Of a stretch of DNA of 64,000 nucleotides, positions 1-64,000 are shown one piece after another. The notes under the pieces are model-generated. The model did no database searches. It had not been told where the DNA came from and worked only from the letters and a program-made list of their open reading frames with translations. The translations under genes and the position numbers were made by a program. The stretch's first letter is position 1, and the number at the start of each line of letters is the position of its first letter. Source of the DNA: Tessaracoccus defluvii (GTDB taxonomy: Bacteria > Actinomycetota > Actinomycetes > Propionibacteriales > Propionibacteriaceae); NCBI RefSeq assembly GCF_014489575.1, contig NZ_CP060789.1, positions 3,596,001 to 3,660,000 on the forward strand, given 5' to 3'.

Positions 1-1364
1 CCGCCGACGCCGAACTGGTCGTCGACGGCCAGGACGTCGTCGCCGACGTCCACGCCGTCCTCGACAAGATGTACGCCTTCTCCGACCGGGTCCGCTCCGG
101 CGAGTGGAAGGGCGTCACCGGCAAGCCGATCAGCACGATCGTCAACATCGGCATCGGCGGCTCTGACCTCGGCCCCGTCATGGTCTACGAGGCGCTGCTG
201 CCCTACAAGCAGGCCGGGCTCGAGTGCCGGTTCATCTCGAACATCGACCCGAGCGACTGCGCCGAGAAGGTGGCGGATCTCGATCCCGAGACCACGCTGT
301 TCATCGTCGCGTCGAAGACCTTCACCACGCTGGAGACACTGACGAACGCGCGCATGGCGCGGGCGTGGCTGCTGGAGAGGCTGGCCGAGGCCGGCGCGAT
401 CGCGAGCCCCGCCGAGGGGGGAGAGGCCATCGCGAAGCACTTCGTCGCCGTCTCCACCGCGCTCGACAAGGTCGCCGATTTCGGCATCGACCCAGCCAAC
501 GCGTTCGGCTTCTGGGACTGGGTCGGTGGCCGCTACTCCGTCGACTCCGCAGTGGGGCTGCCCGTGCTGCTCGCCATCGGGCAGGACAACTTCCGCGGGT
601 TCCTCGGCGGCTTCCATGCCGTCGACGAACACTTCCGCACCCAGGCGCCCGAGACCAACGTCCCGCTGCTCATGGGGCTGCTGAACGTCTGGTACGTCAA
701 CTTCTGGGGTGCCGAGAGCCATGCCGTGCTGCCCTACGCGCAGTACCTGCATCGCTTCGCCGCGTACCTGCAGCAGCTGACGATGGAGTCCAACGGCAAG
801 TCCGTCCGCTGGGACGGCACGCCCGTGACCTCCGGCACCGGCGAGATCTTCTGGGGCGAGCCCGGCACCAACGGCCAGCACGCGTTCTACCAGCTCATCC
901 ACCAGGGAACCCGCCTTATCCCGGCCGACTTCATCGCCGTCGCCAACCCGGCCCACCCGACCAGGGACGGCGACACCGACGTCCATGGACTGTTCCTGGC
1001 GAACTTCTTCGCCCAGACCGCCGCGCTCGCCTTCGGTAAGACCGCCGACGAGGTGCGGGCCGAGGGAACGGCTGAGGCGATCGTCCCGGCCCGCGTCTTC
1101 ACCGGCAACAAGCCGACCACGTCGATCATGGCCCCGGCCCTCACGCCTGCTGTGGTCGGGCAGCTGATCGCCCTCTACGAGCACATCACGTTCACCCAGG
1201 GCATCGTGTGGGGCATCGACTCGTTCGACCAGTGGGGCGTCGAGCTCGGCAAGAAGCTGGCCCTCGAGATTGCCCCCGCCGTCTTCGGTGACGCCGAGGC
1301 GCTGGCCAAGCAGGATCCGTCCACGCAGTCGCTGGTGAGCTGGTACCTCGAGAACCGTGACTGA
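1..1364 (+). CDS. pgi: Glucose-6-phosphate isomerase, 3' part
   Basis: Interconverts glucose 6-phosphate and fructose 6-phosphate in the cytosol (glycolysis/gluconeogenesis). The gene enters from outside the window; the reading frame is already open at base 3 and runs to TGA at 1362-1364, giving about 453 visible residues against roughly 550 for the family, so about 95 N-terminal residues are missing. Family motifs are intact: GIGGSDLGP and SKTFTTLET for phosphosugar binding, the signature [13 protein letters not shown], and [13 protein letters not shown] with the catalytic-region His. The next gene starts inside its last codons. Identification is secure. Confidence 0.97.
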
Positions 1365-2034
1365 CACCCCCCGCAGGCGCCGCTGGCGCCGGGCCCTCAT
1401 CGGGCTCGGCGCCGTGTGCGTCGCGGGGGCTGCCGCCGTGGCCAGCAGCATGGCGCACGTGAGCGCCTCGTCGGCCGGGCATGAGTACAGCCCCGACGAT
1501 GTGCCGGCGCGCGATGTCGCGCTGGTGCTGGGCGCCAAGGCGCATCCCGACCGTCCGTCCGTGTCGCTGGCGTCCCGGCTCGACCTCGCCGTCGAACTCT
1601 GGGAGGCGGGCAGCGTCCGCGCGGTGCTGGTCTCAGGAGACGGCCTGCCCCGGTCGAACAACGAGCCGCGGGTGATGAGGGACTATCTCGTCGCCAGGGG
1701 AGTGCCGGCCGAGCGGATCGTGGAGGATGTCGCCGGGTTCGACACCTACGACTCCTGCGTGCGCGCCCGCGACGTGTACGGCGCCACCGGCCTCACCATC
1801 GTCACGCAGGACTATCACGTGCCTCGTGCCCTGACGATCTGTCGCAGCGTCGGACTCGACGCGGTCGGCGTCGGCGATACCTCGTTCCGGGAGCGTCACC
1901 CCTCGGTGTGGGCGAGAGGCGCGGGGCGTGAGTGGCTCGCGAACCTCAAGATGGAGTGGGATCTGCTGAGCCAGCGTGAGCCGCAGCAGGACCCGGCGAG
2001 CGAGGCCCTGCGTAGAGCGGTCGAGGCGGGCTGA
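1357..2034 (+). CDS. SanA/YdcF-like DUF218 membrane-anchored protein
   Basis: A 225-residue protein with an Arg-rich N-terminus, one membrane segment (about residues 13-31) and an extracytoplasmic DUF218 domain. Family hallmarks are visible: [10 protein letters not shown], then [16 protein letters not shown], and [10 protein letters not shown] near the C-terminus, with conserved acidic and His residues. Relatives include E. coli SanA, linked to envelope barrier function (vancomycin exclusion at high temperature); the enzymatic activity is not settled. It starts at GTG 1357, overlapping pgi by 8 bases, so translation is probably coupled. The link to pgi is positional only. Confidence 0.85.
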
Positions 2035-2136
2035 GCCACGCCACCGATTACGGTTCGGTAACGGTCGGGCCCAGCGAACATTCGGCATTAAACAGGCGTT
2101 GACAAGGGTGAACGCCGAGTTCTGGGGGTTTGTGGA

Positions 2137-2157
2137 GCGCAATCGCAAGCGTTGCGC
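2137..2157. promoter_or_regulatory. Candidate operator (inverted repeat) upstream of the DeoR gene
   Basis: The 239-bp gap before the DeoR-family gene contains nested inverted repeats: GCGCAA (2137-2142) with TTGCGC (2152-2157), and inside it CGCAA-GCG-TTGCG (2144-2156). Position, about 120 bp before the start codon, and symmetry suit autoregulation of the sugar operon. No family-specific consensus was recognised, so this is inference. I see no other gene in 2035-2273. Confidence 0.35.
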
Positions 2158-2273
2158 TTCTGCTTCGCTTTCGATCTTGTGGGCCCCAACGGTCCGCACT
2201 ATGGTCGTTTCACAGGGGCGATGTGGCCCCTCCCAGACCCGGCCGATGGAGGCCGGCACCGAACCGGAATGCC

Positions 2274-3065
2274 ATGAGCAGACTTGACGAAGAGACCAGA
2301 CGCGAGGCCATCTACAGGGCGCTCCAGCGCCAGGGCGAAGCGCGCGGCTCGGACCTCGCCCGCCAGTTCGGTGTCTCGGCCGTCACGATCCGCAAGGACC
2401 TCTCCGCCCTCGAGCGACGCGGTGTGCTCATCCGGGTCCACGGCGGGGCCAGGCGGACGGCCACCCGCGACGAGGGATCCTTCTCGTTCCGGCTCGCCGA
2501 CGCCGCCCCGCAGAAGCGAGACATCGCCCGCCGCGCGGCCCGTCTGGTGCATGCGGGCGACACCATCGCGCTCGACTCGTCGTCGTCTGCCCATCACCTC
2601 GCCGAGGCGCTGATCCATCTGCGCGACCTCGTGGTGGTCACGAATGCGCTGCCCGCCGCCTCGCTGCTGTTGGACCGCTCGGACGCGACTGTCGTCCTCG
2701 TCGGTGGGCCCCTCCGGAGATCGTCGCGTGCCACGATGGCCGGCCTGGACGACATCTGCTTCGACCGCAGAGTAGACATCGGCTTCTTCGGCGCACACTC
2801 CGTCTCTGCCGAACAGGGCGCCGGGGAGATCTCGGCGGACGAGGCCCGCAGTAAACAAGCACTCGTGAAGTTATGTGACCGCATCGTCCTGTTGGCCGAT
2901 GCGAGCAAGATGCACGGCGATTCGCCGCACCACTGGTGCCAACCCACCGGGGTGCGACGACTCGTCACCGACGCCGGTATCCCGCCGGACGAGGTCGACC
3001 GATGGCGTGCGCTCGGCGTTACCGTCGACATCCCCCAGCCCCCGAGTTCCCGCACCACCCCCTAA
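2274..3065 (+). CDS. DeoR-family transcriptional regulator of the sugar operon
   Basis: A 263-residue repressor-type protein. The N-terminal DeoR winged helix-turn-helix (about residues 5-60) shows DLARQFGVSAVTIRKDL followed by the GVLIRVHGGA wing. The C-terminal DeoRC sensor domain, which binds phosphorylated sugars in this family, has DTIALDSSSSAHHLAEAL. I chose ATG 2274 because the HTH begins directly after it; a longer open frame upstream lacks family similarity. It lies 28 bp before the binding-protein gene on the same strand, so it most likely controls that operon, with a phosphorylated intermediate as likely inducer (inference from the family). Confidence 0.9.
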   Translation: MSRLDEETRREAIYRALQRQGEARGSDLARQFGVSAVTIRKDLSALERRGVLIRVHGGARRTATRDEGSFSFRLADAAPQKRDIARRAARLVHAGDTIALDSSSSAHHLAEALIHLRDLVVVTNALPAASLLLDRSDATVVLVGGPLRRSSRATMAGLDDICFDRRVDIGFFGAHSVSAEQGAGEISADEARSKQALVKLCDRIVLLADASKMHGDSPHHWCQPTGVRRLVTDAGIPPDEVDRWRALGVTVDIPQPPSSRTTP

Positions 3066-3093
3066 TACCTCACCGACGAGGAGAAGGAGAACC

Positions 3094-4155
3094 ATGTCCA
3101 AGCACACCACTAGGGCCCTGGCCCTCATGGCCGTGGGCGCACTGATGTTCACCGCCGCGTGCACCACGCGCAACGACGGCGGCACGCCCACCACCGAGCC
3201 GACCGGCGGAGCCACCACCAGCAGTGGAGGAGAGGCCCCCGCCGAGTTCACGGTCGCGTTCGTCCCGAAGATCCAGGGCATCCCCTACTTCGAGGCCATG
3301 AACGCCGGCGGCAAGAAGGCCGAGGAAGTCATCCCCGGTCTGAAGTGGGAGTACCAGGGGCCGACCACCGCCGACCCCGCCGCCCAGGCCGACATCGTGC
3401 GGTCGATGATCCAGAAGAAGGTCGACGCCATCATCGTCGCCCCCAACGATCCCGACTCGCTGGCCCCCATTCTCCAGGAGGCCAAGGACGCGGGCATCAA
3501 GGTCGGCACCTCCGACACGGACGCGCCGAACTCGGTGCGTGAGGTCTTCGTTGAGCAGGCGACCGGCGACGGCATCGGCACCTACACGGCCGATACGCTC
3601 GCCAAGGCCATGGGCGAGAAGGGCACCGCGGTGATCGTCTCCTGTGGCGAGACGGCGGAGAACCTGAACTCGTGGATCAAGATCGAGGAGGAGACCTTCA
3701 AGACGAAGTACCCCGAGATCAAGCTTCTGCCGACCGTCTACGCAGGCGAGGACCAGAACAAGGCCACCCAGATGGCCACCGACCTGATGAACGCCAACCC
3801 GGATCTCAGCGGGATCATCGGCCAGTGCACCACCTCGGCGCCCGGTGTGGCGCAGGCGGTGCGTGACGCCGGCCGCATCGGCCAGGTCTTCACCGTCGGC
3901 GTCGGCACGCCGCAGGCGATGCTGCCGTACCTCGAGGACGGCTCGTCGTCCGGCTCGATCCTGTGGAACGTCGAGGACCTCGGATTCCTGACCGCCTGGG
4001 CCGGTGCCCAGATGATCAAGGGCGAACCGTTCCAGGCGACCAACCAGGTCAGCGACACCATCAAGGACGTCGAGTTCCGCGACGCGACCAAGGAACTCAT
4101 CCTCGGCCCGCCGCTCGTCCTGACCAAGGAGAACGCAGGCCAGTTCGACTACTGA
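3094..4155 (+). CDS. Sugar ABC transporter substrate-binding lipoprotein
   Basis: A 353-residue Peripla_BP_4 (RbsB/RhaS/LsrB-like) binding protein anchored to the membrane. The signal peptide ends in a lipobox TAAC with the lipidated Cys near residue 23, followed by a Thr/Gly/Ser-rich linker. The mature domain starts TVAFVPKIQGIPYFEAMN, with DAIIVAPNDPDSLAPIL typical of the class. A strong Shine-Dalgarno (GAGGAGAAGGAG) precedes ATG 3094. A stem-loop separates it from the ATPase gene. The ligand is a carbohydrate (pentose, hexose or polyol); the exact one cannot be read from sequence. Confidence 0.92.
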   Translation: MSKHTTRALALMAVGALMFTAACTTRNDGGTPTTEPTGGATTSSGGEAPAEFTVAFVPKIQGIPYFEAMNAGGKKAEEVIPGLKWEYQGPTTADPAAQADIVRSMIQKKVDAIIVAPNDPDSLAPILQEAKDAGIKVGTSDTDAPNSVREVFVEQATGDGIGTYTADTLAKAMGEKGTAVIVSCGETAENLNSWIKIEEETFKTKYPEIKLLPTVYAGEDQNKATQMATDLMNANPDLSGIIGQCTTSAPGVAQAVRDAGRIGQVFTVGVGTPQAMLPYLEDGSSSGSILWNVEDLGFLTAWAGAQMIKGEPFQATNQVSDTIKDVEFRDATKELILGPPLVLTKENAGQFDY

Positions 4156-4169
4156 TCGGACCGATCCGG

Positions 4170-4205
4170 CGTGGAGGTGGTGGAGTCACTTCCCCCACCT
4201 CCACG
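4170..4205 (+). promoter_or_regulatory. Intercistronic stem-loop after the binding-protein gene
   Basis: An 11-bp perfect stem, CGTGGAGGTGG (4170-4180) with CCACCTCCACG (4195-4205), and a 14-nt loop lie between the binding-protein stop and the ATPase start. There is no U-tract, so it is more likely an mRNA-stabilising or partial-attenuation structure than a full terminator. Such hairpins commonly keep binding-protein mRNA in excess over the membrane components. Confidence 0.6.
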
Positions 4206-4222
4206 TCACCACAGGAGTACCC

Positions 4223-5797
4223 ATGGCGGTGACCATGCCCCCCGTGCGCGTCACGGAGACAACCCCACGCTTCGCACTGCACGGCCTGTCGAAGCGCTAC
4301 GGAGGCGTCCGCGCCATCCGTAATGCGGACTTCGAACTCATGCCTGGCGAGGTCCATGCCGTCGTCGGGGAGAACGGCGCAGGCAAGTCGACGATGATCA
4401 AAATCATCGCGGGCGCCGACTTCGCCGACACGGGCACCCTCGCGCTCGACGGAGCCGAGGTGTCGATCCGCTCGGCCACTGAGGCCCTCGACATGGGGAT
4501 TGCCACCGTGTACCAGGAGGCCCAGCTGTTCGGGCAGCTCACCGTCGCCGAGAACATCTTCCTCGGCCGCGAGGTGACCCGCAGCGGGCGCATCGACTGG
4601 GCGGTGCAGAATCAGCGTGTCGTGGATCTGCTCGAGTCGTTCGGCCTGCCCGCCGGGTTCGTCACCCGCAAGGTGGAGGAACTCTCGGCCGCCGAGCAGC
4701 AGCAGGTGTCGATCGCGAAGGCGCTCTCGAACGAGGCGCGGATCCTGATCCTGGACGAACCCTCGGCCATCCTCACCGATGCCGAGATCGAGCGGCTCTT
4801 CGACGCAGTCAGGCGGCTGGCCGCCTCCGGGGTCTCCATCATCTACATCAGCCACCGGCTGGACGAGCTGTTCCGGATCGCCGACGCCGTCACGGTCATG
4901 CGCGACGGCGAGACGCTCGGTACCTTCGACATCGACCAGCTCAGCGTCGGCAAGCTCGCCGACATGATGGTCGGCGGAGAGTTCGCCGGGTCCACGGGTG
5001 ATCGGATCCACGAACCGGGCGACGTGAAGCTCTCCCTCGACGGCGTCAGCTCCGGAGGCCGCTTCCACGACGTCTCCCTCGAGGTTCGCGGTGGTGAGGT
5101 CGTCGTCCTCTACGGCCTGGTCGGCTCAGGCGTCGCCGAGATCGCGGCCGCCGCGTACGGTAAGGCTCCGGTCACCGCTGGGCACATGCACCTTCTCGGG
5201 CGCCCGTACTCGCCGCGTTCCGCAGCCGAGGCGCAGCGGGCTGGGCTGGCGATGCTGCCGGCGAACCGGAAGCAGGAGGGCATGTTCTCGTTCCAGTCGA
5301 TTGCCTTCAACACGTCGGTCGGCTCGCTGGATCTGTTGCGGAGATGGGGCATCCTCATGGACCACCCCCGCGAGCGGGAAGTGGCGGACGACATGATCGG
5401 ACGGCTGGCGATCAAGACCCCCGGCCGGAGGCAGCCCATCGCGTCCCTGTCCGGCGGTAACGCGCAGAAGGTCGTCATCGGGCGCCAACTCGTGAAGAGC
5501 CCGGAGGTGCTGGTGCTCGCCGAACCCTCACAGGGCGTTGACATCGGCGCGAAGGACGAGATCCACAAGCTCATCGACCAGGTGTGCGCCGACGGCACCG
5601 CCGTCCTCGTCGCCACCTCCGACCTGACGGAGGCGCTGCGCATCGCGGACCGGCTGATCGTCATCCGTAACGGCACCACCTTCACTGAATATCCCCGTGG
5701 CGTTCGCGACTCGACCGTGCTGGCGGCCGCGTCCGGGGCCCTCACCGAAGACGAGGAAGCTGAGCTCGCGGAGAGGAGCGACGACGATGAGCGCTGA
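4223..5797 (+). CDS. Sugar ABC transporter ATP-binding protein, two NBDs (RbsA-type)
   Basis: A 524-residue duplicated ATPase of the CUT2 class. NBD1 has Walker A GENGAGKST (about 49-57), an LSAAEQQQ signature (about 153-160) and Walker B ILILDEPSA (about 173-181). NBD2 has a degenerate P-loop region (LYGLVGSGVAE) but a good LSGGNAQK signature (about 409-416), the usual asymmetry of RbsA-like proteins. It starts at ATG 4223 after AGGAG and overlaps the first permease by 11 bases. It energises import through the two following permeases. Confidence 0.95.
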   Translation: MAVTMPPVRVTETTPRFALHGLSKRYGGVRAIRNADFELMPGEVHAVVGENGAGKSTMIKIIAGADFADTGTLALDGAEVSIRSATEALDMGIATVYQEAQLFGQLTVAENIFLGREVTRSGRIDWAVQNQRVVDLLESFGLPAGFVTRKVEELSAAEQQQVSIAKALSNEARILILDEPSAILTDAEIERLFDAVRRLAASGVSIIYISHRLDELFRIADAVTVMRDGETLGTFDIDQLSVGKLADMMVGGEFAGSTGDRIHEPGDVKLSLDGVSSGGRFHDVSLEVRGGEVVVLYGLVGSGVAEIAAAAYGKAPVTAGHMHLLGRPYSPRSAAEAQRAGLAMLPANRKQEGMFSFQSIAFNTSVGSLDLLRRWGILMDHPREREVADDMIGRLAIKTPGRRQPIASLSGGNAQKVVIGRQLVKSPEVLVLAEPSQGVDIGAKDEIHKLIDQVCADGTAVLVATSDLTEALRIADRLIVIRNGTTFTEYPRGVRDSTVLAAASGALTEDEEAELAERSDDDER

Positions 5798-6794
5798 CAC
5801 GCTCGCCCGACCCGCCCAGGTGCGGCACCGGGTCCTTCCCTCCGCCATCACGGGGCAGGAGTACATCCTCATGGGCGTCATCGTCCTGCTGTGGGTGGTG
5901 CTGGCACTGGCGACGCCGGGTTTCCTGGAGCCTTACAGCATCCAGTCCCTGCTCTGGCGTCTCGCACCGATCGGGATCATGGCTATCGGCATGACCGTGA
6001 TCATGGTGACGGCCGGCATCGACATCTCCATCGCGGCGATCCTGATGGTCTGTGCGGTGACTATGGGCAAGCTGATGACCGAGGGAGGCTGGAGCTTCCC
6101 GGCCGCCATCGTGGCGTCGCTGGTGATGGGAGCCGTGCTGGGCGCCGTCAACGGCCTGCTCATCAGCTATGGGCGCGTGCCCGCCATCATCATCACCTTC
6201 GGCACCTCGAACCTGTTCCAGTTCGTGGGCCTGAAGATCTTCAATAGCCAGACCGTCAACAACCTGCCCGCCAGCCGTGGTGTCCTCGGCCCCGGCCCGG
6301 ACGGCCGGATCCTGGGCGTGCCCATCGCGTTCCTGATCATGGTGGTGCTCGTCGCCCTCGCCTGGATCTACCTACGTCACTTCGCGGGCGGACGACACTT
6401 CTACGCCATCGGAGACGATCAGCAGGCAGCCTCGCTTGCTGGCGTCAACGTCCGCTGGCGCACTTTCCTCGCCTACGTCGTCATGGGACTCCTCGTCGGG
6501 CTCGCCGCCGCGATCACCATCGCCGGCGGTACCTCGACGCTCGACCAGAGCGTCGGGAAGGGGCAGGAACTCATGGTCATTGCGGCGACCGTGATCGGCG
6601 GCACTTCCGTGATGGGCGGCAGGGGCAGCGTCCTCGGCGCAGTCCTCGGAGCCCTGCTGGTGCAGACGGTCGCCACGGGCGTCACGCAGCTCGGCTGGCC
6701 GTCGCAGCTGTCCAACCTCTTCGTCGGCGTCTTCATCATCATCGCGGTCGGCGCCGACCTCATCCGCGAGCGGCGCAGGAAGGCGAGGCTGTGA
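5787..6794 (+). CDS. Sugar ABC transporter permease 1 (BPD_transp_2)
   Basis: A 335-residue integral membrane protein with about ten hydrophobic segments. The family motif VTAGIDISIAAIL and the GGTSVMGGRGS loop near the C-terminus identify the CUT2 permease family. ATG 5787 was chosen because it overlaps the ATPase end and fits family length; the longer open frame upstream is shadow. Two separate permease genes with one fused ATPase is the organisation seen in rhamnose- and AI-2-type (Lsr) transporters, so the permeases probably form a heterodimer. Confidence 0.92.
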   Translation: MSADTLARPAQVRHRVLPSAITGQEYILMGVIVLLWVVLALATPGFLEPYSIQSLLWRLAPIGIMAIGMTVIMVTAGIDISIAAILMVCAVTMGKLMTEGGWSFPAAIVASLVMGAVLGAVNGLLISYGRVPAIIITFGTSNLFQFVGLKIFNSQTVNNLPASRGVLGPGPDGRILGVPIAFLIMVVLVALAWIYLRHFAGGRHFYAIGDDQQAASLAGVNVRWRTFLAYVVMGLLVGLAAAITIAGGTSTLDQSVGKGQELMVIAATVIGGTSVMGGRGSVLGAVLGALLVQTVATGVTQLGWPSQLSNLFVGVFIIIAVGADLIRERRRKARL

Positions 6795-7858
6795 GCAGCA
6801 CTGTGACATCCCGCAAGGACACGCGCGAGCGGCTCCATCTCGGACGCCTTCTCCTGACGAACCGTACGGTCCTGCTCAGCTTCCTGCTCGTGCTGGTCGT
6901 CGGCACCTTCGCGACGCTCAGCGCCACCGGCGTCATCTCTTCCGGGTACTCGTTCGACTATCTCGCGGCGGCGCTCATCAACCTGGTGCCGCTGACGATG
7001 CTCGCGCTGGCTCAGCTGCTGGTGATCGTCTCCGGCAAGGGCGGCATCGACCTGTCTGTCGGCGCCATCGTCAGCCTCGCCGGCATGTTGTTCGGCTTCA
7101 TGCACGGGATGTGGGGCTGGCCCCTCCTGCCGGCGATCATCGCCACCGTCGCCTTCGGGGCCCTCTGCGGTCTGCTCAACGGGGTCCTCGTGGCCTACCT
7201 CGGCTACCCGCCGCTCATCGTGACGTTGGCGACCTACTACGCCATGTGGTCGATAGCGCTCGTGATCAACAACCAGAAGCCGATCAACAGTGCCCCCATC
7301 CAGGAGTTGTACGCGCTCAGCAAGGCCGTGGAGTTGCCCCTGATCGGGCAGTACCTGCCGTTGATCCCGATGGGCGTGTTCATCTTCCTCCTGCCGACGG
7401 TGCTCGTCGTCTGGTTCGTGATGTCGCGCACCACCTACGGTCGTGAGCTGTACGCCATCGGCACCAACGACGTGGCCGCCTCCTGGGCCGGCATCGACAC
7501 CCAACGGGTACGGGCGCTTGCCTACGCAGGGGCGGGGGCCATCTCGGGCCTCGTCGCCGTGGTCACCGTCTCGCAGTTCGCCTCCGCGCGCCCCGACCAG
7601 GGCGTCTCGGGCAACGGCATGGCGCTCCCGGCCATCACCATGGCGGTACTCGGCGGCGTCGCGATCACGGGCGGCATCGGCACCGTGCTGGGCGTCGTGC
7701 TGGCCGCGCTGTTGATCGTGTGGCTCAACGCGGGAATCCTGCTGGCCTTCCAGGGCAACGAGGCCTCCCAGCTGCAGCTGTTCGCGCTTGGAGCGGTGCT
7801 GATCGGCGCTGCTCTCCTCAATGGCATCACCAACCGCAGGTTCAGCGGTACGAAATAA
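6791..7858 (+). CDS. Sugar ABC transporter permease 2 (BPD_transp_2)
   Basis: A 355-residue second CUT2 permease with about ten membrane segments. It carries the conserved SGKGGIDLSVGAI segment and GGVAITGGIGTVLG near the C-terminus. GTG 6791 overlaps the TGA of permease 1 (GTGA), a mark of translational coupling. The isomerase gene follows 19 bp later, so transport and catabolism are co-transcribed. Confidence 0.92.
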   Translation: MSSTVTSRKDTRERLHLGRLLLTNRTVLLSFLLVLVVGTFATLSATGVISSGYSFDYLAAALINLVPLTMLALAQLLVIVSGKGGIDLSVGAIVSLAGMLFGFMHGMWGWPLLPAIIATVAFGALCGLLNGVLVAYLGYPPLIVTLATYYAMWSIALVINNQKPINSAPIQELYALSKAVELPLIGQYLPLIPMGVFIFLLPTVLVVWFVMSRTTYGRELYAIGTNDVAASWAGIDTQRVRALAYAGAGAISGLVAVVTVSQFASARPDQGVSGNGMALPAITMAVLGGVAITGGIGTVLGVVLAALLIVWLNAGILLAFQGNEASQLQLFALGAVLIGAALLNGITNRRFSGTK

Positions 7859-7877
7859 CGAAGAAAGGTACGCATCA

Positions 7878-8731
7878 ATGTTGATCGGCATCCATTCCAT
7901 GGTGTGGGTAGGCGAGTGGTCGGAGAAGGCCGCGCGTGAAGCCATCATGCGGACTGCAGAGGCCGGCTACGACCTCATCGAGCTGTCCGCCGTCGAGCCC
8001 CACAAGTTCGACGCCGACCTGACTGCCCGCCTGCTCGCCGAGTACGGCCTTCAGTGCAGCGCGTCGCTCGGCCTGAGCCCCGCCAACGACATCTCCTCGG
8101 AGGACCCGGACGCCGTCGCCCGGGGCGGGCGCTGCTGCACGACGCACTCAACCTGGTCCGCGACACCGGCGGCTCGATGCTGTGCGGCGTCATCTACGGG
8201 GCGCTGACGAAGTACGCGCACCCGGCCACCGAGCGGGGCCTCGAGAACTCCAGGACGGTGCTCGCCGAGCTGGCCGACAAGGCCGCGGAGTCCAACATCC
8301 GGCTCGGCCTCGAGTTCTGCAACCGGTACGAGACCAACGTCATCAACACCACGCACGACACCCTCGAGTTCATCTCCCAGATCGGCCGTGACAACGTGAT
8401 GGCCCACCTCGACACGTACCACATGAACATCGAGGAGTACTCGATGGCGGGCGCCGTCAAGGAGGCGGCCGCGGCCGGGAGGCTCGGCTACGTGCACGTC
8501 GGGGAGTCCCACCGCGGTCAGCTCGGCACGGGCTCGATCAACTGGGAGGAGTTCCTCGGGGCGCTCAAGGAGGTCGACTACGACGGCGTCGTGACCTTCG
8601 AGTCGTTCTCCAGCAAGGTCGTGCACCCCACCTTCAGCAACGACCTGGCCATCTGGCGCAACCTCTGGGACGACAACGTGGAGCTCGCCGCCGGGGCGCG
8701 CCGATTCCTGCGCGAACGGCTCGGGGTCTGA
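7878..8731 (+). CDS. Sugar isomerase, D-psicose/D-tagatose 3-epimerase family (apparent frameshift)
   Basis: A TIM-barrel ketose epimerase/isomerase, read as about 284 residues when one base is restored. The first part (MLIGIHSMVWVGEWS to DAVARG) is in the frame of ATG 7878; from about 8129 the homology (ALLHDALNLVRDTGG onward) continues in the -1 frame. The gene length is 3n+2, so a single missing base in the G-rich run near 8121-8131 explains it. The metal-binding set of the family is intact: Glu in LEFCNRYE, Asp in LDTYHMNIEE, His in GYVHVGE, Glu in TFESFSS. It probably converts the imported ketose before phosphorylation by the next gene product. The substrate is unknown. Confidence 0.85.
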
Positions 8732-8831
8732 CACGCGCACACGGGGTGCACGGCTGCCCTGCCCCCGGGTGGGTGTGACCGCTCACATCGGCTAGGCTCA
8801 GGGCAGCTCAGCTAAGTCACTGGAGGTCAGG

Positions 8832-10426
8832 GTGGATCAGGTCAACGCGGCGCGCGACGTCATCGTCTCGGGGGACACCGCACTCGGTATCGAGTTCGGG
8901 TCCACCCGGATCAAGGCCGTGCTGATCGGCCCCGATCAGCAGCCGCTCGCCACCGGCGGATTCGAGTGGCAGTCGAAGCTCGTCGACGGCAAGTGGACCT
9001 ACGACGACGACGCCATCTGGGCGGGCCTGCGGGCCGCGTACGCGGACCTCGCCGCCAACGTGTCCGCCACCCACGGCGTGGCCCTTGAGCGCGTCGGCGC
9101 CTTCGGCATCTCCGCGATGATGCACGGCTACCTGGCCTTCGACAAGGCCGGATCTCTCCTCGTGCCGTTCCGCACCTGGCAGAACACCATCACCGGCGAG
9201 GCGGCCGGGGTGCTCACCGCACTCTTCCAGCACAACATCCCGCAGCGCTGGTCCGTCGCGCACCTCTACCAGGCCATCCTCGGCGACGAGGCCCACGTCG
9301 CCGACATCGACTTCCTGGCCACGCTCGCCGTCTACGTGCACTGGCGCCTGACCGGCGAGCGGGTCGCCGGGGTCGGCGACGCCTCCGGCATGTTCCCGAT
9401 CGACACCACCAGCGGCGCCTTCGATCAGGCGATGCTCGCCCAGTTCGACGACCTCGTCGCCGACAAGGGCTACCCCTGGAAGACCGCCGACATCCTTCCC
9501 GCCGTGCTGCCCGCCGGACGCCCGGCGGGTGCGCTGACCGCCGAGGGCGCACGGCTGCTCGACCCGACCGGCATGCTGCAGCCGGGCGCCGTCGCCGCGC
9601 CGCCGGAGGGCGACGCCGGCACGGGCATGGTGGCCACCAACTCCGTCGCCCGCCGCACCGCCAACGTGTCGGCCGGCACCAGCATCTTCGCGATGGTGGT
9701 GCTCGAGGGCCGCTGAAGCAGTTGCACGAGCAGATCGATCTCGTCACCACCCCCGCAGGCGACCTGGTCGCCATGGCGCACTGCAACAACGGCACCGTCG
9801 ACCTCAACGCCTGGGTGTCGCTCTTCGGCCAGGTGGGTGCCGCGCTCGGCGCCCAGGTCGACGCGAATGCCCTCTTCGAGACGCTCTACCGGGCCGCGCT
9901 GGAGGGCGACGCCGACGGCGGCGGCATGCTGGCCTACAACTACCTGGCCGGCGAACACGTCACCGGCCTCGAGGCGGGCCGTCCTCTGTTCGTGCGCACC
10001 CCGGCGAGCACCTTCACTCTCGCCAACTTCATGCGCACGCACCTGTTCAGCTCGCTCGGCGCGCTGCGGGTCGGCATGGACGTCCTGCTCAAGGACGAGG
10101 GCGTCCAGCTCGATTCCATGTTCGCCCACGGCGGTCTGTTCAAGACGAAGGGCGTCGCGCAGGGCTTCCTGGCGGCGGCCATGGACACGCCCGTCTCGGT
10201 GGGCGACCTCGCCGGCGAGGGCGGCGCGTGGGGCATGGCGCTGCTGGCGTCGTTCGTGCGCGCCGGCGGCGGGGACCTCGCCGCCTGGCTCGCCACGGAG
10301 GTGTTCGCGGGTGCCGAGGTGGAGACGATGACGCCGGTGCAGGCCGACGTCGAGGGCTTCGACACCTTCATGGAGCGCTACCGGGCGGGGCTGGTGATCG
10401 AGCGCACGGCGGTCGATTCCCTCTGA
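8832..10426 (+). CDS. FGGY-family carbohydrate kinase (apparent frameshift)
   Basis: A sugar kinase of the xylulokinase/ribulokinase superfamily, about 531 residues once one base is restored. The N-terminal half, from GTG 8832 behind GGAGGT, has the phosphate-binding [15 protein letters not shown], then [11 protein letters not shown] and the linker [10 protein letters not shown]. It hits a stop at 9714-9716, but the C-terminal half resumes at once in the -1 frame ([15 protein letters not shown] onward) with [14 protein letters not shown], which belongs to the second actin-like domain. One missing C near 9705-9713 explains it. It probably phosphorylates the isomerase product. The exact sugar is not identifiable; LsrK also belongs to FGGY, so an AI-2-like ligand is not strictly excluded. 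Confidence 0.85.
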
Positions 10427-10464
10427 TCCTGCGGCTAGGCTGGAGCGCGTCAGTACAGGGTTGC

Positions 10465-10506
10465 GCGCGACGGGAGGCTGGGACGTCGCGCAGTCGCTTC
10501 GGCGAC
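10465..10506 (+). terminator. Two tandem hairpins after the kinase gene
   Basis: Two adjacent stem-loops lie between the sugar operon and the MFS gene: GCGCGACG (10465-10472) with CGTCGCGC (10484-10491), then GTCGC-TTCG-GCGAC (10493-10506), which has a stabilising UUCG tetraloop. No long T-run follows, as is common in high-GC terminators. The likely role is terminating the sugar operon; a leader role for the MFS gene is possible. Confidence 0.45.
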
Positions 10507-10525
10507 GCACAACGCTAAGGATCCG

Positions 10526-11857
10526 ATGACACCCCAGCGCCCAGCGCCTCAGGACGCGCGCCCGGACGAGCCGCAGGGCTTCCGTCGACTCGTGCGGATG
10601 GCCGGCCGGCCCTACCTGGTCGCCTCCGCCCTCGCCCGGCTGCCCCAGTCGATGCTCACCATCGGCGCCCTCACCTACGTCGCCGCGGGAGCCGCTGACT
10701 TCACGACCCCCGGCGCCGTCGCCGCGATCGCCGGTGTCGGCGTCGGACTCGGTGCCCCGATCATGGGGGCCGCCTCCGACAGGTGGGGGCAGCGCCGGGT
10801 CCTGCTCGTCTCGACGGTCGCGTACGTCGTGGCGCTCGCCGCACTGCTCGTGGCGGGCGCGCCCCATTTCCCTTCGACAAGCTCAGGGATCACGACAGGC
10901 TCAGGGATCACGACCGGTTCAGGGATCACCGGCGGGACCGTCGAGCTCGACCTGCCGCTCGCGGCCGCGGCCCTGTTCGCGGGCATGGTGGTCCCGCAGA
11001 TCGGGCCCATGACCCGGGTCCGCTGGATCCGCCGTCTCACCGGGCCGCGCGACCACTCCGCCGTCGAACTGGCGCTCGGCTACGAGAGCACCATCGACGA
11101 GATGGCCTACGTCATCGGGCCGGCAGCGGTCGGGATCATCGCCGCAGCCGCCGGCGCCCCGATCCCGCTCGTGATCGCGGCGGTCCTCGTGCTGCTCGCC
11201 GTCCCCGCCTTCGCGTTCGACCGCAGCGCCACGGCCGCTGCTCCCCTGGGCAGGGACGGCGCCGGGGGCCCTGCCGCCGCCCCGGACCGGATCCGCTGGG
11301 GCTTCGTCATGATCGGCATCGCCGGGATGCTGGCGATCGGGACCGTGTTCGGATCGCTCGCGACGACCATGACGGTGTTCGCGGAGGTCACGGGAAACCC
11401 CGGCACCGGCGGCCTCATCTATGCGGCCATCGGGATCACATCCGGCCTGGGCGCGCTCAGCGTGTCGCGGTGGCCGGCGCGGTGGACCGCCGAGATCCGC
11501 TGGCTGGCCTGTGCGGTCGTCGCCGTCCCTGCCGCGGCGGTGCTGCTGCTGGTCACCGAGCCGTGGCAGATGGTGCTGGGCTTGCTGCTGATCGGCGCCC
11601 CGGTCGGCCCCGTCATGGTGACCATCTTCTCCGCTGCAGGGCGGCGGACGCCGCCGGCCCGGCTGGGGTTCGTCATGACGCTGCTGTCGGCGTCGGTGAC
11701 GCTGGGGACGTCCGTGGGGAACCTCCTGGGAGGGACGGCCTCCGACGCCTCCGGCTATCAGGCGGCGCTGGGCGTTACCGTCGGCGCATCCGTCGCGCTG
11801 CTGGTGGCCGGCTTCGGATTCCTGGCGTACGCACGCAGGGAGCGCGCCACGGCGTAG
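10526..11857 (+). CDS. MFS transporter
   Basis: A 443-residue major facilitator with about 12 predicted membrane segments and the cytoplasmic loop GAASDRWGQRRVL between helices 2 and 3, the classic MFS motif. Substrate unknown; overall look is of a drug/metabolite efflux protein. ATG 10526 has a modest AAGGA. Residues of about 119-137, in an external loop, are three copies of a Ser-Gly-Ile-Thr-Thr-Gly hexapeptide encoded by an 18-bp tandem repeat that begins inside a short dispersed repeat. This segment looks like an insertion in an otherwise normal protein. It is transcribed toward argS, 55 bp away. Confidence 0.85.
   Translation: MTPQRPAPQDARPDEPQGFRRLVRMAGRPYLVASALARLPQSMLTIGALTYVAAGAADFTTPGAVAAIAGVGVGLGAPIMGAASDRWGQRRVLLVSTVAYVVALAALLVAGAPHFPSTSSGITTGSGITTGSGITGGTVELDLPLAAAALFAGMVVPQIGPMTRVRWIRRLTGPRDHSAVELALGYESTIDEMAYVIGPAAVGIIAAAAGAPIPLVIAAVLVLLAVPAFAFDRSATAAAPLGRDGAGGPAAAPDRIRWGFVMIGIAGMLAIGTVFGSLATTMTVFAEVTGNPGTGGLIYAAIGITSGLGALSVSRWPARWTAEIRWLACAVVAVPAAAVLLLVTEPWQMVLGLLLIGAPVGPVMVTIFSAAGRRTPPARLGFVMTLLSASVTLGTSVGNLLGGTASDASGYQAALGVTVGASVALLVAGFGFLAYARRERATA
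10870..10935 (+). repeat. Dispersed repeat CCCTTCGA-N6-CAGGGA expanded into 18-bp tandem copies
   Basis: Bases 10870-10889 read CCCTTCGACAAGCTCAGGGA. Its right half is then part of three 18-bp tandem units at 10882-10899, 10900-10917 and 10918-10935 (first two differ at one base, third more diverged). All keep the MFS reading frame because the unit is a multiple of three. A second copy of the 20-bp motif, with a different six-base centre, lies at 13562-13581. Confidence 0.8.
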
Positions 11858-11912
11858 CCCGATCGAGCGTCAACGGTTGGGGCGAACGCTGCGACGATGA
11901 AAGAATGGGCCT

Positions 11913-13547
11913 ATGCAGTCCCTGCCCGCGATTCTGGATGCCCGTCTGCGCGCCGTCACCGGCGTCGACCCCGAGATGCGTCCCGCCACCAAGCCCCAGT
12001 TCGGTCACTACCAGTCCAACGTGGCGCTGCGCCTCGCCAAGGCAGAGGGCCGTCCGCCGCGTGAGGTGGCAGCGGGCATCGTCGAGCGCCTCGACGTCGC
12101 CGACCTGTGCGAGCCGCTCGAGATCGCGGGCCCCGGGTTCCTCAACTTCCGGCTCCGCTCCGACGTCCTCGCCGGCTCCGTCACCGAGCTGCTGGAGGAC
12201 ACCGCGGGGGGCCTCAACAAGGTCAACCATCCGCAGCGGGTCGTCATCGACTACTCGGCGCCGAACGTAGCCAAGCAGATGCACGTCGGGCACCTGCGCA
12301 CCACGATCATCGGCGACTGCTTCAACCGTGTCCTGAGTGCGCTCGGTCATGAGGTCATCCCGCAGAACCACATCGGCGACTGGGGCACCCAGTTCGGCAT
12401 GCTCATCGAGGAGGTCCTCGACGAGAAGCTGGACGTGCCCACCCTCGACCTGACCGCCGCGGACGCCCTCTACAAGCGCGCCGCGGCCCGCTTCCGCGAG
12501 GACGAGGAGTTCGCCACCCGCGCCCGCTCCCGCGTCGCCCTGTTCCAGGGCGGCGACGAGGAATCGCTGACCATCTGGCGGCAGCTGGTCGACATCTCGA
12601 AGCCCGCGTTCAACGAGGCCTACCGGCGGCTGGGCGTCCTGCTCACCGACGACGACCTCGCCGGCGAGTCCACCTACAACGACGACCTCCCCGTCCTCGT
12701 CAAGGAGCTGGAGGAGTCCGGCGTCGCCGTCGTCGACAACGGTGCGCTGTGCGTCTTCGTCGAGGGCTTCGAGGCCCCGCTGATCGTCCGCAAGTCCGAC
12801 GGCGGCTACGGCTACGCGACGACCGACCTGGCCGCCATCCGCCGCCGGGTCCGCGACCTGAAGGCCGACCGCATCATCTACGTCACCGACCTGCGGCAGG
12901 GCGGCCACTTCGCCCAGGTCTTCGCCGCGGCCCGCAAGGCAGGCTTCCTGCCGGAGCATGTCGTCGCCCAGCACGTCGGCTACGGCATGGTGCTCGGCCC
13001 CGACGGCCGCCCGTTCAAGACCCGCGACGGTTCGGCCGCCACGCTCGAGTCGCTCCTCGACGCTGCCGAGGAGATCGCGGCGCCCAACATCGCGCTGGCC
13101 GCCATCAAGTACGCCGACCTGTCCAACGGGCTCCAGAAGGACTACACCTTCGACCCGGAGCGCATGGTCCAGACGACCGGCGACACGGGCCCCTACCTGC
13201 AGTACGCCCACGCCCGCGTCTCGCAGATCCTCCGCAAGGCCCAGGCCGAGGGGATCGGCTACGGCGCCGTCACCGTCCTCGAGGACCCGGTCGAGCAGCA
13301 GCTGGCGCTGCAGCTGAGCCGGTTCGGCGAGGTCGTCGACGAGGTCGCGCAGCAGCTCACCCCGCACAAGCTGTGCGGCTACCTGTATGAGCTGGCCGGC
13401 CAGCTGGCGTCGTTCTACGAGGCGTGCCCGGTGCTGAAGTCGGAGAGCGACGTGCGCGCCTCCCGCCTGGCGCTGTGCGCCGCGACGAAGCAGGTGCTCG
13501 CGCTGGGGCTCCGGATGCTGGGAATGGACGCGCCCGAGCGGATGTGA
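11913..13547 (+). CDS. argS: Arginine--tRNA ligase
   Basis: A 544-residue class I aminoacyl-tRNA synthetase charging tRNA-Arg. The N-terminal Arg-tRNA-synthetase additional domain (KPQFGHYQSNVALRLAK) is followed by the HIGH-type motif MHVGHLRTT (about 124-132), IGDWGTQFGMLIE, and the DALR anticodon-binding domain, with QYAHARVSQILRK. Where many synthetases have KMSKS, this one reads PFKTRDGSA, a variant known in one ArgS lineage. ATG 11913 fits the family start. It converges with ppgK across a repeat-bearing gap. Confidence 0.96.
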   Translation: MQSLPAILDARLRAVTGVDPEMRPATKPQFGHYQSNVALRLAKAEGRPPREVAAGIVERLDVADLCEPLEIAGPGFLNFRLRSDVLAGSVTELLEDTAGGLNKVNHPQRVVIDYSAPNVAKQMHVGHLRTTIIGDCFNRVLSALGHEVIPQNHIGDWGTQFGMLIEEVLDEKLDVPTLDLTAADALYKRAAARFREDEEFATRARSRVALFQGGDEESLTIWRQLVDISKPAFNEAYRRLGVLLTDDDLAGESTYNDDLPVLVKELEESGVAVVDNGALCVFVEGFEAPLIVRKSDGGYGYATTDLAAIRRRVRDLKADRIIYVTDLRQGGHFAQVFAAARKAGFLPEHVVAQHVGYGMVLGPDGRPFKTRDGSAATLESLLDAAEEIAAPNIALAAIKYADLSNGLQKDYTFDPERMVQTTGDTGPYLQYAHARVSQILRKAQAEGIGYGAVTVLEDPVEQQLALQLSRFGEVVDEVAQQLTPHKLCGYLYELAGQLASFYEACPVLKSESDVRASRLALCAATKQVLALGLRMLGMDAPERM

Positions 13548-13561
13548 GGACGGGTCTCTAG

Positions 13562-13581
13562 CCCTTCGACTGGCGCAGGGA
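13562..13581. repeat. Second copy of CCCTTCGA-N6-CAGGGA
   Basis: CCCTTCGACTGGCGCAGGGA lies 14 bp after the argS stop. It shares both outer blocks (CCCTTCGA and CAGGGA) with the copy inside the MFS gene and differs in the central six bases. An imperfect palindrome with variable centre is the structure of a dispersed REP-like element. Confidence 0.6.
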
Positions 13582-13616
13582 GCGAGCTCGCGCACCCGAG
13601 TCCCCCGGGGACGATG

Positions 13617-13707
13617 TGCACGAATCTCCATGGAGCCGCCGCTGCGTGCATATGCACACAGCGGCGGCCTGAGCCAGCTCAATGCTCGCGGGAGCCAGAT
13701 TCGTGCA
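13617..13707 (-). repeat. Modular intergenic repeat, locus 1 (91 bp, hairpin-forming)
   Basis: Outer arms TGCACGAATCT (13617-13627) and AGATTCGTGCA (13697-13707) are a perfect 11-bp inverted repeat. Between them is a 34-bp near-perfect palindrome (13635-13668) centred on TGCATATGCA with arms GCCGCCGCTG and CAGCGGCGGC and a single mismatch per arm. It lies between the convergent argS and ppgK genes and may double as a terminator. In reverse complement it aligns along its whole length with the copies at 22786-23078. Confidence 0.85.
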
Positions 13708-13724
13708 CGAAAAGGACCCGGGGG

Positions 13725-14504
13725 TCAGCCCTTGATCTTCGGCTCCGGGTGCTCCATCGCGTCCTTCGCCTTCAGCGCCGCACCGACGATGCCCGCCTTG
13801 TTCCGCATCACGGCCGGGACGATCGGGGTGCGCAGCTTGAGCAGGTGGCCGAACTTGTCCCAATCCTTCGACACGCCGCCGCCGACGACGAACAGGTCGG
13901 GGGAGAACAGCATCTCCAGGTGCGCGTAGTAGGGCTGCAGCCGCTCGTAGGTCCACTCCTCGTAGGAGAGGCCCTCCTTGTCCTTGATGGACGACGCGGC
14001 GCGCTTCTCAGCGTCGTGGCCGTCGAGCTCGACGTGGCCCAGTTCGGCGTTGGGGATCAGGACGCCGCGGTAGATCATCGCGGTGCCGATGCCGGTGCCC
14101 AGCGTGGTCAGGACGACGAAGCCGTCGTTGCCCTTCGCCGCGCCGAAGTGCACCTCGGCGAGGCCGGCGGCGTCGGCGTCGTTGACGAGGACGATCTTCC
14201 GGCCGAGCTTCTCCTGGAAGTAGGCGTCGGCGTTGAGCCCCTTCCACTTCTGGTCCAGATTGGCGATGAACGGCACCGTCCCGTGCACGACGGGGGCGGG
14301 GAACGTCAGCCCGACGGGGGTGTCACCGATCTGGTCGGCGAAGTGGTCGATGATCTCACCGACGACGGCGGCGACGTTGCTCGGCGTCGACTTCGAAGGG
14401 GTGGGGATGCGGAGACGGTCCGCCGTGAGTTCGCCGGTGGCGAGGTCCACGGGACCGCCCTTGATGCCCGAACCGCCAACGTCGATGCCGAGGATGATGC
14501 TCAT
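13725..14504 (-). CDS. ppgK: Polyphosphate glucokinase (ROK family)
   Basis: A 259-residue ROK kinase that phosphorylates glucose with polyphosphate (and usually ATP) as donor. The phosphate loop [12 protein letters not shown] is at residues 6-17; [10 protein letters not shown] and the [16 protein letters not shown] region match actinobacterial polyphosphate/ATP glucokinases rather than generic ROK repressors, which carry an N-terminal HTH that is absent here. With pgi and pfkA nearby and ppk2 at 37.5 kb it suggests polyphosphate is used as energy currency. Length is typical. Confidence 0.92.
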
Positions 14505-14509
14505 GCGCG

Positions 14510-15976
14510 CTAGCGTAGCGGCTCGCCTTCCGTGGGCTCGAAGCCGGTTCGCCCTTCCGGCATCTCGACCTCCAGAGCCTGCCCCGCAGCCTCGTCAGCC
14601 GCCACCTCGGCGACGGAGTCCGTGGCCCGGCGCGCCAGCCGGGCCCGCTCGACCTGATCCTGCAGCAGCCGCCGTGCGTCAGCCTCGGCGAGGTGGTAGA
14701 TCTGCAGGTCGACGGGGCCGTCGGTCGTGTGCACCGACAGGCTGGCCAGGCCGAGACGACGCTGCAGCGGACCCTGCTGCACCGAGGCCGACTGCATCCG
14801 CCGATGCGGCACGATCGTGCGGCGGTTCTCGAGCAGCCCGTGCTCGGCGACGATCACGTGCTCGCCGATGCCCCAGGTGTGCGTGCGGAAGGTGAGCGGC
14901 GTGAGCCACTTCGCGGTCGGCGGCTGCCCGTGGACCGTGACGGTCGTCAGGTCCAGCTCCGGCCACAGTGCGGACAGCACCCGCTGCACGTCGGCCGCGG
15001 TGCCGGCGGGCAGCACGACGGCGTTGCTGCCGTCATCCGCGTCGCCGTCGCCGCCCGCGTAGCCGAGGACCGTGACCCGCATCTCGTACATGCCGGTGAG
15101 CTTCTGCAGCAGGTCCTGGCTGATCACGACGCCCTGGACGCGGGCGGGACGCAGACCCTGGTTCGCCTTGCTCAGCGCCCCGCGGTGGATCCGCAGCGCC
15201 CCGCCGCGGCGTGTCATCCGGAAGCCCCAGTTCTTGCCGACGCGCCCCCACACCCAACCGCCGATTGCGAGGATGCCGGCGATGAAGGTGAACGTCGCCT
15301 CGCTGAGGATCGACAGCCCGACCAGGAGGACGCCGCCCGCCACAGCGGCGATCGTCCCGAGCGTGACGAGGCTGCCGATCAGCAGCGTGGTGGGGGACAC
15401 CGCGACGATGAGCTCGTCCTCCGCATCGGCGACGGCGGGGAGGGCTTCCGGGTCGGCGCCGCCGGTGGCGTGGGTCCTGGCCTCGTCGCGGGAGACGGCC
15501 ATCTTCTCCAGTAGGTGCTCGCGCAGTGCCTCGGCCCGCCGCTTCGTCAGGTACGACAGGTCGACGCCGCCCTCGCCGCCCACGTCGATGTGGACCTTCG
15601 CGAGGCCGAGCAGACGGGCGATGAAGGGCTGGGAGACGTCGATCGACTGCACCTTCGTGTAGTCGACGCGGCTGGACGACCGCCAGATGAAGTTCCGTTC
15701 GACGCGGAACTCCTCGTCGTCGGCGATGAAGGTCGTGGTGCGCCAGGTGATGACGCCGCCGAGCCCGATGAGAACGATGACCACCAGCGCGATCCCGGCC
15801 ATGACCAGCATGGCGCTGTCCGCGTCGCCGGGTGACTCCACGAAGTCGCGGCCGACTGCGATCGCGACGGCGATCAGCGCGATGGCGCCCCGGGCGATCC
15901 CCGTGAGGGGCGACGGGCGTTCGACGACCTTGGGTGGAGCCTCGGACGGAACCTCTGGCAGGGAGGGGTCGGACAC
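14510..15976 (-). CDS. bPH2-domain membrane protein, YdbT-like
   Basis: A 488-residue membrane protein with repeated bacterial PH (DUF304) domains separated by pairs of hydrophobic segments: [32 protein letters not shown], and a second pair around [15 protein letters not shown]-like signatures include [19 protein letters not shown] and [19 protein letters not shown] placed the start at GTG 15976, which overlaps the TAG of the upstream partner by one base; the longer open frame overlaps that partner and is shadow. It pairs with the following gene as B. subtilis ydbT pairs with ydbS, implicated in secretion or bacteriocin tolerance. The molecular role is not established. Confidence 0.85.
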
Positions 15977-16500
15977 TAGATCCCGGCCTGCTGCTGCTCG
16001 CCCGCCGCGATGAGTCGGTCGCGCAGGGCGGTCGCGTCGCCGCGGTCCAGGCCGGGGATGATGACGGTGCCGCTCGTCGACGACGTCACCAGCTGCACCG
16101 TCGACAGGCCGTAGGCCCGCTCGATCGGGCCCTGGCTGACCTCGACCAGCTGCATCCGGCCGTACGGCACACACGACAGCGACCGCGACCACAGGCCGCT
16201 GGTGAGGTAGATGTCCTCGTCACGCTCGGCATACCCCCAGCGGGCGTAGACCCGCGGCGCACGCCAGAGGCGCCAGCCGATCCAGACCAGCGCCACCGGC
16301 ACGAGGATCGCCAGCGCCCACCACAGCTTCGTCACGGCCAGGATGACGGCGGGGATGAGGAACAGGACGCCCCACACCGTGGGGATGAGCATCCGCTTCA
16401 TGCGGAGGTAATTGGGGGAGAGCCTCTTCCATTCGCCGGTGGGTGGGGCGAACAGGTCATCGTCGGTGAGGGTCCGCGCGTCGGGCAGCTCGGCCGTCAT
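15976..16500 (-). CDS. bPH2-domain membrane protein, YdbS-like
   Basis: A 174-residue protein with two adjacent membrane segments (about residues 38-76) and one C-terminal bacterial PH domain: DIYLTSGLWSRSLSCVPYGR followed by QLVEVSQGPIERAYGLSTVQ. It is co-transcribed between the LiaF-like gene (4-bp overlap, ATGA) and the YdbT-like gene (1-bp overlap), and probably forms a complex with the latter. Confidence 0.85.
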   Translation of the reverse strand: MTAELPDARTLTDDDLFAPPTGEWKRLSPNYLRMKRMLIPTVWGVLFLIPAVILAVTKLWWALAILVPVALVWIGWRLWRAPRVYARWGYAERDEDIYLTSGLWSRSLSCVPYGRMQLVEVSQGPIERAYGLSTVQLVTSSTSGTVIIPGLDRGDATALRDRLIAAGEQQQAGI

Positions 16501-17129
16501 CGGGTGAAGCGCTCGTACTTGCGCGGGTTCTTCGCCCGGGGACCGATCACCTGGATGTCCGCCATCACGATCGTTCCCGTCACGTTGATGACGATGCCGC
16601 TGGGGTGGGGCACTTGGCCGTCAACCTTCGTGTCGCCCATGATCGTGGTGAGGCCAGAGAAGTTCACCTCGACCCCCTCGGGGACGCGGATCTTCACGTC
16701 GGCCATCATGCCGCCGAGGTACAGGGTCGTCACGTGGCTGGCGAAGGCGGCGCCGACGAGGTCGATCTTCGCGTCCGCGAGCCACACGTTGACGGTGACC
16801 TCCTCGGCGACGCGGGTGATCGCGCCCGGCTTGAGCGACGACAGGATCGCGTTGCCGCCGACGAAGTCGGTAGGCAGCGCCGGGGTCCGCGGCGCTGTGA
16901 CCGGCTGCGGAGTCGGCTGGCCGGCCGGCCGCGGCTGATGCACCAGGTCGGTGGTCAGCGGGCTGAGGTCGCCGAAGGTGCGTGCATCGTAGGCGCGGGC
17001 GATGCGGTCGGCGTGCTCATCAAACGTCAGCCTGCCGTCCGCATAGGCGTTGTTCAGCACCTGGGCGACCAGCTCGCGGTCCTGATCGGCGCAGCGGAGG
17101 TGGTCGAGACGGTGGGGCTGCAGGGACAT
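16497..17129 (-). CDS. DUF1707 / LiaF-like cell-envelope response protein
   Basis: A 210-residue protein. The N-terminal DUF1707 domain (about residues 7-60) reads LRCADQDRELVAQVLNNAYA then GRLTFDEHADRIARAYDART. The C-terminal half resembles the LiaF-like beta-helical domain (SSLKPGAITRVAEEV, IDLVGAAFASHVTTLYLGG, TTIMGDTKVDG). Such proteins are tied to cell-wall antibiotic response in Actinobacteria and Firmicutes. ATG 17129 is chosen because DUF1707 starts right there. It heads a three-gene operon with the two bPH2 proteins and is divergent from pfkA. Confidence 0.83.
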   Translation of the reverse strand: MSLQPHRLDHLRCADQDRELVAQVLNNAYADGRLTFDEHADRIARAYDARTFGDLSPLTTDLVHQPRPAGQPTPQPVTAPRTPALPTDFVGGNAILSSLKPGAITRVAEEVTVNVWLADAKIDLVGAAFASHVTTLYLGGMMADVKIRVPEGVEVNFSGLTTIMGDTKVDGQVPHPSGIVINVTGTIVMADIQVIGPRAKNPRKYERFTR

Positions 17130-17283
17130 GGGTCCACTGTAGTGATGCGGGCGGCGAAAGGACCCGGGTGCCGGGTCAGTTCCGGGGGAGGTCAGGGCCA
17201 ACCCGGAGCACCGTCCAAGTGCAGGAACCCCCGTCGGGAGGAGGGCCGGGGCAATAGGCTGACCGACAGACAAGGAGGCGACC

Positions 17284-18405
17284 ATGGGTAAACGGGTGGG
17301 GATTCTGACCGCCGGGGGCGACTCGCCCGGCCTGAACGCTGCGATCCGTGGCTTCGGCAAGGCGGCCATCGGACGGCACGGCATGGAGCTCATCGGCTTC
17401 CGCGACGGTCTGCGGGGTCTCGTGGAGAACCGCACCCAGGTGCTCGACGGGGCGGCGCTAGCGGGCATCCTCACCGTCGGCGGCACGATCCTCGGCACCT
17501 CGCGGGACAAGCCGCACAAGATGGTCATCGACGGTGAGGTCCGTGACATGGTGCCCACCATCATCGAAAACTATGAGCGCAACAAGCTCGACGCCATCGT
17601 CTGCATCGGCGGCGGCGGGACGGCGAAGAACGCGAACCGGCTCTCGCAAGCCGGGCTGAACGTCATCCACCTGCCGAAGACGATCGACAACGACATCGCG
17701 CACACCGACACCAGTTTCGGCTTCTCGACGGCGCTCGGGATCGCCACCGAGGCCGTCGACCGGCTGCACTCGACGGCGCACTCGCACCACCGCGTCATCG
17801 TCGTCGAGATCATGGGCCACAAGGCGGGCTGGCTCGCGCTCGGCGCAGGCATCGCAGGCGGCGCCGACATCATCCTGATCCCCGAGATCCCCTACTCGGT
17901 CGAGTCGATCGCCGAGTCGGTCCGCGGGCGGGCCACCTCGGGACGCAACTTCTCCGTGATCGCGCTGGCCGAGGGTGCCCGCGACCTGCAGGACGCAGCC
18001 GACCTCGCCGCGGCCGGCGCCCTGGTGAAGGGGGCCAGCACGCCGGAGGCCAAGGCGGCCGCCGCCAAGCACAAGGCCGCCGTCGAGGCCGCCCACCGCG
18101 ACAACCCCTTCAAGCTGGCGAACAGGCTGGAGGAGGCGACCGGGTTGGAGTCGCGCGTCACGATCCTCGGCTACGTGCAGCGGGGCGGCACCCCCGACGC
18201 GAACGACCGGCTGCTGGGCACGCTGCTCGGCTCGGCCGGGGCGCAGCTCGTGGAGGAGGGACGCTTCGGCATCACGGTCGCTTCGCAGGGCGGCGACGCC
18301 GTCCCGGTGCCTCTCGACGAGGTCGCGGGCAACCTGAAGACGGTGCCGGTGGACCATCCCTGGGTCAAGGCCGCCCGCGACGTGGGCACCGGCCTCGGGG
18401 ACTGA
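17284..18405 (+). CDS. pfkA: 6-phosphofructokinase with mixed donor-site residues
   Basis: A 373-residue PFK converting fructose 6-phosphate to the 1,6-bisphosphate. Family motifs are [33 protein letters not shown] and the catalytic PKTIDNDI (base Asp). By gap-free alignment to E. coli numbering, position 104 is Gly (residue 112 here), typical of ATP users, whereas position 124 is Lys, typical of PPi users; position 103 is Gly rather than Asp. The donor is therefore not assured: ATP is favoured by Gly104, as in trypanosomatid enzymes with the same pair. An insertion rich in Ala/Lys near residues 245-275 is typical of this longer subgroup. Confidence 0.93.
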
Positions 18406-18415
18406 GGGCAGCAAC

Positions 18416-19744
18416 GTGACTGGGGGCCGTCGCCGTCGCTGGCTGATCGTGACCGGGGTGCTGCTCGCGGTCATCCTGATCGCCGGCGTCGCCGGCTACT
18501 GGTACCTGCGCCCGCTGCTGCGCACTGGCACCGGGTATGCGGCGCACAACCTGTGCGCCGTGACGACCATCGCGGGGCGTGACAACCCGAAGGCGGACCT
18601 GCCACCGAACCCGCTCGTGCCGTACCTGCGGCCGGCCGGGGGCGGGGAAGACCGCTCCACGGTGGCCGTGTTCGGGCTGCTCGCGGCTCAGACGGCGTTC
18701 CACACCGACTTCGGCTGCGTCGTCGGCGCCGACCCCACGCTGCCGGAGCCTCTGCCGGTCGAACCCGCCGCGGAGTTCACTGCGAACCTGGACAGCGGCC
18801 TCGACGCCAGCGTGGCGGTGGCCTTCGGCGACGACCTCGCCCCGGAGGGACGCCAGACGCTCGGCACCCGCGCCGTCGTCGTCATCCGTGACGGTGTCGT
18901 CGTCGCCGAGCGGTACGCCGAGGGCTTCGACGCGGACACCCCGCAGCTGGGCTGGTCGATGGCCAAATCCGTGACCAACCTGCTCACCGGGCGCCTCGTG
19001 CAGGAGGGGATCGTGGGCCTGGACGACGCGGGCCTGCGCCCCGAATGGACCGACGCGCGGGCCGACATCACCGTCGACGACCTGCTCCGCATGACCTCGG
19101 GCCTCGCCTGGGACGAGACCTACGACCTGGGCACCCCCATCACGCAGATGCTCTACACGGAGACTGACATGGCGGGCTTCGTCGCCGGACGTGACGGGGA
19201 ACATGTGCCCGGCTCGTTCCAGCAGTATTCGTCCGGCAGCACGAACCTGCTGTGCTCCGTCCTTCTCGACAAGGCCGGGGGCGACGCCAACCTGCCCCGC
19301 GAGCTGGTGTTCGCGCCGCTCGGGCTGTCGTCGGCGGTGCTGGAGGTCGACGGCGTCGGCAACCCCGTCTGCGCCAGCTACCTGTGGGCGACGCCCCGCG
19401 ACTGGGCCCGGATCGGCCAGTTCGCCCTCGATGACGGCGTCGTCGACGGCGAGCGGCTGCTACCCGAGGGCTGGATGGAGGAGTCGACCACGGCCAGGGG
19501 CGCCGCGACGACCGACGCCGACGGCATGGGTGCGTCGTGGTGGTCGAACCAGCGCCCCGACGGGTCGCTCGTGGAGGAACTGCTACCGGCCGATACCTAT
19601 TCGGCGCGCGGCCACGACGGGCAGCGGGTCTACGTGGTGCCCAGCGAGGGGCTCGTCGTCGTCCGGCTCGGCTTCTCGCCGTCGGCCGACGACATCCGCG
19701 TCGAGCAGCTGGTCGCCGACGTCATCGCCGCCTCCCAGGAGTAG
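18416..19744 (+). CDS. Membrane-anchored serine hydrolase (class C beta-lactamase fold)
   Basis: A 442-residue protein with one N-terminal membrane anchor (LIVTGVLLAVILIAGVAGY) and an extracellular beta-lactamase-family domain. The nucleophile motif is SMAK (Ser181, Lys184) in GWSMAKSVTNLL, the Tyr motif is YSSGSTNLL, and RGHDGQRVYVVP is the KTG-equivalent region. Best compared with 6-aminohexanoate-dimer hydrolase/esterase-type members rather than true beta-lactamases. It starts at GTG 18416, 10 bp after pfkA, with a weak ribosome-binding site. Natural substrate unknown. Confidence 0.83.
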   Translation: MTGGRRRRWLIVTGVLLAVILIAGVAGYWYLRPLLRTGTGYAAHNLCAVTTIAGRDNPKADLPPNPLVPYLRPAGGGEDRSTVAVFGLLAAQTAFHTDFGCVVGADPTLPEPLPVEPAAEFTANLDSGLDASVAVAFGDDLAPEGRQTLGTRAVVVIRDGVVVAERYAEGFDADTPQLGWSMAKSVTNLLTGRLVQEGIVGLDDAGLRPEWTDARADITVDDLLRMTSGLAWDETYDLGTPITQMLYTETDMAGFVAGRDGEHVPGSFQQYSSGSTNLLCSVLLDKAGGDANLPRELVFAPLGLSSAVLEVDGVGNPVCASYLWATPRDWARIGQFALDDGVVDGERLLPEGWMEESTTARGAATTDADGMGASWWSNQRPDGSLVEELLPADTYSARGHDGQRVYVVPSEGLVVVRLGFSPSADDIRVEQLVADVIAASQE

Positions 19745-19801
19745 CGAGCAGCGGCAGGCGCGGCCGCGTCAGGGAGCTCCCGGTTCAGGGCCTGCTCCCG
19801 G

Positions 19802-22554
19802 TCAGGGCCGGGTTGCTTCCTCGAGCAGCTCGAGGATGTGGCGGTAGTCCTCACCGGTCGCCCGGGACATGCCGAGCTCGCAGGTGCGGTTGAGCGACGC
19901 GTACGCCGCGAACCGGCGGCCCGCCAGCTCGGCGGTCATGTCGGCCGTGGCGCTCGCCGTCAGTTCGGGGTGCAGCAGGCCCCTGTCGCCGGCGAACCCG
20001 CAGCACGACCAGGAGTCCGGCACCACCACGTCGTCGCAGATGAAGTCGGCGAGCGCCCGCAGGTCGTCGTTGATGCCGAGCTGTGTCGAGGAGCAGGTGG
20101 GATGCAGCGCAAGTGAGCCCAGCGGCCGCGTCAGCGTCAGCGCGGGCAGGATCTCGCGCGCGACGAAGGTGACCACGTCGTCGACCTCGATGCCCCACTC
20201 CTCGGTCATGGTCTGCAGCGAGGCGGTGCAGCTGGCGGCGTCGGTGACCAGCCGCGTCGGCTCGGCGCGGTTGAGTTCGGCGTGCACCTTGTCGCGCATG
20301 ATGTTGTACCCCTCGGCCATGCCCTTCGCGCGCCAGGGCGCGCCGCAGCAGAGGTCGCCGGCGTCGAGGAGGGTGACCCGCACGCCGGCCCGCAGGCACA
20401 GCTCCCGGAAGGCGAGGAAGACGCCCTCTCCGGTCGCGGCGAACAGCGTCTGGAGACATGAGGGGAAGTAGGCGGCCACGCCCTTGGCGTTGCGGTCACG
20501 GCGGCGCGGACGGCGACGCAGCCCGGAGCCGGGGGAAGGTCGTCGGCGTAGGTGGGGACGGCGTCGTCACCGAGTGCCTTGCGTCCGAGCCGGGTGGCGG
20601 CCCTGGCGAGCGGGGAGGTGGAGCGCGCCACCGTCAGGGCGGAGGCGCCGAGGCGTGTCGTGAGGCCCCAGGTCCGGGCGGAGTTGGTCCAGCCGGCCAG
20701 CTCGACGGTGCCGACGTCGGCCGCCCGCTGGTTGCGCACGAGGGTGCCCGTGTCGATGCCCAGGGGGCAGGCGACGCTGCACATCCCGTCGACGGCGCAC
20801 GTCTCGACAGCCTCGTACTGGTAGTCGCGTTCCAGCTGTTCCATCAGCTCGGTGTCGTCGGCGCGCGCCACCATCTCGCGGCGCAGCACGATGCGCTGCC
20901 GGGGCGTCAGGGTCAGGTCGCGCGACGGGCACCCGGCCTCGCAGTAGCCGCATTCGATGCAGGCGTCGACCTCCGGTTCGATGGTCGGCATCAGCTTCAG
21001 GTTGCGCAGATGCTCGTCGGGGTCGTCGGAGATGATGACGCCGGGGTTGAGGATCGAGTTGGGGTCGAACAGGTGCTTGATGGCGCGCATCACCTGGTAC
21101 AGCTCCTCGCCGTACTGCTCCTGCACGAACGGCGCCATGGCGCGCCCGGTGCCGTGCTCGGCCTTCAGGACGCCGCCGCGCTGCAGCACGGCGCGGACAA
21201 GGGCGCGGGTGAACTTGCGGTAGCGCAGCAGGCCCGCCCGGTGTCCGAACCGTTCACTCAGCAGGAAGTGGATGTTGCCGTCCTTGGCGTGCGCGAAGAG
21301 CGGCACGTTGAGGACGCCGTAGCCGTGGCGGGCGAACAGGTCGTCGAGGGCGACGCACATGTCGGCGAACGACTCGTGGGGGACCGAGATGTCCTCGAGC
21401 AGCGTCGTCGTGCCCGATGCCCGGCCGCCCGCGACAAGGGCGTACAGGGAGCGGCGAAGCTCCACGAGCGCGCTGCGGGCCTCGGGGTCGGTCGTCAGGG
21501 CCAGGATCTCCGCGCCGGTGATCCGGTTGAGCTGCTCGCCGGCCGTGGCCAGCCGCTCCTCGAGGCGCTCGGCGGTGGTGTCGTGGAGTTCGAGGAGCAG
21601 CGCGGCCTGCGAGGTCAGCGTCGCCTCGCGGATGACGGCGGGGGCGTCCTGACGGCGTCGGACGGCCCGCAGCGCGGCGACGTCCATGAGTTCGACGGCC
21701 TCGAAAGCGTCGAGATCGAGTTCGTCGAGGGCCGCAGTGGCGGCGTGGAGCGTCGGGAACAGGGCCAGGGCGGCGGCGCTGTGCCGGGCGAGCGGGACGG
21801 TGCGGAACGTGGCCTCGGCGATGAACCCGAGCGTGCCCTCGCTGCCGATCAGGAGGTGGCTGATGATGTCGATGGGGCGGTGGAAGTCCAGCAGCGCGTT
21901 GATGCCGTAGCCCATGGTGTTCTTCATGGAGAACAGGCGCAGGATCGTGGCGACGGTGTCCGGGTTGGTGCGCAGCCGCTTGCGGAGCGAGTGGAGGCCG
22001 CCGACGAGTTCGGTCTGCTCGAGCCGCACGTCGATGTCGGCGCCGGGGGCGGCGGTGTCGACGACGTAGCCGTCGGGGAGGACGAACACCATGGACTCGA
22101 GGGTGGCGTAGCTGTTCTGTGCCGTGCCGGACAGCATGCCGCCGGAGTTGTTGGCGAGGATGCCGCCGATGGTGCAGGCGATCGCGCTGGTCGGGTCGGG
22201 CCCGAGGCGTCGGCCGTACCGGGCGAGCCGGGCATTGACCGCGGCCAGCGTGGCGCCGGCTCCGGCGCGGACCCGTTCGCCGTCGTCGAGGACCTCGATG
22301 TCGCGGAAGTGACTCCGCGTGTCGACCAGGACGCCGTCGGTGACGGCCTGCCCGCACAGGCTGGTGCCGCCGGAGCGGAAGGTGAGGGGCTGCCGGGTCT
22401 GGTTCGAGTCGGCCATCAGCTCGGCGACTTCGTCGATGGTCGCCGGGGTGACGACCTCGACCGGCGTGAGCAGGAAGTGGGAGGCGTCGTGCGCGCGTGC
22501 GAGCCGGGTGATCACGCGCCCGTCGCGCTGTATCGTGCCTGGCAGACTGCCCAC
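19802..22554 (-). CDS. FAD-linked oxidase/Fe-S dehydrogenase, D-lactate dehydrogenase-like (apparent frameshift)
   Basis: A fused flavin and iron-sulfur dehydrogenase of about 917 residues when one base is restored. Order: FAD-binding PCMH domain (PLTFRSGGTSLCGQAV, IACTIGGILANNSGGM), FAD-oxidase C domain (HAKDGNIHFLLSE, EHGTGRAMAPF), two ferredoxin-type clusters (CIECGYCEAGCPS, CAVDGMCSVACP), and cysteine-rich CCG domains (DLCCGAPWRAKG, SCCGFAGDRG). The frame breaks near 20479-20490, where ACGCCAAGG should read ACGCCCAAGG, and resumes as VAAYFPSCLQTLF. It is a 2-hydroxyacid dehydrogenase, probably D-lactate, feeding electrons to the quinone pool. A paralogue lies at 50472-53318. Confidence 0.85.
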
Positions 22555-22636
22555 GGGTGCCAGCCTAGCGAGAGACCGGGCCCACTGGACCCGAGAGGCG
22601 CGCCGCCCGAGGAACTGCTAACCTAGGCGACGCAAC

Positions 22637-22710
22637 GCGGGCGTAGCTCAATGGCAGAGCGCTAGCTTCCCAAGCTCGATACGCGGGTTCGATTCCCGTC
22701 GCCCGCTCCA
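22637..22710 (+). tRNA. tRNA-Gly (anticodon CCC), CCA encoded
   Basis: A 74-nt cloverleaf: acceptor GCGGGCG (22637-22643) pairs with CGCCCGC (22700-22706), the D-arm is GCTCAATGGCAGAGC, the anticodon loop is TTCCCAA (anticodon CCC), the T-arm is CGGGTTCGATTCCCG, and the discriminator T plus CCA ends at 22710. One mismatch sits in the anticodon stem (CTAGC against GCTCG). A hairpin terminator follows closely. Confidence 0.95.
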
Positions 22711-22726
22711 CTCGGCTAACAAGCCG

Positions 22727-22775
22727 AAACGGCCCCCGACTTGGTGTTTCGCCTGGGTTGGAGGCCGTTTTTCTG
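22727..22775 (+). terminator. Rho-independent terminator of the tRNA gene
   Basis: AAACGGCC (22727-22734) pairs with GGCCGTTT (22763-22770) and is followed by TTCTGTTT. The 8-bp stem with a T-rich tail sits 17 bp past the tRNA 3' end. Confidence 0.75.
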
Positions 22776-22785
22776 TTTGGCTGTC

Positions 22786-22901
22786 CGAGCACAAATCTGG
22801 CTCCTCGAACACAAATCTGGCTGCGGCGAGCATTCTGCTGGCTCTGGCGGCGGCTGTGGCGATATGCGCACAGCGGCGGCTCGGTGGAGATTCGTGCACG
22901 G
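22786..22901 (+). repeat. Modular intergenic repeat, locus 2 copy A
   Basis: Two tandem units (GAGCACAAATCTGGCT and GAACACAAATCTGGCT) lead into a core with CATTCTGCTGGCTCTGG, GCGGCGGCTGTG and GATATGCGCACAGCGGCGGC, ending in the inverted unit GAGATTCGTGCACGG. It sits in the 407-bp gene-free stretch between the tRNA and the deaminase (22711-23117). Only the short GCTGTG/CACAGC part of the core is self-complementary here. Confidence 0.85.
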
Positions 22902-22961
22902 GGACGGTGTTTCGGGAGGCTCGCGGATCTGGAGGCTCCCGGCCGACATGCATCTGGGATC

Positions 22962-23078
22962 CCGAGCATGAATCTGGCTTTCCGGGCACGAATCTGGCTG
23001 TCGCGTGCATTCTGCTGGCTCTGACGGCGGCTGTGGCGATATGCACGTAGCGGCGGCTCGGCGGAGATTCGTGCACGG
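22962..23078 (+). repeat. Modular intergenic repeat, locus 2 copy B
   Basis: A direct repeat of copy A, 176 bp further on: units GAGCATGAATCTGGCT and GGGCACGAATCTGGCT, then GCATTCTGCTGGCTCTGA, core GGCGATATGCACGTAGCGG and right end GGAGATTCGTGCACGG. It differs from copy A at scattered positions, so the two copies are not recent duplicates. It ends about 40 bp before the deaminase start. Confidence 0.85.
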
Positions 23079-23117
23079 CTGAGCCCCGCACTCTTCCGCC
23101 CCACCTAGGCTGGTCTC

Positions 23118-23593
23118 ATGCCCATCACTTCCGCCGACCGCGTCTTCCTCGCCCGTGCCGTCGAACTTGCCGGCAATGCCCTTGCGGTCGGCGACGAGCC
23201 CTTCGGGTCTGTCCTCGTTTCCCCCGCGGGGACGTCCTCTTCGAGGACCACAACCACGTCGCCGGCGGCGACCACACCCGGCACCCCGAGTTCGCGATCG
23301 CACGCTGGGCCGCCGAGCACCTCAGCCCGGACGAGCGTCGCGCCGCCACCGTCTACACCTCCGGCGAACACTGCCCGATGTGCGCCGCCGCGCACGGGTG
23401 GGTGGGGCTCGGGCGCATCGTCTACGCCATGTCCTCGGCCCAGCTGACCGAACTCCTCGCTTCCCTGGGCGCCGAGCCGGGACCCGTCGCCGCACTCCCC
23501 GTGACGGCGATCGTTCCCGGTGCGGTCGTCGACGGGCCCGACGCCGAACTTGCCGCCCGCGTCGCCGAGCTCCACCGCCGACGCTTCGGCTGA
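23118..23593 (+). CDS. Nucleoside/cytidine deaminase-family protein (apparent frameshift)
   Basis: A zinc-dependent deaminase-fold protein, about 158 residues once one base is restored. ATG 23118 opens MPITSADRVFLARAVELAGN and GDEPFGSVLVSPAG; then GCGGGGACG (23226-23234) is one G short and homology resumes in the -1 frame as DVLFEDHNHVAGGDHTRHPE. The zinc ligands and catalytic Glu are visible as HPEFAIARWAAEH and EHCPMCAAAHGWVG. Likely a nucleobase or nucleoside deaminase; the substrate cannot be fixed. 23594-23779 contains no recognisable gene. Confidence 0.8.
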
Positions 23594-23779
23594 GTCGTGG
23601 GGTGGGGTCGCATCGACGGTCCCTGGTCGCCGCGCTCGACCCCCGACGCTCCACCAAATGCTGGTCCAATCACGCGACCGATGCCACCAGCCCGCCCGCC
23701 GCCTGACCATCCCCACCTGCTCCCCCGGAACCGGACCACGACTGCGGCATACTGACAGCCGGAAAGGGGGGACGCCACG

Positions 23780-24742
23780 ATGATGTACGACCTCGACAGC
23801 CGACTGGTGATCGGCATCTCGTCCAGCGCGCTGTTCAACCTGACCGACTGCCACCGCGTCTACCAGGAGCAGGGCGTCGAGGCCTACCGCGCCTACCAGG
23901 ACGAACGGATCAACGAACCCCTCGACCCCGGCGTCGCCTTCCCCTTCATCCGGCGCCTCCTCGCCCTCAACGACCTCCAGCCCGACGACCCGCTCGTCGA
24001 GGTCATCGTCATGTCGCACAACGACGCCTTCACCGGCCTGCGCATCATGGCGTCCGCCCGAGCCCACGGGCTGCCGATCACCCGGGCCATCTTCATGGAG
24101 GGCCGCTCGCCGCACGAGTACATCGGGCCGCTCAAGATGGCACTGTTCCTCTCCGCCAATGAGGACGACGTCCGCCGCGCCGTCGCCTCCGGCATGCCGG
24201 CCGCGATCGTCACCTCGCAGCACATGGACGACGACGTCCGCGAGACCGAGCTGCGCATCGCCTTCGACTTCGACGGCGTCCTGGCCGACGACTCGTCCGA
24301 GGCCATCTTCAAGGACCACGGGCTGGCCGAGTTCCAGGCCCACGAGCAGGCCAACGCCATCACCCCGCTCAGCGTCGGCCCGCTGCAGCCGCTGCTCGAG
24401 GCGATCAACCGGATCCAGGAGGTCGAGACCACCAGGAAGACCGCCGATCCGGACTACCGGCCCCGCCTGCACGTCTCCCTGGTGACCGCGCGCAGCGCAC
24501 CGGCGCATGAGCGGGTCGTCCGCTCGCTCCATGGCTGGGGCGTCCGGGTCAACGCAGCCTTCTTCCTCGGCGGCATCGACAAGGCGGCGATCCTCGAGAC
24601 GCTGCGCCCGCACATCTTCTTCGACGACCAGATGCTGCACCTGACCGCCCACGGGATCCCCGGCGCGCACGTGCCGTTCGGCGTCCGCAACGGCGCCCAG
24701 CCGGTGCCGCGACGCATGTCGACGGACGACCGCATCGCCTGA
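23780..24742 (+). CDS. Cytosolic 5'-nucleotidase (NT5C1-like, PF06189 type)
   Basis: A 320-residue protein matching the bacterial 5'-nucleotidase family related to NT5C1A, which dephosphorylates nucleoside monophosphates. The family opens LVIGISSSALFNLTD as here; FMEGRSPHEYIGPL follows, and the HAD-like nucleophile motif is AFDFDGVLADD (about residues 168-178), with PHIFFDDQMLHL as the C-terminal acidic motif. Two ATGs in a row (23780, 23783) lie behind GGAAAGGGGGGA; the first is used here. Together with the upstream deaminase it suggests nucleotide salvage. Confidence 0.85.
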   Translation: MMYDLDSRLVIGISSSALFNLTDCHRVYQEQGVEAYRAYQDERINEPLDPGVAFPFIRRLLALNDLQPDDPLVEVIVMSHNDAFTGLRIMASARAHGLPITRAIFMEGRSPHEYIGPLKMALFLSANEDDVRRAVASGMPAAIVTSQHMDDDVRETELRIAFDFDGVLADDSSEAIFKDHGLAEFQAHEQANAITPLSVGPLQPLLEAINRIQEVETTRKTADPDYRPRLHVSLVTARSAPAHERVVRSLHGWGVRVNAAFFLGGIDKAAILETLRPHIFFDDQMLHLTAHGIPGAHVPFGVRNGAQPVPRRMSTDDRIA

Positions 24743-24753
24743 CGGCGTCAGGC

Positions 24754-25448
24754 TCAGGCGCCGGCCAGCACGAACTCCGCCGCGGCCGCCGCGTGCAGGG
24801 CCATCGAGTCGAGCACGGGAACGGGGGAGTCCTCGGGCCGATCAGCAGTTCGATCTCGGTGCATGCCAGGACGACAGCCTCGGCCCCCTGCGCCACCAGA
24901 TCCTCGATCGCCGCCACGAAGACCGCCCGTGACGTCTCGGTGATCGTGCCCACCGTCAGTTCGTCGAAGATGATCCGGTCGAGTTCCGCGCGTCGGGACT
25001 CGGCGGGCGCGACCGCCGCGACCCCGTGGCCGGCCAGCCGTTCCGCGTAGAACCGCTCCGACATGACCCAGTTCGTGCCGAGGATGCCGACTGTGCCGAT
25101 CCTGCGGCGCGTCGCCTCGGACCCGACAGCGTCGGCGATGTGCAGCAGCGGCACGTCGACTGCGTCGTCGACGGCGGGCGCCACCTTGTGCATGAGGTTG
25201 GTGCCGATGAGGACGGCGTCGGCGCCGGCATCCTCGAGACGGCGACCGGCCGAGGCCAGCAGTTCCCCGGCGCCGTCCCAGTCCTCGGCCAGCTGGAAGG
25301 CGCGCACCTCTTCGAAGTCGAGCGAGTCGAGCAGCAGCTTGGCGCTGTGGTGCCCGCCGAGCCGGTCGGCGACGGCCGCGTTGATCAGCCGGTAGTAGTT
25401 GATCGTCGAATGCCAGCTCATGCCGCCGATGATGCCGATGGTGCGCAT
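24754..25448 (-). CDS. Aspartate/glutamate racemase family protein (apparent frameshift)
   Basis: A cofactor-independent amino-acid racemase of about 231 residues. It begins MRTIGIIGGMSWHSTINYY, with substrate-binding NLMHKVAP and the two-Cys logic of the family represented by GTNLMHKV and VVLACTEIELLI (the second position carries the usual Cys-Thr-Glu). After GAACTGCTGATCGGC one C is missing (24834-24838), and the C-terminus PEDSPVPVLDSMALHAAAAA continues in the next frame. At the first site Asn replaces the usual Cys, as in some one-Cys members. It is divergent from a LysR regulator. Confidence 0.8.
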
Positions 25449-25523
25449 CGTCCCTCCTCAGGTCCGCCACCAGTCTCGGCCAGCATCCGCCTGCAAGGAA
25501 TACCCCTCTTGCTTCCCGATGCC

Positions 25524-25538
25524 ATAAGCAACGCTTAT
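25524..25538. promoter_or_regulatory. LysR-type operator between divergent racemase and regulator
   Basis: ATAAGC-AAC-GCTTAT is a perfect 15-bp dyad containing T-N11-A (T25525, A25537), the LysR box pattern. It lies 9 bp upstream of the LysR start and about 75 bp upstream of the racemase start, where a regulator controlling both would bind. Confidence 0.7.
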
Positions 25539-25547
25539 GGTTGGGGC

Positions 25548-26414
25548 GTGGATCCCCGCCGTCTCCTCATCTTCCGCGCCATCGCCCGCGCAGGGTCGCT
25601 CAGCGCGGGCGCCAGGGAACTGGGCTGGACCCAGCCTGCCGTCAGCCAGCAGGTGCACCGGCTCGAACGCGAGGCCGGCACCCAGCTGTTCATCCGCAGC
25701 ACGCGCGGCGTCGAGCTGACCGATGCGGGGCAGGCGCTGATGCGGCAGGCCGACGCGATCGCCAGCCACCTCGACGCGGCACGCACCGAGATGGACGCCT
25801 ACGCGGAGGGTCGGCGTGGGCGCGTGCGGCTCGTGGCGTTCCCGACGGCGCTGGCGGCGGTCGTGCCCGACGCGCTGGCGGGCCTCGCCCGCACCCATCC
25901 GGGCATCGACGTCACGATCGACGAGGCCGAGCCGCCCGAGGCGGTCGAGGCGATCCGCTCCGGGGATGCCGACCTGGCGCTGACGTTCCGCTATGCGGGT
26001 GAGCCGTTCGACCCGGACCTGCCAGCGACGCCGATCGGCACCGAACCGCTGCGGCTGGTTCTGCCCGCCGGCCATCGGGCGGTGGAGTCGCTGGAGGACC
26101 TGGCCGACGAGCCGTGGGTGGCCGGCTGCGAGCGCTGCCGCATCCATCTGCTGAACGTCTGTTCCGCCGCCGGATTCACGCCGCGGATCCAGCACACCAC
26201 CGACGACTACGTCGTCGTCCAGGCCCTCGTGGCCCGCGGGCTCGGGGTCGCGATCCTGCCCGATTCGGCGCTGCGCGCGTACCGTCACCCCGGCACGGAG
26301 GCCGTGGAGCTGCCGGGCATCGGGGAGCGGATCCTCGAGCTGGTGGCCCGCCCGGGGACCGAGCGGGTAGCGGCGGTGGCCGCGGTGACGGCGGCGCTCA
26401 CCCCCGTCGCGTGA
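25548..26414 (+). CDS. LysR-family transcriptional regulator
   Basis: A 288-residue regulator. The N-terminal winged HTH (residues 1-60) reads DPRRLLIFRAIARAGSLSA then GWTQPAVSQQVHRLEREAG and GVELTDAGQALM; the rest is a periplasmic-binding-like effector domain (VRLVAFPTALAAVVPDAL). GTG 25548 was chosen because the HTH begins at the next codon. It is divergent from the racemase gene, with a LysR box in the 99-bp gap, so the racemase is the probable target. Its stop abuts the stop of the convergent DUF368 gene. Confidence 0.9.
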   Translation: MDPRRLLIFRAIARAGSLSAGARELGWTQPAVSQQVHRLEREAGTQLFIRSTRGVELTDAGQALMRQADAIASHLDAARTEMDAYAEGRRGRVRLVAFPTALAAVVPDALAGLARTHPGIDVTIDEAEPPEAVEAIRSGDADLALTFRYAGEPFDPDLPATPIGTEPLRLVLPAGHRAVESLEDLADEPWVAGCERCRIHLLNVCSAAGFTPRIQHTTDDYVVVQALVARGLGVAILPDSALRAYRHPGTEAVELPGIGERILELVARPGTERVAAVAAVTAALTPVA

Positions 26415-27368
26415 TCAGACGGCCTCCGGCTCCTTGGCCTCTGCCTCGATGGCCTCGCGGCGCACGGCGACCCGGTCCTCCACCTTGCTGAACAGGTACG
26501 ACGCGACGGTGCCGACGACGAGCATCGCGATGCCGAAGGCCAGCGCGACGCCGAGCGAGAGCCCGCTGTCGGCCAGCCCCTGCGTCGTGTAGGCGGGGAA
26601 CACCTTTGTGGGGAAGATCGCCAGCGACGACCCCACGACGAGGCCGAGGATCAGGTGGTACATCCGGGAGTAGTGGGTGTCGAACATCCAGGCGACGACC
26701 TTGGACGCCAGCAGCACGCACACGATGCCGCCGACGGCGATCGGGATGATCGTGGCGAGCTGCAGGGCGGCGATGTCGGCGGACATCTTGTCGTAGAGGT
26801 CGAAGAAGATGAGGAAGTTCGACGGGCTGAGGCCGGGCACGATGAGGCCCAGCCCGATGAGCGCGCCCGAGCCGAGCCACACGGGGATGCTGGGCGGCAC
26901 CGTCACGCTGGCCGAGTTGGCGACCAGCATGAGGACCATGATGCCGACGGCGGATCCGACGAGGATGCCCCAGTCGAGGCGGCTGCGGCCGCGCTTGCCC
27001 GCCTGCCTGAACAGGGAGGGGAAGGTGCCGATGACGAAGCCGATGAACAGCACGATGAACTGCGCCGCGTACGTCTCGAACGCCGCCTCCACCGCCTTGG
27101 CGAAGACGACGACGCCGAGCATGCCGCCGATGCCGACCGGGATGAAGTAGAGGACGTTCTTGACGAAGTTCTTCCTGATGTTCGCCAGGAACCGGATCAT
27201 CGGGCTGTAGATGTTGAAGATCACGGCGAGCACGCCGCCCGACAGGCCGGGCAGGATCGCGCCGACGCCCACCGCGAAACCCTTGAGGAGTCGGGCGAAC
27301 CAGCGGCCGACGCTGTCGGGTCCGGTGACCTCGGAGTCCTCGGGGTGGGGCTGGGTGGGCTCTGACAT
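26415..27368 (-). CDS. DUF368 polyprenyl-phosphate translocase (PopT-like)
   Basis: A 317-residue polytopic membrane protein of the DUF368 family, whose members recycle undecaprenyl phosphate across the cytoplasmic membrane for envelope synthesis. Both inverted-repeat halves carry the conserved loops: FAVGVGAILPGLSGGVLA near residues 31-48 and LGLIVPGLSPSNFLIFF near 172-188. About eight hydrophobic segments are visible, and the N-terminus is acidic. The function is inferred from the family. The 203 bp upstream (27369-27571), shared with a divergent gene, show nothing recognisable. Confidence 0.85.
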   Translation of the reverse strand: MSEPTQPHPEDSEVTGPDSVGRWFARLLKGFAVGVGAILPGLSGGVLAVIFNIYSPMIRFLANIRKNFVKNVLYFIPVGIGGMLGVVVFAKAVEAAFETYAAQFIVLFIGFVIGTFPSLFRQAGKRGRSRLDWGILVGSAVGIMVLMLVANSASVTVPPSIPVWLGSGALIGLGLIVPGLSPSNFLIFFDLYDKMSADIAALQLATIIPIAVGGIVCVLLASKVVAWMFDTHYSRMYHLILGLVVGSSLAIFPTKVFPAYTTQGLADSGLSLGVALAFGIAMLVVGTVASYLFSKVEDRVAVRREAIEAEAKEPEAV

Positions 27369-27571
27369 GCGGGTGCTCCCGGGCCGGTGGTGGGTGAACA
27401 GCTACCCAGCCTACGAGCCGGAGGCGACGCAGCCAAAGCAGGAGCCTTGCCCGAAGACCACGGTCGGAGTAGTTTTCCCCACATGTACACCCTGCTCTGA
27501 GCCCGGCGACGCCTCGGGCCCCGTTCGGCCCGCCACCTCCCCCTCCCACATCACGCTCACCAGGACCCACC

Positions 27572-28633
27572 ATGACGACCATCCACCGCTTCGGCCTGCC
27601 GACGCATCACACCGATCCCGCGTGGGTCGAGTACACGGCGCTGGGCCGCGCCCAGGACCGCGAATACTTCGGCCCCGGCTGGGACGCCAGCCCCGAAGCG
27701 ATCCTCGACCGGGCCCGCCGCAGCCTGGACCGGCATGAGGTGCACCGCTTCCTCGCCCGGCGTGACGGCGACGCCGTCGGCTGCGCCATGGTGCGCCGCA
27801 ACCTGCTTGACGACCCGGACGCCGTCGACGTTTCGGTCTACGTCCTGCCCGGGCACCGACGGAGCGGCGTCGGCTCAGCCCTGGCGGCGGCGGTGCGTGA
27901 GTTGGTCGGCGACCTGCCCGTCACCCGCGCCACCGCCTGGCTGCTCGCCCCCATCCCGACCGGTGAGGTGCTGCGCCCGCCGAACGGCGTCGGCGCCGTC
28001 CCCGCCGACGACCCCGGCGTCCGGCTCGCGCTCGACAACGGCTTCGAGCTGCTGCAGGTCGAGCGGGTCAGCCGCTTCGACTTCGCCGCCCCGCTGCAGG
28101 ATCCGGCCGAGGCACTGGCCGCGGCCAGCGCCGTCGCCGGCGACGACTTCGAGGTGATCTCGTGGGAGGGCGCCGCGCCGGCCGATATGCGCGCCGACCT
28201 GGCGGTCCTGCAGCAGCGGATGAGCATCGACCCGCCGTCGGGTGACCTCACCGTCGTGGAGTCCAGATGGGACGCGGAACGGGTCCGCTACGAGGACGAG
28301 CGGCTGCTGCCGACGATGCGCCGGTGGCGCACCGTCGTGCGGCACCGACCCACTGGCCAGGTCGTCGGGCTCACGGAACTGAACCGGGAACTCACGAACC
28401 CGGAGGGCTTTGTCGCGCAGGAGGACACGATCGTCCTGCCCAAGTTCCGCGGCCACCGCCTGGGGATGCTGATCAAGGCGGCGAACCTGGAGTTCGTCCG
28501 CGCCGTCCTGCCCGGCGCGGGCTCCGTGATCACCTGGAATGCGGAGGAGAACCGGCACATGCTGGCGGTCAACGAGGCGCTGGGATTCCGGCCGATCCTT
28601 GTCGAGGGGGCCTTCGAGCGTCCGCTGAGCTGA
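27572..28633 (+). CDS. GNAT acetyltransferase with two GNAT domains
   Basis: A 353-residue protein with tandem GNAT folds, as in mycothiol synthase-like proteins. The first acetyl-CoA loop is VLPGHRRSGVGSALAAAV (about residues 91-108); the second is VLPKFRGHRLGMLIKA (about 290-305), followed by TWNAEENRHMLAVNEALGF, the usual GNAT C-terminal signature. Only the second looks fully conserved. ATG 27572 is the first in frame. Acceptor unknown; mycothiol synthase itself is not supported by any specific motif I can see. Confidence 0.8.
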   Translation: MTTIHRFGLPTHHTDPAWVEYTALGRAQDREYFGPGWDASPEAILDRARRSLDRHEVHRFLARRDGDAVGCAMVRRNLLDDPDAVDVSVYVLPGHRRSGVGSALAAAVRELVGDLPVTRATAWLLAPIPTGEVLRPPNGVGAVPADDPGVRLALDNGFELLQVERVSRFDFAAPLQDPAEALAAASAVAGDDFEVISWEGAAPADMRADLAVLQQRMSIDPPSGDLTVVESRWDAERVRYEDERLLPTMRRWRTVVRHRPTGQVVGLTELNRELTNPEGFVAQEDTIVLPKFRGHRLGMLIKAANLEFVRAVLPGAGSVITWNAEENRHMLAVNEALGFRPILVEGAFERPLS

Positions 28634-28697
28634 GCCGAACGGGCGTCGGCGTGCGTGGCGCCGCCGGAGCTCCGGCGGTCGCCGCTACGGTGACGCC

Positions 28698-29054
28698 ATG
28701 GCCACCACCCGACGCGTCCGCGCCTCGCGTCGCCGCGCCCGCCGGGTCGCGGCGTCCGGCAGCGACCTGACCGCCGACGAGTGGTTCCTGATCCTCGACG
28801 CCTGGCGGGCCTGCGCCTACTGCGGCGCAGACGGTGCTGCGCTCCAGAAGGACTGCGTGCTGCCCATCTCCCGCGGCGGCCGCTACACGCTCGACAACGT
28901 GGTGCCGGCCTGCGCCTCCTGCAACGCCAGCAAGTGCAACTCGGAGGTCACCACCTGGATGCGGCGGCACCGGCTGGACGAGTCGGACTTCCTGGTCCGC
29001 TGGGCCGAGACGATGCAGGTGTTGAGGGCCGCTTCTGACGGATCGCCCGGCTAG
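28698..29054 (+). CDS. Small HNH-endonuclease-fold protein
   Basis: A 118-residue protein with a basic N-terminus (about ten Arg in the first 20 residues) and an HNH domain: CAYCG, DCVLPISRGGRYTLDNV, and CASCNASK, so the structural zinc Cys pairs are intact. The first catalytic position, usually His in DHVxPxSRGG, is Cys here (DCVLP). The protein may be a related HNH subfamily or a catalytically altered member. It lies 52 bp before the SWIM gene on the same strand and could be part of that locus, though with a proper intergenic gap. Confidence 0.75.
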   Translation: MATTRRVRASRRRARRVAASGSDLTADEWFLILDAWRACAYCGADGAALQKDCVLPISRGGRYTLDNVVPACASCNASKCNSEVTTWMRRHRLDESDFLVRWAETMQVLRAASDGSPG

Positions 29055-29106
29055 AGTACGAACGCCGCCGGCCTGGGCCGGCCGAAAGACCGGGGAGAGG
29101 AGCGCC

Positions 29107-30396
29107 GTGGCTCGCTGGACCGAGGCACAGGTGCTGGCCGCCGCGCCCGACACCTCGTCCGTGGCCGCCGCCCGCAAGCTCGCCAAGCCCGGCCCCTGGA
29201 CAGAGACAGGGGCCAACGAGATCCTCGTCTGGGGCAGCTGTCAGGGAAGCGGCAAGAATCCGTATCAGGTGAGCATCGACCTGGAGGGCCCCGCCTACCG
29301 CTGCTCCTGCCCGAGCCGGAAGTTCCCCTGCAAACACGCCCTCGCGCTGCTCCTGCTGTGGGCCGGCGGCCTGGTGGGGGAGGGGGCCGAGGCGGCCGGC
29401 TTCGCCCAGGAGTGGGCAGACAAGCGGGCCACCCGCAGCGAGGCCCGCACCGTCCGCGCCGAGGCACCCGCCGACCCGGAGGCGCAGGCCAGGCGCCTCG
29501 CCGAGCGGATCGCCCGGATGGACGCCGGCGTCGACGACCTCATCCTCTGGCTCACCGACCTCGTCCGTGCCGGGCTGGTCACCGCCCGCACCCAGCCCTA
29601 CGCCTTCTGGGACCGCGCCGCGGCCCGCCTCGTCGACGCCCAGCTTCCCGGCCTCGCCGACCGCGTCCGCGAGCTCGCCACCCACGCCGCGGGAGAGGCC
29701 TGGGCCGACGACCTGCTCCGCCACCTCGGACGACTGTGGCTGCTCGCCCAGGCCTGGCGCCGTCGGGACGAACTGCCCGCACCGCTGGCCGCCGACCTGC
29801 GTGCCGCCGTCGGGTGGTCGACGCAGCGCGAACAGCTGAGCGACGGCGAGACCCGCACCGACACGTGGCAGGTGCTCGGCGCTTTCCGCACGACGGACGG
29901 GCCGCTCCAGCAGCAGCGCACCTGGGTCCGGGCCGACGGCGGGCCCGTCGGGCTGATCCTCGAGACGGCAGGGCCGGGCCAGGCCCTCGGCATCCCGCAG
30001 CTGGCCGGCGCCCGCCTCGCCGGCACGGCCGCCTGGTACCCGGGCAACGCCCCGGCCCGGCTCTACTTCCCGGAACCGCCCACCCCGGTCGAGCCCGCCA
30101 CGGACGCCGGGCCCGCCGTCACCGTCGCCGAGGCGCGGGCCCAGGTGGCCACGGCCCTCGCCGGGGTCCCCTGGCGGGACCGGTTCCCCGTCACCCTCGC
30201 AGCAGCCCGCTTCCGCCACGACCCGCAGGCCGTCGTCGACGCTGCGGGCGACGCCTTCGCGCTCACCGCGGACACGAACCTCATCCTGCTCCTCGCGCTG
30301 ACGGGTGGGCACCCCCACGACGTGTTCGGAGAGCTGGAGGCGGGGCGGTTCCGCCCGCTCACCCTCGCCCTCGACGGGAAGACGGTGGCGCTGTGA
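29107..30396 (+). CDS. SWIM zinc-finger protein, first gene of the five-gene cassette
   Basis: A 429-residue protein. The SWIM zinc finger CxCx(n)CxH is visible as YRCSCPSRKFPCKHALALLL, about residues 65-84; SWIM domains bind DNA or protein partners. The rest has no family I can name with confidence and is alpha-rich. It starts at GTG 29107 and overlaps the next gene by 4 bases (GTGA at 30393-30396). In Actinobacteria such SWIM genes recur beside DUF5691, MoxR, DUF5682 and VWA genes, as here. Function of the set is unknown. Confidence 0.85.
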   Translation: MARWTEAQVLAAAPDTSSVAAARKLAKPGPWTETGANEILVWGSCQGSGKNPYQVSIDLEGPAYRCSCPSRKFPCKHALALLLLWAGGLVGEGAEAAGFAQEWADKRATRSEARTVRAEAPADPEAQARRLAERIARMDAGVDDLILWLTDLVRAGLVTARTQPYAFWDRAAARLVDAQLPGLADRVRELATHAAGEAWADDLLRHLGRLWLLAQAWRRRDELPAPLAADLRAAVGWSTQREQLSDGETRTDTWQVLGAFRTTDGPLQQQRTWVRADGGPVGLILETAGPGQALGIPQLAGARLAGTAAWYPGNAPARLYFPEPPTPVEPATDAGPAVTVAEARAQVATALAGVPWRDRFPVTLAAARFRHDPQAVVDAAGDAFALTADTNLILLLALTGGHPHDVFGELEAGRFRPLTLALDGKTVAL

Positions 30397-31924
30397 GCGT
30401 GGAGGCATGGATGCGCTCGGTCGAGGCCACCGCACTCGTCGGCACAGGCCGCCGCGCACCGGGCCCCGTTCCTCCCATCGGCATCGCGCCCGTCGACGAC
30501 GGTGACCCGCAGACGCAGCTCCTCGACCAGGCCGCCGTCCTCGACGTCCTGACCCGCGCGGCCGCCACCCCCGACCGCCGGGAGCCCGAGGCGCCGTGCC
30601 CTCCGCAGGCCCGGCCGGCCGCCCCGCCGGAAGCGGAGCAGCTGCTGAGGCTGCTGATCCACCAGCCACCGCTCAAGGGGAACGAGCGGCTGCGCGCCAT
30701 CGAGCACTGGCTCACGCGCTGCGCCGGCTCCGGATACTCGGTGCCCGTCGCGTTGCTGCCCGACCTGCTCACCCTCGCGCGCCAGGACTCGGTGCTCCGG
30801 CCTGCCCTGCGCGCCTCCTGGGACCAGCGGGGCGCGTGGCTCGCCAGCCGCTTCGAGCCCACCCTCGTCGATCCCGGCAGCGGGCCCGACGGCGACCTCG
30901 ATGTGGACGGCTGGCGCAAGCTGTCGGCGAAGGAGGCGACGTCGCGGCTGACCGAGCTCAGGGATGTGGACGCGGCGGCCGGCCTCGCCCGCCTGGTCGA
31001 GCTGTGGCCTGGCTACAGCGCCAAAGAGCGCGGCCAGGTGATCGACGCCCTCGGCACGGGCCTGTCGCTCGACGACGCGTCGTTCCTCGAGGCGGCGCTG
31101 GATGACAAGGGGAAGGCCACCCGCGAGGCCGCCGCTCGGCTCCTTGCCCGGCTTCCCGGCAGCGGGCTGGTCTCCCGCATGTCTGCGCGGCTCCGCTCCC
31201 TGATCGACGTGACCGAGGTCCCGCGGGGCGGGGACTCGGCCGGGTCCTCGGCAGGACGTCGACGGTGGTCAGGGTCGTGCCCCCGGCCGAGGTGGACGCG
31301 GCCGGCGTCCGCGACGGCCTCCGGCCGCAGGCCACCGACCCGGACCGGCGCCACTGGCTGTGTCAGATCCTGGAGGCCGCGGACCCGCGGACGCTGAACG
31401 AGGTGTCCGGCCTCCCGCCGCAGGAACTGGTCGAGGCCCTCGAACTCGACGAGCAGGTCGCTGCGGCGCTGGCCACGGCCGTCGCCAGGCACGCAGACCG
31501 CGAGTGGGCCGCCGCGCTGCTTCCCCATCCGAGCCTCAGGAACGGGAGGGACCTGGCGCTGCTCCTCGACCCGGCCCAGCGCGACGCGTGGCTGATCGGG
31601 CTCATCCGCACCGCTCCCCCCGCCGAGGCGGCGCATGCGCTGCTGAACGTTCCGCGCCCCTGGGTGAAGCCCGTCGCTGCCGTCGTCATCGACCGGCTGA
31701 TCTCCGACAAGGACCGCGGCCACTTCCTCCTGGGCGTCGCCTCGATGCCGGACGGCTTCGGCCCGGACGCCCTGCCGCTGCTGGCCACCCTGCCCGCCGA
31801 CCTCCCCGCCGACCTCGGCGGCATCACGCTGCGCGCAGCCCGCCAGTTCCTGATCTTCAACCAGACCATCGACGAGGCGTTCGCCTCAACCCAGCCACCG
31901 CACCTGCAGGAGGAACACGCGTGA
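30393..31924 (+). CDS. DUF5691-type helical protein (apparent frameshift)
   Basis: A protein of about 510 residues once one base is restored. The first frame starts at GTG 30393 (SVEAWMRSVEATALVGTGRR) and keeps family-like sequence to about 31214 (LIDVTEVPRGG). The -1 frame takes over as VVRVVPPAEVDAAGVRDG through the end. The break lies between 31215 and 31262 in a G-rich stretch. Repeated helix-turn-helix-rich segments (KATREAAARLLARLPGSGL) suggest a HEAT-like solenoid scaffold; this is inference. It overlaps both neighbours by 4 bases, so expression is coupled. Confidence 0.75.
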
Positions 31925-33021
31925 GCACCACCACCGAATCGGTCCTTCGCGCCCATGCCGAGCAGGCGTATGCCGCAGAGCTCGAGGCGCTCGCCGCCGT
32001 CGACGACCGGCCCCGCCCGCCCCGCTGGCGGCTGTCGCCGTGGGCCGTGGCGACCTACCTGCTGGGCGGCACGCTGGCAGACGGCACCATCATCACGCCG
32101 AAGTACCTCGGCAACCGGCGCCTCATCGAGATCGCCATCGCGTCGCTGGCCACCGACCGGGCGCTGCTGCTGCTGGGCGTCCCCGGCACGGCGAAGTCAT
32201 GGGTCAGCGAACACCTCGCCGCCGCCGTCAGCGGCAATTCGACCCTGGTCGTGCAGGGCACCGCGGGCACGCCCGAGGAGGCCATCCGCTACGGCTGGAA
32301 CTACGCCCGCCTGCTCGCCGAGGGCCCGTCGACGGCGGCGTTGGTGCCCGGCCCCGTGATGCGCGCCATGGCCGACGGCGGCCTCGTCCGCGTCGAGGAG
32401 CTGACCCGCATCCCCGCCGACGTGCAGGACTCCCTCATCACGATCCTCAGCGAGAAGACGCTGCCGATCCCGGAGCTCGACACCGAGGTGCAGGCCGTGC
32501 GCGGCTTCAACCTCATCGCCACCGCAAACAATCGTGACAAGGGCGTCAACGACCTGTCGTCGGCCCTGCGCCGCCGCTTCACCACCGTCGTGCTTCCCCT
32601 GCCCGACTCGCTCGACCAGGAGGTGGAGATCGTCCAGACCCGCGTGGTCAGCCTCGGCGCCTCCCTCGAGCTGCCGGCCGATCTCGCCGCGCTCAGCGAG
32701 ATCCGCCGCGTCGTCACCGTCATGCGTGAACTCCGCTCCGGCGTCACGGCGGACGGCCGCACCACCATCAAGTCGCCGACGTCGACCCTCTCGACCGCCG
32801 AGGCGATCTCCGTGATGACCAGCGGGCTGAGCCTCGCCGCTCACTTCGGCGACGGCGCCGTCGGCGCGCACGACGTCGCGGCCGGCCTCGTCGGGGCCGT
32901 CGTCAAGGACCCGGTGCAGGACACCGTCGTGTGGCGCGAGTACCTGGAGACCGTGGTGCGGAACCGGCCCGAGTGGGCCGACCTGTACCGCGCGTGCCGT
33001 GACCTCGACGTGGCCGGCTGA
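31921..33021 (+). CDS. MoxR-family AAA+ ATPase
   Basis: A 366-residue AAA+ ATPase. Walker A is GVPGTAKSW (about residues 87-95), with Ala where most P-loops have Gly before the Lys. The Walker B position reads LVRVEELTR, Glu-Glu instead of Asp-Glu. Sensor 1 is LIATANNRD and the arginine-finger region is SSALRRRF. MoxR ATPases usually act with a VWA protein as a remodelling pair, and a VWA gene follows two genes later. GTG 31921 overlaps the upstream TGA. The Walker changes may be subfamily traits; ATPase activity is likely but unproven. Confidence 0.9.
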   Translation: MSTTTESVLRAHAEQAYAAELEALAAVDDRPRPPRWRLSPWAVATYLLGGTLADGTIITPKYLGNRRLIEIAIASLATDRALLLLGVPGTAKSWVSEHLAAAVSGNSTLVVQGTAGTPEEAIRYGWNYARLLAEGPSTAALVPGPVMRAMADGGLVRVEELTRIPADVQDSLITILSEKTLPIPELDTEVQAVRGFNLIATANNRDKGVNDLSSALRRRFTTVVLPLPDSLDQEVEIVQTRVVSLGASLELPADLAALSEIRRVVTVMRELRSGVTADGRTTIKSPTSTLSTAEAISVMTSGLSLAAHFGDGAVGAHDVAAGLVGAVVKDPVQDTVVWREYLETVVRNRPEWADLYRACRDLDVAG

Positions 33022-33057
33022 CATGCCATCCAGGCGGCCACCGCGGCAGGCGGCCCC

Positions 33058-35412
33058 ATGACGAGCGTCCACGTCCTGGGGGTGCGGCATCACGGGCCAG
33101 GGTCGGCGCGCTCCGTCGCCGAGGCCCTCGACGAGCTGCGCCCCGACCTGGTCCTGATCGAGGGCCCGCCCGAGCTCGACGCCCTGCACCCGCTGGCCGG
33201 CGACCCCGACCTGGTGCCGCCCGTCGCGGCGCTGGTCTACGCGTCCGACGAGCCGCAGCGCGCCAGCTTCTACCCCATGGCGGCGTTCTCCCCGGAATGG
33301 GTCGCGCTGCGGTGGGCCGCGGCGGCGGGGGTGCCGCAGAGGTTCATCGACCTGCCGGCCTCGCACCGCGTCGGGATCGTGCGCGCCGCAGCGGAGCGGG
33401 CCGCGGCCGAGGCCACCGGTGAAGAGGACGCTGACGAGGAGGACGCGGCGCTGCGCTTCGGGGACGCCGACGACGCCGCGCCGGCCGATGAGCCCGCGAC
33501 GGTGCCCGCCGACCCGATCACCACGCTGGCCCGCGTCGCCGGCTACGACGACCCCGAGCGCTGGTGGGAGGACGCCGTCGAGCAGCGCTCCGGCTCCGCC
33601 CTCGAGCGCTTCGCCGCCATCGCCGAAGGGATCGCGGAGCTGCGCGCCGACGAGGACGGCGACCCCGGCGTCCGCGACGACGACGGCGAACTCGACTTCG
33701 ACGCCCTCGAACATCCGCTCGGCCGCCCCATGACCGGGCTGCGCGAGGCGGCCATGCGGCGCGAGCTGCGCGCCGCCATGAAGGAGGGGCACGACACGAT
33801 CGTCGTCGTCTGCGGAGCCTGGCATGCCCCCGCGCTCGACCCGGCCGCGTTCCCGCCCGTCGCGCACGACTCCCGGCTGCTCCGCGGGCTGCCGAAGGCG
33901 AAGATGTCGGCGGCCTGGGTGCCGTGGACGGCGAACCGGCTCTCGCTGGCCTCCGGCTACGGGGCCGGCGTCACGTCGCCCGGCTGGTACCGCCACCTGT
34001 TCGACCACTGGGCCACCGGCGCCGACCACGACGCCGCCCTCGGCTGGCTCGTCCGCGTCGCCCGCGAGCTGCGGGCCCAGGGGATCGACGCGTCCACCGC
34101 GTCCGTCGTCGACGCGGCCCGCCTCGCCACCAACCTCGCCGCGCTCCGCGGACGTCCCAGCCCCGGCCTGACCGAGCTGTACGACGCGGCCCTCGGGGTC
34201 CTCGCCGACGGCAACCCGCTACCCCTGCAACTGGTGGACGACGCGCTGGTCGTCGGGCATGACCTCGGCTCCGTGCCCGAGTCGGCGCCGCTCGTGCCGC
34301 TCGCGGCCGACCTGGCGAAGGCGCAGAAGTCCACCCGGCTCAAGCCCGGCGCCGCGCAGCAGCTGGTCACCCTCGACCTGCGCACCGACGCCGGCCGCGC
34401 CCGGTCGCTGCTGCTGCACCGGCTGCGGCTGCTCGACATCGACTGGGGCGAGATCGCCTACGCGACCCGCACCACCGGCACCTTCAAGGAACAGTGGCAG
34501 CTCGAGTGGCGCCCCGAACTGGCGATCGCGCTGGTCGAGGCGTCGCTGTTCGGCACCACCATCCTCGGCGCGGCGACGGCGAAGGCGGCCCACCTCGCAG
34601 CCGACGCGTCGGTGCCGGAACTGTCGCGCCTGATCGACCGGTGTCTGGTCGCCGAGATCCCCGTCCACGAGGTCGTGGCACGGCTCGCCGAGCTGACCGC
34701 CGTCCACACCGACGTCCTGGACCTGCTCGATTCCATCGAGCCGCTCGCCCGCGTCAGCCGGTACGGCACCGTGCGCCGCGTCGACACCGACGAGGTCGTC
34801 GCCGTCCTGCGCACCATCGTCGTGCGGGCCTGCGTGGGGCTTCCCGTCGCGGCCGCGGCGATCGACGCGGGGGAGGCGGCCCGGCTCCTGCGGGCCGTCG
34901 ACTCCGCCCACGCCGGGCTGACCCTGATCGAGGACGAGGACCTCCTCGCGCAGTGGCACGCGGCGCTCGGCGTCGTCGCCGCCCGCGATCAGATCCCCGG
35001 CCTCGTCGCGGGGCGCGCCACCCGGCTGCTGCTCGATGCGGGCCTGCTGGAGCGCGACGCCGTCGCCGTCTCGATGCGGCGCTGGCTGTCGCTCGCGCAC
35101 GACCCCGGCGACGCGGCGGGCTGGCTGGACGGCTTCCTCGCCGGCTCCGCCGTCATCCTCGTGCACGACCCTGCGCTGCTGTCCATCGTCGACGGCTGGG
35201 TCGCCCAGGTCGAGCCCGAGGCGTTCGACGATCTGCTGCCGCTGCTGCGCCGCACATTCTCCGAGTTCGCCAAGCCAGAACGGCGGATGATCGGCGAGCG
35301 TGTCTCCCGCGGCGCGGTCGTCGAGGCGGCGCCCGCCGAACTGCGGCTGGAGGCCGCCGGCCCGGCCCTCGCCACCGTCGCCGGGCTGCTCGGCTGGAAG
35401 GAGTCCGCATGA
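33058..35412 (+). CDS. DUF5682 family protein, possible ChaN/EreA/TIKI-like hydrolase
   Basis: A 784-residue cytosolic protein. Near the N-terminus is GVRHHGPGSARSVAEAL (residues 7-23), then DLVLIEGPPE (about 33-42), and later VVVCGAWHAPAL (about 249-260). This order, Gly-x-x-His, acidic strand, Gly-x-x-His, resembles the active-site layout of the EreA/ChaN/TraB (TIKI) superfamily; that link is inference. The other 500 residues are helical with no motif I recognise. It starts 36 bp after the MoxR gene and overlaps the VWA gene by 4 bases, so it is probably the client or effector of the MoxR-VWA pair. Confidence 0.8.
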   Translation: MTSVHVLGVRHHGPGSARSVAEALDELRPDLVLIEGPPELDALHPLAGDPDLVPPVAALVYASDEPQRASFYPMAAFSPEWVALRWAAAAGVPQRFIDLPASHRVGIVRAAAERAAAEATGEEDADEEDAALRFGDADDAAPADEPATVPADPITTLARVAGYDDPERWWEDAVEQRSGSALERFAAIAEGIAELRADEDGDPGVRDDDGELDFDALEHPLGRPMTGLREAAMRRELRAAMKEGHDTIVVVCGAWHAPALDPAAFPPVAHDSRLLRGLPKAKMSAAWVPWTANRLSLASGYGAGVTSPGWYRHLFDHWATGADHDAALGWLVRVARELRAQGIDASTASVVDAARLATNLAALRGRPSPGLTELYDAALGVLADGNPLPLQLVDDALVVGHDLGSVPESAPLVPLAADLAKAQKSTRLKPGAAQQLVTLDLRTDAGRARSLLLHRLRLLDIDWGEIAYATRTTGTFKEQWQLEWRPELAIALVEASLFGTTILGAATAKAAHLAADASVPELSRLIDRCLVAEIPVHEVVARLAELTAVHTDVLDLLDSIEPLARVSRYGTVRRVDTDEVVAVLRTIVVRACVGLPVAAAAIDAGEAARLLRAVDSAHAGLTLIEDEDLLAQWHAALGVVAARDQIPGLVAGRATRLLLDAGLLERDAVAVSMRRWLSLAHDPGDAAGWLDGFLAGSAVILVHDPALLSIVDGWVAQVEPEAFDDLLPLLRRTFSEFAKPERRMIGERVSRGAVVEAAPAELRLEAAGPALATVAGLLGWKESA

Positions 35413-36584
35413 GCGACGAGGAACGACTGACCCGCTGGCGGCTCATCCTCGGCGCCGACGAGGCCGACGGCGTCACCCTCGACGGCGCGCCGCTGACTCT
35501 CAGCGCCGACGACGGCAACCGCGACCGCGTGCTGGGCGACCTCTACGACGGCACCCGTCGCGGCGGGCTCGGCGCGTCCAGCCCCCGCGTCGCCCGCTGG
35601 CTGGGCGACATCCGCAGCTACTTCCCGTCGTCGGTGGTGCAGGTGATGCAGGGCGACGCGATGGAGCGGCTCGGCCTGTCGCAGCTGCTGCTGGAGCCGG
35701 AGATGATGAAGGCCGTCCAGCCCGACATCTCCCTTGTCAGCACCCTCCTGTCGCTGACGGGGGTGATCCCGGCGCACTCGAAGGAGACCGCGCGCGCCGT
35801 CGTCCGGCACGTCACCCAGGAGCTGGAGGAACGGCTGCGGTCCCGCACCATCCAGGCGGTCACGGGCGCGCTGGACCGGTCGAACCGCACCAACCGGCCC
35901 CGGATGCGCGACATCGACTGGGACCGCACGATCACGGCGAACCTGAAGCACTACCTGCCCGAGTACAACACCGTCGTGCCGGAGCGGCTCGTCGGCAACG
36001 CGCGGCGCAGGCCGCAGGTGCAGCGCGAGATCATCCTCTGCATCGACTCGTCGGGCTCGATGGGGCAGTCCGTCGTGTACTCCAGCGTGTTCGGGGCGGT
36101 GCTGGCGTCGGTCTCGTCGCTCACGACCCGGCTCGTGGTGTTCGACACCGCCGTCGTCGACCTGACCGAGGAGCTCGACGACCCCGTCGACGTGCTGTTC
36201 GGCGTGCAACTGGGCGGCGGCACCGACATCAACCGGGCCCTGGCCTATTGCCAGGGGCACATCACGCGGCCCACCGACACGGTGCTCGTGCTCATTTCCG
36301 ACCTCGAGGAGGGCGGCATCGCCGAGGAGATGCTGCGCCGCAGCCGCGAGATCGTCGACTCCGGCGCGACCATGATCGCGCTGCTCGCCCTGAGCGACGA
36401 CGGCCGCCCCCACTACGACGCAGGGCACGCGGCGGCGCTGGCCGAGATCGGGGTGCCCGCGTTCGCCTGCACCCCGGACCTGTTCCCCGACCTGATGGCC
36501 GCGGCGATCCAGCGCCTCGACCTGGGCGGGTGGGCGGCGGCCAACGACATCGTCACCACCCACGGGGAAGCAGCGACGGGGTGA
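35409..36584 (+). CDS. VWA-domain protein with intact MIDAS
   Basis: A 391-residue protein. The N-terminal half is helical and basic (LEERLRSRTIQAVTGALDRS). The C-terminal von Willebrand A domain has a complete metal-ion-dependent adhesion site: DSSGS (Asp213), the Thr of GGGTDINRAL and the Asp of LISDLEEGG. Such VWA proteins partner with MoxR ATPases. ATG 35409 overlaps the DUF5682 TGA. It is the last gene of the cassette; the next gene begins 37 bp later. Confidence 0.88.
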   Translation: MSDEERLTRWRLILGADEADGVTLDGAPLTLSADDGNRDRVLGDLYDGTRRGGLGASSPRVARWLGDIRSYFPSSVVQVMQGDAMERLGLSQLLLEPEMMKAVQPDISLVSTLLSLTGVIPAHSKETARAVVRHVTQELEERLRSRTIQAVTGALDRSNRTNRPRMRDIDWDRTITANLKHYLPEYNTVVPERLVGNARRRPQVQREIILCIDSSGSMGQSVVYSSVFGAVLASVSSLTTRLVVFDTAVVDLTEELDDPVDVLFGVQLGGGTDINRALAYCQGHITRPTDTVLVLISDLEEGGIAEEMLRRSREIVDSGATMIALLALSDDGRPHYDAGHAAALAEIGVPAFACTPDLFPDLMAAAIQRLDLGGWAAANDIVTTHGEAATG

Positions 36585-36621
36585 CTGGCGCGCCCGGGCC
36601 GTAGTCCGCGACGATGACACC

Positions 36622-37488
36622 ATGAGTGACTACCTCGCGACGAATCGCGCCAACTGGGACGCGCGCGCAGACGTGCACGTCGGGCCCGGCGGCTACGACA
36701 TCGACGCCGTCTCCGATCCCGCCTGGCTCTCCGACGTCGTGCGGTTCGACCGGCCCCGGCTCGGCGACCTTGCCGGCCTCGACGGGCTGCATCTGCAGTG
36801 TCACCTCGGTACCGACACGCTCAGCCTGGCGCGGCTCGGGGCGCGGATGACGGGCCTCGACCTGTCGCCCCGGTCGCTGGCCCACGCCGCTGTGATCGCC
36901 GGCCGGGCCGGGCAGGAGATCGACTTCGTCGAGGCGGACGTCTACGGCGCCGTCGACGCGCTGGGGGAGCGTCGCTTCGATCTGGTCTACACGGGCATCG
37001 GCGCGCTGTGTTGGCTGCCGGACATCCGGCGCTGGGCTGAGACCGTCGCGCGGCTGTTGCGGCCGGGTGGGCGGCTGTTCGTCCGCGACGGGCATCCGGT
37101 GCTCAACTCACTGATGGGTGTAGTCGTGGGCGAGACGCAGCCGGACTCCGACCAGCAGCCGTGGCTGACCGCCGTCGGCGCCGACACCCCGGCCCTCGAG
37201 CTGCCGTATTGGGAACGGACCGAGCCGATGACCTGGTCCACCGACGTCAGCTACGCGGGGGAGGGGACGGTGGCGTCGCCGGTGTCCGTCGAGTGGAACC
37301 ACGCGATCTCCGAGATCGTGATGGCGGTCCTCGACGCCGGCCTGACGCTGGAGCTGCTGGTGGAGCATGACAGCGTCCCCTGGGATGCGCTGCCGGGGCT
37401 GATGACGGTGGGGCAGGACGGCGAATACCGGCTGACGGACCGCCCGGAGCGGCTGCCGGCGTCGTTCACGCTGATCGCCCGCGGGTAG
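36622..37488 (+). CDS. Class I SAM-dependent methyltransferase
   Basis: A 288-residue methyltransferase. The SAM-binding motif I region is LHLQCHLGTDTLSLARLGA followed by TGLDLSPRSL (acidic loop); motif post-I is IDFVEADVYGA and the later strand is DLVYTGIGALCWL. This matches the common SAM-methyltransferase family found in Actinobacteria with small-molecule or unknown acceptors. ATG 36622 lacks a clear Shine-Dalgarno. Converges with ppk2 3 bp downstream. Confidence 0.82.
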   Translation: MSDYLATNRANWDARADVHVGPGGYDIDAVSDPAWLSDVVRFDRPRLGDLAGLDGLHLQCHLGTDTLSLARLGARMTGLDLSPRSLAHAAVIAGRAGQEIDFVEADVYGAVDALGERRFDLVYTGIGALCWLPDIRRWAETVARLLRPGGRLFVRDGHPVLNSLMGVVVGETQPDSDQQPWLTAVGADTPALELPYWERTEPMTWSTDVSYAGEGTVASPVSVEWNHAISEIVMAVLDAGLTLELLVEHDSVPWDALPGLMTVGQDGEYRLTDRPERLPASFTLIARG

Positions 37489-37491
37489 GGC

Positions 37492-38400
37492 CTAGTCGCC
37501 GGAGGTGTGCTTCGCCCGTGCCACGATCAGCGGGTCCGGCGCGTGCACGATCGAATCGTCGCGACCCTCGTAGTCGAACTGGTACAGGAAGGAACGCATC
37601 GCCTCCAGCCGCGCCCGCTTCTTGTCGTTCGACTTCACCGTCGTCCACGGCGCGTACTTCTTGTCCGTCAGCTGCAGCATCGCCTCCTTGGCCTCGGTGT
37701 AGGCGTCCCAGCGGTCGAGGCTCTCCAGATCCATCGGCGAGAGCTTCCAGCGACGCACCGGGTCGAGCTGGCGCAGCGCGAACCGGGTGCGCTGCTCGTC
37801 CTGCGTCACGGAGAACCAGAACTTGGTGAGGCTGATGCCCGACTCGACCAGCATCCGCTCGAACAGCGGCGCCTGCGTCATGAACGTCTCGTACTGCTCG
37901 TCGGTGCAGAACCCCATCACCTTCTCCACGCCGGCCCGGTTGTACCAGGAGCGGTCGAACAGCACCATCTCGCCGGTCGTCGGCAGGTGCCGGACGTAGC
38001 GCTGGAAATACCACTGGCCGCGTTCCGTGTCCGACGGCGCCGCCAGCGCCACCACGCGCGCGGCCCGCGGGTTCAGGTGTTCGGTGAAGCGCTTGATCGT
38101 CGAGCCCTTGCCCGCAGCGTCGCGGCCCTCGAACACGATCACGTGACGGGTGCCCGTGTCCTGCGCCCAGTACTGGAACTTCAGCAGCTCCACCTGGAGC
38201 ATGTACTTCTCGTGCTCGTAGGCGGCCCTGTCCAGCAGCTCGTCATACGGGTAGCTGTCGCGCCAGGTGGTGACGGCGTTACCCTCCGGCGACAGCAGCT
38301 CCGGGTCCACACCCTCGGCTCCCTCGACCTGGTAGCCCTCCGCCTTGAGGAAGTCGATGTACTCGCGCAGCGTCATGTTCCGGGTCATACACCCATACAT
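37492..38400 (-). CDS. ppk2: Polyphosphate kinase 2 (PPK2)
   Basis: A PPK2-family enzyme that transfers phosphate between polyphosphate and nucleotides. Walker A is FEGRDAAGKGSTIKRF, the Walker B/DR motif is VLFDRSWYNRAGVEKVMGF, and the lid region is SVTQDEQRTRFALRQLDP. Up to 302 residues from ATG 38400; internal ATGs at the 5th and 9th codons are also possible starts and none has a clear ribosome-binding site. Likely class I by length and by the single domain. It fits with ppgK in a polyphosphate-based energy economy. Confidence 0.92.
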   Translation of the reverse strand: MYGCMTRNMTLREYIDFLKAEGYQVEGAEGVDPELLSPEGNAVTTWRDSYPYDELLDRAAYEHEKYMLQVELLKFQYWAQDTGTRHVIVFEGRDAAGKGSTIKRFTEHLNPRAARVVALAAPSDTERGQWYFQRYVRHLPTTGEMVLFDRSWYNRAGVEKVMGFCTDEQYETFMTQAPLFERMLVESGISLTKFWFSVTQDEQRTRFALRQLDPVRRWKLSPMDLESLDRWDAYTEAKEAMLQLTDKKYAPWTTVKSNDKKRARLEAMRSFLYQFDYEGRDDSIVHAPDPLIVARAKHTSGD

Positions 38401-38415
38401 AGCGCGCTTCGCGGG

Positions 38416-39096
38416 TCAGCGTGGTGCAGTAGCGCTCAACTGATCATCCGTGAGCAGGGTCAGCACCTCGCTCGCGTGGGCGATGACAATGTCGGCGCCG
38501 GCCGCGACCAGTTCCTCGTGCAGCGCAGCGCCGGTCGTGATGCCGACGGGCCGCAACCCCGACGCGATCGCCATGGCGATGTCACTTGCCGCGTCGCCGA
38601 CGTACCAGGAGTCGGCTGCCGTCGCGCCGAGACGCTCCAGCGCCAGCAGCGCCGAGTCGGGCTCCGGTTTGCCGTTGACGACGAGGTCGGTGCCGACGAC
38701 GACGTCGACGACGTCCGCGATGCCCATCGCCTCCAGCAGCTCGATCGCCGGGCCGGTGTCCTTCGCGGTGACGACGCCGGTGGGGATCCCGGCGCTCCGC
38801 AGGTCGGCGAGCAGGTCGGCGACGCCCGGGAGCAGTAGGGCGGGGCCGTGCTCGACGACGGCGACATCCCACGCCGAGAAGTAGTGGTCGGTGATCGCGG
38901 CGATGCGCTCATCCTCGGCGGGCAGCCCGCTCAGGTCGGTCAGCGTCACGATCAGCGGCACCCCGATGTAGGGGACGACGGCCGCCGCCGACACGGGCCG
39001 GGCGTGCGCCGTGATCGCCGCCGAGATCTGTTCCGCGATGAGGGGCACGGTGTCGGCCAGGGTGCCGTCGAGGTCGAAGAGGATCGCCTTGGTCAT
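38416..39096 (-). CDS. HAD-family phosphatase (Gph-like)
   Basis: A 226-residue haloacid-dehalogenase-like hydrolase. Motif I is FDLDGTLADT, motif II falls in TGVVTAKDTG, motif III Lys in VVNGKPEPDSALLALERL, and motif IV is YVGDAASDIAMA. The cap insertion matches subclass I phosphatases such as phosphoglycolate phosphatase. The actual substrate is not resolved. It runs away from the met operon on the same strand, separated by a strong hairpin. Confidence 0.88.
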   Translation of the reverse strand: MTKAILFDLDGTLADTVPLIAEQISAAITAHARPVSAAAVVPYIGVPLIVTLTDLSGLPAEDERIAAITDHYFSAWDVAVVEHGPALLLPGVADLLADLRSAGIPTGVVTAKDTGPAIELLEAMGIADVVDVVVGTDLVVNGKPEPDSALLALERLGATAADSWYVGDAASDIAMAIASGLRPVGITTGAALHEELVAAGADIVIAHASEVLTLLTDDQLSATAPR

Positions 39097-39136
39097 GGGG
39101 GCGAGCCTACCGAGCCGTCGGCGCCGGGGAGACGAC

Positions 39137-39167
39137 GAGGGCCGTCACGCCTGGCGTGACGGCCCTC
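39137..39167. terminator. Strong hairpin after metQ
   Basis: GAGGGCCGTCACGCC and GGCGTGACGGCCCTC form a nearly perfect stem of 14-15 bp with a tiny loop at 39152. It sits 20 bp after the metQ stop on the minus strand and is followed by no T-tract, typical of high-GC terminators. Confidence 0.75.
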
Positions 39168-39186
39168 GGAAGGGGTGATCGACTGA

Positions 39187-40056
39187 TCAGCCGGGGATGA
39201 CGTCTCCCGACGGCCACTCCGTCTTGATGAACTCGGCCACCTCGGCCGAGTGCAGCAGCTCGTCGAGCTTCTTGATCTCCGCCCTGGCGTCGTCGGCGGT
39301 GCGCCACACGAGCACGTTGGCGTACGGGTTGCCCTCGACGGCCTCGATCGCGATGGCGTCCTCAGCCTTCAGGCCGGCCGTCAGGATGAAGTTGCCGTTG
39401 ATCAGCGCGGCGGCGATGGTCGGGTCGTCGAGCAGCTGGACAACGACCTCGGGCTGCGTCTCCTCGAAGGTCAGGCCCTTCGGGTTCTGCTCGTCGGTCA
39501 GCGTGAGGACGGTCGTCTCCGGGGTGACGCCGGCCAGCAGGCCGTTCTCCTCGAGGAGCTTCAGGCCGCGGTACTGGTTCGACGGATCGTTGGTGATGGC
39601 GATCTTGCCGCCGTCGGCGACCGCGTCGGCCGAGTCGACCTGGTTCGAGAACAGGGCGAAGGGCTCGATGTGGATGCCCTCGCCGTGCGAGAACTCGAAG
39701 CCCTTCTCGGCGATCTGGTTCTCGAGGTAGGGCAGGTGCTGGAAGTAGTTGGCGTCCAGGTCACCGCTGGCGAGAGCCTCGTTGGGGAGAACGTAGTCGT
39801 CGAACTCGCGGATCTCGATCTCCAGGCCCGCGTCGGCGGCGAGGTTGTCGCGCACGAACTCGAGGATCTTGGCGTGCGGGACGGGGCTCGCGCCGACGAC
39901 CAGCTTCACCGTCTCCCCGGACGTGGGTGCCGAGGTGGACGCTGCCGGGGAGCCGGACGGCGACGAGGTGGCCCCGGGGCCTGCGGTGGAACCGCAGGCG
40001 GTGAGGGCGAGGGCGGCTGCCAACGAGGCAGCGACTGCGGACAGAATCTTGTGCAT
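39187..40056 (-). CDS. metQ: Methionine ABC transporter substrate-binding lipoprotein
   Basis: A 289-residue NlpA/MetQ lipoprotein. The signal peptide ends in the lipobox LTAC (Cys at about residue 21) with a Ser/Thr-rich linker. The mature protein has LVVGASPVPHAKILEFV, DYVLPNEALASGDLDANYFQ and IAITNDPSNQYRGLKLLEE, characteristic of MetQ. AAGGAGGAAACC directly precedes ATG 40056. It captures methionine for MetI and MetN encoded just upstream. Confidence 0.93.
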   Translation of the reverse strand: MHKILSAVAASLAAALALTACGSTAGPGATSSPSGSPAASTSAPTSGETVKLVVGASPVPHAKILEFVRDNLAADAGLEIEIREFDDYVLPNEALASGDLDANYFQHLPYLENQIAEKGFEFSHGEGIHIEPFALFSNQVDSADAVADGGKIAITNDPSNQYRGLKLLEENGLLAGVTPETTVLTLTDEQNPKGLTFEETQPEVVVQLLDDPTIAAALINGNFILTAGLKAEDAIAIEAVEGNPYANVLVWRTADDARAEIKKLDELLHSAEVAEFIKTEWPSGDVIPG

Positions 40057-40076
40057 GAGGTTTCCTCCTTGCTCTG

Positions 40077-40095
40077 GGCCAACAACAAGTTGGCC
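40077..40095 (-). promoter_or_regulatory. Intercistronic hairpin between metI and metQ
   Basis: GGCCAAC (40077-40083) pairs with GTTGGCC (40089-40095) over a 5-nt AACAA loop, about 20 bp before the metQ start. Such hairpins before a binding-protein gene can stabilise its mRNA segment. Confidence 0.5.
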
Positions 40096-40144
40096 GCTTG
40101 TGTGGCCGGGTGGCCGTCCCGCCGGGGCGGGATGTCTGGTGGGG

Positions 40145-40828
40145 TCAGCGGTGGTCGATGGCCTTGGAGAGCCTGTCTCCCGCGAACTGGATCAGTTGGA
40201 CCAGCAGCACCAGGAGGACGACGGTCATGATCATGACGTCGATCTGGTAGCGCTGGAAGCCGTAGTTGTAGGCGAGACGGCCGAGGCCGCCACCGCCGAT
40301 GAGGCCCGCCATGGCGGAGTAGCCGACGATCGTGACCACCGTGGTGGTGAACGACGCGACGAGCGTCGGCAACGCCTCCGGCAGCAGCACCTTGACGATG
40401 GTCTGGAACTTCGTCGAGCCCATGGCGTGAGCCGCGTCGAGCTTGCCGGAGTGCACCTCGCGCAGCGCAGTCTCCACCAGGCGGGCGAAGAACGGGATGG
40501 CTGCGATCGCCAGCGACACCGAGGCCGCGACCGGGCCGATCTTCGTGCCGACGAGGATGACGGTGAGCGGCATCAACGCGATCATCAAGATCGCGTAGGG
40601 GAAGGAGCGGGTCACGTTGACGATGACGGTCGACAGCACCACGTTCAGTGGCCGGTTCGCGCTCATCCCGCCCGGCGCGGTGGTGTAGAGGAGGACGCCC
40701 AGCGGCAGCCCGAGGACCAGGGTCGCAAGCCCCGAGATGCCCACCATCTGCAGGGTCTCCAGCAGCGCCGGCCACATGGCCTTCTGGATGGCCGGGTTGT
40801 TGAACCAGGTGTCTTCGAGGAGGTTCAT
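40145..40828 (-). CDS. metI: Methionine ABC transporter permease
   Basis: A 227-residue permease with about five or six membrane segments. The EAA-type loop is seen in TALREVHSGKLDAAHAMGST, and SAMAGLIGGGGLGRLAYNYGF is the characteristic MetI region near the C-terminus. It overlaps metN by 4 bases (ATGA at 40825-40828). Confidence 0.93.
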   Translation of the reverse strand: MNLLEDTWFNNPAIQKAMWPALLETLQMVGISGLATLVLGLPLGVLLYTTAPGGMSANRPLNVVLSTVIVNVTRSFPYAILMIALMPLTVILVGTKIGPVAASVSLAIAAIPFFARLVETALREVHSGKLDAAHAMGSTKFQTIVKVLLPEALPTLVASFTTTVVTIVGYSAMAGLIGGGGLGRLAYNYGFQRYQIDVMIMTVVLLVLLVQLIQFAGDRLSKAIDHR

Positions 40829-41835
40829 GCCCGATCCTCCCCGGAGGTGATGTCGCTGGTGAGGCGCGCGTCGGCGCCGAGGCCGCGGAGCACCTCGATC
40901 GCCCGCTGCGGATCCACCCCTGCGGGAACCGACAGGCGCAGGTGGGAGAACGTGGTGCCGGCGAGGTGTTCGACGCTGCCGGCCAGGATCGAGATCTCGC
41001 CGCCGACAGCGGCGGAGGTGTGCGCGACGACCGGCAGCGCGGCCTTCTCCCCGTTGGACAGGACATCGACGAGCGTGCCGCCGTCGACGGGCTGCGCATA
41101 GGGCGGGATGCCGAGCAGAGCCTGGCTCAGCCTGCCGTCGAGGCGGCTGACGACGTCGGTCAGGGCCCCGGACTCGACGATGCGGCCGCCGTCGAGCAGG
41201 GAGACCGAGTCGCAGATGCGCTTGACGACGTGCATCTCGTGCGTGATGACCAGGACGGCGAGGCCGCCGCGGCCGCGGACCTGCATGATCAGGTCGAGGA
41301 TCTCGTCGGTCGTCTTCGGATCGAGGGCGGAGGTGGGCTCGTCGAACAGCAGCACGTCGGGGTCGGTGGCCAGGGCGCGGGCGATGCCGACCCGCTGCCG
41401 CATGCCGCCGGACAGCTGGGCGGGGTAGGCCTGGCCGGCGTCGGCGAGCCCCACGAGCCCCAGCAGCTCGGCGACCTTCGCCGCCCGGGTCGCCTTGTCG
41501 ACGCCGATGAGCTCGAGCGGGTAGCCCACGTTGTCGGCGATGGTGCGGGAGTCGAAGAGGTTGGCCTGCTGGAACACGAGTCCGATCCGACGGCGCGCGG
41601 TACGCAGGGCCGCGTCACGGGCCGCGGTCAGGTCAACGCCGTTGATCTCGACGCGGCCGGAGGTCGGGCGGTCGAGGAGAGTGAGGCAGCGCACGAGGGT
41701 CGACTTGCCGGCGCCGGAGTGGCCGATGATGCCGTGGATGGAACCCTCCGGCACCGTGAGGCTCACCCCGTCGAGGGCGCGCACCTCGCGGCGACCCTGG
41801 TGGTAGACCTTCGTGAGGTCCGTCACGGTGATCAT
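40825..41835 (-). CDS. metN: Methionine ABC transporter ATP-binding protein
   Basis: A 336-residue ATPase. Walker A GHSGAGKST, signature LSGGMRQRVGIARAL, and Walker B LLFDEPTSALDP are all intact. The C-terminal NIL domain (about residues 260-336), which senses methionine in MetN, is present. It heads metN-metI-metQ with AGGAG before ATG 41835. The 125 bp upstream show no SAM riboswitch that I recognise. Confidence 0.94.
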   Translation of the reverse strand: MITVTDLTKVYHQGRREVRALDGVSLTVPEGSIHGIIGHSGAGKSTLVRCLTLLDRPTSGRVEINGVDLTAARDAALRTARRRIGLVFQQANLFDSRTIADNVGYPLELIGVDKATRAAKVAELLGLVGLADAGQAYPAQLSGGMRQRVGIARALATDPDVLLFDEPTSALDPKTTDEILDLIMQVRGRGGLAVLVITHEMHVVKRICDSVSLLDGGRIVESGALTDVVSRLDGRLSQALLGIPPYAQPVDGGTLVDVLSNGEKAALPVVAHTSAAVGGEISILAGSVEHLAGTTFSHLRLSVPAGVDPQRAIEVLRGLGADARLTSDITSGEDRA

Positions 41836-41960
41836 CGGGGGCTCCTAGCGGGTGTTTCCTGGCTCATTCAAGCAGGCGCGACGCCCGCGGCCCCAATCTG
41901 CCACCCGGGTGTCCAAGCACCGTTCACCACTGGCGTAACGGCGACCCGTGTGCCGCGCCG

Positions 41961-42602
41961 TCAGTAGTGGCGCAGGACCGCGGCGGCCACCTGCGCGAAG
42001 ATGTCCTCGTTCAGCATCGCGCCGACGCGTCGGACATCGGCCGCGGCGATCCGGATGATGCGGTTGACGCGGGCCTCGCTCGGGCGGCGCTCCCTGTCCC
42101 AGGCGCCGGTGCCGATGTCCAGCCACAGGCGCCCCGCCCTGGCCTCCTGCGCCGCGTCGCGGTCGTGGTCCTGCGACGTCACCTGCAGGCCGAGCAGCCA
42201 GTCGCCGTCACGGCCGATGAGCAGGACGGGGCGGTCCTTGCCCTTGCTGTGATCCTCCTCGTAGGGGACCCAGGTCCACACGACCTCGCCCGGGTCGGGC
42301 TCGCGGTCGTTGCGGGGGCTGTAGCGGATCGTCGGGGTGCCGGTGAAGTCACCCGGGTAGCCGCCGTCGGCCCCGGGCCGGGGTGCGGGGGAGGACGTCT
42401 GCCGCGTCGGGGAGGCCGGCCGGGCGTCGGGAGCGGATGGCCGTGGTGTGGTCTGCCGGAACTTCGCAGGCTCGGCCTGGCGACGGTCGGGGCCGGGGGC
42501 CGCGCGCTTCGACGCTGGCTCCGTCGCCCGCTGGAGTGCTCGGACGGTGACGTCGCGGAGCACACGGAGGGCGCCGTCGAGGAAGGAGTTCGAGCCTGAC
42601 AT
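41961..42602 (-). CDS. PemK/MazF-like protein with a long disordered N-terminus
   Basis: A 213-residue protein. The C-terminal half is PemK/MazF-like (GEVVWTWVPYEEDHSKGKD, RPVLLIGRDGDWLLGLQVTS). The first 110 residues are Pro/Arg/Ala-rich and probably disordered, so it is twice the usual toxin length. No antitoxin gene adjoins: the next gene upstream on the strand is a membrane protein. The family includes mRNA interferases, but in this branch an enzyme activity is not established. ATG 42602 was chosen since upstream sequence in frame belongs to another gene and repeats. Confidence 0.7.
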   Translation of the reverse strand: MSGSNSFLDGALRVLRDVTVRALQRATEPASKRAAPGPDRRQAEPAKFRQTTPRPSAPDARPASPTRQTSSPAPRPGADGGYPGDFTGTPTIRYSPRNDREPDPGEVVWTWVPYEEDHSKGKDRPVLLIGRDGDWLLGLQVTSQDHDRDAAQEARAGRLWLDIGTGAWDRERRPSEARVNRIIRIAAADVRRVGAMLNEDIFAQVAAAVLRHY

Positions 42603-42616
42603 GCCCAGCAGTGTAG

Positions 42617-43192
42617 TCAGCGGAAGCGGGGGAGCCGCCCGTAGAAGATCCACTCCGGCCGGCGGTACTGCTCGGGTCGGGCGGCGCGGACCTGCGCCCA
42701 CTCCGAGAAGTAGCGCGGCGTCGGCGGCACGAAGATGAGGGCGGCGCTGACGACCGCGAGGCCGAGCGCGACGAACGCGGCGTTGTTCATGATGGCGGTC
42801 CAGCCGCCTGTCAGCACGACGGCGGCCAGCCCGGCCCAGCGCGACCAGCGCCAGCCGTTCCAGGCCTGGAATCCGGCGATCGCGGGCGCCCCGCCCGCCA
42901 CCACCGCGGCCAGGGCGATGGCACCCTCGAGCGTTAGCGACAACCACTTGCCGGGCTCGGGTTTGACCCACTGGAGCAGGTTGGCGGAGTTGGCATAGCT
43001 CTCGGGGTGGACGGCGTCCCACCAGTGGATGCCGTAGGAGACCCCGACGGCCGCGAGCGCCAGATAGCCGAACGCGGCGGCGAGGAACACGGTCCAGGGG
43101 CGCCGCGGCTCGCCGGTGCGAGGGCTGGGCACGACGTCGCGGCGCAGCTCCTCGATGGGAGGCAGGGTCGCGATCTCCTTGGGCTGTGTCAC
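42617..43192 (-). CDS. Predicted integral membrane protein, unknown function
   Basis: A 191-residue protein with about four hydrophobic segments: VFLAAAFGYLALAAVGVSYG, GAIALAAVVAGGAPAIAGF, WAGLAAVVLTGGWTAIMNNA and FVALGLAVVSAALIFVPP. The N-terminal 30 residues and the C-terminal tail are hydrophilic. I recognise no family. GTG 43192 starts the frame, and the gene ends 14 bp before the PemK-like gene, so they may be co-transcribed. The repeat cluster lies immediately upstream. Confidence 0.65.
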   Translation of the reverse strand: MTQPKEIATLPPIEELRRDVVPSPRTGEPRRPWTVFLAAAFGYLALAAVGVSYGIHWWDAVHPESYANSANLLQWVKPEPGKWLSLTLEGAIALAAVVAGGAPAIAGFQAWNGWRWSRWAGLAAVVLTGGWTAIMNNAAFVALGLAVVSAALIFVPPTPRYFSEWAQVRAARPEQYRRPEWIFYGRLPRFR

Positions 43193-43260
43193 GCGGACAG
43201 CCTACGACGTCGACCGAACAGGGGCCACGGTTGCCGTGCTCCGGCCGGCCAACCCATTCG

Positions 43261-43306
43261 CGTCCCGGCCGACCCCGTCGCGTCCCGGCCGACCCCGTCG
43301 CGTCCC
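43261..43306. repeat. 20-bp tandem repeat, about 2.3 copies
   Basis: CGTCCCGGCCGACCCCGTCG occurs at 43261-43280 and again at 43281-43300, with a third partial copy to 43306 before the modular repeat begins. No reading frame links it to a gene. The gap 43193-43642 holds only repeats. Confidence 0.85.
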
Positions 43307-43445
43307 GGGCACGAATCTGGATGGATGGTGCACAACGCTCCGCTGAGCGGCGGCTGTGTGCATATCGCCGTAGCGGCGGCTTGAGCCAGATTTGTGTTCG
43401 GGGGAGCCAGATTCGTGTTCGGGGGGCGCCAGATTCGTGCACGGG
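43307..43445 (-). repeat. Modular intergenic repeat, locus 3 copy 1
   Basis: Left unit GGGCACGAATCTGG, a core with GCGGCGGCTGTGTGCATATC and GCCGTAGCGGCGGC, then three tandem right units (GCCAGATTTGTGTTCGGG, GCCAGATTCGTGTTCGGG, GCCAGATTCGTGCACGGG). Read in reverse complement it lines up with loci 1 and 2. Bases 43307-43403 are identical to 43465-43561. Confidence 0.85.
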
Positions 43446-43464
43446 GCGGGCCGGACGGCGGCCA

Positions 43465-43579
43465 GGGCACGAATCTGGATGGATGGTGCACAACGCTCCG
43501 CTGAGCGGCGGCTGTGTGCATATCGCCGTAGCGGCGGCTTGAGCCAGATTTGTGTTCGGGGAGCCAGATTCGTGTACGC
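43465..43579 (-). repeat. Modular intergenic repeat, locus 3 copy 2
   Basis: Repeats the first 97 bases of copy 1 exactly at a spacing of 158 bp and then carries two, not three, right units (GCCAGATTTGTGTTCGGG and GCCAGATTCGTGTACG). The difference in unit number shows these units expand and contract. Confidence 0.85.
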
Positions 43580-43580
43580 C

Positions 43581-43682
43581 GTGCGTGGGTGCAGGCCCGA
43601 GACGGCGTGTCAGCGCGTGGGACTCAGGGCCGAGACGGCGTGTCAGCGCGTGGGTCTCAGGGCCGAGACGTCGTGCGCGTGG
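43581..43682. repeat. 33-bp tandem repeat spanning the end of the DinB-like gene
   Basis: A 33-bp unit starting CGAGACGGCGTGTCAGCGCG occurs at 43598-43630 and 43631-43663 with one mismatch, flanked by partial copies on both sides. On the minus strand the second unit holds the last codons and the TGA stop (43643-43645) of the adjacent gene, so its C-terminus including stop has been duplicated downstream. Confidence 0.85.
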
Positions 43683-44206
43683 TGCGCCAGCTCGTGCAGC
43701 AGGTAGCGGCCCAGCGTCTCCGCCGTGAATTCCGCACCGTCGCCGCGCCGTCCCGGCCACGTCCACTGGTCGCCGGTCGGTTCCGCGAACGAGTCCGCGG
43801 CCGCCTCGGCCCGCTCCCGGAGCAGGATCGACGTCACCTCGCCCGACGCCCGCCAGTACTCCTTCTCGGCTGCGGCCTCGTCCGCGTCCCACGAGTCGAA
43901 TTCGGCAACGGCGCCGTCCGCGTCGAGGATCGACTCGAGCCGCAGCCGCATCACCTCGCACACATCCGCCACGTGCTGCCCATACTCGACCGCCGACCAG
44001 GTGTGAGGCGTGGGTCGGGTGTGGCTGCCCGGCCGGTCAAGTGCGAGCCGGATCCGTTCGGCGAGTTCCTCGATCAGGGCGGGGAAGTCGTCGGTCTCCG
44101 GCCCCGAGGCGTTGAATCCGCACTCGTCGCACCGGCGGGTCAGCACCCAGAGCCAGTCCTTGGTGTCAGGTTCGATGTCGGCGGGAGGGGGCGCGTCGTC
44201 GGTCAT
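43643..44206 (-). CDS. DinB-like metal-binding protein
   Basis: A 187-residue helical protein of the DinB/mycothiol-dependent enzyme fold. An N-terminal CDECGF motif is seen near residue 25; the later HTWSAVEYGQHVADVCEV and LGRYLLHELAHHAHDV supply the three His-type ligands common in DinB proteins. Enzymatic role unknown; some relatives are thiol-dependent transferases. It overlaps the DNA ligase gene by 4 bases, so they are co-translated. The last codons lie in a tandem repeat. Confidence 0.78.
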   Translation of the reverse strand: MTDDAPPPADIEPDTKDWLWVLTRRCDECGFNASGPETDDFPALIEELAERIRLALDRPGSHTRPTPHTWSAVEYGQHVADVCEVMRLRLESILDADGAVAEFDSWDADEAAAEKEYWRASGEVTSILLRERAEAAADSFAEPTGDQWTWPGRRGDGAEFTAETLGRYLLHELAHHAHDVSALRPTR

Positions 44207-45207
44207 GCGGGCAGCCTAACGCCGGTCGACGTCCAGGAGGGGGCCGTCGCGGCCTCGACCGGCCGGACATCGGGGCGCAGCGCGCGCAGCACCGGCTGCC
44301 GGAGCACTCCGGCCGCCGACACCGTCAGGTAGCGCACCTGGACGCACAGCAGCGGCTCGACCCACCGTGTCCGCCGCAGCTCCGGACCCTCGGGCAGGGG
44401 GGCGAAGGGCGCATCGGCCCGCTCGGTGTCGCGCAGGACGGCGAGCAGCGCGTTCCGCTCGCCGTGGGATAGTCCTGACCCCACCCGGCCCAGCGGGTAG
44501 AGCACGGGATCGGCGTCGAAGGTCTCCTCGTCGGTCGCGTGCCCGATCCACACCGACCCCAGCTGCCGGTCGTCGCCCGACTCGGGAACCCAACCCCCGA
44601 TGACGGCGACCAGCTCGGCCCGGTGCGGGGTCTTGATCCAGTCGACGCTCCGGGTGCCCGGCAGGTACAGCGACCCGCGGCGCTTGCTCATCACTCCCTC
44701 GAGGCCGGAGTCGAGCGTGAAGGCGGCCACCGTCTCCGCGTCGTCGTACGTCTCCGACAGCCGCCAGCCGAGCCGGATGAGGTCGAGCTGCTCGAGCAGC
44801 TGACGGCGCTCGGTCAGTGGGCGCGACGTCAGGTCGTTGGCGCCAGCGCGGAGCAGATCGAAGGCCATGAACGTGGCAGGGCGTTCGCCGGCGAGCCGGG
44901 CGGCCCGGTTGGCGTCGCGCACGTGCATCCGCGGCGCGATCGCCTGCAGCGTGGGCACCCCGGTCGCCGGGTCGAGGACGATGATCTCGCCGTCGAAGAG
45001 CAGCCCGTCCGGCAGGCCCGCCGCGCCAGCGACGATCTCGGGGTACGCGGGCGTGATCTCCCGGCCGCTGCGGTTGTAGAGGATCAGCGTGCCGTCCCTA
45101 GTCTCGGCCAGGGCGCGGACGCCGTCCCACTTCACCTCATGCAGCCACTCGGGGCCGCTGGGTGGCTGCCCCGGAGTGGGCGTCGGCGTGGCGAGCATGG
45201 GACGCAT
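44203..45207 (-). CDS. ATP-dependent DNA ligase, standalone (LigC-like)
   Basis: A 334-residue ligase that seals DNA nicks via an adenylated Lys. The nucleotidyltransferase motifs are EVKWDGVRA (motif I, active-site Lys), FDGEIIV (III), EGVMSKR (IV) and DWIKTP (V), followed by the OB domain. ATG 45207 was chosen because the ligase domain starts directly after it; the longer open frame upstream is in the M20 gene. Neither a Ku gene nor primase/nuclease domains are present, so this resembles the accessory single-domain LigC-type ligases of Actinobacteria. Confidence 0.88.
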   Translation of the reverse strand: MRPMLATPTPTPGQPPSGPEWLHEVKWDGVRALAETRDGTLILYNRSGREITPAYPEIVAGAAGLPDGLLFDGEIIVLDPATGVPTLQAIAPRMHVRDANRAARLAGERPATFMAFDLLRAGANDLTSRPLTERRQLLEQLDLIRLGWRLSETYDDAETVAAFTLDSGLEGVMSKRRGSLYLPGTRSVDWIKTPHRAELVAVIGGWVPESGDDRQLGSVWIGHATDEETFDADPVLYPLGRVGSGLSHGERNALLAVLRDTERADAPFAPLPEGPELRRTRWVEPLLCVQVRYLTVSAAGVLRQPVLRALRPDVRPVEAATAPSWTSTGVRLPA

Positions 45208-45263
45208 GGCGCCATTGTGCCCTGCTCTGACAAGGTGCGCGGCGACGCCCACGGGGATCGACC

Positions 45264-46433
45264 TCAGGCCAGCTTGTCCAGCGCCAACTGGGCCAGCAGC
45301 CGTGCCCCGTCGTCCAGCACCGAGTCGTCGAACCGCGCGTACGCCGAGTGGTTGAACGGCGCCGTCGCAGGGTCGAGCTCCGGCGGGCAGGCCGACAGGC
45401 CGATGAAGCAGCCCGGCGCCTCCAGCAGCAGCCGCGAGAAGTCCTCGGCACCCGCCAGCGGGTGCGCCCAGCGGAGGTGACGCTCCTCGCCGAACAGGCG
45501 GGTCACGGTCTCCGCGACGACGTCGGCCTCCGCGTCGTCGTTGATCGTGACGGGGTACTGCTCCCGGAGGCTGAACTCGCCGACGACGCCGTGCGCCGAC
45601 GCGATGCCCTCGACGACCTGCGGGATCGTCTCGATCAGCTTGGCCCGGGCCTCGGTGGAGAAGGCCCGCAGCGTCGCCTCCAGACGACCCTCCTCCGGAA
45701 TGACGTTGTCGGTGGTGCCCGCCTGCAGGAGGCCGACGGTGACGACGACCGGATCCTGCACGTCGAAGCGGCGCGTGACCATGGTGTGCAGCGCGGTGGT
45801 GATCTCGGCCAGCGCCGGCACGGGATCCGCGGCGCGGTGGGGCGTCGAGCCGTGCCCGCCGCGGCCCACCACCCGGACCCGCGCGGTGTCCGACGACGCC
45901 ATGACGGTGCCCGGCTTCGTCGTGAAGGTGCCGCACGGATCGATGGCTGACCACACGTGGATGGCGTAGACCCAGTCAGGGCGCGAGCCGGCCACATCCA
46001 GCAGGCCCTCCTCCAGCATGTAGCGGCAGCCGTCGACCCCCTCCTCGCCCGGCTGGAACATGAAGATGACGTCGCCGGCGAGCTCGTCGCGGCGGGCGCA
46101 GAGCTCGTGCGCGGCGCCGACCAGCATCGACATGTGCAGGTCGTGGCCGCACGCGTGCATGTTCCCGTTGGTCGACGCGTAGTCGAGGCCGGTCAGCTCC
46201 TCGACGGGCAGCGCGTCCATGTCCTCGCGCAGCAGCACCACGGGCCTCTTGCCCTCGGTCGGGCGGCCGCCGCGCAGGACGCCGACGACCGAGGTCACCG
46301 TCGTGCCCAGCGTGATCTCCAGCGGCAGCCCCTCGAGCGCCTCGAGGACCCGGGCCTGGGTCTGCGGCAGCTGCAGGCCGACCTCGGGGATCTGGTGGAG
46401 TTCTCGACGGAGGGCGACAAGATCGATGCTCAT
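45264..46433 (-). CDS. M20-family amidohydrolase
   Basis: A 389-residue zinc aminoacylase/carboxypeptidase-like enzyme. Metal-binding motifs are NMHACGHDLHMSM, FQPGEEGVDG (catalytic Glu) and GAEDFSRLL; GRGGHGSTPHRAADP is the dimerisation-domain His motif. This matches hippurate hydrolase/IAA-amino acid hydrolase-type M20D proteins; the amide substrate is unknown. ATG 46433 is the first start after the preceding gene's start region. It lies 56 bp upstream of the ligase on the same strand. Confidence 0.9.
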   Translation of the reverse strand: MSIDLVALRRELHQIPEVGLQLPQTQARVLEALEGLPLEITLGTTVTSVVGVLRGGRPTEGKRPVVLLREDMDALPVEELTGLDYASTNGNMHACGHDLHMSMLVGAAHELCARRDELAGDVIFMFQPGEEGVDGCRYMLEEGLLDVAGSRPDWVYAIHVWSAIDPCGTFTTKPGTVMASSDTARVRVVGRGGHGSTPHRAADPVPALAEITTALHTMVTRRFDVQDPVVVTVGLLQAGTTDNVIPEEGRLEATLRAFSTEARAKLIETIPQVVEGIASAHGVVGEFSLREQYPVTINDDAEADVVAETVTRLFGEERHLRWAHPLAGAEDFSRLLLEAPGCFIGLSACPPELDPATAPFNHSAYARFDDSVLDDGARLLAQLALDKLA

Positions 46434-46514
46434 GGAACCTTGTCTACCGCATGGCGGGCGGACGATCGACGCGGGTCCGCCTGGCGCTTTGGGTCGCTCG
46501 GCAACAATGGGCCC

Positions 46515-47207
46515 ATGGCACAACCGACGACGCCCCTGCCTGACATGCTGAACCACATCGCGAACTCGGAGGATCCGGAGCAGTCGCTGCAGCAGTTCCA
46601 GGCGGAACTGACGCGCTTCCGACTCGAGTACGACTGCGGCATGGAGGAGGTCGCCACGAAGATCGGCAACCTGCAGCGGGAGTTCGACCGGACGCACCAG
46701 TACAAGCCCATCGAGCACGTCAAGACCCGGCTGAAGTCGATGGAGTCGCTGGTCGCCAAGGCCCGCCGGCTGGACTGCCACGACCTGGTCGAGGTCAGGG
46801 AGCAGATCCGCGACGTGGCCGGCATCCGCGTGGTCTGCACCTTCGTCGAGGACATCTACCGCGTGGCGGACATGCTCGTGCAGCAGCCGGACATCACGCT
46901 GCTCACCAGGAAGGACTACGTCGCCAACCCGAAGGCGAGCGGCTACCAGAGCCTGCACCTGATCGTGTCGGTGCCGGTGTACCTCTCGGACAGGTCCATC
47001 GAAGTGCCCGTCGAGATCCAGCTGCGGACGATCGCCATGGACTTCTGGGCCAGCCTCGAGCACCAGATCCACTACAAGTACGACGGGCAGGTGCCAGAGC
47101 CTCTGCGCATGGAACTGCGCGAGGTCGCGGAGTCGGCAGCCGTCCTCGACCGGCAGATGGGGCGGCTCCGCGACGAGGTCCGCTCGCTGGGCCCGACCCA
47201 GGGCTGA
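46515..47207 (+). CDS. Small alarmone synthetase (RelA/SpoT synthetase domain only)
   Basis: A 230-residue (p)ppGpp synthetase without hydrolase or ACT/TGS domains, as in YjbM/YwaC (RelQ/RelP) proteins. Motifs: HVKTRLKSMESLVAKA, RDVAGIRVVCTFVEDI (nucleotide-binding and Mg), NPKASGYQSLHLIV, and VEIQLRTIAMDFWASLEHQ with the catalytic Glu. ATG 46515 was chosen for the family start. It would raise alarmone in response to transcriptional, not ribosomal, cues. Divergent from the M20 gene. Confidence 0.93.
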   Translation: MAQPTTPLPDMLNHIANSEDPEQSLQQFQAELTRFRLEYDCGMEEVATKIGNLQREFDRTHQYKPIEHVKTRLKSMESLVAKARRLDCHDLVEVREQIRDVAGIRVVCTFVEDIYRVADMLVQQPDITLLTRKDYVANPKASGYQSLHLIVSVPVYLSDRSIEVPVEIQLRTIAMDFWASLEHQIHYKYDGQVPEPLRMELREVAESAAVLDRQMGRLRDEVRSLGPTQG

Positions 47208-47227
47208 CAACCGCCCACGTCGTCTGT

Positions 47228-47256
47228 TAATCTGATATCAATTAGATATCAGATTA
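47228..47256. promoter_or_regulatory. Perfect 29-bp palindrome upstream of the SPFH gene
   Basis: TAATCTGATATC (47228-47239) and GATATCAGATTA (47245-47256) are perfect reverse complements around AATTA. The site is 86% A+T in GC-rich DNA and ends 10 bp before the start codon, directly against the GGAG ribosome-binding site, so a bound protein would block transcription or translation. A ribbon-helix-helix gene is the second gene of this operon. Confidence 0.8.
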
Positions 47257-47266
47257 GGAGAGTGTG

Positions 47267-48240
47267 ATGACTCAATCCCCATCCCGGTCGACGAGGCCTC
47301 CGTCGGCGGCGAGGCTGCAGGCCGGCCCGTCGGGCACAGCGGCACCCGCGTGGTGATCGACGAGCGGACCGCCTGGTCCATGTCCGGCGCCCTGGCGCTG
47401 CTGATCGCACTGGCCCTCCTCGCCTTCGGTGTGTGGACCATCATCGACGCCGCCATCGCCGACGACGCCGGTCGCGACGTCAGCGGCTGGCTCGTCACCC
47501 TCGGCATCCTCGCCTTCCTCCTGTCCATGCTCGTCACGAGCTCCCTGACGATCGTCTCGCCAGGTGACACCAAGGTCACGCAGTTCTTCGGCCGCTACCT
47601 CGGCACCATCCGCAAGCAGGGCCTGCTGATGACAGTGCCGCTGACCACCAAGAAGAAGGTCTCCGTCAAGGTCCGCAACTTCGAGACCAACGAGCTCAAG
47701 GTCAACGACGCCGACGGCAACCCCATCAACATCGCCGCCATCGTCGTGTGGCAGGTGGCCGACACGGCCAAGAGCGTCTTCGCCGTCGAGGAGTACGAGA
47801 ACTTCGTGACGGTGCAGGCCGAGTCCGCGCTGCGTCACGTCGCCACCTCCCACCCGTACGACTTCGCCGATCCCGGCGAGGAGAGCCTGCGCGGGTCCAC
47901 CGACCTGGTCTCGCGGGAGCTCGCCGATGAGGTCGCGGCTCGCATCACGATCGCGGGGCTCGAGGTCGTCGAGACGAGGATCTCGTCGCTGGCCTACGCG
48001 CCCGAGATCGCCCAGGCGATGCTCCAGCGGCAGCAGGCCTCCGCCGTCCTGTCGGCCCGCAGCAAGATCGTCGAGGGCGCCGTCGGGATGGTCGAGCAGG
48101 CCCTCGAGCGGCTCGAGCGCGACGACATCGTCTCCCTCGACGACGAGCGCAAGGCCGCGATGGTGTCGAACCTGCTGGTCGTGCTCTGCTCCGACTCCCG
48201 CTCGACGCCCGTCATCAACACCGGGACCCTCTACGGGTGA
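47267..48240 (+). CDS. SPFH/stomatin-like membrane protein (apparent frameshift near start)
   Basis: An SPFH-domain protein of about 324 residues. The ORF starting at GTG 47350 lacks a ribosome-binding site; ATG 47267, behind AGGAG, reads MTQS then runs out of frame. Adding one C to TCCCCAT (47277-47280) joins MTQSPIPVDEASVGGEAAGR to VVIDERTAWSMSG, which is the likely product. Two hydrophobic segments (about 40-65 and 75-95) anchor it; the SPFH domain follows with SLTIVSPGDTKVTQFFGRYL and a C-terminal coiled coil. Flotillin-like scaffold; partner unknown. Confidence 0.82.
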
Positions 48241-48467
48241 TGGTGGATCCCGAGGAGCAGGCGGGGCAGGATCGGGCGCGCAAGGAGCGCAAGTCGATCC
48301 TGCTCCGCCTCGACCCCGCCGTCCATGAGGCGCTCGCCAAGTGGGCGGCCGACGACCTCCGCAGCCTGAACGCGCACATCGAGCTGCTGCTGCGCGACGC
48401 GCTGCGCAAGTCGGGGCGCGACGTGAAGGCCGCGCCCATCCGACGGCCCGGCCGGCCGAAGGCATAA
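48240..48467 (+). CDS. Small ribbon-helix-helix (Arc-like) DNA-binding protein
   Basis: A 75-residue protein. RKSILLRLDPAVHEALAKWA is the beta-strand and first helix of a ribbon-helix-helix domain, and DDLRSLNAHIELLLRDAL is the second helix; the C-terminus (RRPGRPKA) is basic. ATG 48240 overlaps the SPFH stop by one base (TGATG). A protein of this type could be a dimer binding the palindrome at 47228-47256 (inference). Confidence 0.8.
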   Translation: MVDPEEQAGQDRARKERKSILLRLDPAVHEALAKWAADDLRSLNAHIELLLRDALRKSGRDVKAAPIRRPGRPKA

Positions 48468-48549
48468 CCCGGACCGGCCGGTCCGCGGCCCTCCGCTGCG
48501 ATGTGGACGGCGCCGTGGCGGGTCCGCGGCGCTGCCTAGACTCGCCGCC

Positions 48550-49718
48550 ATGTCACTGACGCCAGGGGCCCCGTCCGCAGCGGTCGCCCGGCTCCAGCCG
48601 TTCGGCGCGACGATCTTCGCCGAGATGTCCGAACTCGCGCACGCCCACGGCGCCGTCAACCTCGGGCAGGGGTTCCCCGACTGGGACGGGCCGCCCCGCA
48701 TGCTGGAGATCGCCCGCGAGCAGATCGCCCTCGGCAACAACCAGTACCCGCCCGGCAGGGGTCTGCTCGATCTGCGCCGGGCCATCTGTGAGGACCGTGC
48801 CAGGAACTTCGACCTCGAGTACGACCCGGAGGCCGAGGCTCTGGTGACGGTCGGCGCCACGGAGGCCATCGCGGCCACCATCCTCGGGCTCGTCGAGCCC
48901 GGCTCTGAGGTGATCCTCATCGAGCCCTACTACGACTCCTATGCCGCCGCCGTCGCCCTCGCGGGCGCCCGCCGCGTCTCCGTGCCGCTGGTGCAGGCCG
49001 GCAGCGGCTTCCGGCTGGACGGCGACGCCCTGCGTGCCGCCGTCACCGACGACACCGCGCTGATCGTGGTCAACAGCCCGCACAACCCCACCGGGACCGT
49101 GTTCGGGGAGGAGGACCTGGCGGTCATCGCCGACGTCGCCGTTGAGCATGACCTGCTCGTGCTCGCGGACGAGGTCTACGAGCGGCTCGCCTTCGACGCG
49201 CCGCACGTCCCATCGCGGGGCTCCCCGGCATGGGGTCGCGCACCGTCACGGTCTCGAGCGCCGGGAAGTCGTTCAACGTCACCGGGTGGAAGGTCGGCTG
49301 GGCGCTCGCGAGCCAGCCGCTGCTCGACGGCATCCTCGCGGCCAAACAGTTCCTCACCTTCTCGGGCGGGGCGCCGTTCCAGCCCGCCGTCGCCCACGCC
49401 CTGCGCCACGAGGGGGAGTGGGTGGCGGGGCTGCGGGCGACGCTGCGCGACAACCGCGACCGGCTGTCGGCCGCGCTCACCCGCGCGGGCCTGCGCCCGT
49501 TCCGATCCGAGGGTACGTACTTCGTCTGCGCCAGGGTCGAGGGCGACGCCATCGACTACTGCCGGGAACTGCCGGAGTCGGTCGGCGTCGCGGCCATCCC
49601 CGTCACGGCGTTCGTCGACGAGCCCGGCCCGTGGCGCGACATCGTCCGCTTCGCGTTCTGCAAGACGGATTCCGTGCTCGACGAGGCCATCGCCCGGCTA
49701 ACCGCTCAGCACCGGTAG
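48550..49718 (+). CDS. PLP-dependent class I/II aminotransferase (apparent frameshift)
   Basis: An aminotransferase of about 389 residues. It starts at ATG 48550; family motifs include NLGQGFPDWDGPPRML, NPHNPTGTVF-type (NSPHNPTGTVFGEEDL) and VLADEVYERLAF. Then CACGTCCCATCG is one C short (run at 49209-49211), and homology continues in the -1 frame with GSRTVTVSSAGKSFNVTGWK, holding the PLP-binding Lys in SSAGKS. Best matches by pattern are methionine/kynurenine/DapC-like transaminases; the exact substrate is uncertain. Its end overlaps the convergent nitrilase-family gene by 21 bases. Confidence 0.85.
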
Positions 49719-50468
49719 CGCCATCCTCACCGCGGAGGCCGCCGTCGGGTCGATGTCGACGAACGCCAGCTCCTCGGCCGTCCCGAGCTCGAGCAGCACC
49801 CGCCCCGTAGGTTCGATGACCATCGAATGACCGACGCCGGTCGGGCGACCGGGCCGCTCCGGGTCGCCCGCGGCGGCCTGGTCGACGGCGACCACGAACG
49901 CCGTCGAGTCCATGGCGCGGGCGGTCGCCAGCGTCGTCCACTGCCTGGTCTTCTCCGGGCCGGGGGCCCACGACGCGGCCACCAGGATCACCTGGGCGCC
50001 GCCGGCTGCCAGGGTGCGGAACTGTTCCGGGAATCGCACGTCGTAACAGACGGTGAGGCCGACGGACGTCCCCGCGAGGTCGACGGAGACCAGCTCTGCG
50101 CCGGGGGCGATGTGGTCCGACTCGCGGTGGCCGAGCGCGTCGAACAGGTGCACCTTGTCGTAGCGCGCCTCGGCCGCCCCGGCGACCAGCAGGGTGTTGT
50201 ACACCCGGCCGTTGGGCGCAGTGGTGAACATGCCGACGGCGATCGTCACGCCCAGCTCGCTGGCCAGGCCCCGGACCGCGCCGGCCCAGGGACCGTCCGC
50301 CGGCTCCGCGACCTCGGCGGAGGCGCGCTCGAAGGAACACATCGTCGCCTCCGGGAAGACGACCAGGTCGGCGCCGCCCTCGGCCGCCCGCCGCGCCCAG
50401 TCGGCTACGGCACGCAGGTTCGCGGCCGGGTCGGTCGTGGAGCGGAGCTGGGCCAGGGCGACGCGCAC
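49698..50468 (-). CDS. Carbon-nitrogen hydrolase (nitrilase superfamily)
   Basis: A 256-residue amidase of the nitrilase superfamily. The catalytic triad is visible in order: Glu in VVFPEATMCS, Lys in YDKVHLFDALG, and Cys in LTVCYDVRFPEQFR. It is close to the omega-amidase/Nit1-type branch by these motifs. Adjacent to an aminotransferase of the KAT/GTK type, it could hydrolyse alpha-keto acid amides formed by that enzyme, which is inference. Confidence 0.88.
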   Translation of the reverse strand: MRVALAQLRSTTDPAANLRAVADWARRAAEGGADLVVFPEATMCSFERASAEVAEPADGPWAGAVRGLASELGVTIAVGMFTTAPNGRVYNTLLVAGAAEARYDKVHLFDALGHRESDHIAPGAELVSVDLAGTSVGLTVCYDVRFPEQFRTLAAGGAQVILVAASWAPGPEKTRQWTTLATARAMDSTAFVVAVDQAAAGDPERPGRPTGVGHSMVIEPTGRVLLELGTAEELAFVDIDPTAASAVRMALPVLSG

Positions 50469-50471
50469 GGC

Positions 50472-53318
50472 CTACCCCTGCGATCCCGCGGCGGCGACCC
50501 GGGCCGCCAGCTCCTCGAGCACGTGCACGTAGGTCTTCCCCGTCGCCCGGGTCATGCCCAGCTCACAGGTGCGGTTGAGCGACAGGTACAGGTCGGCATC
50601 CGCCTCGCGGGCGTGCCGTGCCTCGTCCTGGGTCGACGTCGCCGTCAGCTCCTCGTGCAGCAGGCCCCGGTCGCCGGCGAAGGCGCAGCAGCGCCAGCCC
50701 TGCGGCACGATCACCTCGTCGGCCACCAGGCCGGCGAGGAACGTCAGGTAGTCGTTGACGCCCATCAGGGTCGAGGAGCACGTCGGGTGCAGCACCGCCA
50801 CCGGCGCCTTGGGCAGCGGAGGCAGCTTCGGCGCGACCTGCTCGGCCACCCACTGCGTCGCGTCCAGCACCGTGATGCCGGTGATGCCCCGGTGCCTCAG
50901 CGCGATCTCGACGCCCTCGGAGCAGGAGACGTTGTCGCAGACCAGCGGCAGGGCCCCGTTGTCCGTGGCGGCCACGGCCCATTCGGCGACCTTGTCCGTC
51001 ATCGTCTCGTAGCCCTTGGTCAGCCCCTTCGACTTCCAGGGGGTGCCGCAGCAGAGTTCGCGGATGCCGTCGGGGGTCCGCAGACGCAGCCCGGCCGCCT
51101 CGGCGAGGGCGCGGACAGCGCCGCCGACGCCGGTGCCGCAGGCGTGGTCCGAGCCGAACATCGTGCCCACGCACGCGGGCATGAAGATGGCGTGCGGGTC
51201 GTGCGCCGCGACGGCGTCACGGATGGGGCCGCCGCCGGGAAGCTCCTTCGTCAGGTTGGGCACGACGTCGGTGCCGACGACGGCGCGGGCGGCGCCGAGA
51301 GCGCCCCGCACCAGCGGCGTCGGCATGTGGTCGACCACCGTCATGCCCGCCGAGGCGACCCGCAGGACACCCGCCCAGTGCTTCGCCGCGACATTCCAGC
51401 CCGCGTCGAGGATCCCGGACTGCCGTTCGCGGCGCAGGTCGCGGACCAGATCTCCCGTGTTGATCTGGACGGGGCAGGCCGTCGAGCACATGCCGTCGAC
51501 GGCGCAGGTCTGGACGACGTCGTAGGTCTCCTGATCGAACAGCTTCGCGGCCAGGTCGGCGTCGCCGACGGCCTCCGCCTCCGCGATGGCGCGCTGGATG
51601 ACGATGCGCTGCCGCGGGGTGGTGGTCAGGTGCTGGCTCGGGCACACCGGCTCGCAGTAGCCGCACTCGACGCAGTCGTCGAGGACCTCCCGCACCGGGG
51701 CTGTCGCCTTGATGTCGCGCAGGTGCAGCTGGGGGTCTTCGGTCAGCACGGCGCCGGGGTTGAGGATCCGTGCGGGGTCGCACGCGTTCTTGACGTCCCA
51801 CATGGCCTGGTACAGCTCGTCGCCGTACTGCCGGTGGACGAACGGGGCCATGATCCGGCCCGTGCCGTGCTCGGCCTTGAGCGTGCCCTGCCTGTCGAGC
51901 ACCAGCTGGACCATGTCCTCGGTGAAGTCCTCGTACCGCTTGAGCGATGCGGGGCCGGCGAAGTCCTCGGTCACAAGGAAGTGGATGTTGCCGTCCTTCG
52001 CGTGGCCGAAGATGACGGCGTCGGCGTAGCCGTGCGCCTCGAACAGCACCTGCAGCTCGGAGCAGACGCCGCCGAGGCTCTCCATGGGGACGGCGACATC
52101 CTCGAGCAGCGCGGCGGTGCCGGCGGGTCTGCTGCGGGCCACCTTCGTGTAGAGGCCCTTGCGCATGAGCCACATCTGGTCCCGGCGCCGCGTGTCCTGC
52201 GTCATCTCGGGCGGTGAGGCGAGCCCGCCGAGGTCGGCGAAGGTCGCGTCGCCGGTGGCGATCCGCTCCGCGATGCCCCGGTCGTCGTCGGCCTGGTACT
52301 CGACCAGCAGCGACGCGTGCCGGTCCGGCACGAAGCCGGCGGGCAGCACCGAGCTCGCGTCGGCTCCCATCGCCCGGATGGAGGCGGCGTCGATGAGCTC
52401 GACGACGTCGGCGCCGGAGCGGACGAGGTGCGGCAGCGCGGTGGTGGCCGCGTCGAGCGAGTCGAACAGCAGCAGGCCGGTCGCGGTGCGGGCCGGGACG
52501 GGGACCGTGTGGAAGACGGCCTCGGCCACGAAGCCGAGCGTCCCCTCCGAGCCGATCATCAGGTGCTCGAGGATCCGCACGGGGCTGTCGTGGTCCAGGA
52601 ACGAGTTCAGGCCGTAGCCCATCGTGTTCTTGATGGCGTAGCGACGGCGGAGGTCGGCGGCGACCTCTTCGCGGCGCAGGTCGTCCCGCAGCCGTTCCAG
52701 GACCTCGACCAGGGCCGGTTCGCGGCGGCGGAGGTCCGCCTCGGCACCCGGGGCGGCGGTGTCGACGACGGTGCCGCTCGGCAGCACGATCGTCATGGAG
52801 TCGATGGTGCGGTAGGCGTTCTTCTCCGTGCCGCAGGTCATGCCGGAGGAGTTGTTGGCGACCATGCCGCCGATCGTGCAGGCGATCTCGGAGGCCGGGT
52901 CCGGGCCGAGCTTGCGCCTGTGGCGGGCCAGCGCCCCGTTGACCTGACGGATGGTGGCGCCGGGCTGCACGCGGACGCGCGCGCCGCCGTCGAGCACCTC
53001 GATGTCGCGGAAGTGACGGCGCACGTCGAGCGTGAGCCCCATGGACAGGGCCTGTCCGGACAGGCTGGAGCCGCCCGCGCGGAAGGTGAGCGGCCACCCG
53101 GCCTGGCTGGCCACGGCCATGGCGGTGGCGACGTCCGCCACGCTCCTGGCCCGCGCGATGGCGTCGGGGGCGCGCAGGTAGTGCGAGGCGTCGACGGCGA
53201 GCGCGATGCGGTCCAGCTCGCGCGTGCTGACGGCGTCGGCGCCGAGGGCGGCACGCAGCGCGCTGATCGCCGCGGTGTTACCCGGTGCGAGGTGGGCTCG
53301 GGAGGTGGTGACCGACAC
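50472..53318 (-). CDS. FAD-linked oxidase/Fe-S dehydrogenase, D-lactate dehydrogenase-like
   Basis: A 948-residue, intact paralogue of the gene at 19802. Order: FAD-binding domain (PLTFRAGGSSLSGQAL, IACTIGGMVANNSSGM), FAD-oxidase C domain (GHAKDGNIHFLVTEDF, EHGTGRIMAPFV), two Fe-S motifs (CVECGYCEPVCPS, CAVDGMCSTACP) and two CCG cysteine-rich motifs (LCCGTPWKSKG, CCAFAGDRG). It probably oxidises D-lactate or a similar 2-hydroxyacid into the respiratory chain. GTG 53318 is the start. A TGGTCTGACCA dyad 29 bp upstream is a FadR/LldR-type GntR site, supporting lactate response. Confidence 0.87.
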   Translation of the reverse strand: MSVTTSRAHLAPGNTAAISALRAALGADAVSTRELDRIALAVDASHYLRAPDAIARARSVADVATAMAVASQAGWPLTFRAGGSSLSGQALSMGLTLDVRRHFRDIEVLDGGARVRVQPGATIRQVNGALARHRRKLGPDPASEIACTIGGMVANNSSGMTCGTEKNAYRTIDSMTIVLPSGTVVDTAAPGAEADLRRREPALVEVLERLRDDLRREEVAADLRRRYAIKNTMGYGLNSFLDHDSPVRILEHLMIGSEGTLGFVAEAVFHTVPVPARTATGLLLFDSLDAATTALPHLVRSGADVVELIDAASIRAMGADASSVLPAGFVPDRHASLLVEYQADDDRGIAERIATGDATFADLGGLASPPEMTQDTRRRDQMWLMRKGLYTKVARSRPAGTAALLEDVAVPMESLGGVCSELQVLFEAHGYADAVIFGHAKDGNIHFLVTEDFAGPASLKRYEDFTEDMVQLVLDRQGTLKAEHGTGRIMAPFVHRQYGDELYQAMWDVKNACDPARILNPGAVLTEDPQLHLRDIKATAPVREVLDDCVECGYCEPVCPSQHLTTTPRQRIVIQRAIAEAEAVGDADLAAKLFDQETYDVVQTCAVDGMCSTACPVQINTGDLVRDLRRERQSGILDAGWNVAAKHWAGVLRVASAGMTVVDHMPTPLVRGALGAARAVVGTDVVPNLTKELPGGGPIRDAVAAHDPHAIFMPACVGTMFGSDHACGTGVGGAVRALAEAAGLRLRTPDGIRELCCGTPWKSKGLTKGYETMTDKVAEWAVAATDNGALPLVCDNVSCSEGVEIALRHRGITGITVLDATQWVAEQVAPKLPPLPKAPVAVLHPTCSSTLMGVNDYLTFLAGLVADEVIVPQGWRCCAFAGDRGLLHEELTATSTQDEARHAREADADLYLSLNRTCELGMTRATGKTYVHVLEELAARVAAAGSQG

Positions 53319-53346
53319 GGTCTGCTCCGTTCACTGTCGTTGTGAT

Positions 53347-53357
53347 TGGTCTGACCA
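53347..53357. promoter_or_regulatory. FadR/LldR-type GntR operator
   Basis: TGGTCTGACCA matches TGGTNNNACCA, the dyad bound by FadR-subfamily GntR regulators (LldR, PdhR, GlcC). It lies 29-39 bp upstream of the FAD/Fe-S dehydrogenase start, a suitable repressor position. No GntR gene is in this window. Confidence 0.6.
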
Positions 53358-53378
53358 GAACCCTAGCAGTGGGGCTTC

Positions 53379-53972
53379 TCAGGCCATGAAGAAGGCCCGC
53401 GTACCGTCGAACATCATCTGGACGGCGAGCAGCACCAGGATCATGCCCATGAGCCGCTCGGTGGCCACCAGGGCGCGGGTACCGACCACCCGCTGCAGGA
53501 AGCCGGAGAAGTAGAGGGCCACCGTCGTGATGGCCCAGGAGATGAGGAGGCCGCCGAGGTACCACGCCCAGTTGCCCTGGTCCTGGCTGACGAAGACGAC
53601 GATGATCGCCAGCAGCGAGGGGCCCGCGACGTAGGGGACGGCCAGCGGCACGATGAACGGTTCGTCGTGTGTCGTCGGCTCGGCGAGGTTCCGCTCCGAG
53701 GTAGGAAACACCATCCTGATCGAGATCAGCATGAGGATCACGCCGCCTGCCGCGGTCAGCGCGGCCGGGTCGATGTGCAGCACATCGAGCAGCGACTTGC
53801 CGAGGAACAGGAAGGCGATCATGACCACGAGCGCGATGAGGCACTCGCGCAGGATCACCCACTGGCGCCGCTCCGGCTTGGTGTTGCGCAGCGACGTCAG
53901 GAACAGGGGCACATTGCCGAGCGGATCCATGACCAGCAGGAAGGTCATCGCAGCCGTCAGCATCACGTTCAT
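53379..53972 (-). CDS. MarC-family membrane protein
   Basis: A 197-residue protein with six hydrophobic segments (for example TFLLVMDPLGNVPLFLTSL and ALTAAGGVILMLISIRMVF). The MDPLGNVPLFL and PLAVPYVAGPSLLAIIVVF segments are hallmarks of the MarC/UPF0056 family. ATG 53972 was chosen because the family starts there; a 19-residue upstream extension has no similarity. Function unknown; it is not part of the multiple-antibiotic resistance regulator system despite the name. Confidence 0.88.
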   Translation of the reverse strand: MNVMLTAAMTFLLVMDPLGNVPLFLTSLRNTKPERRQWVILRECLIALVVMIAFLFLGKSLLDVLHIDPAALTAAGGVILMLISIRMVFPTSERNLAEPTTHDEPFIVPLAVPYVAGPSLLAIIVVFVSQDQGNWAWYLGGLLISWAITTVALYFSGFLQRVVGTRALVATERLMGMILVLLAVQMMFDGTRAFFMA

Positions 53973-54079
53973 GGAGGGGTCACCTTGGTGGGTCGGGGTG
54001 GCGCGACAGGGCGTCGGCCGGGAACCCACTCTAGGGCCGGGACCCGCATCGGTGCAGCCGGGGCGGTTTCCAGCGGGAA

Positions 54080-54115
54080 CGACGAAGGCCCGCGCCGGAG
54101 CGCGGGCCTTCGTCG
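54080..54115 (-). terminator. Strong hairpin after the CoA-transferase gene
   Basis: CGACGAAGGCCCGCG (54080-54094) pairs with CGCGGGCCTTCGTCG (54101-54115) in a perfect 15-bp stem with a 6-nt loop. It lies 11 bp past the CoA-transferase stop on the minus strand. Confidence 0.8.
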
Positions 54116-54126
54116 AGGAGGGCAGA

Positions 54127-55641
54127 TCAGGGCATCATGGTGCCGGTCTCGAGGAACCGGACGTGCCAGCCGAGCGCCGTGGCGAGGTCGTGCGGCGTGT
54201 GCATGCCGTTGGCCTTCTTCTCGGCGAGCTTGACGTACTCGCGCAGCGGCTCCTTGAAGTCCGGGTGCGCGCAGTTGTCGATGATCAGCTTGGCCCGCTG
54301 CCGCGGGGCCATGCCACGCAGGTCCGCGAGGCCCTGCTCGGTGATGATGACCTGGACGTCGTGCTCCGTGTGGTCGACGTGGTTGACCATCGGGACGATG
54401 CAGGAGATCGCGCCGCCCTTCGCCGTCGACGGCGTGACGAACGAGGAGATCCAGCCGTTACGGGTGAAGTCACCCGAGCCGCCGATGCCGTTCTGCATGC
54501 GCGAACCCATGACGTGCGTGGAGTTCACGTTGCCGTAGATGTCGGCCTCGATCATGCCGTTGCAGGCGATGACGCCCATGCGACGGATCGCCTCGGGGTG
54601 GTTCGACACGTCCTGCGGACGCAGCACGATCTTCTTGGCGTAGTGGGCGGCGTTGTCGTTCATCTTCTCGGCGGCCTTGGGGCTCAGGGAGAAGGCGGTC
54701 GCCGACGCCACCGTCAGCTTGCCCGAGTCGAGCAGGTCGACCATGCCGTCCTGGATGACCTCGGTGTAGGAGGTCAGGTTCTCGAAGGGGCCGTCGAGCA
54801 GGCCCTGGAGGACGGCGTTGGCGATGTTGCCCACGCCAGACTGCAGCGGCAGCAGGTTCTTCGGCAGACGCCCCTGCTTGACCTCGTTGCCGAGGAAGTC
54901 CAGCAGGTTGTTGGCGATGGCGCGGGAGTCGTCGTCCAGCAGCTTGAACGGCGTGTTGCGGTCGGGGGCGTCGGTCTCGATGATGGCGATCACCTTGGAG
55001 GGATCGAGCTTCATGACCTTGCCACCGATGCGGTCGCCGGGGTTCTGGATCGGCAGGGGCACCCGGTTCGGGGGCAGGGCGCCGATCGGGTAGTAGATGT
55101 CGTGCATGCCGAAGAGGCCCTCGGACTGCCACGAGTTGACCTCGATGATGACGGCGTCCGCATAGTCGAGGTAGGTGCGGTTCATACCGACCGATGACGA
55201 CGGGATCAGGTCGCCCTCGGCCGTGATTGCGGTGGCCTCGATGACGGCGACGTTGAGCTTCCCGAGGAAGCCCTGCGACACCTGCGGCCCCATGTGGGAC
55301 AGGTGGATGTCCTGGTAGTAGGAGGTGCCGTTGTTGATGGCGGTGCGCATCTCCGGATCGGACTGGTACGGGGCGCGGTAGCTGATGCCGCCGGTGCGGG
55401 CCAGGGCGCCGTCCAGCTCCGGGGCGGTCGAGGCGCCGGTCCAGACGCCGATCCTCATTTCCTCGCCGCGGTTGTGTGCGGCGTCGATGACGGCGGCGAG
55501 CGCCTCCGGGAAGGCCTTCGGGTACCCCGAGCCGGTGAAGCCCGAGAAGCCGATGTTCCATCCGTTCTTGACGAGGGCGGCGGCGTCGTGGGCCGACATC
55601 ACCTTGCTCTTGAGCGCCTCGTTGCGGATGCGACCAGACAT
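54127..55641 (-). CDS. Acetyl-CoA hydrolase/succinyl-CoA:acetate (propionate) CoA-transferase
   Basis: A 504-residue CoA-transferase of the Ach1/AarC/Cat1 type. It starts MSGRIRNEALKSKVMSAHDA behind GGAGGACAG, with NIGFSGFTGSGYPKAFPEAL, VIIEVNSWQSEGLFGMHDIY and GSRMQNGIGGSGDFTRNG. In propionibacteria this family supplies the propionyl-CoA:succinate CoA-transferase of the Wood-Werkman cycle; in other bacteria it handles acetate. Assigning propionate here is an inference from the likely host. It is flanked by terminator structures. Confidence 0.9.
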   Translation of the reverse strand: MSGRIRNEALKSKVMSAHDAAALVKNGWNIGFSGFTGSGYPKAFPEALAAVIDAAHNRGEEMRIGVWTGASTAPELDGALARTGGISYRAPYQSDPEMRTAINNGTSYYQDIHLSHMGPQVSQGFLGKLNVAVIEATAITAEGDLIPSSSVGMNRTYLDYADAVIIEVNSWQSEGLFGMHDIYYPIGALPPNRVPLPIQNPGDRIGGKVMKLDPSKVIAIIETDAPDRNTPFKLLDDDSRAIANNLLDFLGNEVKQGRLPKNLLPLQSGVGNIANAVLQGLLDGPFENLTSYTEVIQDGMVDLLDSGKLTVASATAFSLSPKAAEKMNDNAAHYAKKIVLRPQDVSNHPEAIRRMGVIACNGMIEADIYGNVNSTHVMGSRMQNGIGGSGDFTRNGWISSFVTPSTAKGGAISCIVPMVNHVDHTEHDVQVIITEQGLADLRGMAPRQRAKLIIDNCAHPDFKEPLREYVKLAEKKANGMHTPHDLATALGWHVRFLETGTMMP

Positions 55642-55769
55642 CTGTCCTCCTTGATGATCGGGGTGGTGCGCAACACCCTAGCGGGCGCGCCCCGCCGTTT
55701 AGCGGTGCCCAGGGAAAGAACGCCGGCCCGAGGGGCCTAGGATTGGGAGAACCCGATGCGACGACGACG

Positions 55770-56636
55770 TCAGAACGAGGGGAACGCGAAGGCCGCGACA
55801 GCATCCAGGCGGGGGAATCCGATCGCCACGTCGGCCGCGGCCGCCGTCACCGGCTTCGCGCAGTACGCCACGGACAGGCCGGCCGCATCGAACATGCCCA
55901 GGTCGTTGGCGCCGTCGCCGACGGCCACCGTCCACCGCGGCTCGATGCCACGCTCGTGCGCGAAACGCAGCAGGTCGCGCCCCTTCTGCTCCCTGTCGAC
56001 GACCGTGCCGACGACCTTCCCGGTGAGGACCTCGACGCCGTCGACGACCTCGGTCTCCAGCAGGTTGGCGTTGTAGAAGTCGAGCCCGAGACGCTCGGCG
56101 AGGGGCTGGACGAGTTGCACGAAGCCGCCGGAGGTGACGCCGACCAGGGCCCCGGCCGCCTTGGCGGTGGCGATGAGTTCCATCGCTCCGGGCGACAGTG
56201 TCATGCGCGGGCCCACCTCGGCGAACACCTCCGTCGGGAGGCCGCGGAGCGTGCCGACCCGCTCCGCCAGTGACTCGGCGAAGTCGAGTTCGCCCCGCAT
56301 GGCGCGTTCGGTGATCTCGGCCACGCGTTCGCCGACGCCGGCGTGCTCGGCCAGTAGATCGACGGCCTCCGTCGTGGTCAGCGTCGAGTCGACGTCCATG
56401 AGCAGCAGGCGGGCCGGCGCCGCCGCGAGCGGCTCGGTGACCACCCCGACGGCGACCTTCCCGGCGACGGCACGAAGAGCCTCGGCCAGCAGCCGGGGCT
56501 CCTCGTGGTGTGCGAACACCGTGACCCGCCGTCCGTAGGCGGCCTCTTCCCTGTCGATCCGTGCCGGCTGGGGCACGAGGGCGATCAGGGACTCGGGGAC
56601 GCTGCCTGCGGAGACGAAGGTGACGCGGATCCTCAT
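55770..56636 (-). CDS. serB: Phosphoserine phosphatase
   Basis: A 288-residue HAD-family enzyme for the last step of serine synthesis. The core begins LLMDVDSTLTTTEAVDLLAE (nucleophile Asp), with the cap GERVAEITERAMRGELDF, GVTSGGFVQLVQPLAERL and the final VAVGDGANDLGMFDAAGL. An N-terminal 70-residue domain, typical of longer SerB proteins, precedes it. ATG 56636 is the first start. It ends beside the CoA-transferase gene across a 128-bp gap that shows nothing else. Confidence 0.92.
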   Translation of the reverse strand: MRIRVTFVSAGSVPESLIALVPQPARIDREEAAYGRRVTVFAHHEEPRLLAEALRAVAGKVAVGVVTEPLAAAPARLLLMDVDSTLTTTEAVDLLAEHAGVGERVAEITERAMRGELDFAESLAERVGTLRGLPTEVFAEVGPRMTLSPGAMELIATAKAAGALVGVTSGGFVQLVQPLAERLGLDFYNANLLETEVVDGVEVLTGKVVGTVVDREQKGRDLLRFAHERGIEPRWTVAVGDGANDLGMFDAAGLSVAYCAKPVTAAAADVAIGFPRLDAVAAFAFPSF

Positions 56637-56664
56637 GGGGTCAGGCTAACGGGTAGCCGGGCCC

Positions 56665-58017
56665 TCAGCTCGCGGCGGCCGCGGGCGTGACCGTGATGGT
56701 CTCCTCCTTGCCGTTGCGCAGGACGACCAGTTCCATCGGCTCGCCGACGCGGCCCGCGCGCACGAGGGCGACGAGCGACTCGGTGGAGGCGACGGGGGCG
56801 CCGTCGACGGAGACGACGAGGTCGCCGGCCCGCAGCCCAGCCGCCTCGGCGGGCGAGTCGGGGGTGACGGCCATGATGGTCGCGCCCTGTTGCCCCGTCT
56901 GACCGGCGTCCTGGGCGGTGACGCCCAGCTGGGGGTGTTCCGCCTTGCCGGTGGAGATGAGCTGGTCGGCGACGTAGCGGACCTGGTCGGACCCGATCGC
57001 GAACCCGATGCCGATGTTGCCGGACTCGGAGTTCGACGACGACGTCAGCGTCGCGATCGACGACGGGATGCCGACGAGTTCACCGGCGCTGTTGACGAGG
57101 GCGCCACCCGAGTTGCCCGGGTTGATGGCCGCGTTGGTCTGGATCGCCGCCGTGACGACGGCCTGGGTGTTCTGCCGCACGACGGGGTTCGTGTTGTCGG
57201 TGACCGCCTGCGTCGTCACCGGCCGGTTGAGGGCCGAGACGATGCCGGTGGTGACGGTGTCGACGAGGCCGAGCGGGTTGCCGATGGCCATCACGGGGTC
57301 ACCCACCGCGAGCGTGGCCGAGTCGCCGTACGGCATGACGTCGAGGTTGGCGGGCGGGTCGACGAGCTTGATGACGGCGAGGTCGGTCGTGGGGTCGGTG
57401 CCGACGACGGTCGCCTCATAGGACACGTTGCCCAGCAGGACGGTGATCTGGGCGCCGCTTCCCGAGCTGGAGACGACGTGGTTGTTGGTGACGATGTGGC
57501 CCTGGGCGTCGATGACCACGCCGGAGCCCTCGCCGCCGGAACCCGTCCGCCCGACGACCTGGATGGCGACGACGGACTTCGAGGCGGCCTCGGCGACGGC
57601 GGTCCAGTCGGGGCTGGTCGCGTCGCCCTGCAGCACCGTCGTGGTCGTGGACTGGGAGGCGCCTGCGCTGCCACCCAGCTGGGCGGCGGCGAACCCGGCA
57701 CCGCCGCCGACACCGGCTGCCAGCAGGGCGATGGCGACGAGGCTGGCCACGCCCGTGCGGGCCTTCTTCGGCTTCGTCACCGCGGCTGGTGCCGTGGGCT
57801 GGCCGAAGGGGCTCATCGGCTGGGGGCCGTAGGGCGGGAGCGGCTGGGTGGGGGGAGTGGAGACCCGGAACGGCTGCTGGGCAGTGGGCGTCTGGGTGGG
57901 CTGTCCCATCGCCTGCATCTGCGGCGACGGGGTCGGCTGGGCCGGCTGTCGGACGGTGGGCGCATCGACCTGGGAGGCCTCGCGGCTCCAGGGGTGGGGG
58001 TGCTGTTCGTTGCTCAT
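56665..58017 (-). CDS. HtrA/DegP-like membrane-anchored serine protease with PDZ domain
   Basis: A 450-residue protease. A Pro/Gln/Thr-rich cytoplasmic segment (about residues 1-85) precedes one transmembrane helix (VASLVAIALLAAGVGGGAGF), then a trypsin-like domain with His in VTNNHVVSSSGS, Asp in TTDLAVIKL and Ser in NPGNSGGALVNS, and one C-terminal PDZ domain (GATIMAVTPDSPAEAAGLRA). Extracellular quality control is the usual role. GAGGAGGACACC precedes ATG 58017. Divergent from the RsmC-like gene. Confidence 0.93.
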   Translation of the reverse strand: MSNEQHPHPWSREASQVDAPTVRQPAQPTPSPQMQAMGQPTQTPTAQQPFRVSTPPTQPLPPYGPQPMSPFGQPTAPAAVTKPKKARTGVASLVAIALLAAGVGGGAGFAAAQLGGSAGASQSTTTTVLQGDATSPDWTAVAEAASKSVVAIQVVGRTGSGGEGSGVVIDAQGHIVTNNHVVSSSGSGAQITVLLGNVSYEATVVGTDPTTDLAVIKLVDPPANLDVMPYGDSATLAVGDPVMAIGNPLGLVDTVTTGIVSALNRPVTTQAVTDNTNPVVRQNTQAVVTAAIQTNAAINPGNSGGALVNSAGELVGIPSSIATLTSSSNSESGNIGIGFAIGSDQVRYVADQLISTGKAEHPQLGVTAQDAGQTGQQGATIMAVTPDSPAEAAGLRAGDLVVSVDGAPVASTESLVALVRAGRVGEPMELVVLRNGKEETITVTPAAAAS

Positions 58018-58156
58018 GGTGTCCTCCTCGGGGTGATGTATCGAGACTCCCGCCCGATCCTGTGTGCCTGCTGTGAGCCTCCTGATCCTCCGCTGAGACT
58101 TCCCGCCGGACGGGGAGGCGGGCGCACGTCGGGCGCTTCGGCCCTAGGATCGGGGC

Positions 58157-59151
58157 ATGAGAGACGCCGTGGATGACCTGATCTGGGACGAAGCACCCAA
58201 GGAGCCGACCGCGGCGGTGGGGGTGTTGGACGCTCCAGCGCTGGTGGCCGACGCCCTCACGCTCAGCGACGACGTCCGCGTGTTCTGTGACGACTGGCGC
58301 GACGCGCAGCAGGTGGATCCCGCCCTCCTGGTCGAGCATCCGGAGGACCTGGGCGGCGTCACGCTCGCGCTCGCCCGGCTGCCGAAGTCGCTCGGCGCGC
58401 TCGACGAGCACGCAGCGCTCGTGCAGGGGGCCCAGGACGTCACCTACCTCGGCGGGGCGCGCATCCGGAACATGAACCGCTCGATGAACGAGGTGCTGGG
58501 GAAGCACTTCGCCGCCGTCAGCGCGTCGCTGGGCCGCTCGAAGTCGCGCGTGCTGCGGGCCTGGGGGCCGGAAGGCGCCGAGTCGGACTGGCCGAAGGTG
58601 CGTTCCCACGAGGACCTTGGCTTCGCCGTCGCCGCCCACGGTGCCACCTTCGGGGAACCAAGATCGATCCCGGCACGCGCCTGATGCTCGGGGTGCTCAA
58701 GGGCGGCGGGCGCACCGGCGGACTCGAGGCCGAGGACGTGCTCGACTGGGGCTGCGGCAACGGCAGCGTGTCGATGTGGCTGGCTGCCCGGGGTCACCGG
58801 GTCCTCGCGCGTGACGTGAGCTGGTCTGCGGTCGCCGCCACCGCCGTCGCCGCGGAGGTCAACGGCCTCACCGTCGACGCGACGTGGGGATCGGGCCTGG
58901 ACGGCTACGCCGACGGGTCGCTCGACGCCATCGTCACCAACCCGCCGTTCCACCTGGGCGTGGCCAAGGACTCGTCCGACACACTGGAGATGTTCGACGG
59001 CGCCCGCCGCGTGCTGCGCCGGGGAGGGAAGCTGTGGTGCGTCTTCAACTCGCACCTGCCCTACCGCAAGGAACTGAACGTGCGCGTCGGCCGCACCCAG
59101 ATCGCGGCCCAGGACCCGCGCTACACGGTCACCGTCACCACGGTCGCCTGA
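58157..59151 (+). CDS. RsmC-like 16S rRNA guanine-N2 methyltransferase (apparent frameshift)
   Basis: A SAM-dependent methyltransferase of about 331 residues. The N-terminal half (from ATG 58157) runs to AAHGATFGE, then TTCGGGGAACC (58650-58660) is one G short. The C-terminal half resumes as LMLGVLKGGGRTGGLE with DVLDWGCGNGSVSMWLA (SAM loop) and the TNPPFHLG motif that marks RsmC/RlmG-type guanine methyltransferases. The gene length is 3n+2, supporting a single lost base. It overlaps cobU by one base, a positional link only. Confidence 0.83.
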
Positions 59152-59798
59152 TGCGGTACCTGGTCGATTTCGACGACTCCCACGACGGGCTGCGCAGCCT
59201 GCTGGAGGGGCTGGTCGCCGCCGGACACGCGACCCGCCTGGAGGCCGGCGCAGGCCGCGGCTTCGGAGGCGGGGCCGCCCTCGTGCTCGGCGGGGCCCGG
59301 TCCGGGAAGTCGACCTGGGCCGAGGCACAGTTCGCCGATGTCGCCGTGGTCGACTACGTCGCCACGTCGATCGTCGACGACTCCGACGGGGAGTGGAGCG
59401 AGCGGGTCGCCCTGCACCGCGCCCGCCGGCCCGCGACCTGGCGCACCGTCGAGACGCTCGACCTCGAGGCCGTGCTGGCCGCCGCCGACGAGGCGCCCGT
59501 GCTTGTCGACTGCCTCGCACTGTGGCTCGACCGGGTGCTCACCGAAGTCGGTGCCTGGGACGACGCCGACGGCTGGCGCGACCGGCTCGACGTCCGCGTC
59601 GCCGGGCTGGTCGCCGCCGTCGCCGCCACGCGCCGCGACGTGATCCTCGTCAGCAACGAGGTCGGCTCCGGGCTGGTGCCCGGCACCGCCGTCGAGCGCC
59701 TCTACCGCGACGAACTGGGCAGGCTCAACAGCAGGATCGCGGCCGCGTGCCGCGAGGTGTGGCTGTGCGTCGCCGGCGTCGCGACGAGGCTGCGGTGA
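59151..59798 (+). CDS. cobU: Adenosylcobinamide kinase/guanylyltransferase with N-terminal extension
   Basis: A 215-residue enzyme that phosphorylates and then guanylylates adenosylcobinamide in cobalamin assembly. The P-loop GGARSGKSTWAEAQF is at about residues 47-61, followed by YVATSIVDD, HRARRPATWRTVE, LVDCLALWL and SNEVGSGLVPGTAVER, which match CobU/CobP. About 45 residues precede the P-loop, where E. coli CobU has only a few; they have no family I recognise. ATG 59151 overlaps the upstream stop (TGATG), and cobS overlaps the end. Confidence 0.9.
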   Translation: MRYLVDFDDSHDGLRSLLEGLVAAGHATRLEAGAGRGFGGGAALVLGGARSGKSTWAEAQFADVAVVDYVATSIVDDSDGEWSERVALHRARRPATWRTVETLDLEAVLAAADEAPVLVDCLALWLDRVLTEVGAWDDADGWRDRLDVRVAGLVAAVAATRRDVILVSNEVGSGLVPGTAVERLYRDELGRLNSRIAAACREVWLCVAGVATRLR

Positions 59799-60559
59799 GG
59801 TCGTTCGCCGCCGCCGTCGGCCTGTTCAGCGTCCTGCCGGTGCGCGGGCTCGACGACGTCGACCGCGGACACGCCCGCGGTGCGATGCTCGCATTCCCCT
59901 GGCTGGGTGCCCTCCTCGGGGCGATCGCCGGCGCCGTCGGCGGCGTGGCCGCGTGGCAGCAGCTGCCGCTGCTCGGCCCCGTGCTGGCGCTCGCGACGCT
60001 GGCCGCGCTGACCGGCGCGCTGCATCTCGACGGCGTCGCAGACACCGCCGACGGGCTCGGCTCCCGCAAGCCCGCGGCCGAGGCGTTGTCCATCATGCGT
60101 CGCTCGGACATCGGGCCCATGGGCGTGGTGACGCTCGTCTTCGTGCTGGGGATCCAGGCGATGGCGCTCGCCTCCGTGCCCGGGCCCGCCTGGGTGCCGT
60201 TCGCTGCCCTGACGGCGGCCGCCATGGTGTCGCGACTCACCGTCACCGTCGCGACGGTCGGCAACCGGTTCGCCAGGGACAGCGGCTTCGGGGCCCTGTT
60301 CCGCGCCGTGACCCCGCGGGCAGGGGCCATCGTCGACGCCCTGCTGGTCGCCGGTGCGCTGGCGGGCCTCGGCCTGCTGGCGGCCGGGCCGCGCGGTGCC
60401 CTCGTGTTCGCCGTCGCGGCCGCGGTGGCCGCACTCGTGGCCTGGGGGTGGGGCGCCCATCTCCTGCGCCGTCTCGGCGGCTGGACCGGCGACACGTTCG
60501 GCTCGCTGATCGAGATCACGGCGACCGTGTTCCTGGTGGGCGTCGCCTTCGGTCTCTAG
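59795..60559 (+). CDS. cobS: Adenosylcobinamide-GDP ribazoletransferase (cobalamin synthase)
   Basis: A 254-residue integral membrane enzyme joining adenosylcobinamide-GDP to alpha-ribazole. FSVLPVRGLDDVDRGHARGA starts it; HLDGVADTADGLGS holds the metal-binding Asp motif and RRSDIGPMGVVTLVF follows. About six hydrophobic segments. GTG 59795 overlaps the cobU stop (GTGA). With CobU it is the nucleotide-loop branch of B12 synthesis, a strong pathway in propionibacteria; the ring genes are not in this window. Confidence 0.93.
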   Translation: MRSFAAAVGLFSVLPVRGLDDVDRGHARGAMLAFPWLGALLGAIAGAVGGVAAWQQLPLLGPVLALATLAALTGALHLDGVADTADGLGSRKPAAEALSIMRRSDIGPMGVVTLVFVLGIQAMALASVPGPAWVPFAALTAAAMVSRLTVTVATVGNRFARDSGFGALFRAVTPRAGAIVDALLVAGALAGLGLLAAGPRGALVFAVAAAVAALVAWGWGAHLLRRLGGWTGDTFGSLIEITATVFLVGVAFGL

Positions 60560-61161
60560 GCCGGCGTCCAGGCGCGGGTGGCCAGGTCGAAACGGCCCAC
60601 GGGCTCCAAGGGGCCCGCGACGTCGTGGGTCTCGTAGCGCAGCAGCGACACGGTCGGCACGTGCACGACCAACGTCTCCGTCCAGTCGGCGAAGGACGAG
60701 ATGATCGGGGCGAGGGGCGCGCGGGTCGCGTAGAGGCCGATGGTGACGTGGGGCGTGTAGGGTCCCGGCCTCGCCTCCAGGGCCTCATGCAGAGAGGCCA
60801 CGCCGGCCCCGTCGGCCGTGAGGTACGGGGCGCCCGCGAAGCTGCCGAATGCGCCGATGACAAGGTCGAACGGTGCGACCGCAGCGGAGACGAGCGCGGC
60901 CAGGTCGGCGGCGAACTCGGCGTCGCCGTAGACGCCGTCCGTGGGCGTCGCGCCCGGTGTGGGCGCGAGCCCGGCGTAGGCGAGCGTCAGGTGGGGCTGC
61001 CGGGCGTAGCGGCGGAGCAGCAGCGGTGTGAGCCGGGCCCTGGCCCGTGCCGTCAGCGCCGTGACGTCGTCGCGGTCCAGGTCGACCGCCCAGACCAGCG
61101 CATGGGGGCAGCCGCCGTGCCACTCGACGAAGTCGGCGTCGATGACCGGTTCGGTGGTCAC
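60556..61161 (-). CDS. 2H phosphoesterase / 2'-5' RNA ligase-like protein
   Basis: A 201-residue protein with the two His-x-Thr motifs of the 2H phosphoesterase superfamily, PHLTLAYAGL and PHVTIGLYA. GTG 61161 overlaps the stop of the siderophore-interacting gene (GTGA). The RNA-ligase assignment is a family name; the physiological role (RNA 2',3'-cyclic phosphate or other) is unknown. Its 3' end overlaps cobS by 4 bases from the opposite strand. Confidence 0.82.
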   Translation of the reverse strand: MTTEPVIDADFVEWHGGCPHALVWAVDLDRDDVTALTARARARLTPLLLRRYARQPHLTLAYAGLAPTPGATPTDGVYGDAEFAADLAALVSAAVAPFDLVIGAFGSFAGAPYLTADGAGVASLHEALEARPGPYTPHVTIGLYATRAPLAPIISSFADWTETLVVHVPTVSLLRYETHDVAGPLEPVGRFDLATRAWTPA

Positions 61162-61933
61162 TTCGCGGGCGGGCCTCGGCGCCCGCTGCAATCTCCGCCG
61201 CCTCCAAAGACGCGACGAAGTCGTGCTTCGACGCCTGCCAGTCGTCCTCGGTCATGCCGGAGCGCCAGTAGCCCGAGATCGACACGTCCGCGCGCGGCAC
61301 CCCCAACTCGACGAACAGGTAGCCGCGCAGGTCCTTGACCATCTCGGCCACGCCGTGGACGAACCACCCGACGCGCCCCTGCGGAACAGCGGCGGAGCGG
61401 ACCCGCGCGGCGAGCGCCGAGCCGTGGGCCGCTCCGTCGCGGGCGACCCACTCGATGATGGCACCGGGTGGCGTGGGCATCGGGAAGCGGGCCGCGGCGT
61501 CGGCGATCTCGAGGAAGACCGCGGCGGTCGCCCCCGCGGGCAGAGCCTCGAGCGCGGCGGCGATCGCGGGTGCGGAGGCCTCGTCGCCGACCAGGACGAA
61601 GTGCTCGACGTCGTCGGCCGGGTGCCAGGCGCCTCCCGGGCCGAAGAAGGAGATCTCGTCGCCGGGGGCGGCGGTGGCGGCCCAGGGGCCCGCGAGGCCG
61701 TCGTCGCCGTGGACGACGAAGTCGACGACGATGGCTCCGGTGGCCGCGTCGTGGCTGCGGACGGTGTAGGTGCGGGTGGCAGGCGGGAACGAGAACTTGA
61801 TGTAGTGGTCGGTGTGGGGCAGCTCGACGCCCGCGAGATCGGGGCAGTCGAAGGTGAGACGGACGAGGTCCCGCGAGAGGCGCTCGGTGGCGGTCACGGT
61901 GGCCCTGCGCTCGATGCGCTGGCGAGGTGGCAT
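61158..61933 (-). CDS. Siderophore-interacting FAD protein (apparent frameshift at C-terminus)
   Basis: A flavin reductase of the SIP family (ViuB/YqjH type) that releases iron from siderophores. About 258 residues if one C is restored near 61167-61173, ending EARPAK and stopping at 61158-61160; without it the frame runs past the family end for another 124 codons. FAD-binding RTYTVRSHDAATG and DFVVHGDDGLAGPWA, and SGYWRSGMTEDDWQASKHDF near the C-terminus, are diagnostic. A DtxR-type iron box precedes the gene. Confidence 0.87.
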
Positions 61934-61955
61934 GGGTTCTCCGGGGAAGACGAAC

Positions 61956-61975
61956 GGGTTAGGTAACCCTAACCC
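61956..61975. promoter_or_regulatory. DtxR/IdeR-type iron box
   Basis: GGGTTAGGTAACCCTAACCC has perfect 8-bp arms (GGGTTAGG and CCTAACCC) around TAAC, matching the DtxR/IdeR core TTAGGTNANCCTAA closely. It lies 23-42 bp upstream of the siderophore-interacting gene, so this gene is probably repressed by iron. Confidence 0.85.
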
Positions 61976-61983
61976 GCTCCCCG

Positions 61984-63213
61984 TCAGGAGGCCGATTCGT
62001 CCCAGGCAGCGAGCACGGCCCGCCCCGCGGCGTCCGGGTTCCTGTCGCCCCGCGCCGTTCCCTGTCGGGTGGAGGTGAACGTCACGTGGGCTTCGTCAGC
62101 CATCACCTCGACAACCCGTTCGTCCGGCCAGGGCAGTCCCCGGAGCCGTGCCAACGCCTCCGCCCGGTCGGAGGCGGGCACGCCGTCCATCCGGACCGTG
62201 ATCTGCTCCGGTTCGACGCGGACCGTGGGCATCCGCCGCACGGCGTTGTGGTTGAGGGCGGCCCAGGAGTCGCGCACGTGCGGCAGCTCGCCCACCATCC
62301 ACACGTGGTGCCCCGTGCCCCGGCATCCGACGCCGACCTGGAGGGCGGTCGTGAAGGAAGCCAGGACGTCCGCGCACTGCTCCAGGGGCACCTCGTGGAG
62401 CTCGATCCGCCCGGGGAGAAGCGTCACCCGCAGGCCGGCGTCGGTGAGCTGGCGGAAGAGGGCGGTGTCGACGGTTCCCGTACCGATGTGGATCAGGTTG
62501 CTGCGCTGACGCAGCGTCCAGGGGAGGTCGGTCCGGATGTCTCCGAGCGTTGCGAGGTCGGCGTCGTCCAGGAGGGTGACCAGATCGCCCTGGATCATCC
62601 AGGCGTGCGGTTCGAGCTGGGCCAACGCGCTGGCGCGCCCTGGCACCTGGCTCCCGGGGAACGCCCCGGTGTAGCGACTGTCGATGTCGTAGGCGGCGAA
62701 GTAGACGCCATCGTGGAGGGGAGCCGCGGCGAGTGTGGTCGCCAAGGTCGTCGTCTGATACTCGATGAGGCGGGGCCACTCCTCGCGCCCCGGACCGCTG
62801 TAGGGGCCGAGCGCCCAGCCGACGCGACGTCCGGTCGCCCCCGCAGGGAGCGGCTCGTCAGCCCACGCCCAGGCGTCATCGGGCGCCGCGTGCCGGGACA
62901 GGAGCCGCAGCGTCGTCGAGCCGCCGGTGACCGGCCAGGTGACGTGGAGGGAGAACCGACCGCTTCCGTTCGTGCCCCACTGCTCGGCGAGGTCGTCGCT
63001 GAAGCTCCGGGCCTCCGTCAGGGAACCCACCTCGACCGTGACCAGCCCGCCGATGATCCCGACAAGGCCGTACTGGGCCTCGAAGGTGATCGAGGGGTGG
63101 TGGGCGCGTTGCTCTTCGACCCAGGCCTCGAGCTGGCCAGCCTGGCGACCGCTGCAGCCGCCTCCCAACACCAGGGCCGCCACCACGGCCGCTGCCTTCC
63201 AGACACGTCCCAC
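61984..63213 (-). CDS. Hypothetical lipoprotein
   Basis: A 409-residue exported protein. The signal peptide AAAVVAALVLGGGCSG ends in a lipobox GGGC with the Cys near residue 20, so it is probably lipid-anchored. The remainder is soluble, mixed alpha/beta, with no motif I recognise. It ends 50 bp from the iron box of the preceding gene and starts 52 bp after the secA2 end on the same strand, so co-transcription with secA2 is possible. Confidence 0.7.
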   Translation of the reverse strand: MGRVWKAAAVVAALVLGGGCSGRQAGQLEAWVEEQRAHHPSITFEAQYGLVGIIGGLVTVEVGSLTEARSFSDDLAEQWGTNGSGRFSLHVTWPVTGGSTTLRLLSRHAAPDDAWAWADEPLPAGATGRRVGWALGPYSGPGREEWPRLIEYQTTTLATTLAAAPLHDGVYFAAYDIDSRYTGAFPGSQVPGRASALAQLEPHAWMIQGDLVTLLDDADLATLGDIRTDLPWTLRQRSNLIHIGTGTVDTALFRQLTDAGLRVTLLPGRIELHEVPLEQCADVLASFTTALQVGVGCRGTGHHVWMVGELPHVRDSWAALNHNAVRRMPTVRVEPEQITVRMDGVPASDRAEALARLRGLPWPDERVVEVMADEAHVTFTSTRQGTARGDRNPDAAGRAVLAAWDESAS

Positions 63214-63264
63214 GGCTCACCTCCCGCTAGGGCAGCAGGCTAGTCGCGCAGCAGGTCGACCGGG

Positions 63265-64000
63265 TCAGCGGCGGCCCAGCGCCTTCGCCATGCGGTCGAG
63301 CTCGCCGCCGAGCTCGTTGTCGGTGACGGTGTAGGCCCAGGTGGCCGATGGCACGCGGTCGCCGAGGAAGGTGAGGTCGAGCCCGTCAGCGGTGCTGGCG
63401 CCCGCGAGCAGTCGGGCAGCGTCGTCGGCCGTCTCCGCCACGACCGACTCGAAGGCGGTGGCCACCTGACGCTCGAACTCCGTCAACGGGTCCTCCTTCG
63501 CGAGTGCCCGCAGGTGGATGCCCTCGCGGATCTCGCCAGCGAACGCCAGGTGCTCGCTCCATCGCAGGTCGATCGCCGCCAGCAATGCCAGCCGGCAGGC
63601 GGCGGCCAGGTGGCCGGCATCGATCTCGCGGCCCAGGTCGTCGAGCAGGTCGCCGTCGGCGGTCCGCAGCACCTCGACGGCGAACGCCTCGGATGCCAGC
63701 GCCCGGTCGCGCTGCTCCAGCACCGCCCGGCGCTGGGCCGAGAGCAGGTTCGCGTACCGCGTGGACAGACGGCGCAGGCTCTGCTGCTGGCCCTCGTCGA
63801 TCCGCTGCGCGTGACCGCTCAGGTCGGCCAACCTGCGGTCGCGCACCACGCCGTCGGCCGTCACGTCGAGGGGAGCCGGTGATCCGGCGCATGCCTGACG
63901 ATGAGGTCGTCGTCGAGGGAGGCGAGGAAGACCGAGTCGCCCGGGTCTCCCTGGCGGCCTGCGCGTCCCCGGAGCTGGTCCTCGAGCCGCGACGACGGGA
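63265..64000 (-). CDS. secA2: SecA2-type translocase ATPase, 3' part (apparent frameshift)
   Basis: The C-terminal part of a SecA-family translocase motor; the gene continues beyond base 64000. The visible start has [20 protein letters not shown] (nucleotide-binding motif VI) and [15 protein letters not shown]; then CTCCCCTCGAC is one C short (63870-63873), and the -1 frame continues [18 protein letters not shown]. Later [20 protein letters not shown] is the SecA wing/scaffold signature. The protein ends at ALGRR without the Cys-rich zinc tail of SecA1, consistent with the accessory SecA2. Confidence 0.83.

Follow-up and report, generated by a model that had tools for sequence, protein, structure and literature searches.

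The window analysed here is a stretch of 64,000 nucleotides from Tessaracoccus defluvii (NZ_CP060789.1, positions 3,596,001 to 3,660,000 of the forward strand). Reading frames and Pfam matches place a cassette of five genes, encoding SWIM, DUF5691, MoxR, DUF5682 and VWA proteins, at positions 29107-36584 of the window (Table 1). In agreement with the tight spacing originally predicted, the genes overlap by four bases at three of the four junctions (GTGA, GTGA and ATGA), and the fourth, from MoxR to DUF5682, is a gap of 36 bases. The Pfam families found above cut-off in the five proteins are DUF5682, DUF5691, SWIM, AAA_5 and VWA_CoxE, with no others.

Table 1. Genes of the cassette and the adjoining HNH gene, in window coordinates.
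Feature	Position	Strand	Length	Evidence
HNH gene	28698-29054		118 aa	Reading frame
SWIM-type zinc-finger protein	29107-30396	+	429 aa	PF04434, E 1.2e-7
DUF5691 gene, first part (helical repeat)	30393-31397	+		PF18944 profile 4-265, E 4.9e-60; frame stops early
DUF5691 gene, second part, other frame	31265-31924	+		PF18944 profile 265-433, E 1.3e-24
MoxR AAA+ ATPase, YehL subfamily	31921-33021	+	366 aa	AAA_5, E 6.9e-37
DUF5682 protein (YehM family)	33058-35412	+	784 aa	E 1.6e-230
CoxE-type VWA protein (YehP family)	35409-36584	+	391 aa	VWA_CoxE, E 9.5e-51

The original prediction took DUF5691 as a single frame and overlooked that the gene is frameshifted, with the profile split over two frames at position 265. 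A public protein of 504 aa, P0248, is an unbroken DUF5691 that covers 81% of the first piece at 100% identity and is 97.9% identical to the second over 234 residues. Since this near-identical protein is intact, the break is either strain-specific or an assembly error. The first part also gives weak matches to HEAT repeats, under the cut-off.

The MoxR protein carries a Walker A motif (GVPGTAKS) and a Walker B-like motif (RVEELTR). Walker A, Walker B, sensor 1 and the arginine finger are present in the MoxR proteins of the 75 aligned loci, with proline replacing the last arginine of the finger string in one type B row. The solved structures nearest to it by sequence are those of midasin (E 1.8e-18) and NorQ (E 3.9e-8). 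The metal site of the VWA protein is intact (DxSxS, T272 and D298), and no solved relatives of this protein were found at E 0.1. Scored against the ViaA model NF008230 it reaches 13.2 bits, where the cut-off is 500, which speaks against a RavA/ViaA pair. The SWIM protein has the motif CSCPSRKFPCKH, and its C-terminal part is predicted to form beta domains that are OB-like at best, with weak OB scores. Its search for solved relatives returned a single, chance-like match at E 0.011.

Conservation of the cassette and kinship with E. coli yehL-yehM-yehP-yehQ

All loci compared were reached via DUF5682: 14 of the 15 on one list (L033, a short contig, was left out), 40 from the family list and 20 of the 33 on a third. 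Loci from the last two lists were hand-picked for score classes and flanks, a few end at contig ends, and one locus is entered twice (as L045 and as L060). L077, in which MoxR is truncated by the contig end, was left out of the trees and residue counts. MoxR and VWA genes adjoin DUF5682 in 76 of the 76 DUF5682 loci read, a count that describes what adjoins DUF5682 and not the reverse, because every locus was found through that gene. The SWIM gene and DUF5691 or DUF4132 differ from locus to locus around this MoxR-DUF5682-VWA core. Types A and B have one large alternative partner each, DUF5691, or DUF4132 often with WGR, and no SWIM gene was seen in the four type D loci. By gene content, then, the fixed core is MoxR, DUF5682 and VWA, to which SWIM is added except in type D. 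DUF5691 and DUF4132 were also considered as distant homologues, a relationship ruled out by hhalign (1.2%).

The five genes do not scatter, as the original prediction had anticipated for a single unit. Gene order is exact in 40 of the 44 type A loci, and the same order occurs besides Actinomycetota in Deinococcota, Bacteroidota and Alphaproteobacteria, two of these three having a single additional small gene ahead of DUF5682. Trees of the core proteins, computed without L077, are largely congruent. The system was found in records from five phyla, and its distribution in the family is patchy (DUF5682 in 77 of 197 genomes). DUF5691 scored above the Pfam cut-off in 48 of 77 DUF5682-positive genomes of the family sample, versus none of the 120 negative ones, and in 18 of 21 positive versus none of 275 negative genomes of the phylum sample, with Fisher p values (~6e-26 and ~5e-26) that overstate independence because the genomes are related. 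Three more genomes of the phylum sample have sub-cut-off DUF5691 matches without DUF5682. The cassette is one system. DUF5682:VWA and SWIM:DUF5691 gene fusions occur, which suggests that the proteins form physical complexes, and the fixed adjacency supports the proposed single multi-subunit machine built on the MoxR-VWA pair, in which the genes' products would assemble. The HNH gene does lie just upstream, as noted originally, but it does not belong to the cassette: it was ruled out as a sixth member, since among the 76 loci only that of the window has it next to the cassette. This count is not very sensitive, the query being a single sequence. The HNH protein matches HNH-type PADLOC models at E 6e-5 or weaker.

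By sequence, the cassette is a DUF5691 variant of E. coli yehL-yehM-yehP-yehQ, a kinship that the original prediction overlooked. Its MoxR protein is 39% identical to YehL over 365 positions, and genes of the YehM (DUF5682), YehP (VWA) and YehQ-like SWIM families adjoin it. The MoxR, DUF5682 and VWA proteins of the two systems are orthologous and their genes adjacent in both, and profile comparison extends the homology of the SWIM proteins past the finger. In E. coli, by contrast, SWIM stands last in the order and a DUF4132 gene lies nearby in place of DUF5691. The E. coli version is present in 5162 of 5426 complete E. coli genomes and gives a match in 5301 of them, being chromosomal in 5320 of 5322 places. 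A LexA-like site, with one mismatch to the consensus, precedes yehF. No functional study of DUF5682, DUF5691 or the yehL/M/P/Q system was found in the open-licence literature searched.

DUF5682 as a candidate hydrolase

DUF5682 is composed of an N-terminal alpha/beta domain (about residues 1-268), TraB/TIKI-like in its predicted fold, and a mostly helical C-terminal region. In the locus alignment without L077, H11/H12, E35, R229 and H256 (HH, E, R and GxxH) are invariant, and they are kept across types of very low overall similarity. This bears out the hydrolase-like motifs originally noted in the large protein, with the activity itself a prediction. When the N-terminal domain is compared by its predicted fold, TraB/PrgY/GumN and TIKI enzymes match best; families missing from the structure-match lists were not counted as evidence. 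They appear to share with DUF5682 the order of their GxxH, E, R and GxxH motifs, the invariant residues standing in TraB order in a permissive alignment. A search of 100 Actinomycetota genomes gave one TraB match, too few for a profile, and eight TraB/GumN sequences were therefore assembled from E. coli, one further genome and six plasmids. The N-terminal domain probably represents a distant hydrolase domain of the TraB/TIKI type, an assignment that is new here.

DUF5682 differs from these enzymes in lying under Pfam detection, in its large fused helical region, in having an AAA+ ATPase partner and in offering no counterpart to the first Glu of the TIKI 2His/2Glu set. PF01963 (TraB/PrgY/GumN) did not match P0005 or three other DUF5682 N-terminal domains at E values up to 10. 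Sequence searches gave no link to solved structures; matches to coiled or helical proteins, with E of at least 0.17, and to uracil-DNA glycosylases, at E 0.35, were set aside. Weak Foldseek matches of the C-terminal region (condensin CAP-G, importins and others) were taken only as 'helical repeat'.

Possible functions of the system

The reading that we prefer, tentatively and at a little short of an even chance, is that a MoxR-VWA motor remodels a target that the SWIM protein picks together with the helical-repeat subunit, and that DUF5682 hydrolyses this target. After the model of NorQ/NorD, MoxR would assemble as a hexamer on which the VWA protein would dock, gripping the target via its metal site. 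Choice of the target would fall to the SWIM protein and its helical-repeat partner; the target may be bound to nucleic acid if the SWIM protein is indeed OB-like, and the N-terminal domain of DUF5682 would cut the remodelled target at a peptide, ester or similar bond. The whole would be a hydrolase for maturation or quality control, driven by ATP, and neither a cofactor chelatase nor an abortive defence system. A wider claim, which we consider unlikely, is that this is a new class of bacterial AAA+-coupled hydrolase, in which the motor passes its target to a protease or esterase domain of the TraB/TIKI type, a SWIM/OB nucleic-acid-binding subunit aims it and exchangeable adaptors (DUF5691, DUF4132/WGR) set the target.

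It is somewhat unlikely, though still a serious contender, that MoxR and VWA instead form a pair for cofactor insertion or enzyme maturation, like NorQ/NorD, CbbQ/CbbO or CoxD/CoxE, and open one specific client enzyme, with DUF5682 as a non-catalytic client-binding scaffold. Midasin and NorQ as nearest solved relatives and the CoxE-type VWA protein are consistent with this, as is the maturation of client enzymes described for known MoxR-VWA pairs in PMC9976466 and PMC3893208. A scaffold sits poorly with the invariance of the catalytic-looking residues, and among the flanks of 75 loci no client enzyme gene recurs widely. Those flanks, clustered as 809 frames with a crude open-frame picker, likewise hold no recurrent defence neighbours, the top family occurring in at most 11 of the 75 loci, which bears on the resemblance to conflict systems noted originally and on an anti-phage role analogous to MoxR-vWA-VMAP ternary systems. 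Conflict systems do include MoxR-vWA pairs, according to PMC7159879, and the distribution is patchy. The MoxR-VWA pair matches PHROG families, and 36 plasmid-collection records carry the system, at least nine of them chromosome-like at more than 2 Mb. Yet the third component is a constant DUF5682; a Pfam scan of the window and the E. coli proteins found no VMAP/iSTAND component or effector domain; the MoxR protein stays under the cut-off for bpMoxR (26.0 bits against 27); and in the window PADLOC-DB 2.0.0 offers no model for SWIM, DUF5691, DUF5682 or VWA, with MoxR matching only at E 0.018 and 0.037. In a set of 50,697 phage records the system turns up once, on a contig that is unverified. Component constancy, the near-fixation of the chromosomal E. 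coli version and the lack of recurrent neighbours led us to drop defence as the main reading, and we regard it as very unlikely.

An unlikely proposal that overlaps our preferred reading and adds a target is that of a remodeller of nucleoproteins or one linked to DNA damage, in which nucleic acid is bound by the SWIM/OB and WGR parts and cleared of proteins by the ATPase and the hydrolase. The OB-like matches of the SWIM protein, for all their weak scores, and type B partners that can bear WGR and DUF4132 are in keeping with this. A scan for the actinobacterial, alphaproteobacterial, E. coli and Deinococcus damage-box consensuses covered 49 type A loci, with 300 bases upstream of each. Damage-box-like sites with three mismatches precede 9 of the 49 loci, against 3.8 expected, and Deinococcus-type boxes with four mismatches precede three, including the Deinococcus locus L110, against 0.7 expected from ten rounds of shuffles that preserved base composition only. 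These are poor matches, and exact E. coli-type boxes precede none of the 49. The weak excess may hint at DNA-damage regulation. PMC8533742 reports that in D. radiodurans genes for DUF4132 and WGR proteins go up on DdrO depletion; their link to such a locus is by family.

With the residue-level prediction for DUF5682, an orphan MoxR subfamily can be put to the test in K-12; its exchangeable partners are a natural experiment on target choice by MoxR-VWA motors.

Comparison with known MoxR systems

MoxR-vWA-VMAP/iSTAND systems resemble the cassette in joining MoxR and vWA to a third protein. They differ from it in their VMAP-C, beta-propeller and variable effector domains, none of which was found in the window or E. 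coli proteins scanned. A built-in hydrolase is not known from any MoxR system, nor is a DUF5682, SWIM or DUF5691 partner known for chaperones of the NorQ/NorD type. NorQ/NorD, CbbQ/CbbO, RavA/ViaA and CoxD/CoxE have dedicated client enzymes. Like the cassette, they pair an AAA+ MoxR protein with a VWA protein bearing a metal site, and a common motor principle is likely.

The cassette and its DUF5691 gene

All five genes claimed in the original prediction are present in the window, and the HNH protein does lie just upstream. The proposed tight coupling is borne out by four-base overlaps at three junctions and a 36-base gap between MoxR and DUF5682. The DUF5691 gene is frameshifted and continues in another frame. 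Intact copies exist, as P0248, a near-identical public DUF5691 protein of 504 amino acids, aligns with both parts and the gene is an open frame in the related genome G184; the break is therefore either recent or an assembly error. The DUF5682 protein of Tessaracoccus aquimaris is 67% identical to that of the window.

Positions of features in the window and in a plasmid cassette
Feature	Position	Strand	Remarks
Window	3596001-3660000		Single-contig 3.86 Mb genome
5'-nucleotidase (PF06189)	window 23780-24742		Matches PADLOC candidate PDC-S08, E 5e-131
HNH protein, small	window 28698-29054		Best NCBIfam match IscB, well under cut-off and covering the HNH part
Five-gene cassette	window 29107-36584	+	All five genes found
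DUF5691 frameshift	window 31200-31400		Part one stops at 31397, remainder to 31924
VWA gene, Methylosinus plasmid cassette	L112 11226-12394		Broken, three frames

Architectures and evolution of the core

The cassette genes form a set. The family sample covers 197 genomes; DUF5682 occurs in 77 of them and DUF5691 in 48, all 48 of which have DUF5682. In 296 Actinomycetota genomes DUF5691 is above cut-off in 18, all among the 21 with DUF5682, and three further matches below cut-off lie outside those 21. We examined 76 DUF5682-bearing loci, 75 of them distinct: those of the window and of E. coli K-12, 14 in named genomes and 60 at further places. In every one MoxR and VWA adjoin DUF5682.

These loci fall into four architectures. 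Type A, SWIM-DUF5691-MoxR-DUF5682-VWA, accounts for 44, with 40 in exact order, three with SWIM-DUF5691 divergent and one expanded (L081, where four DUF5691-like genes and two SWIM-like ones accompany a single core). Type B (20 loci including E. coli, some permuted) has DUF4132 and a larger SWIM protein. Type C (8 loci) has DUF5682 and VWA fused in a single frame plus a SWIM-motif frame; a large upstream frame of one family, up to about 1960 codons, is present in 8/8, and the one tested, from L061, had no Pfam match. Type D (4 loci) is VWA-MoxR-DUF5682 without a SWIM gene; an additional gene of one unknown family occurs in 4/4, again with no Pfam match for the one tested (L104). One genome, G159, carries types A, B and C together.

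Further cassettes come from records of a plasmid collection, some of them chromosome-sized. Type A was found in Deinococcus, Hymenobacter, Methylosinus, Rhizobium and Nonomuraea, with a small additional gene ahead of DUF5682 in the first two and SWIM and DUF5691 as a single 1009-residue protein in Hymenobacter. An Allorhizobium record has permuted type B, and a Fusobacterium record has SWIM, MoxR, DUF5682 and VWA, with DUF5691 not detected.

One tree was built for each core protein (MoxR, DUF5682, VWA), each from 75 loci. All three recover types A, C and D and two recover type B, support for types A and B being weak in the VWA tree. Pairwise distances correlate at 0.92-0.96 over all loci and 0.84-0.92 within type A, shared species history contributing; the type A values were reached in 0/999 permutations. 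The core thus moves as a unit, and the outer subunits are exchanged.

The defence reading

The suggested likeness to MoxR-VWA conflict systems is not upheld, and a defence role is unlikely. In the window the cassette is surrounded by unremarkable genes. They encode FAD-linked oxidase, 5'-nucleotidase, undecaprenyl-phosphate translocase-like, GNAT, methyltransferase, PPK2 and HAD proteins; an ABC-transporter-like set was identified from its open frames. A PADLOC scan of ten of these neighbours gave one strong match to a candidate model, by the 5'-nucleotidase, and the transporter ATPase and methyltransferase match parts of mad genes. The commonest flanking family outside the core occurs at 11/75 loci, and the small HNH gene was not seen adjoining the cassette at the loci read outside the window. 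DUF5682-system matches in phage records amount to one, an unverified contig. Some viral or prophage sequences do seem to carry relatives of the DUF5682 and VWA proteins, since those of the window (P0005 and P0006) have matches in PHROG families 30700 and 31592, whose function is unknown; for VWA the match spans almost the whole protein (E 1e-61).

Relation to the YehL system

The E. coli K-12 genes yehL-yehM-yehP-yehQ, with yehI (DUF4132) and the WGR gene yehF upstream, share 39% (MoxR), 30% (DUF5682) and 35% (VWA) identity with the window and include a SWIM protein. BLAST gave no significant match between the two SWIM proteins; profile comparison relates them outside the finger (96.7%). Of the 5426 complete E. 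coli genomes searched, 5301 have matches to the yeh genes, and in 5162 at least 80% of the query is covered. Among the papers listed by searches of an open-licence library, no functional study of DUF5682, DUF5691 or yehL/yehM/yehP/yehQ was found; each of the two DUF names drew 0 papers, and two or more of the yeh genes together drew 2. YehL is a named subfamily of MoxR in PMC3893208 and PMC11432383. As YehL-type MoxR proteins with VWA partners are already recognised, the motor is not a new kind of module; what is new is a testable, predicted assignment for DUF5682, the invariant third subunit. The cassette is clearly a cross-phylum variant of the YehL-type MoxR-VWA system.
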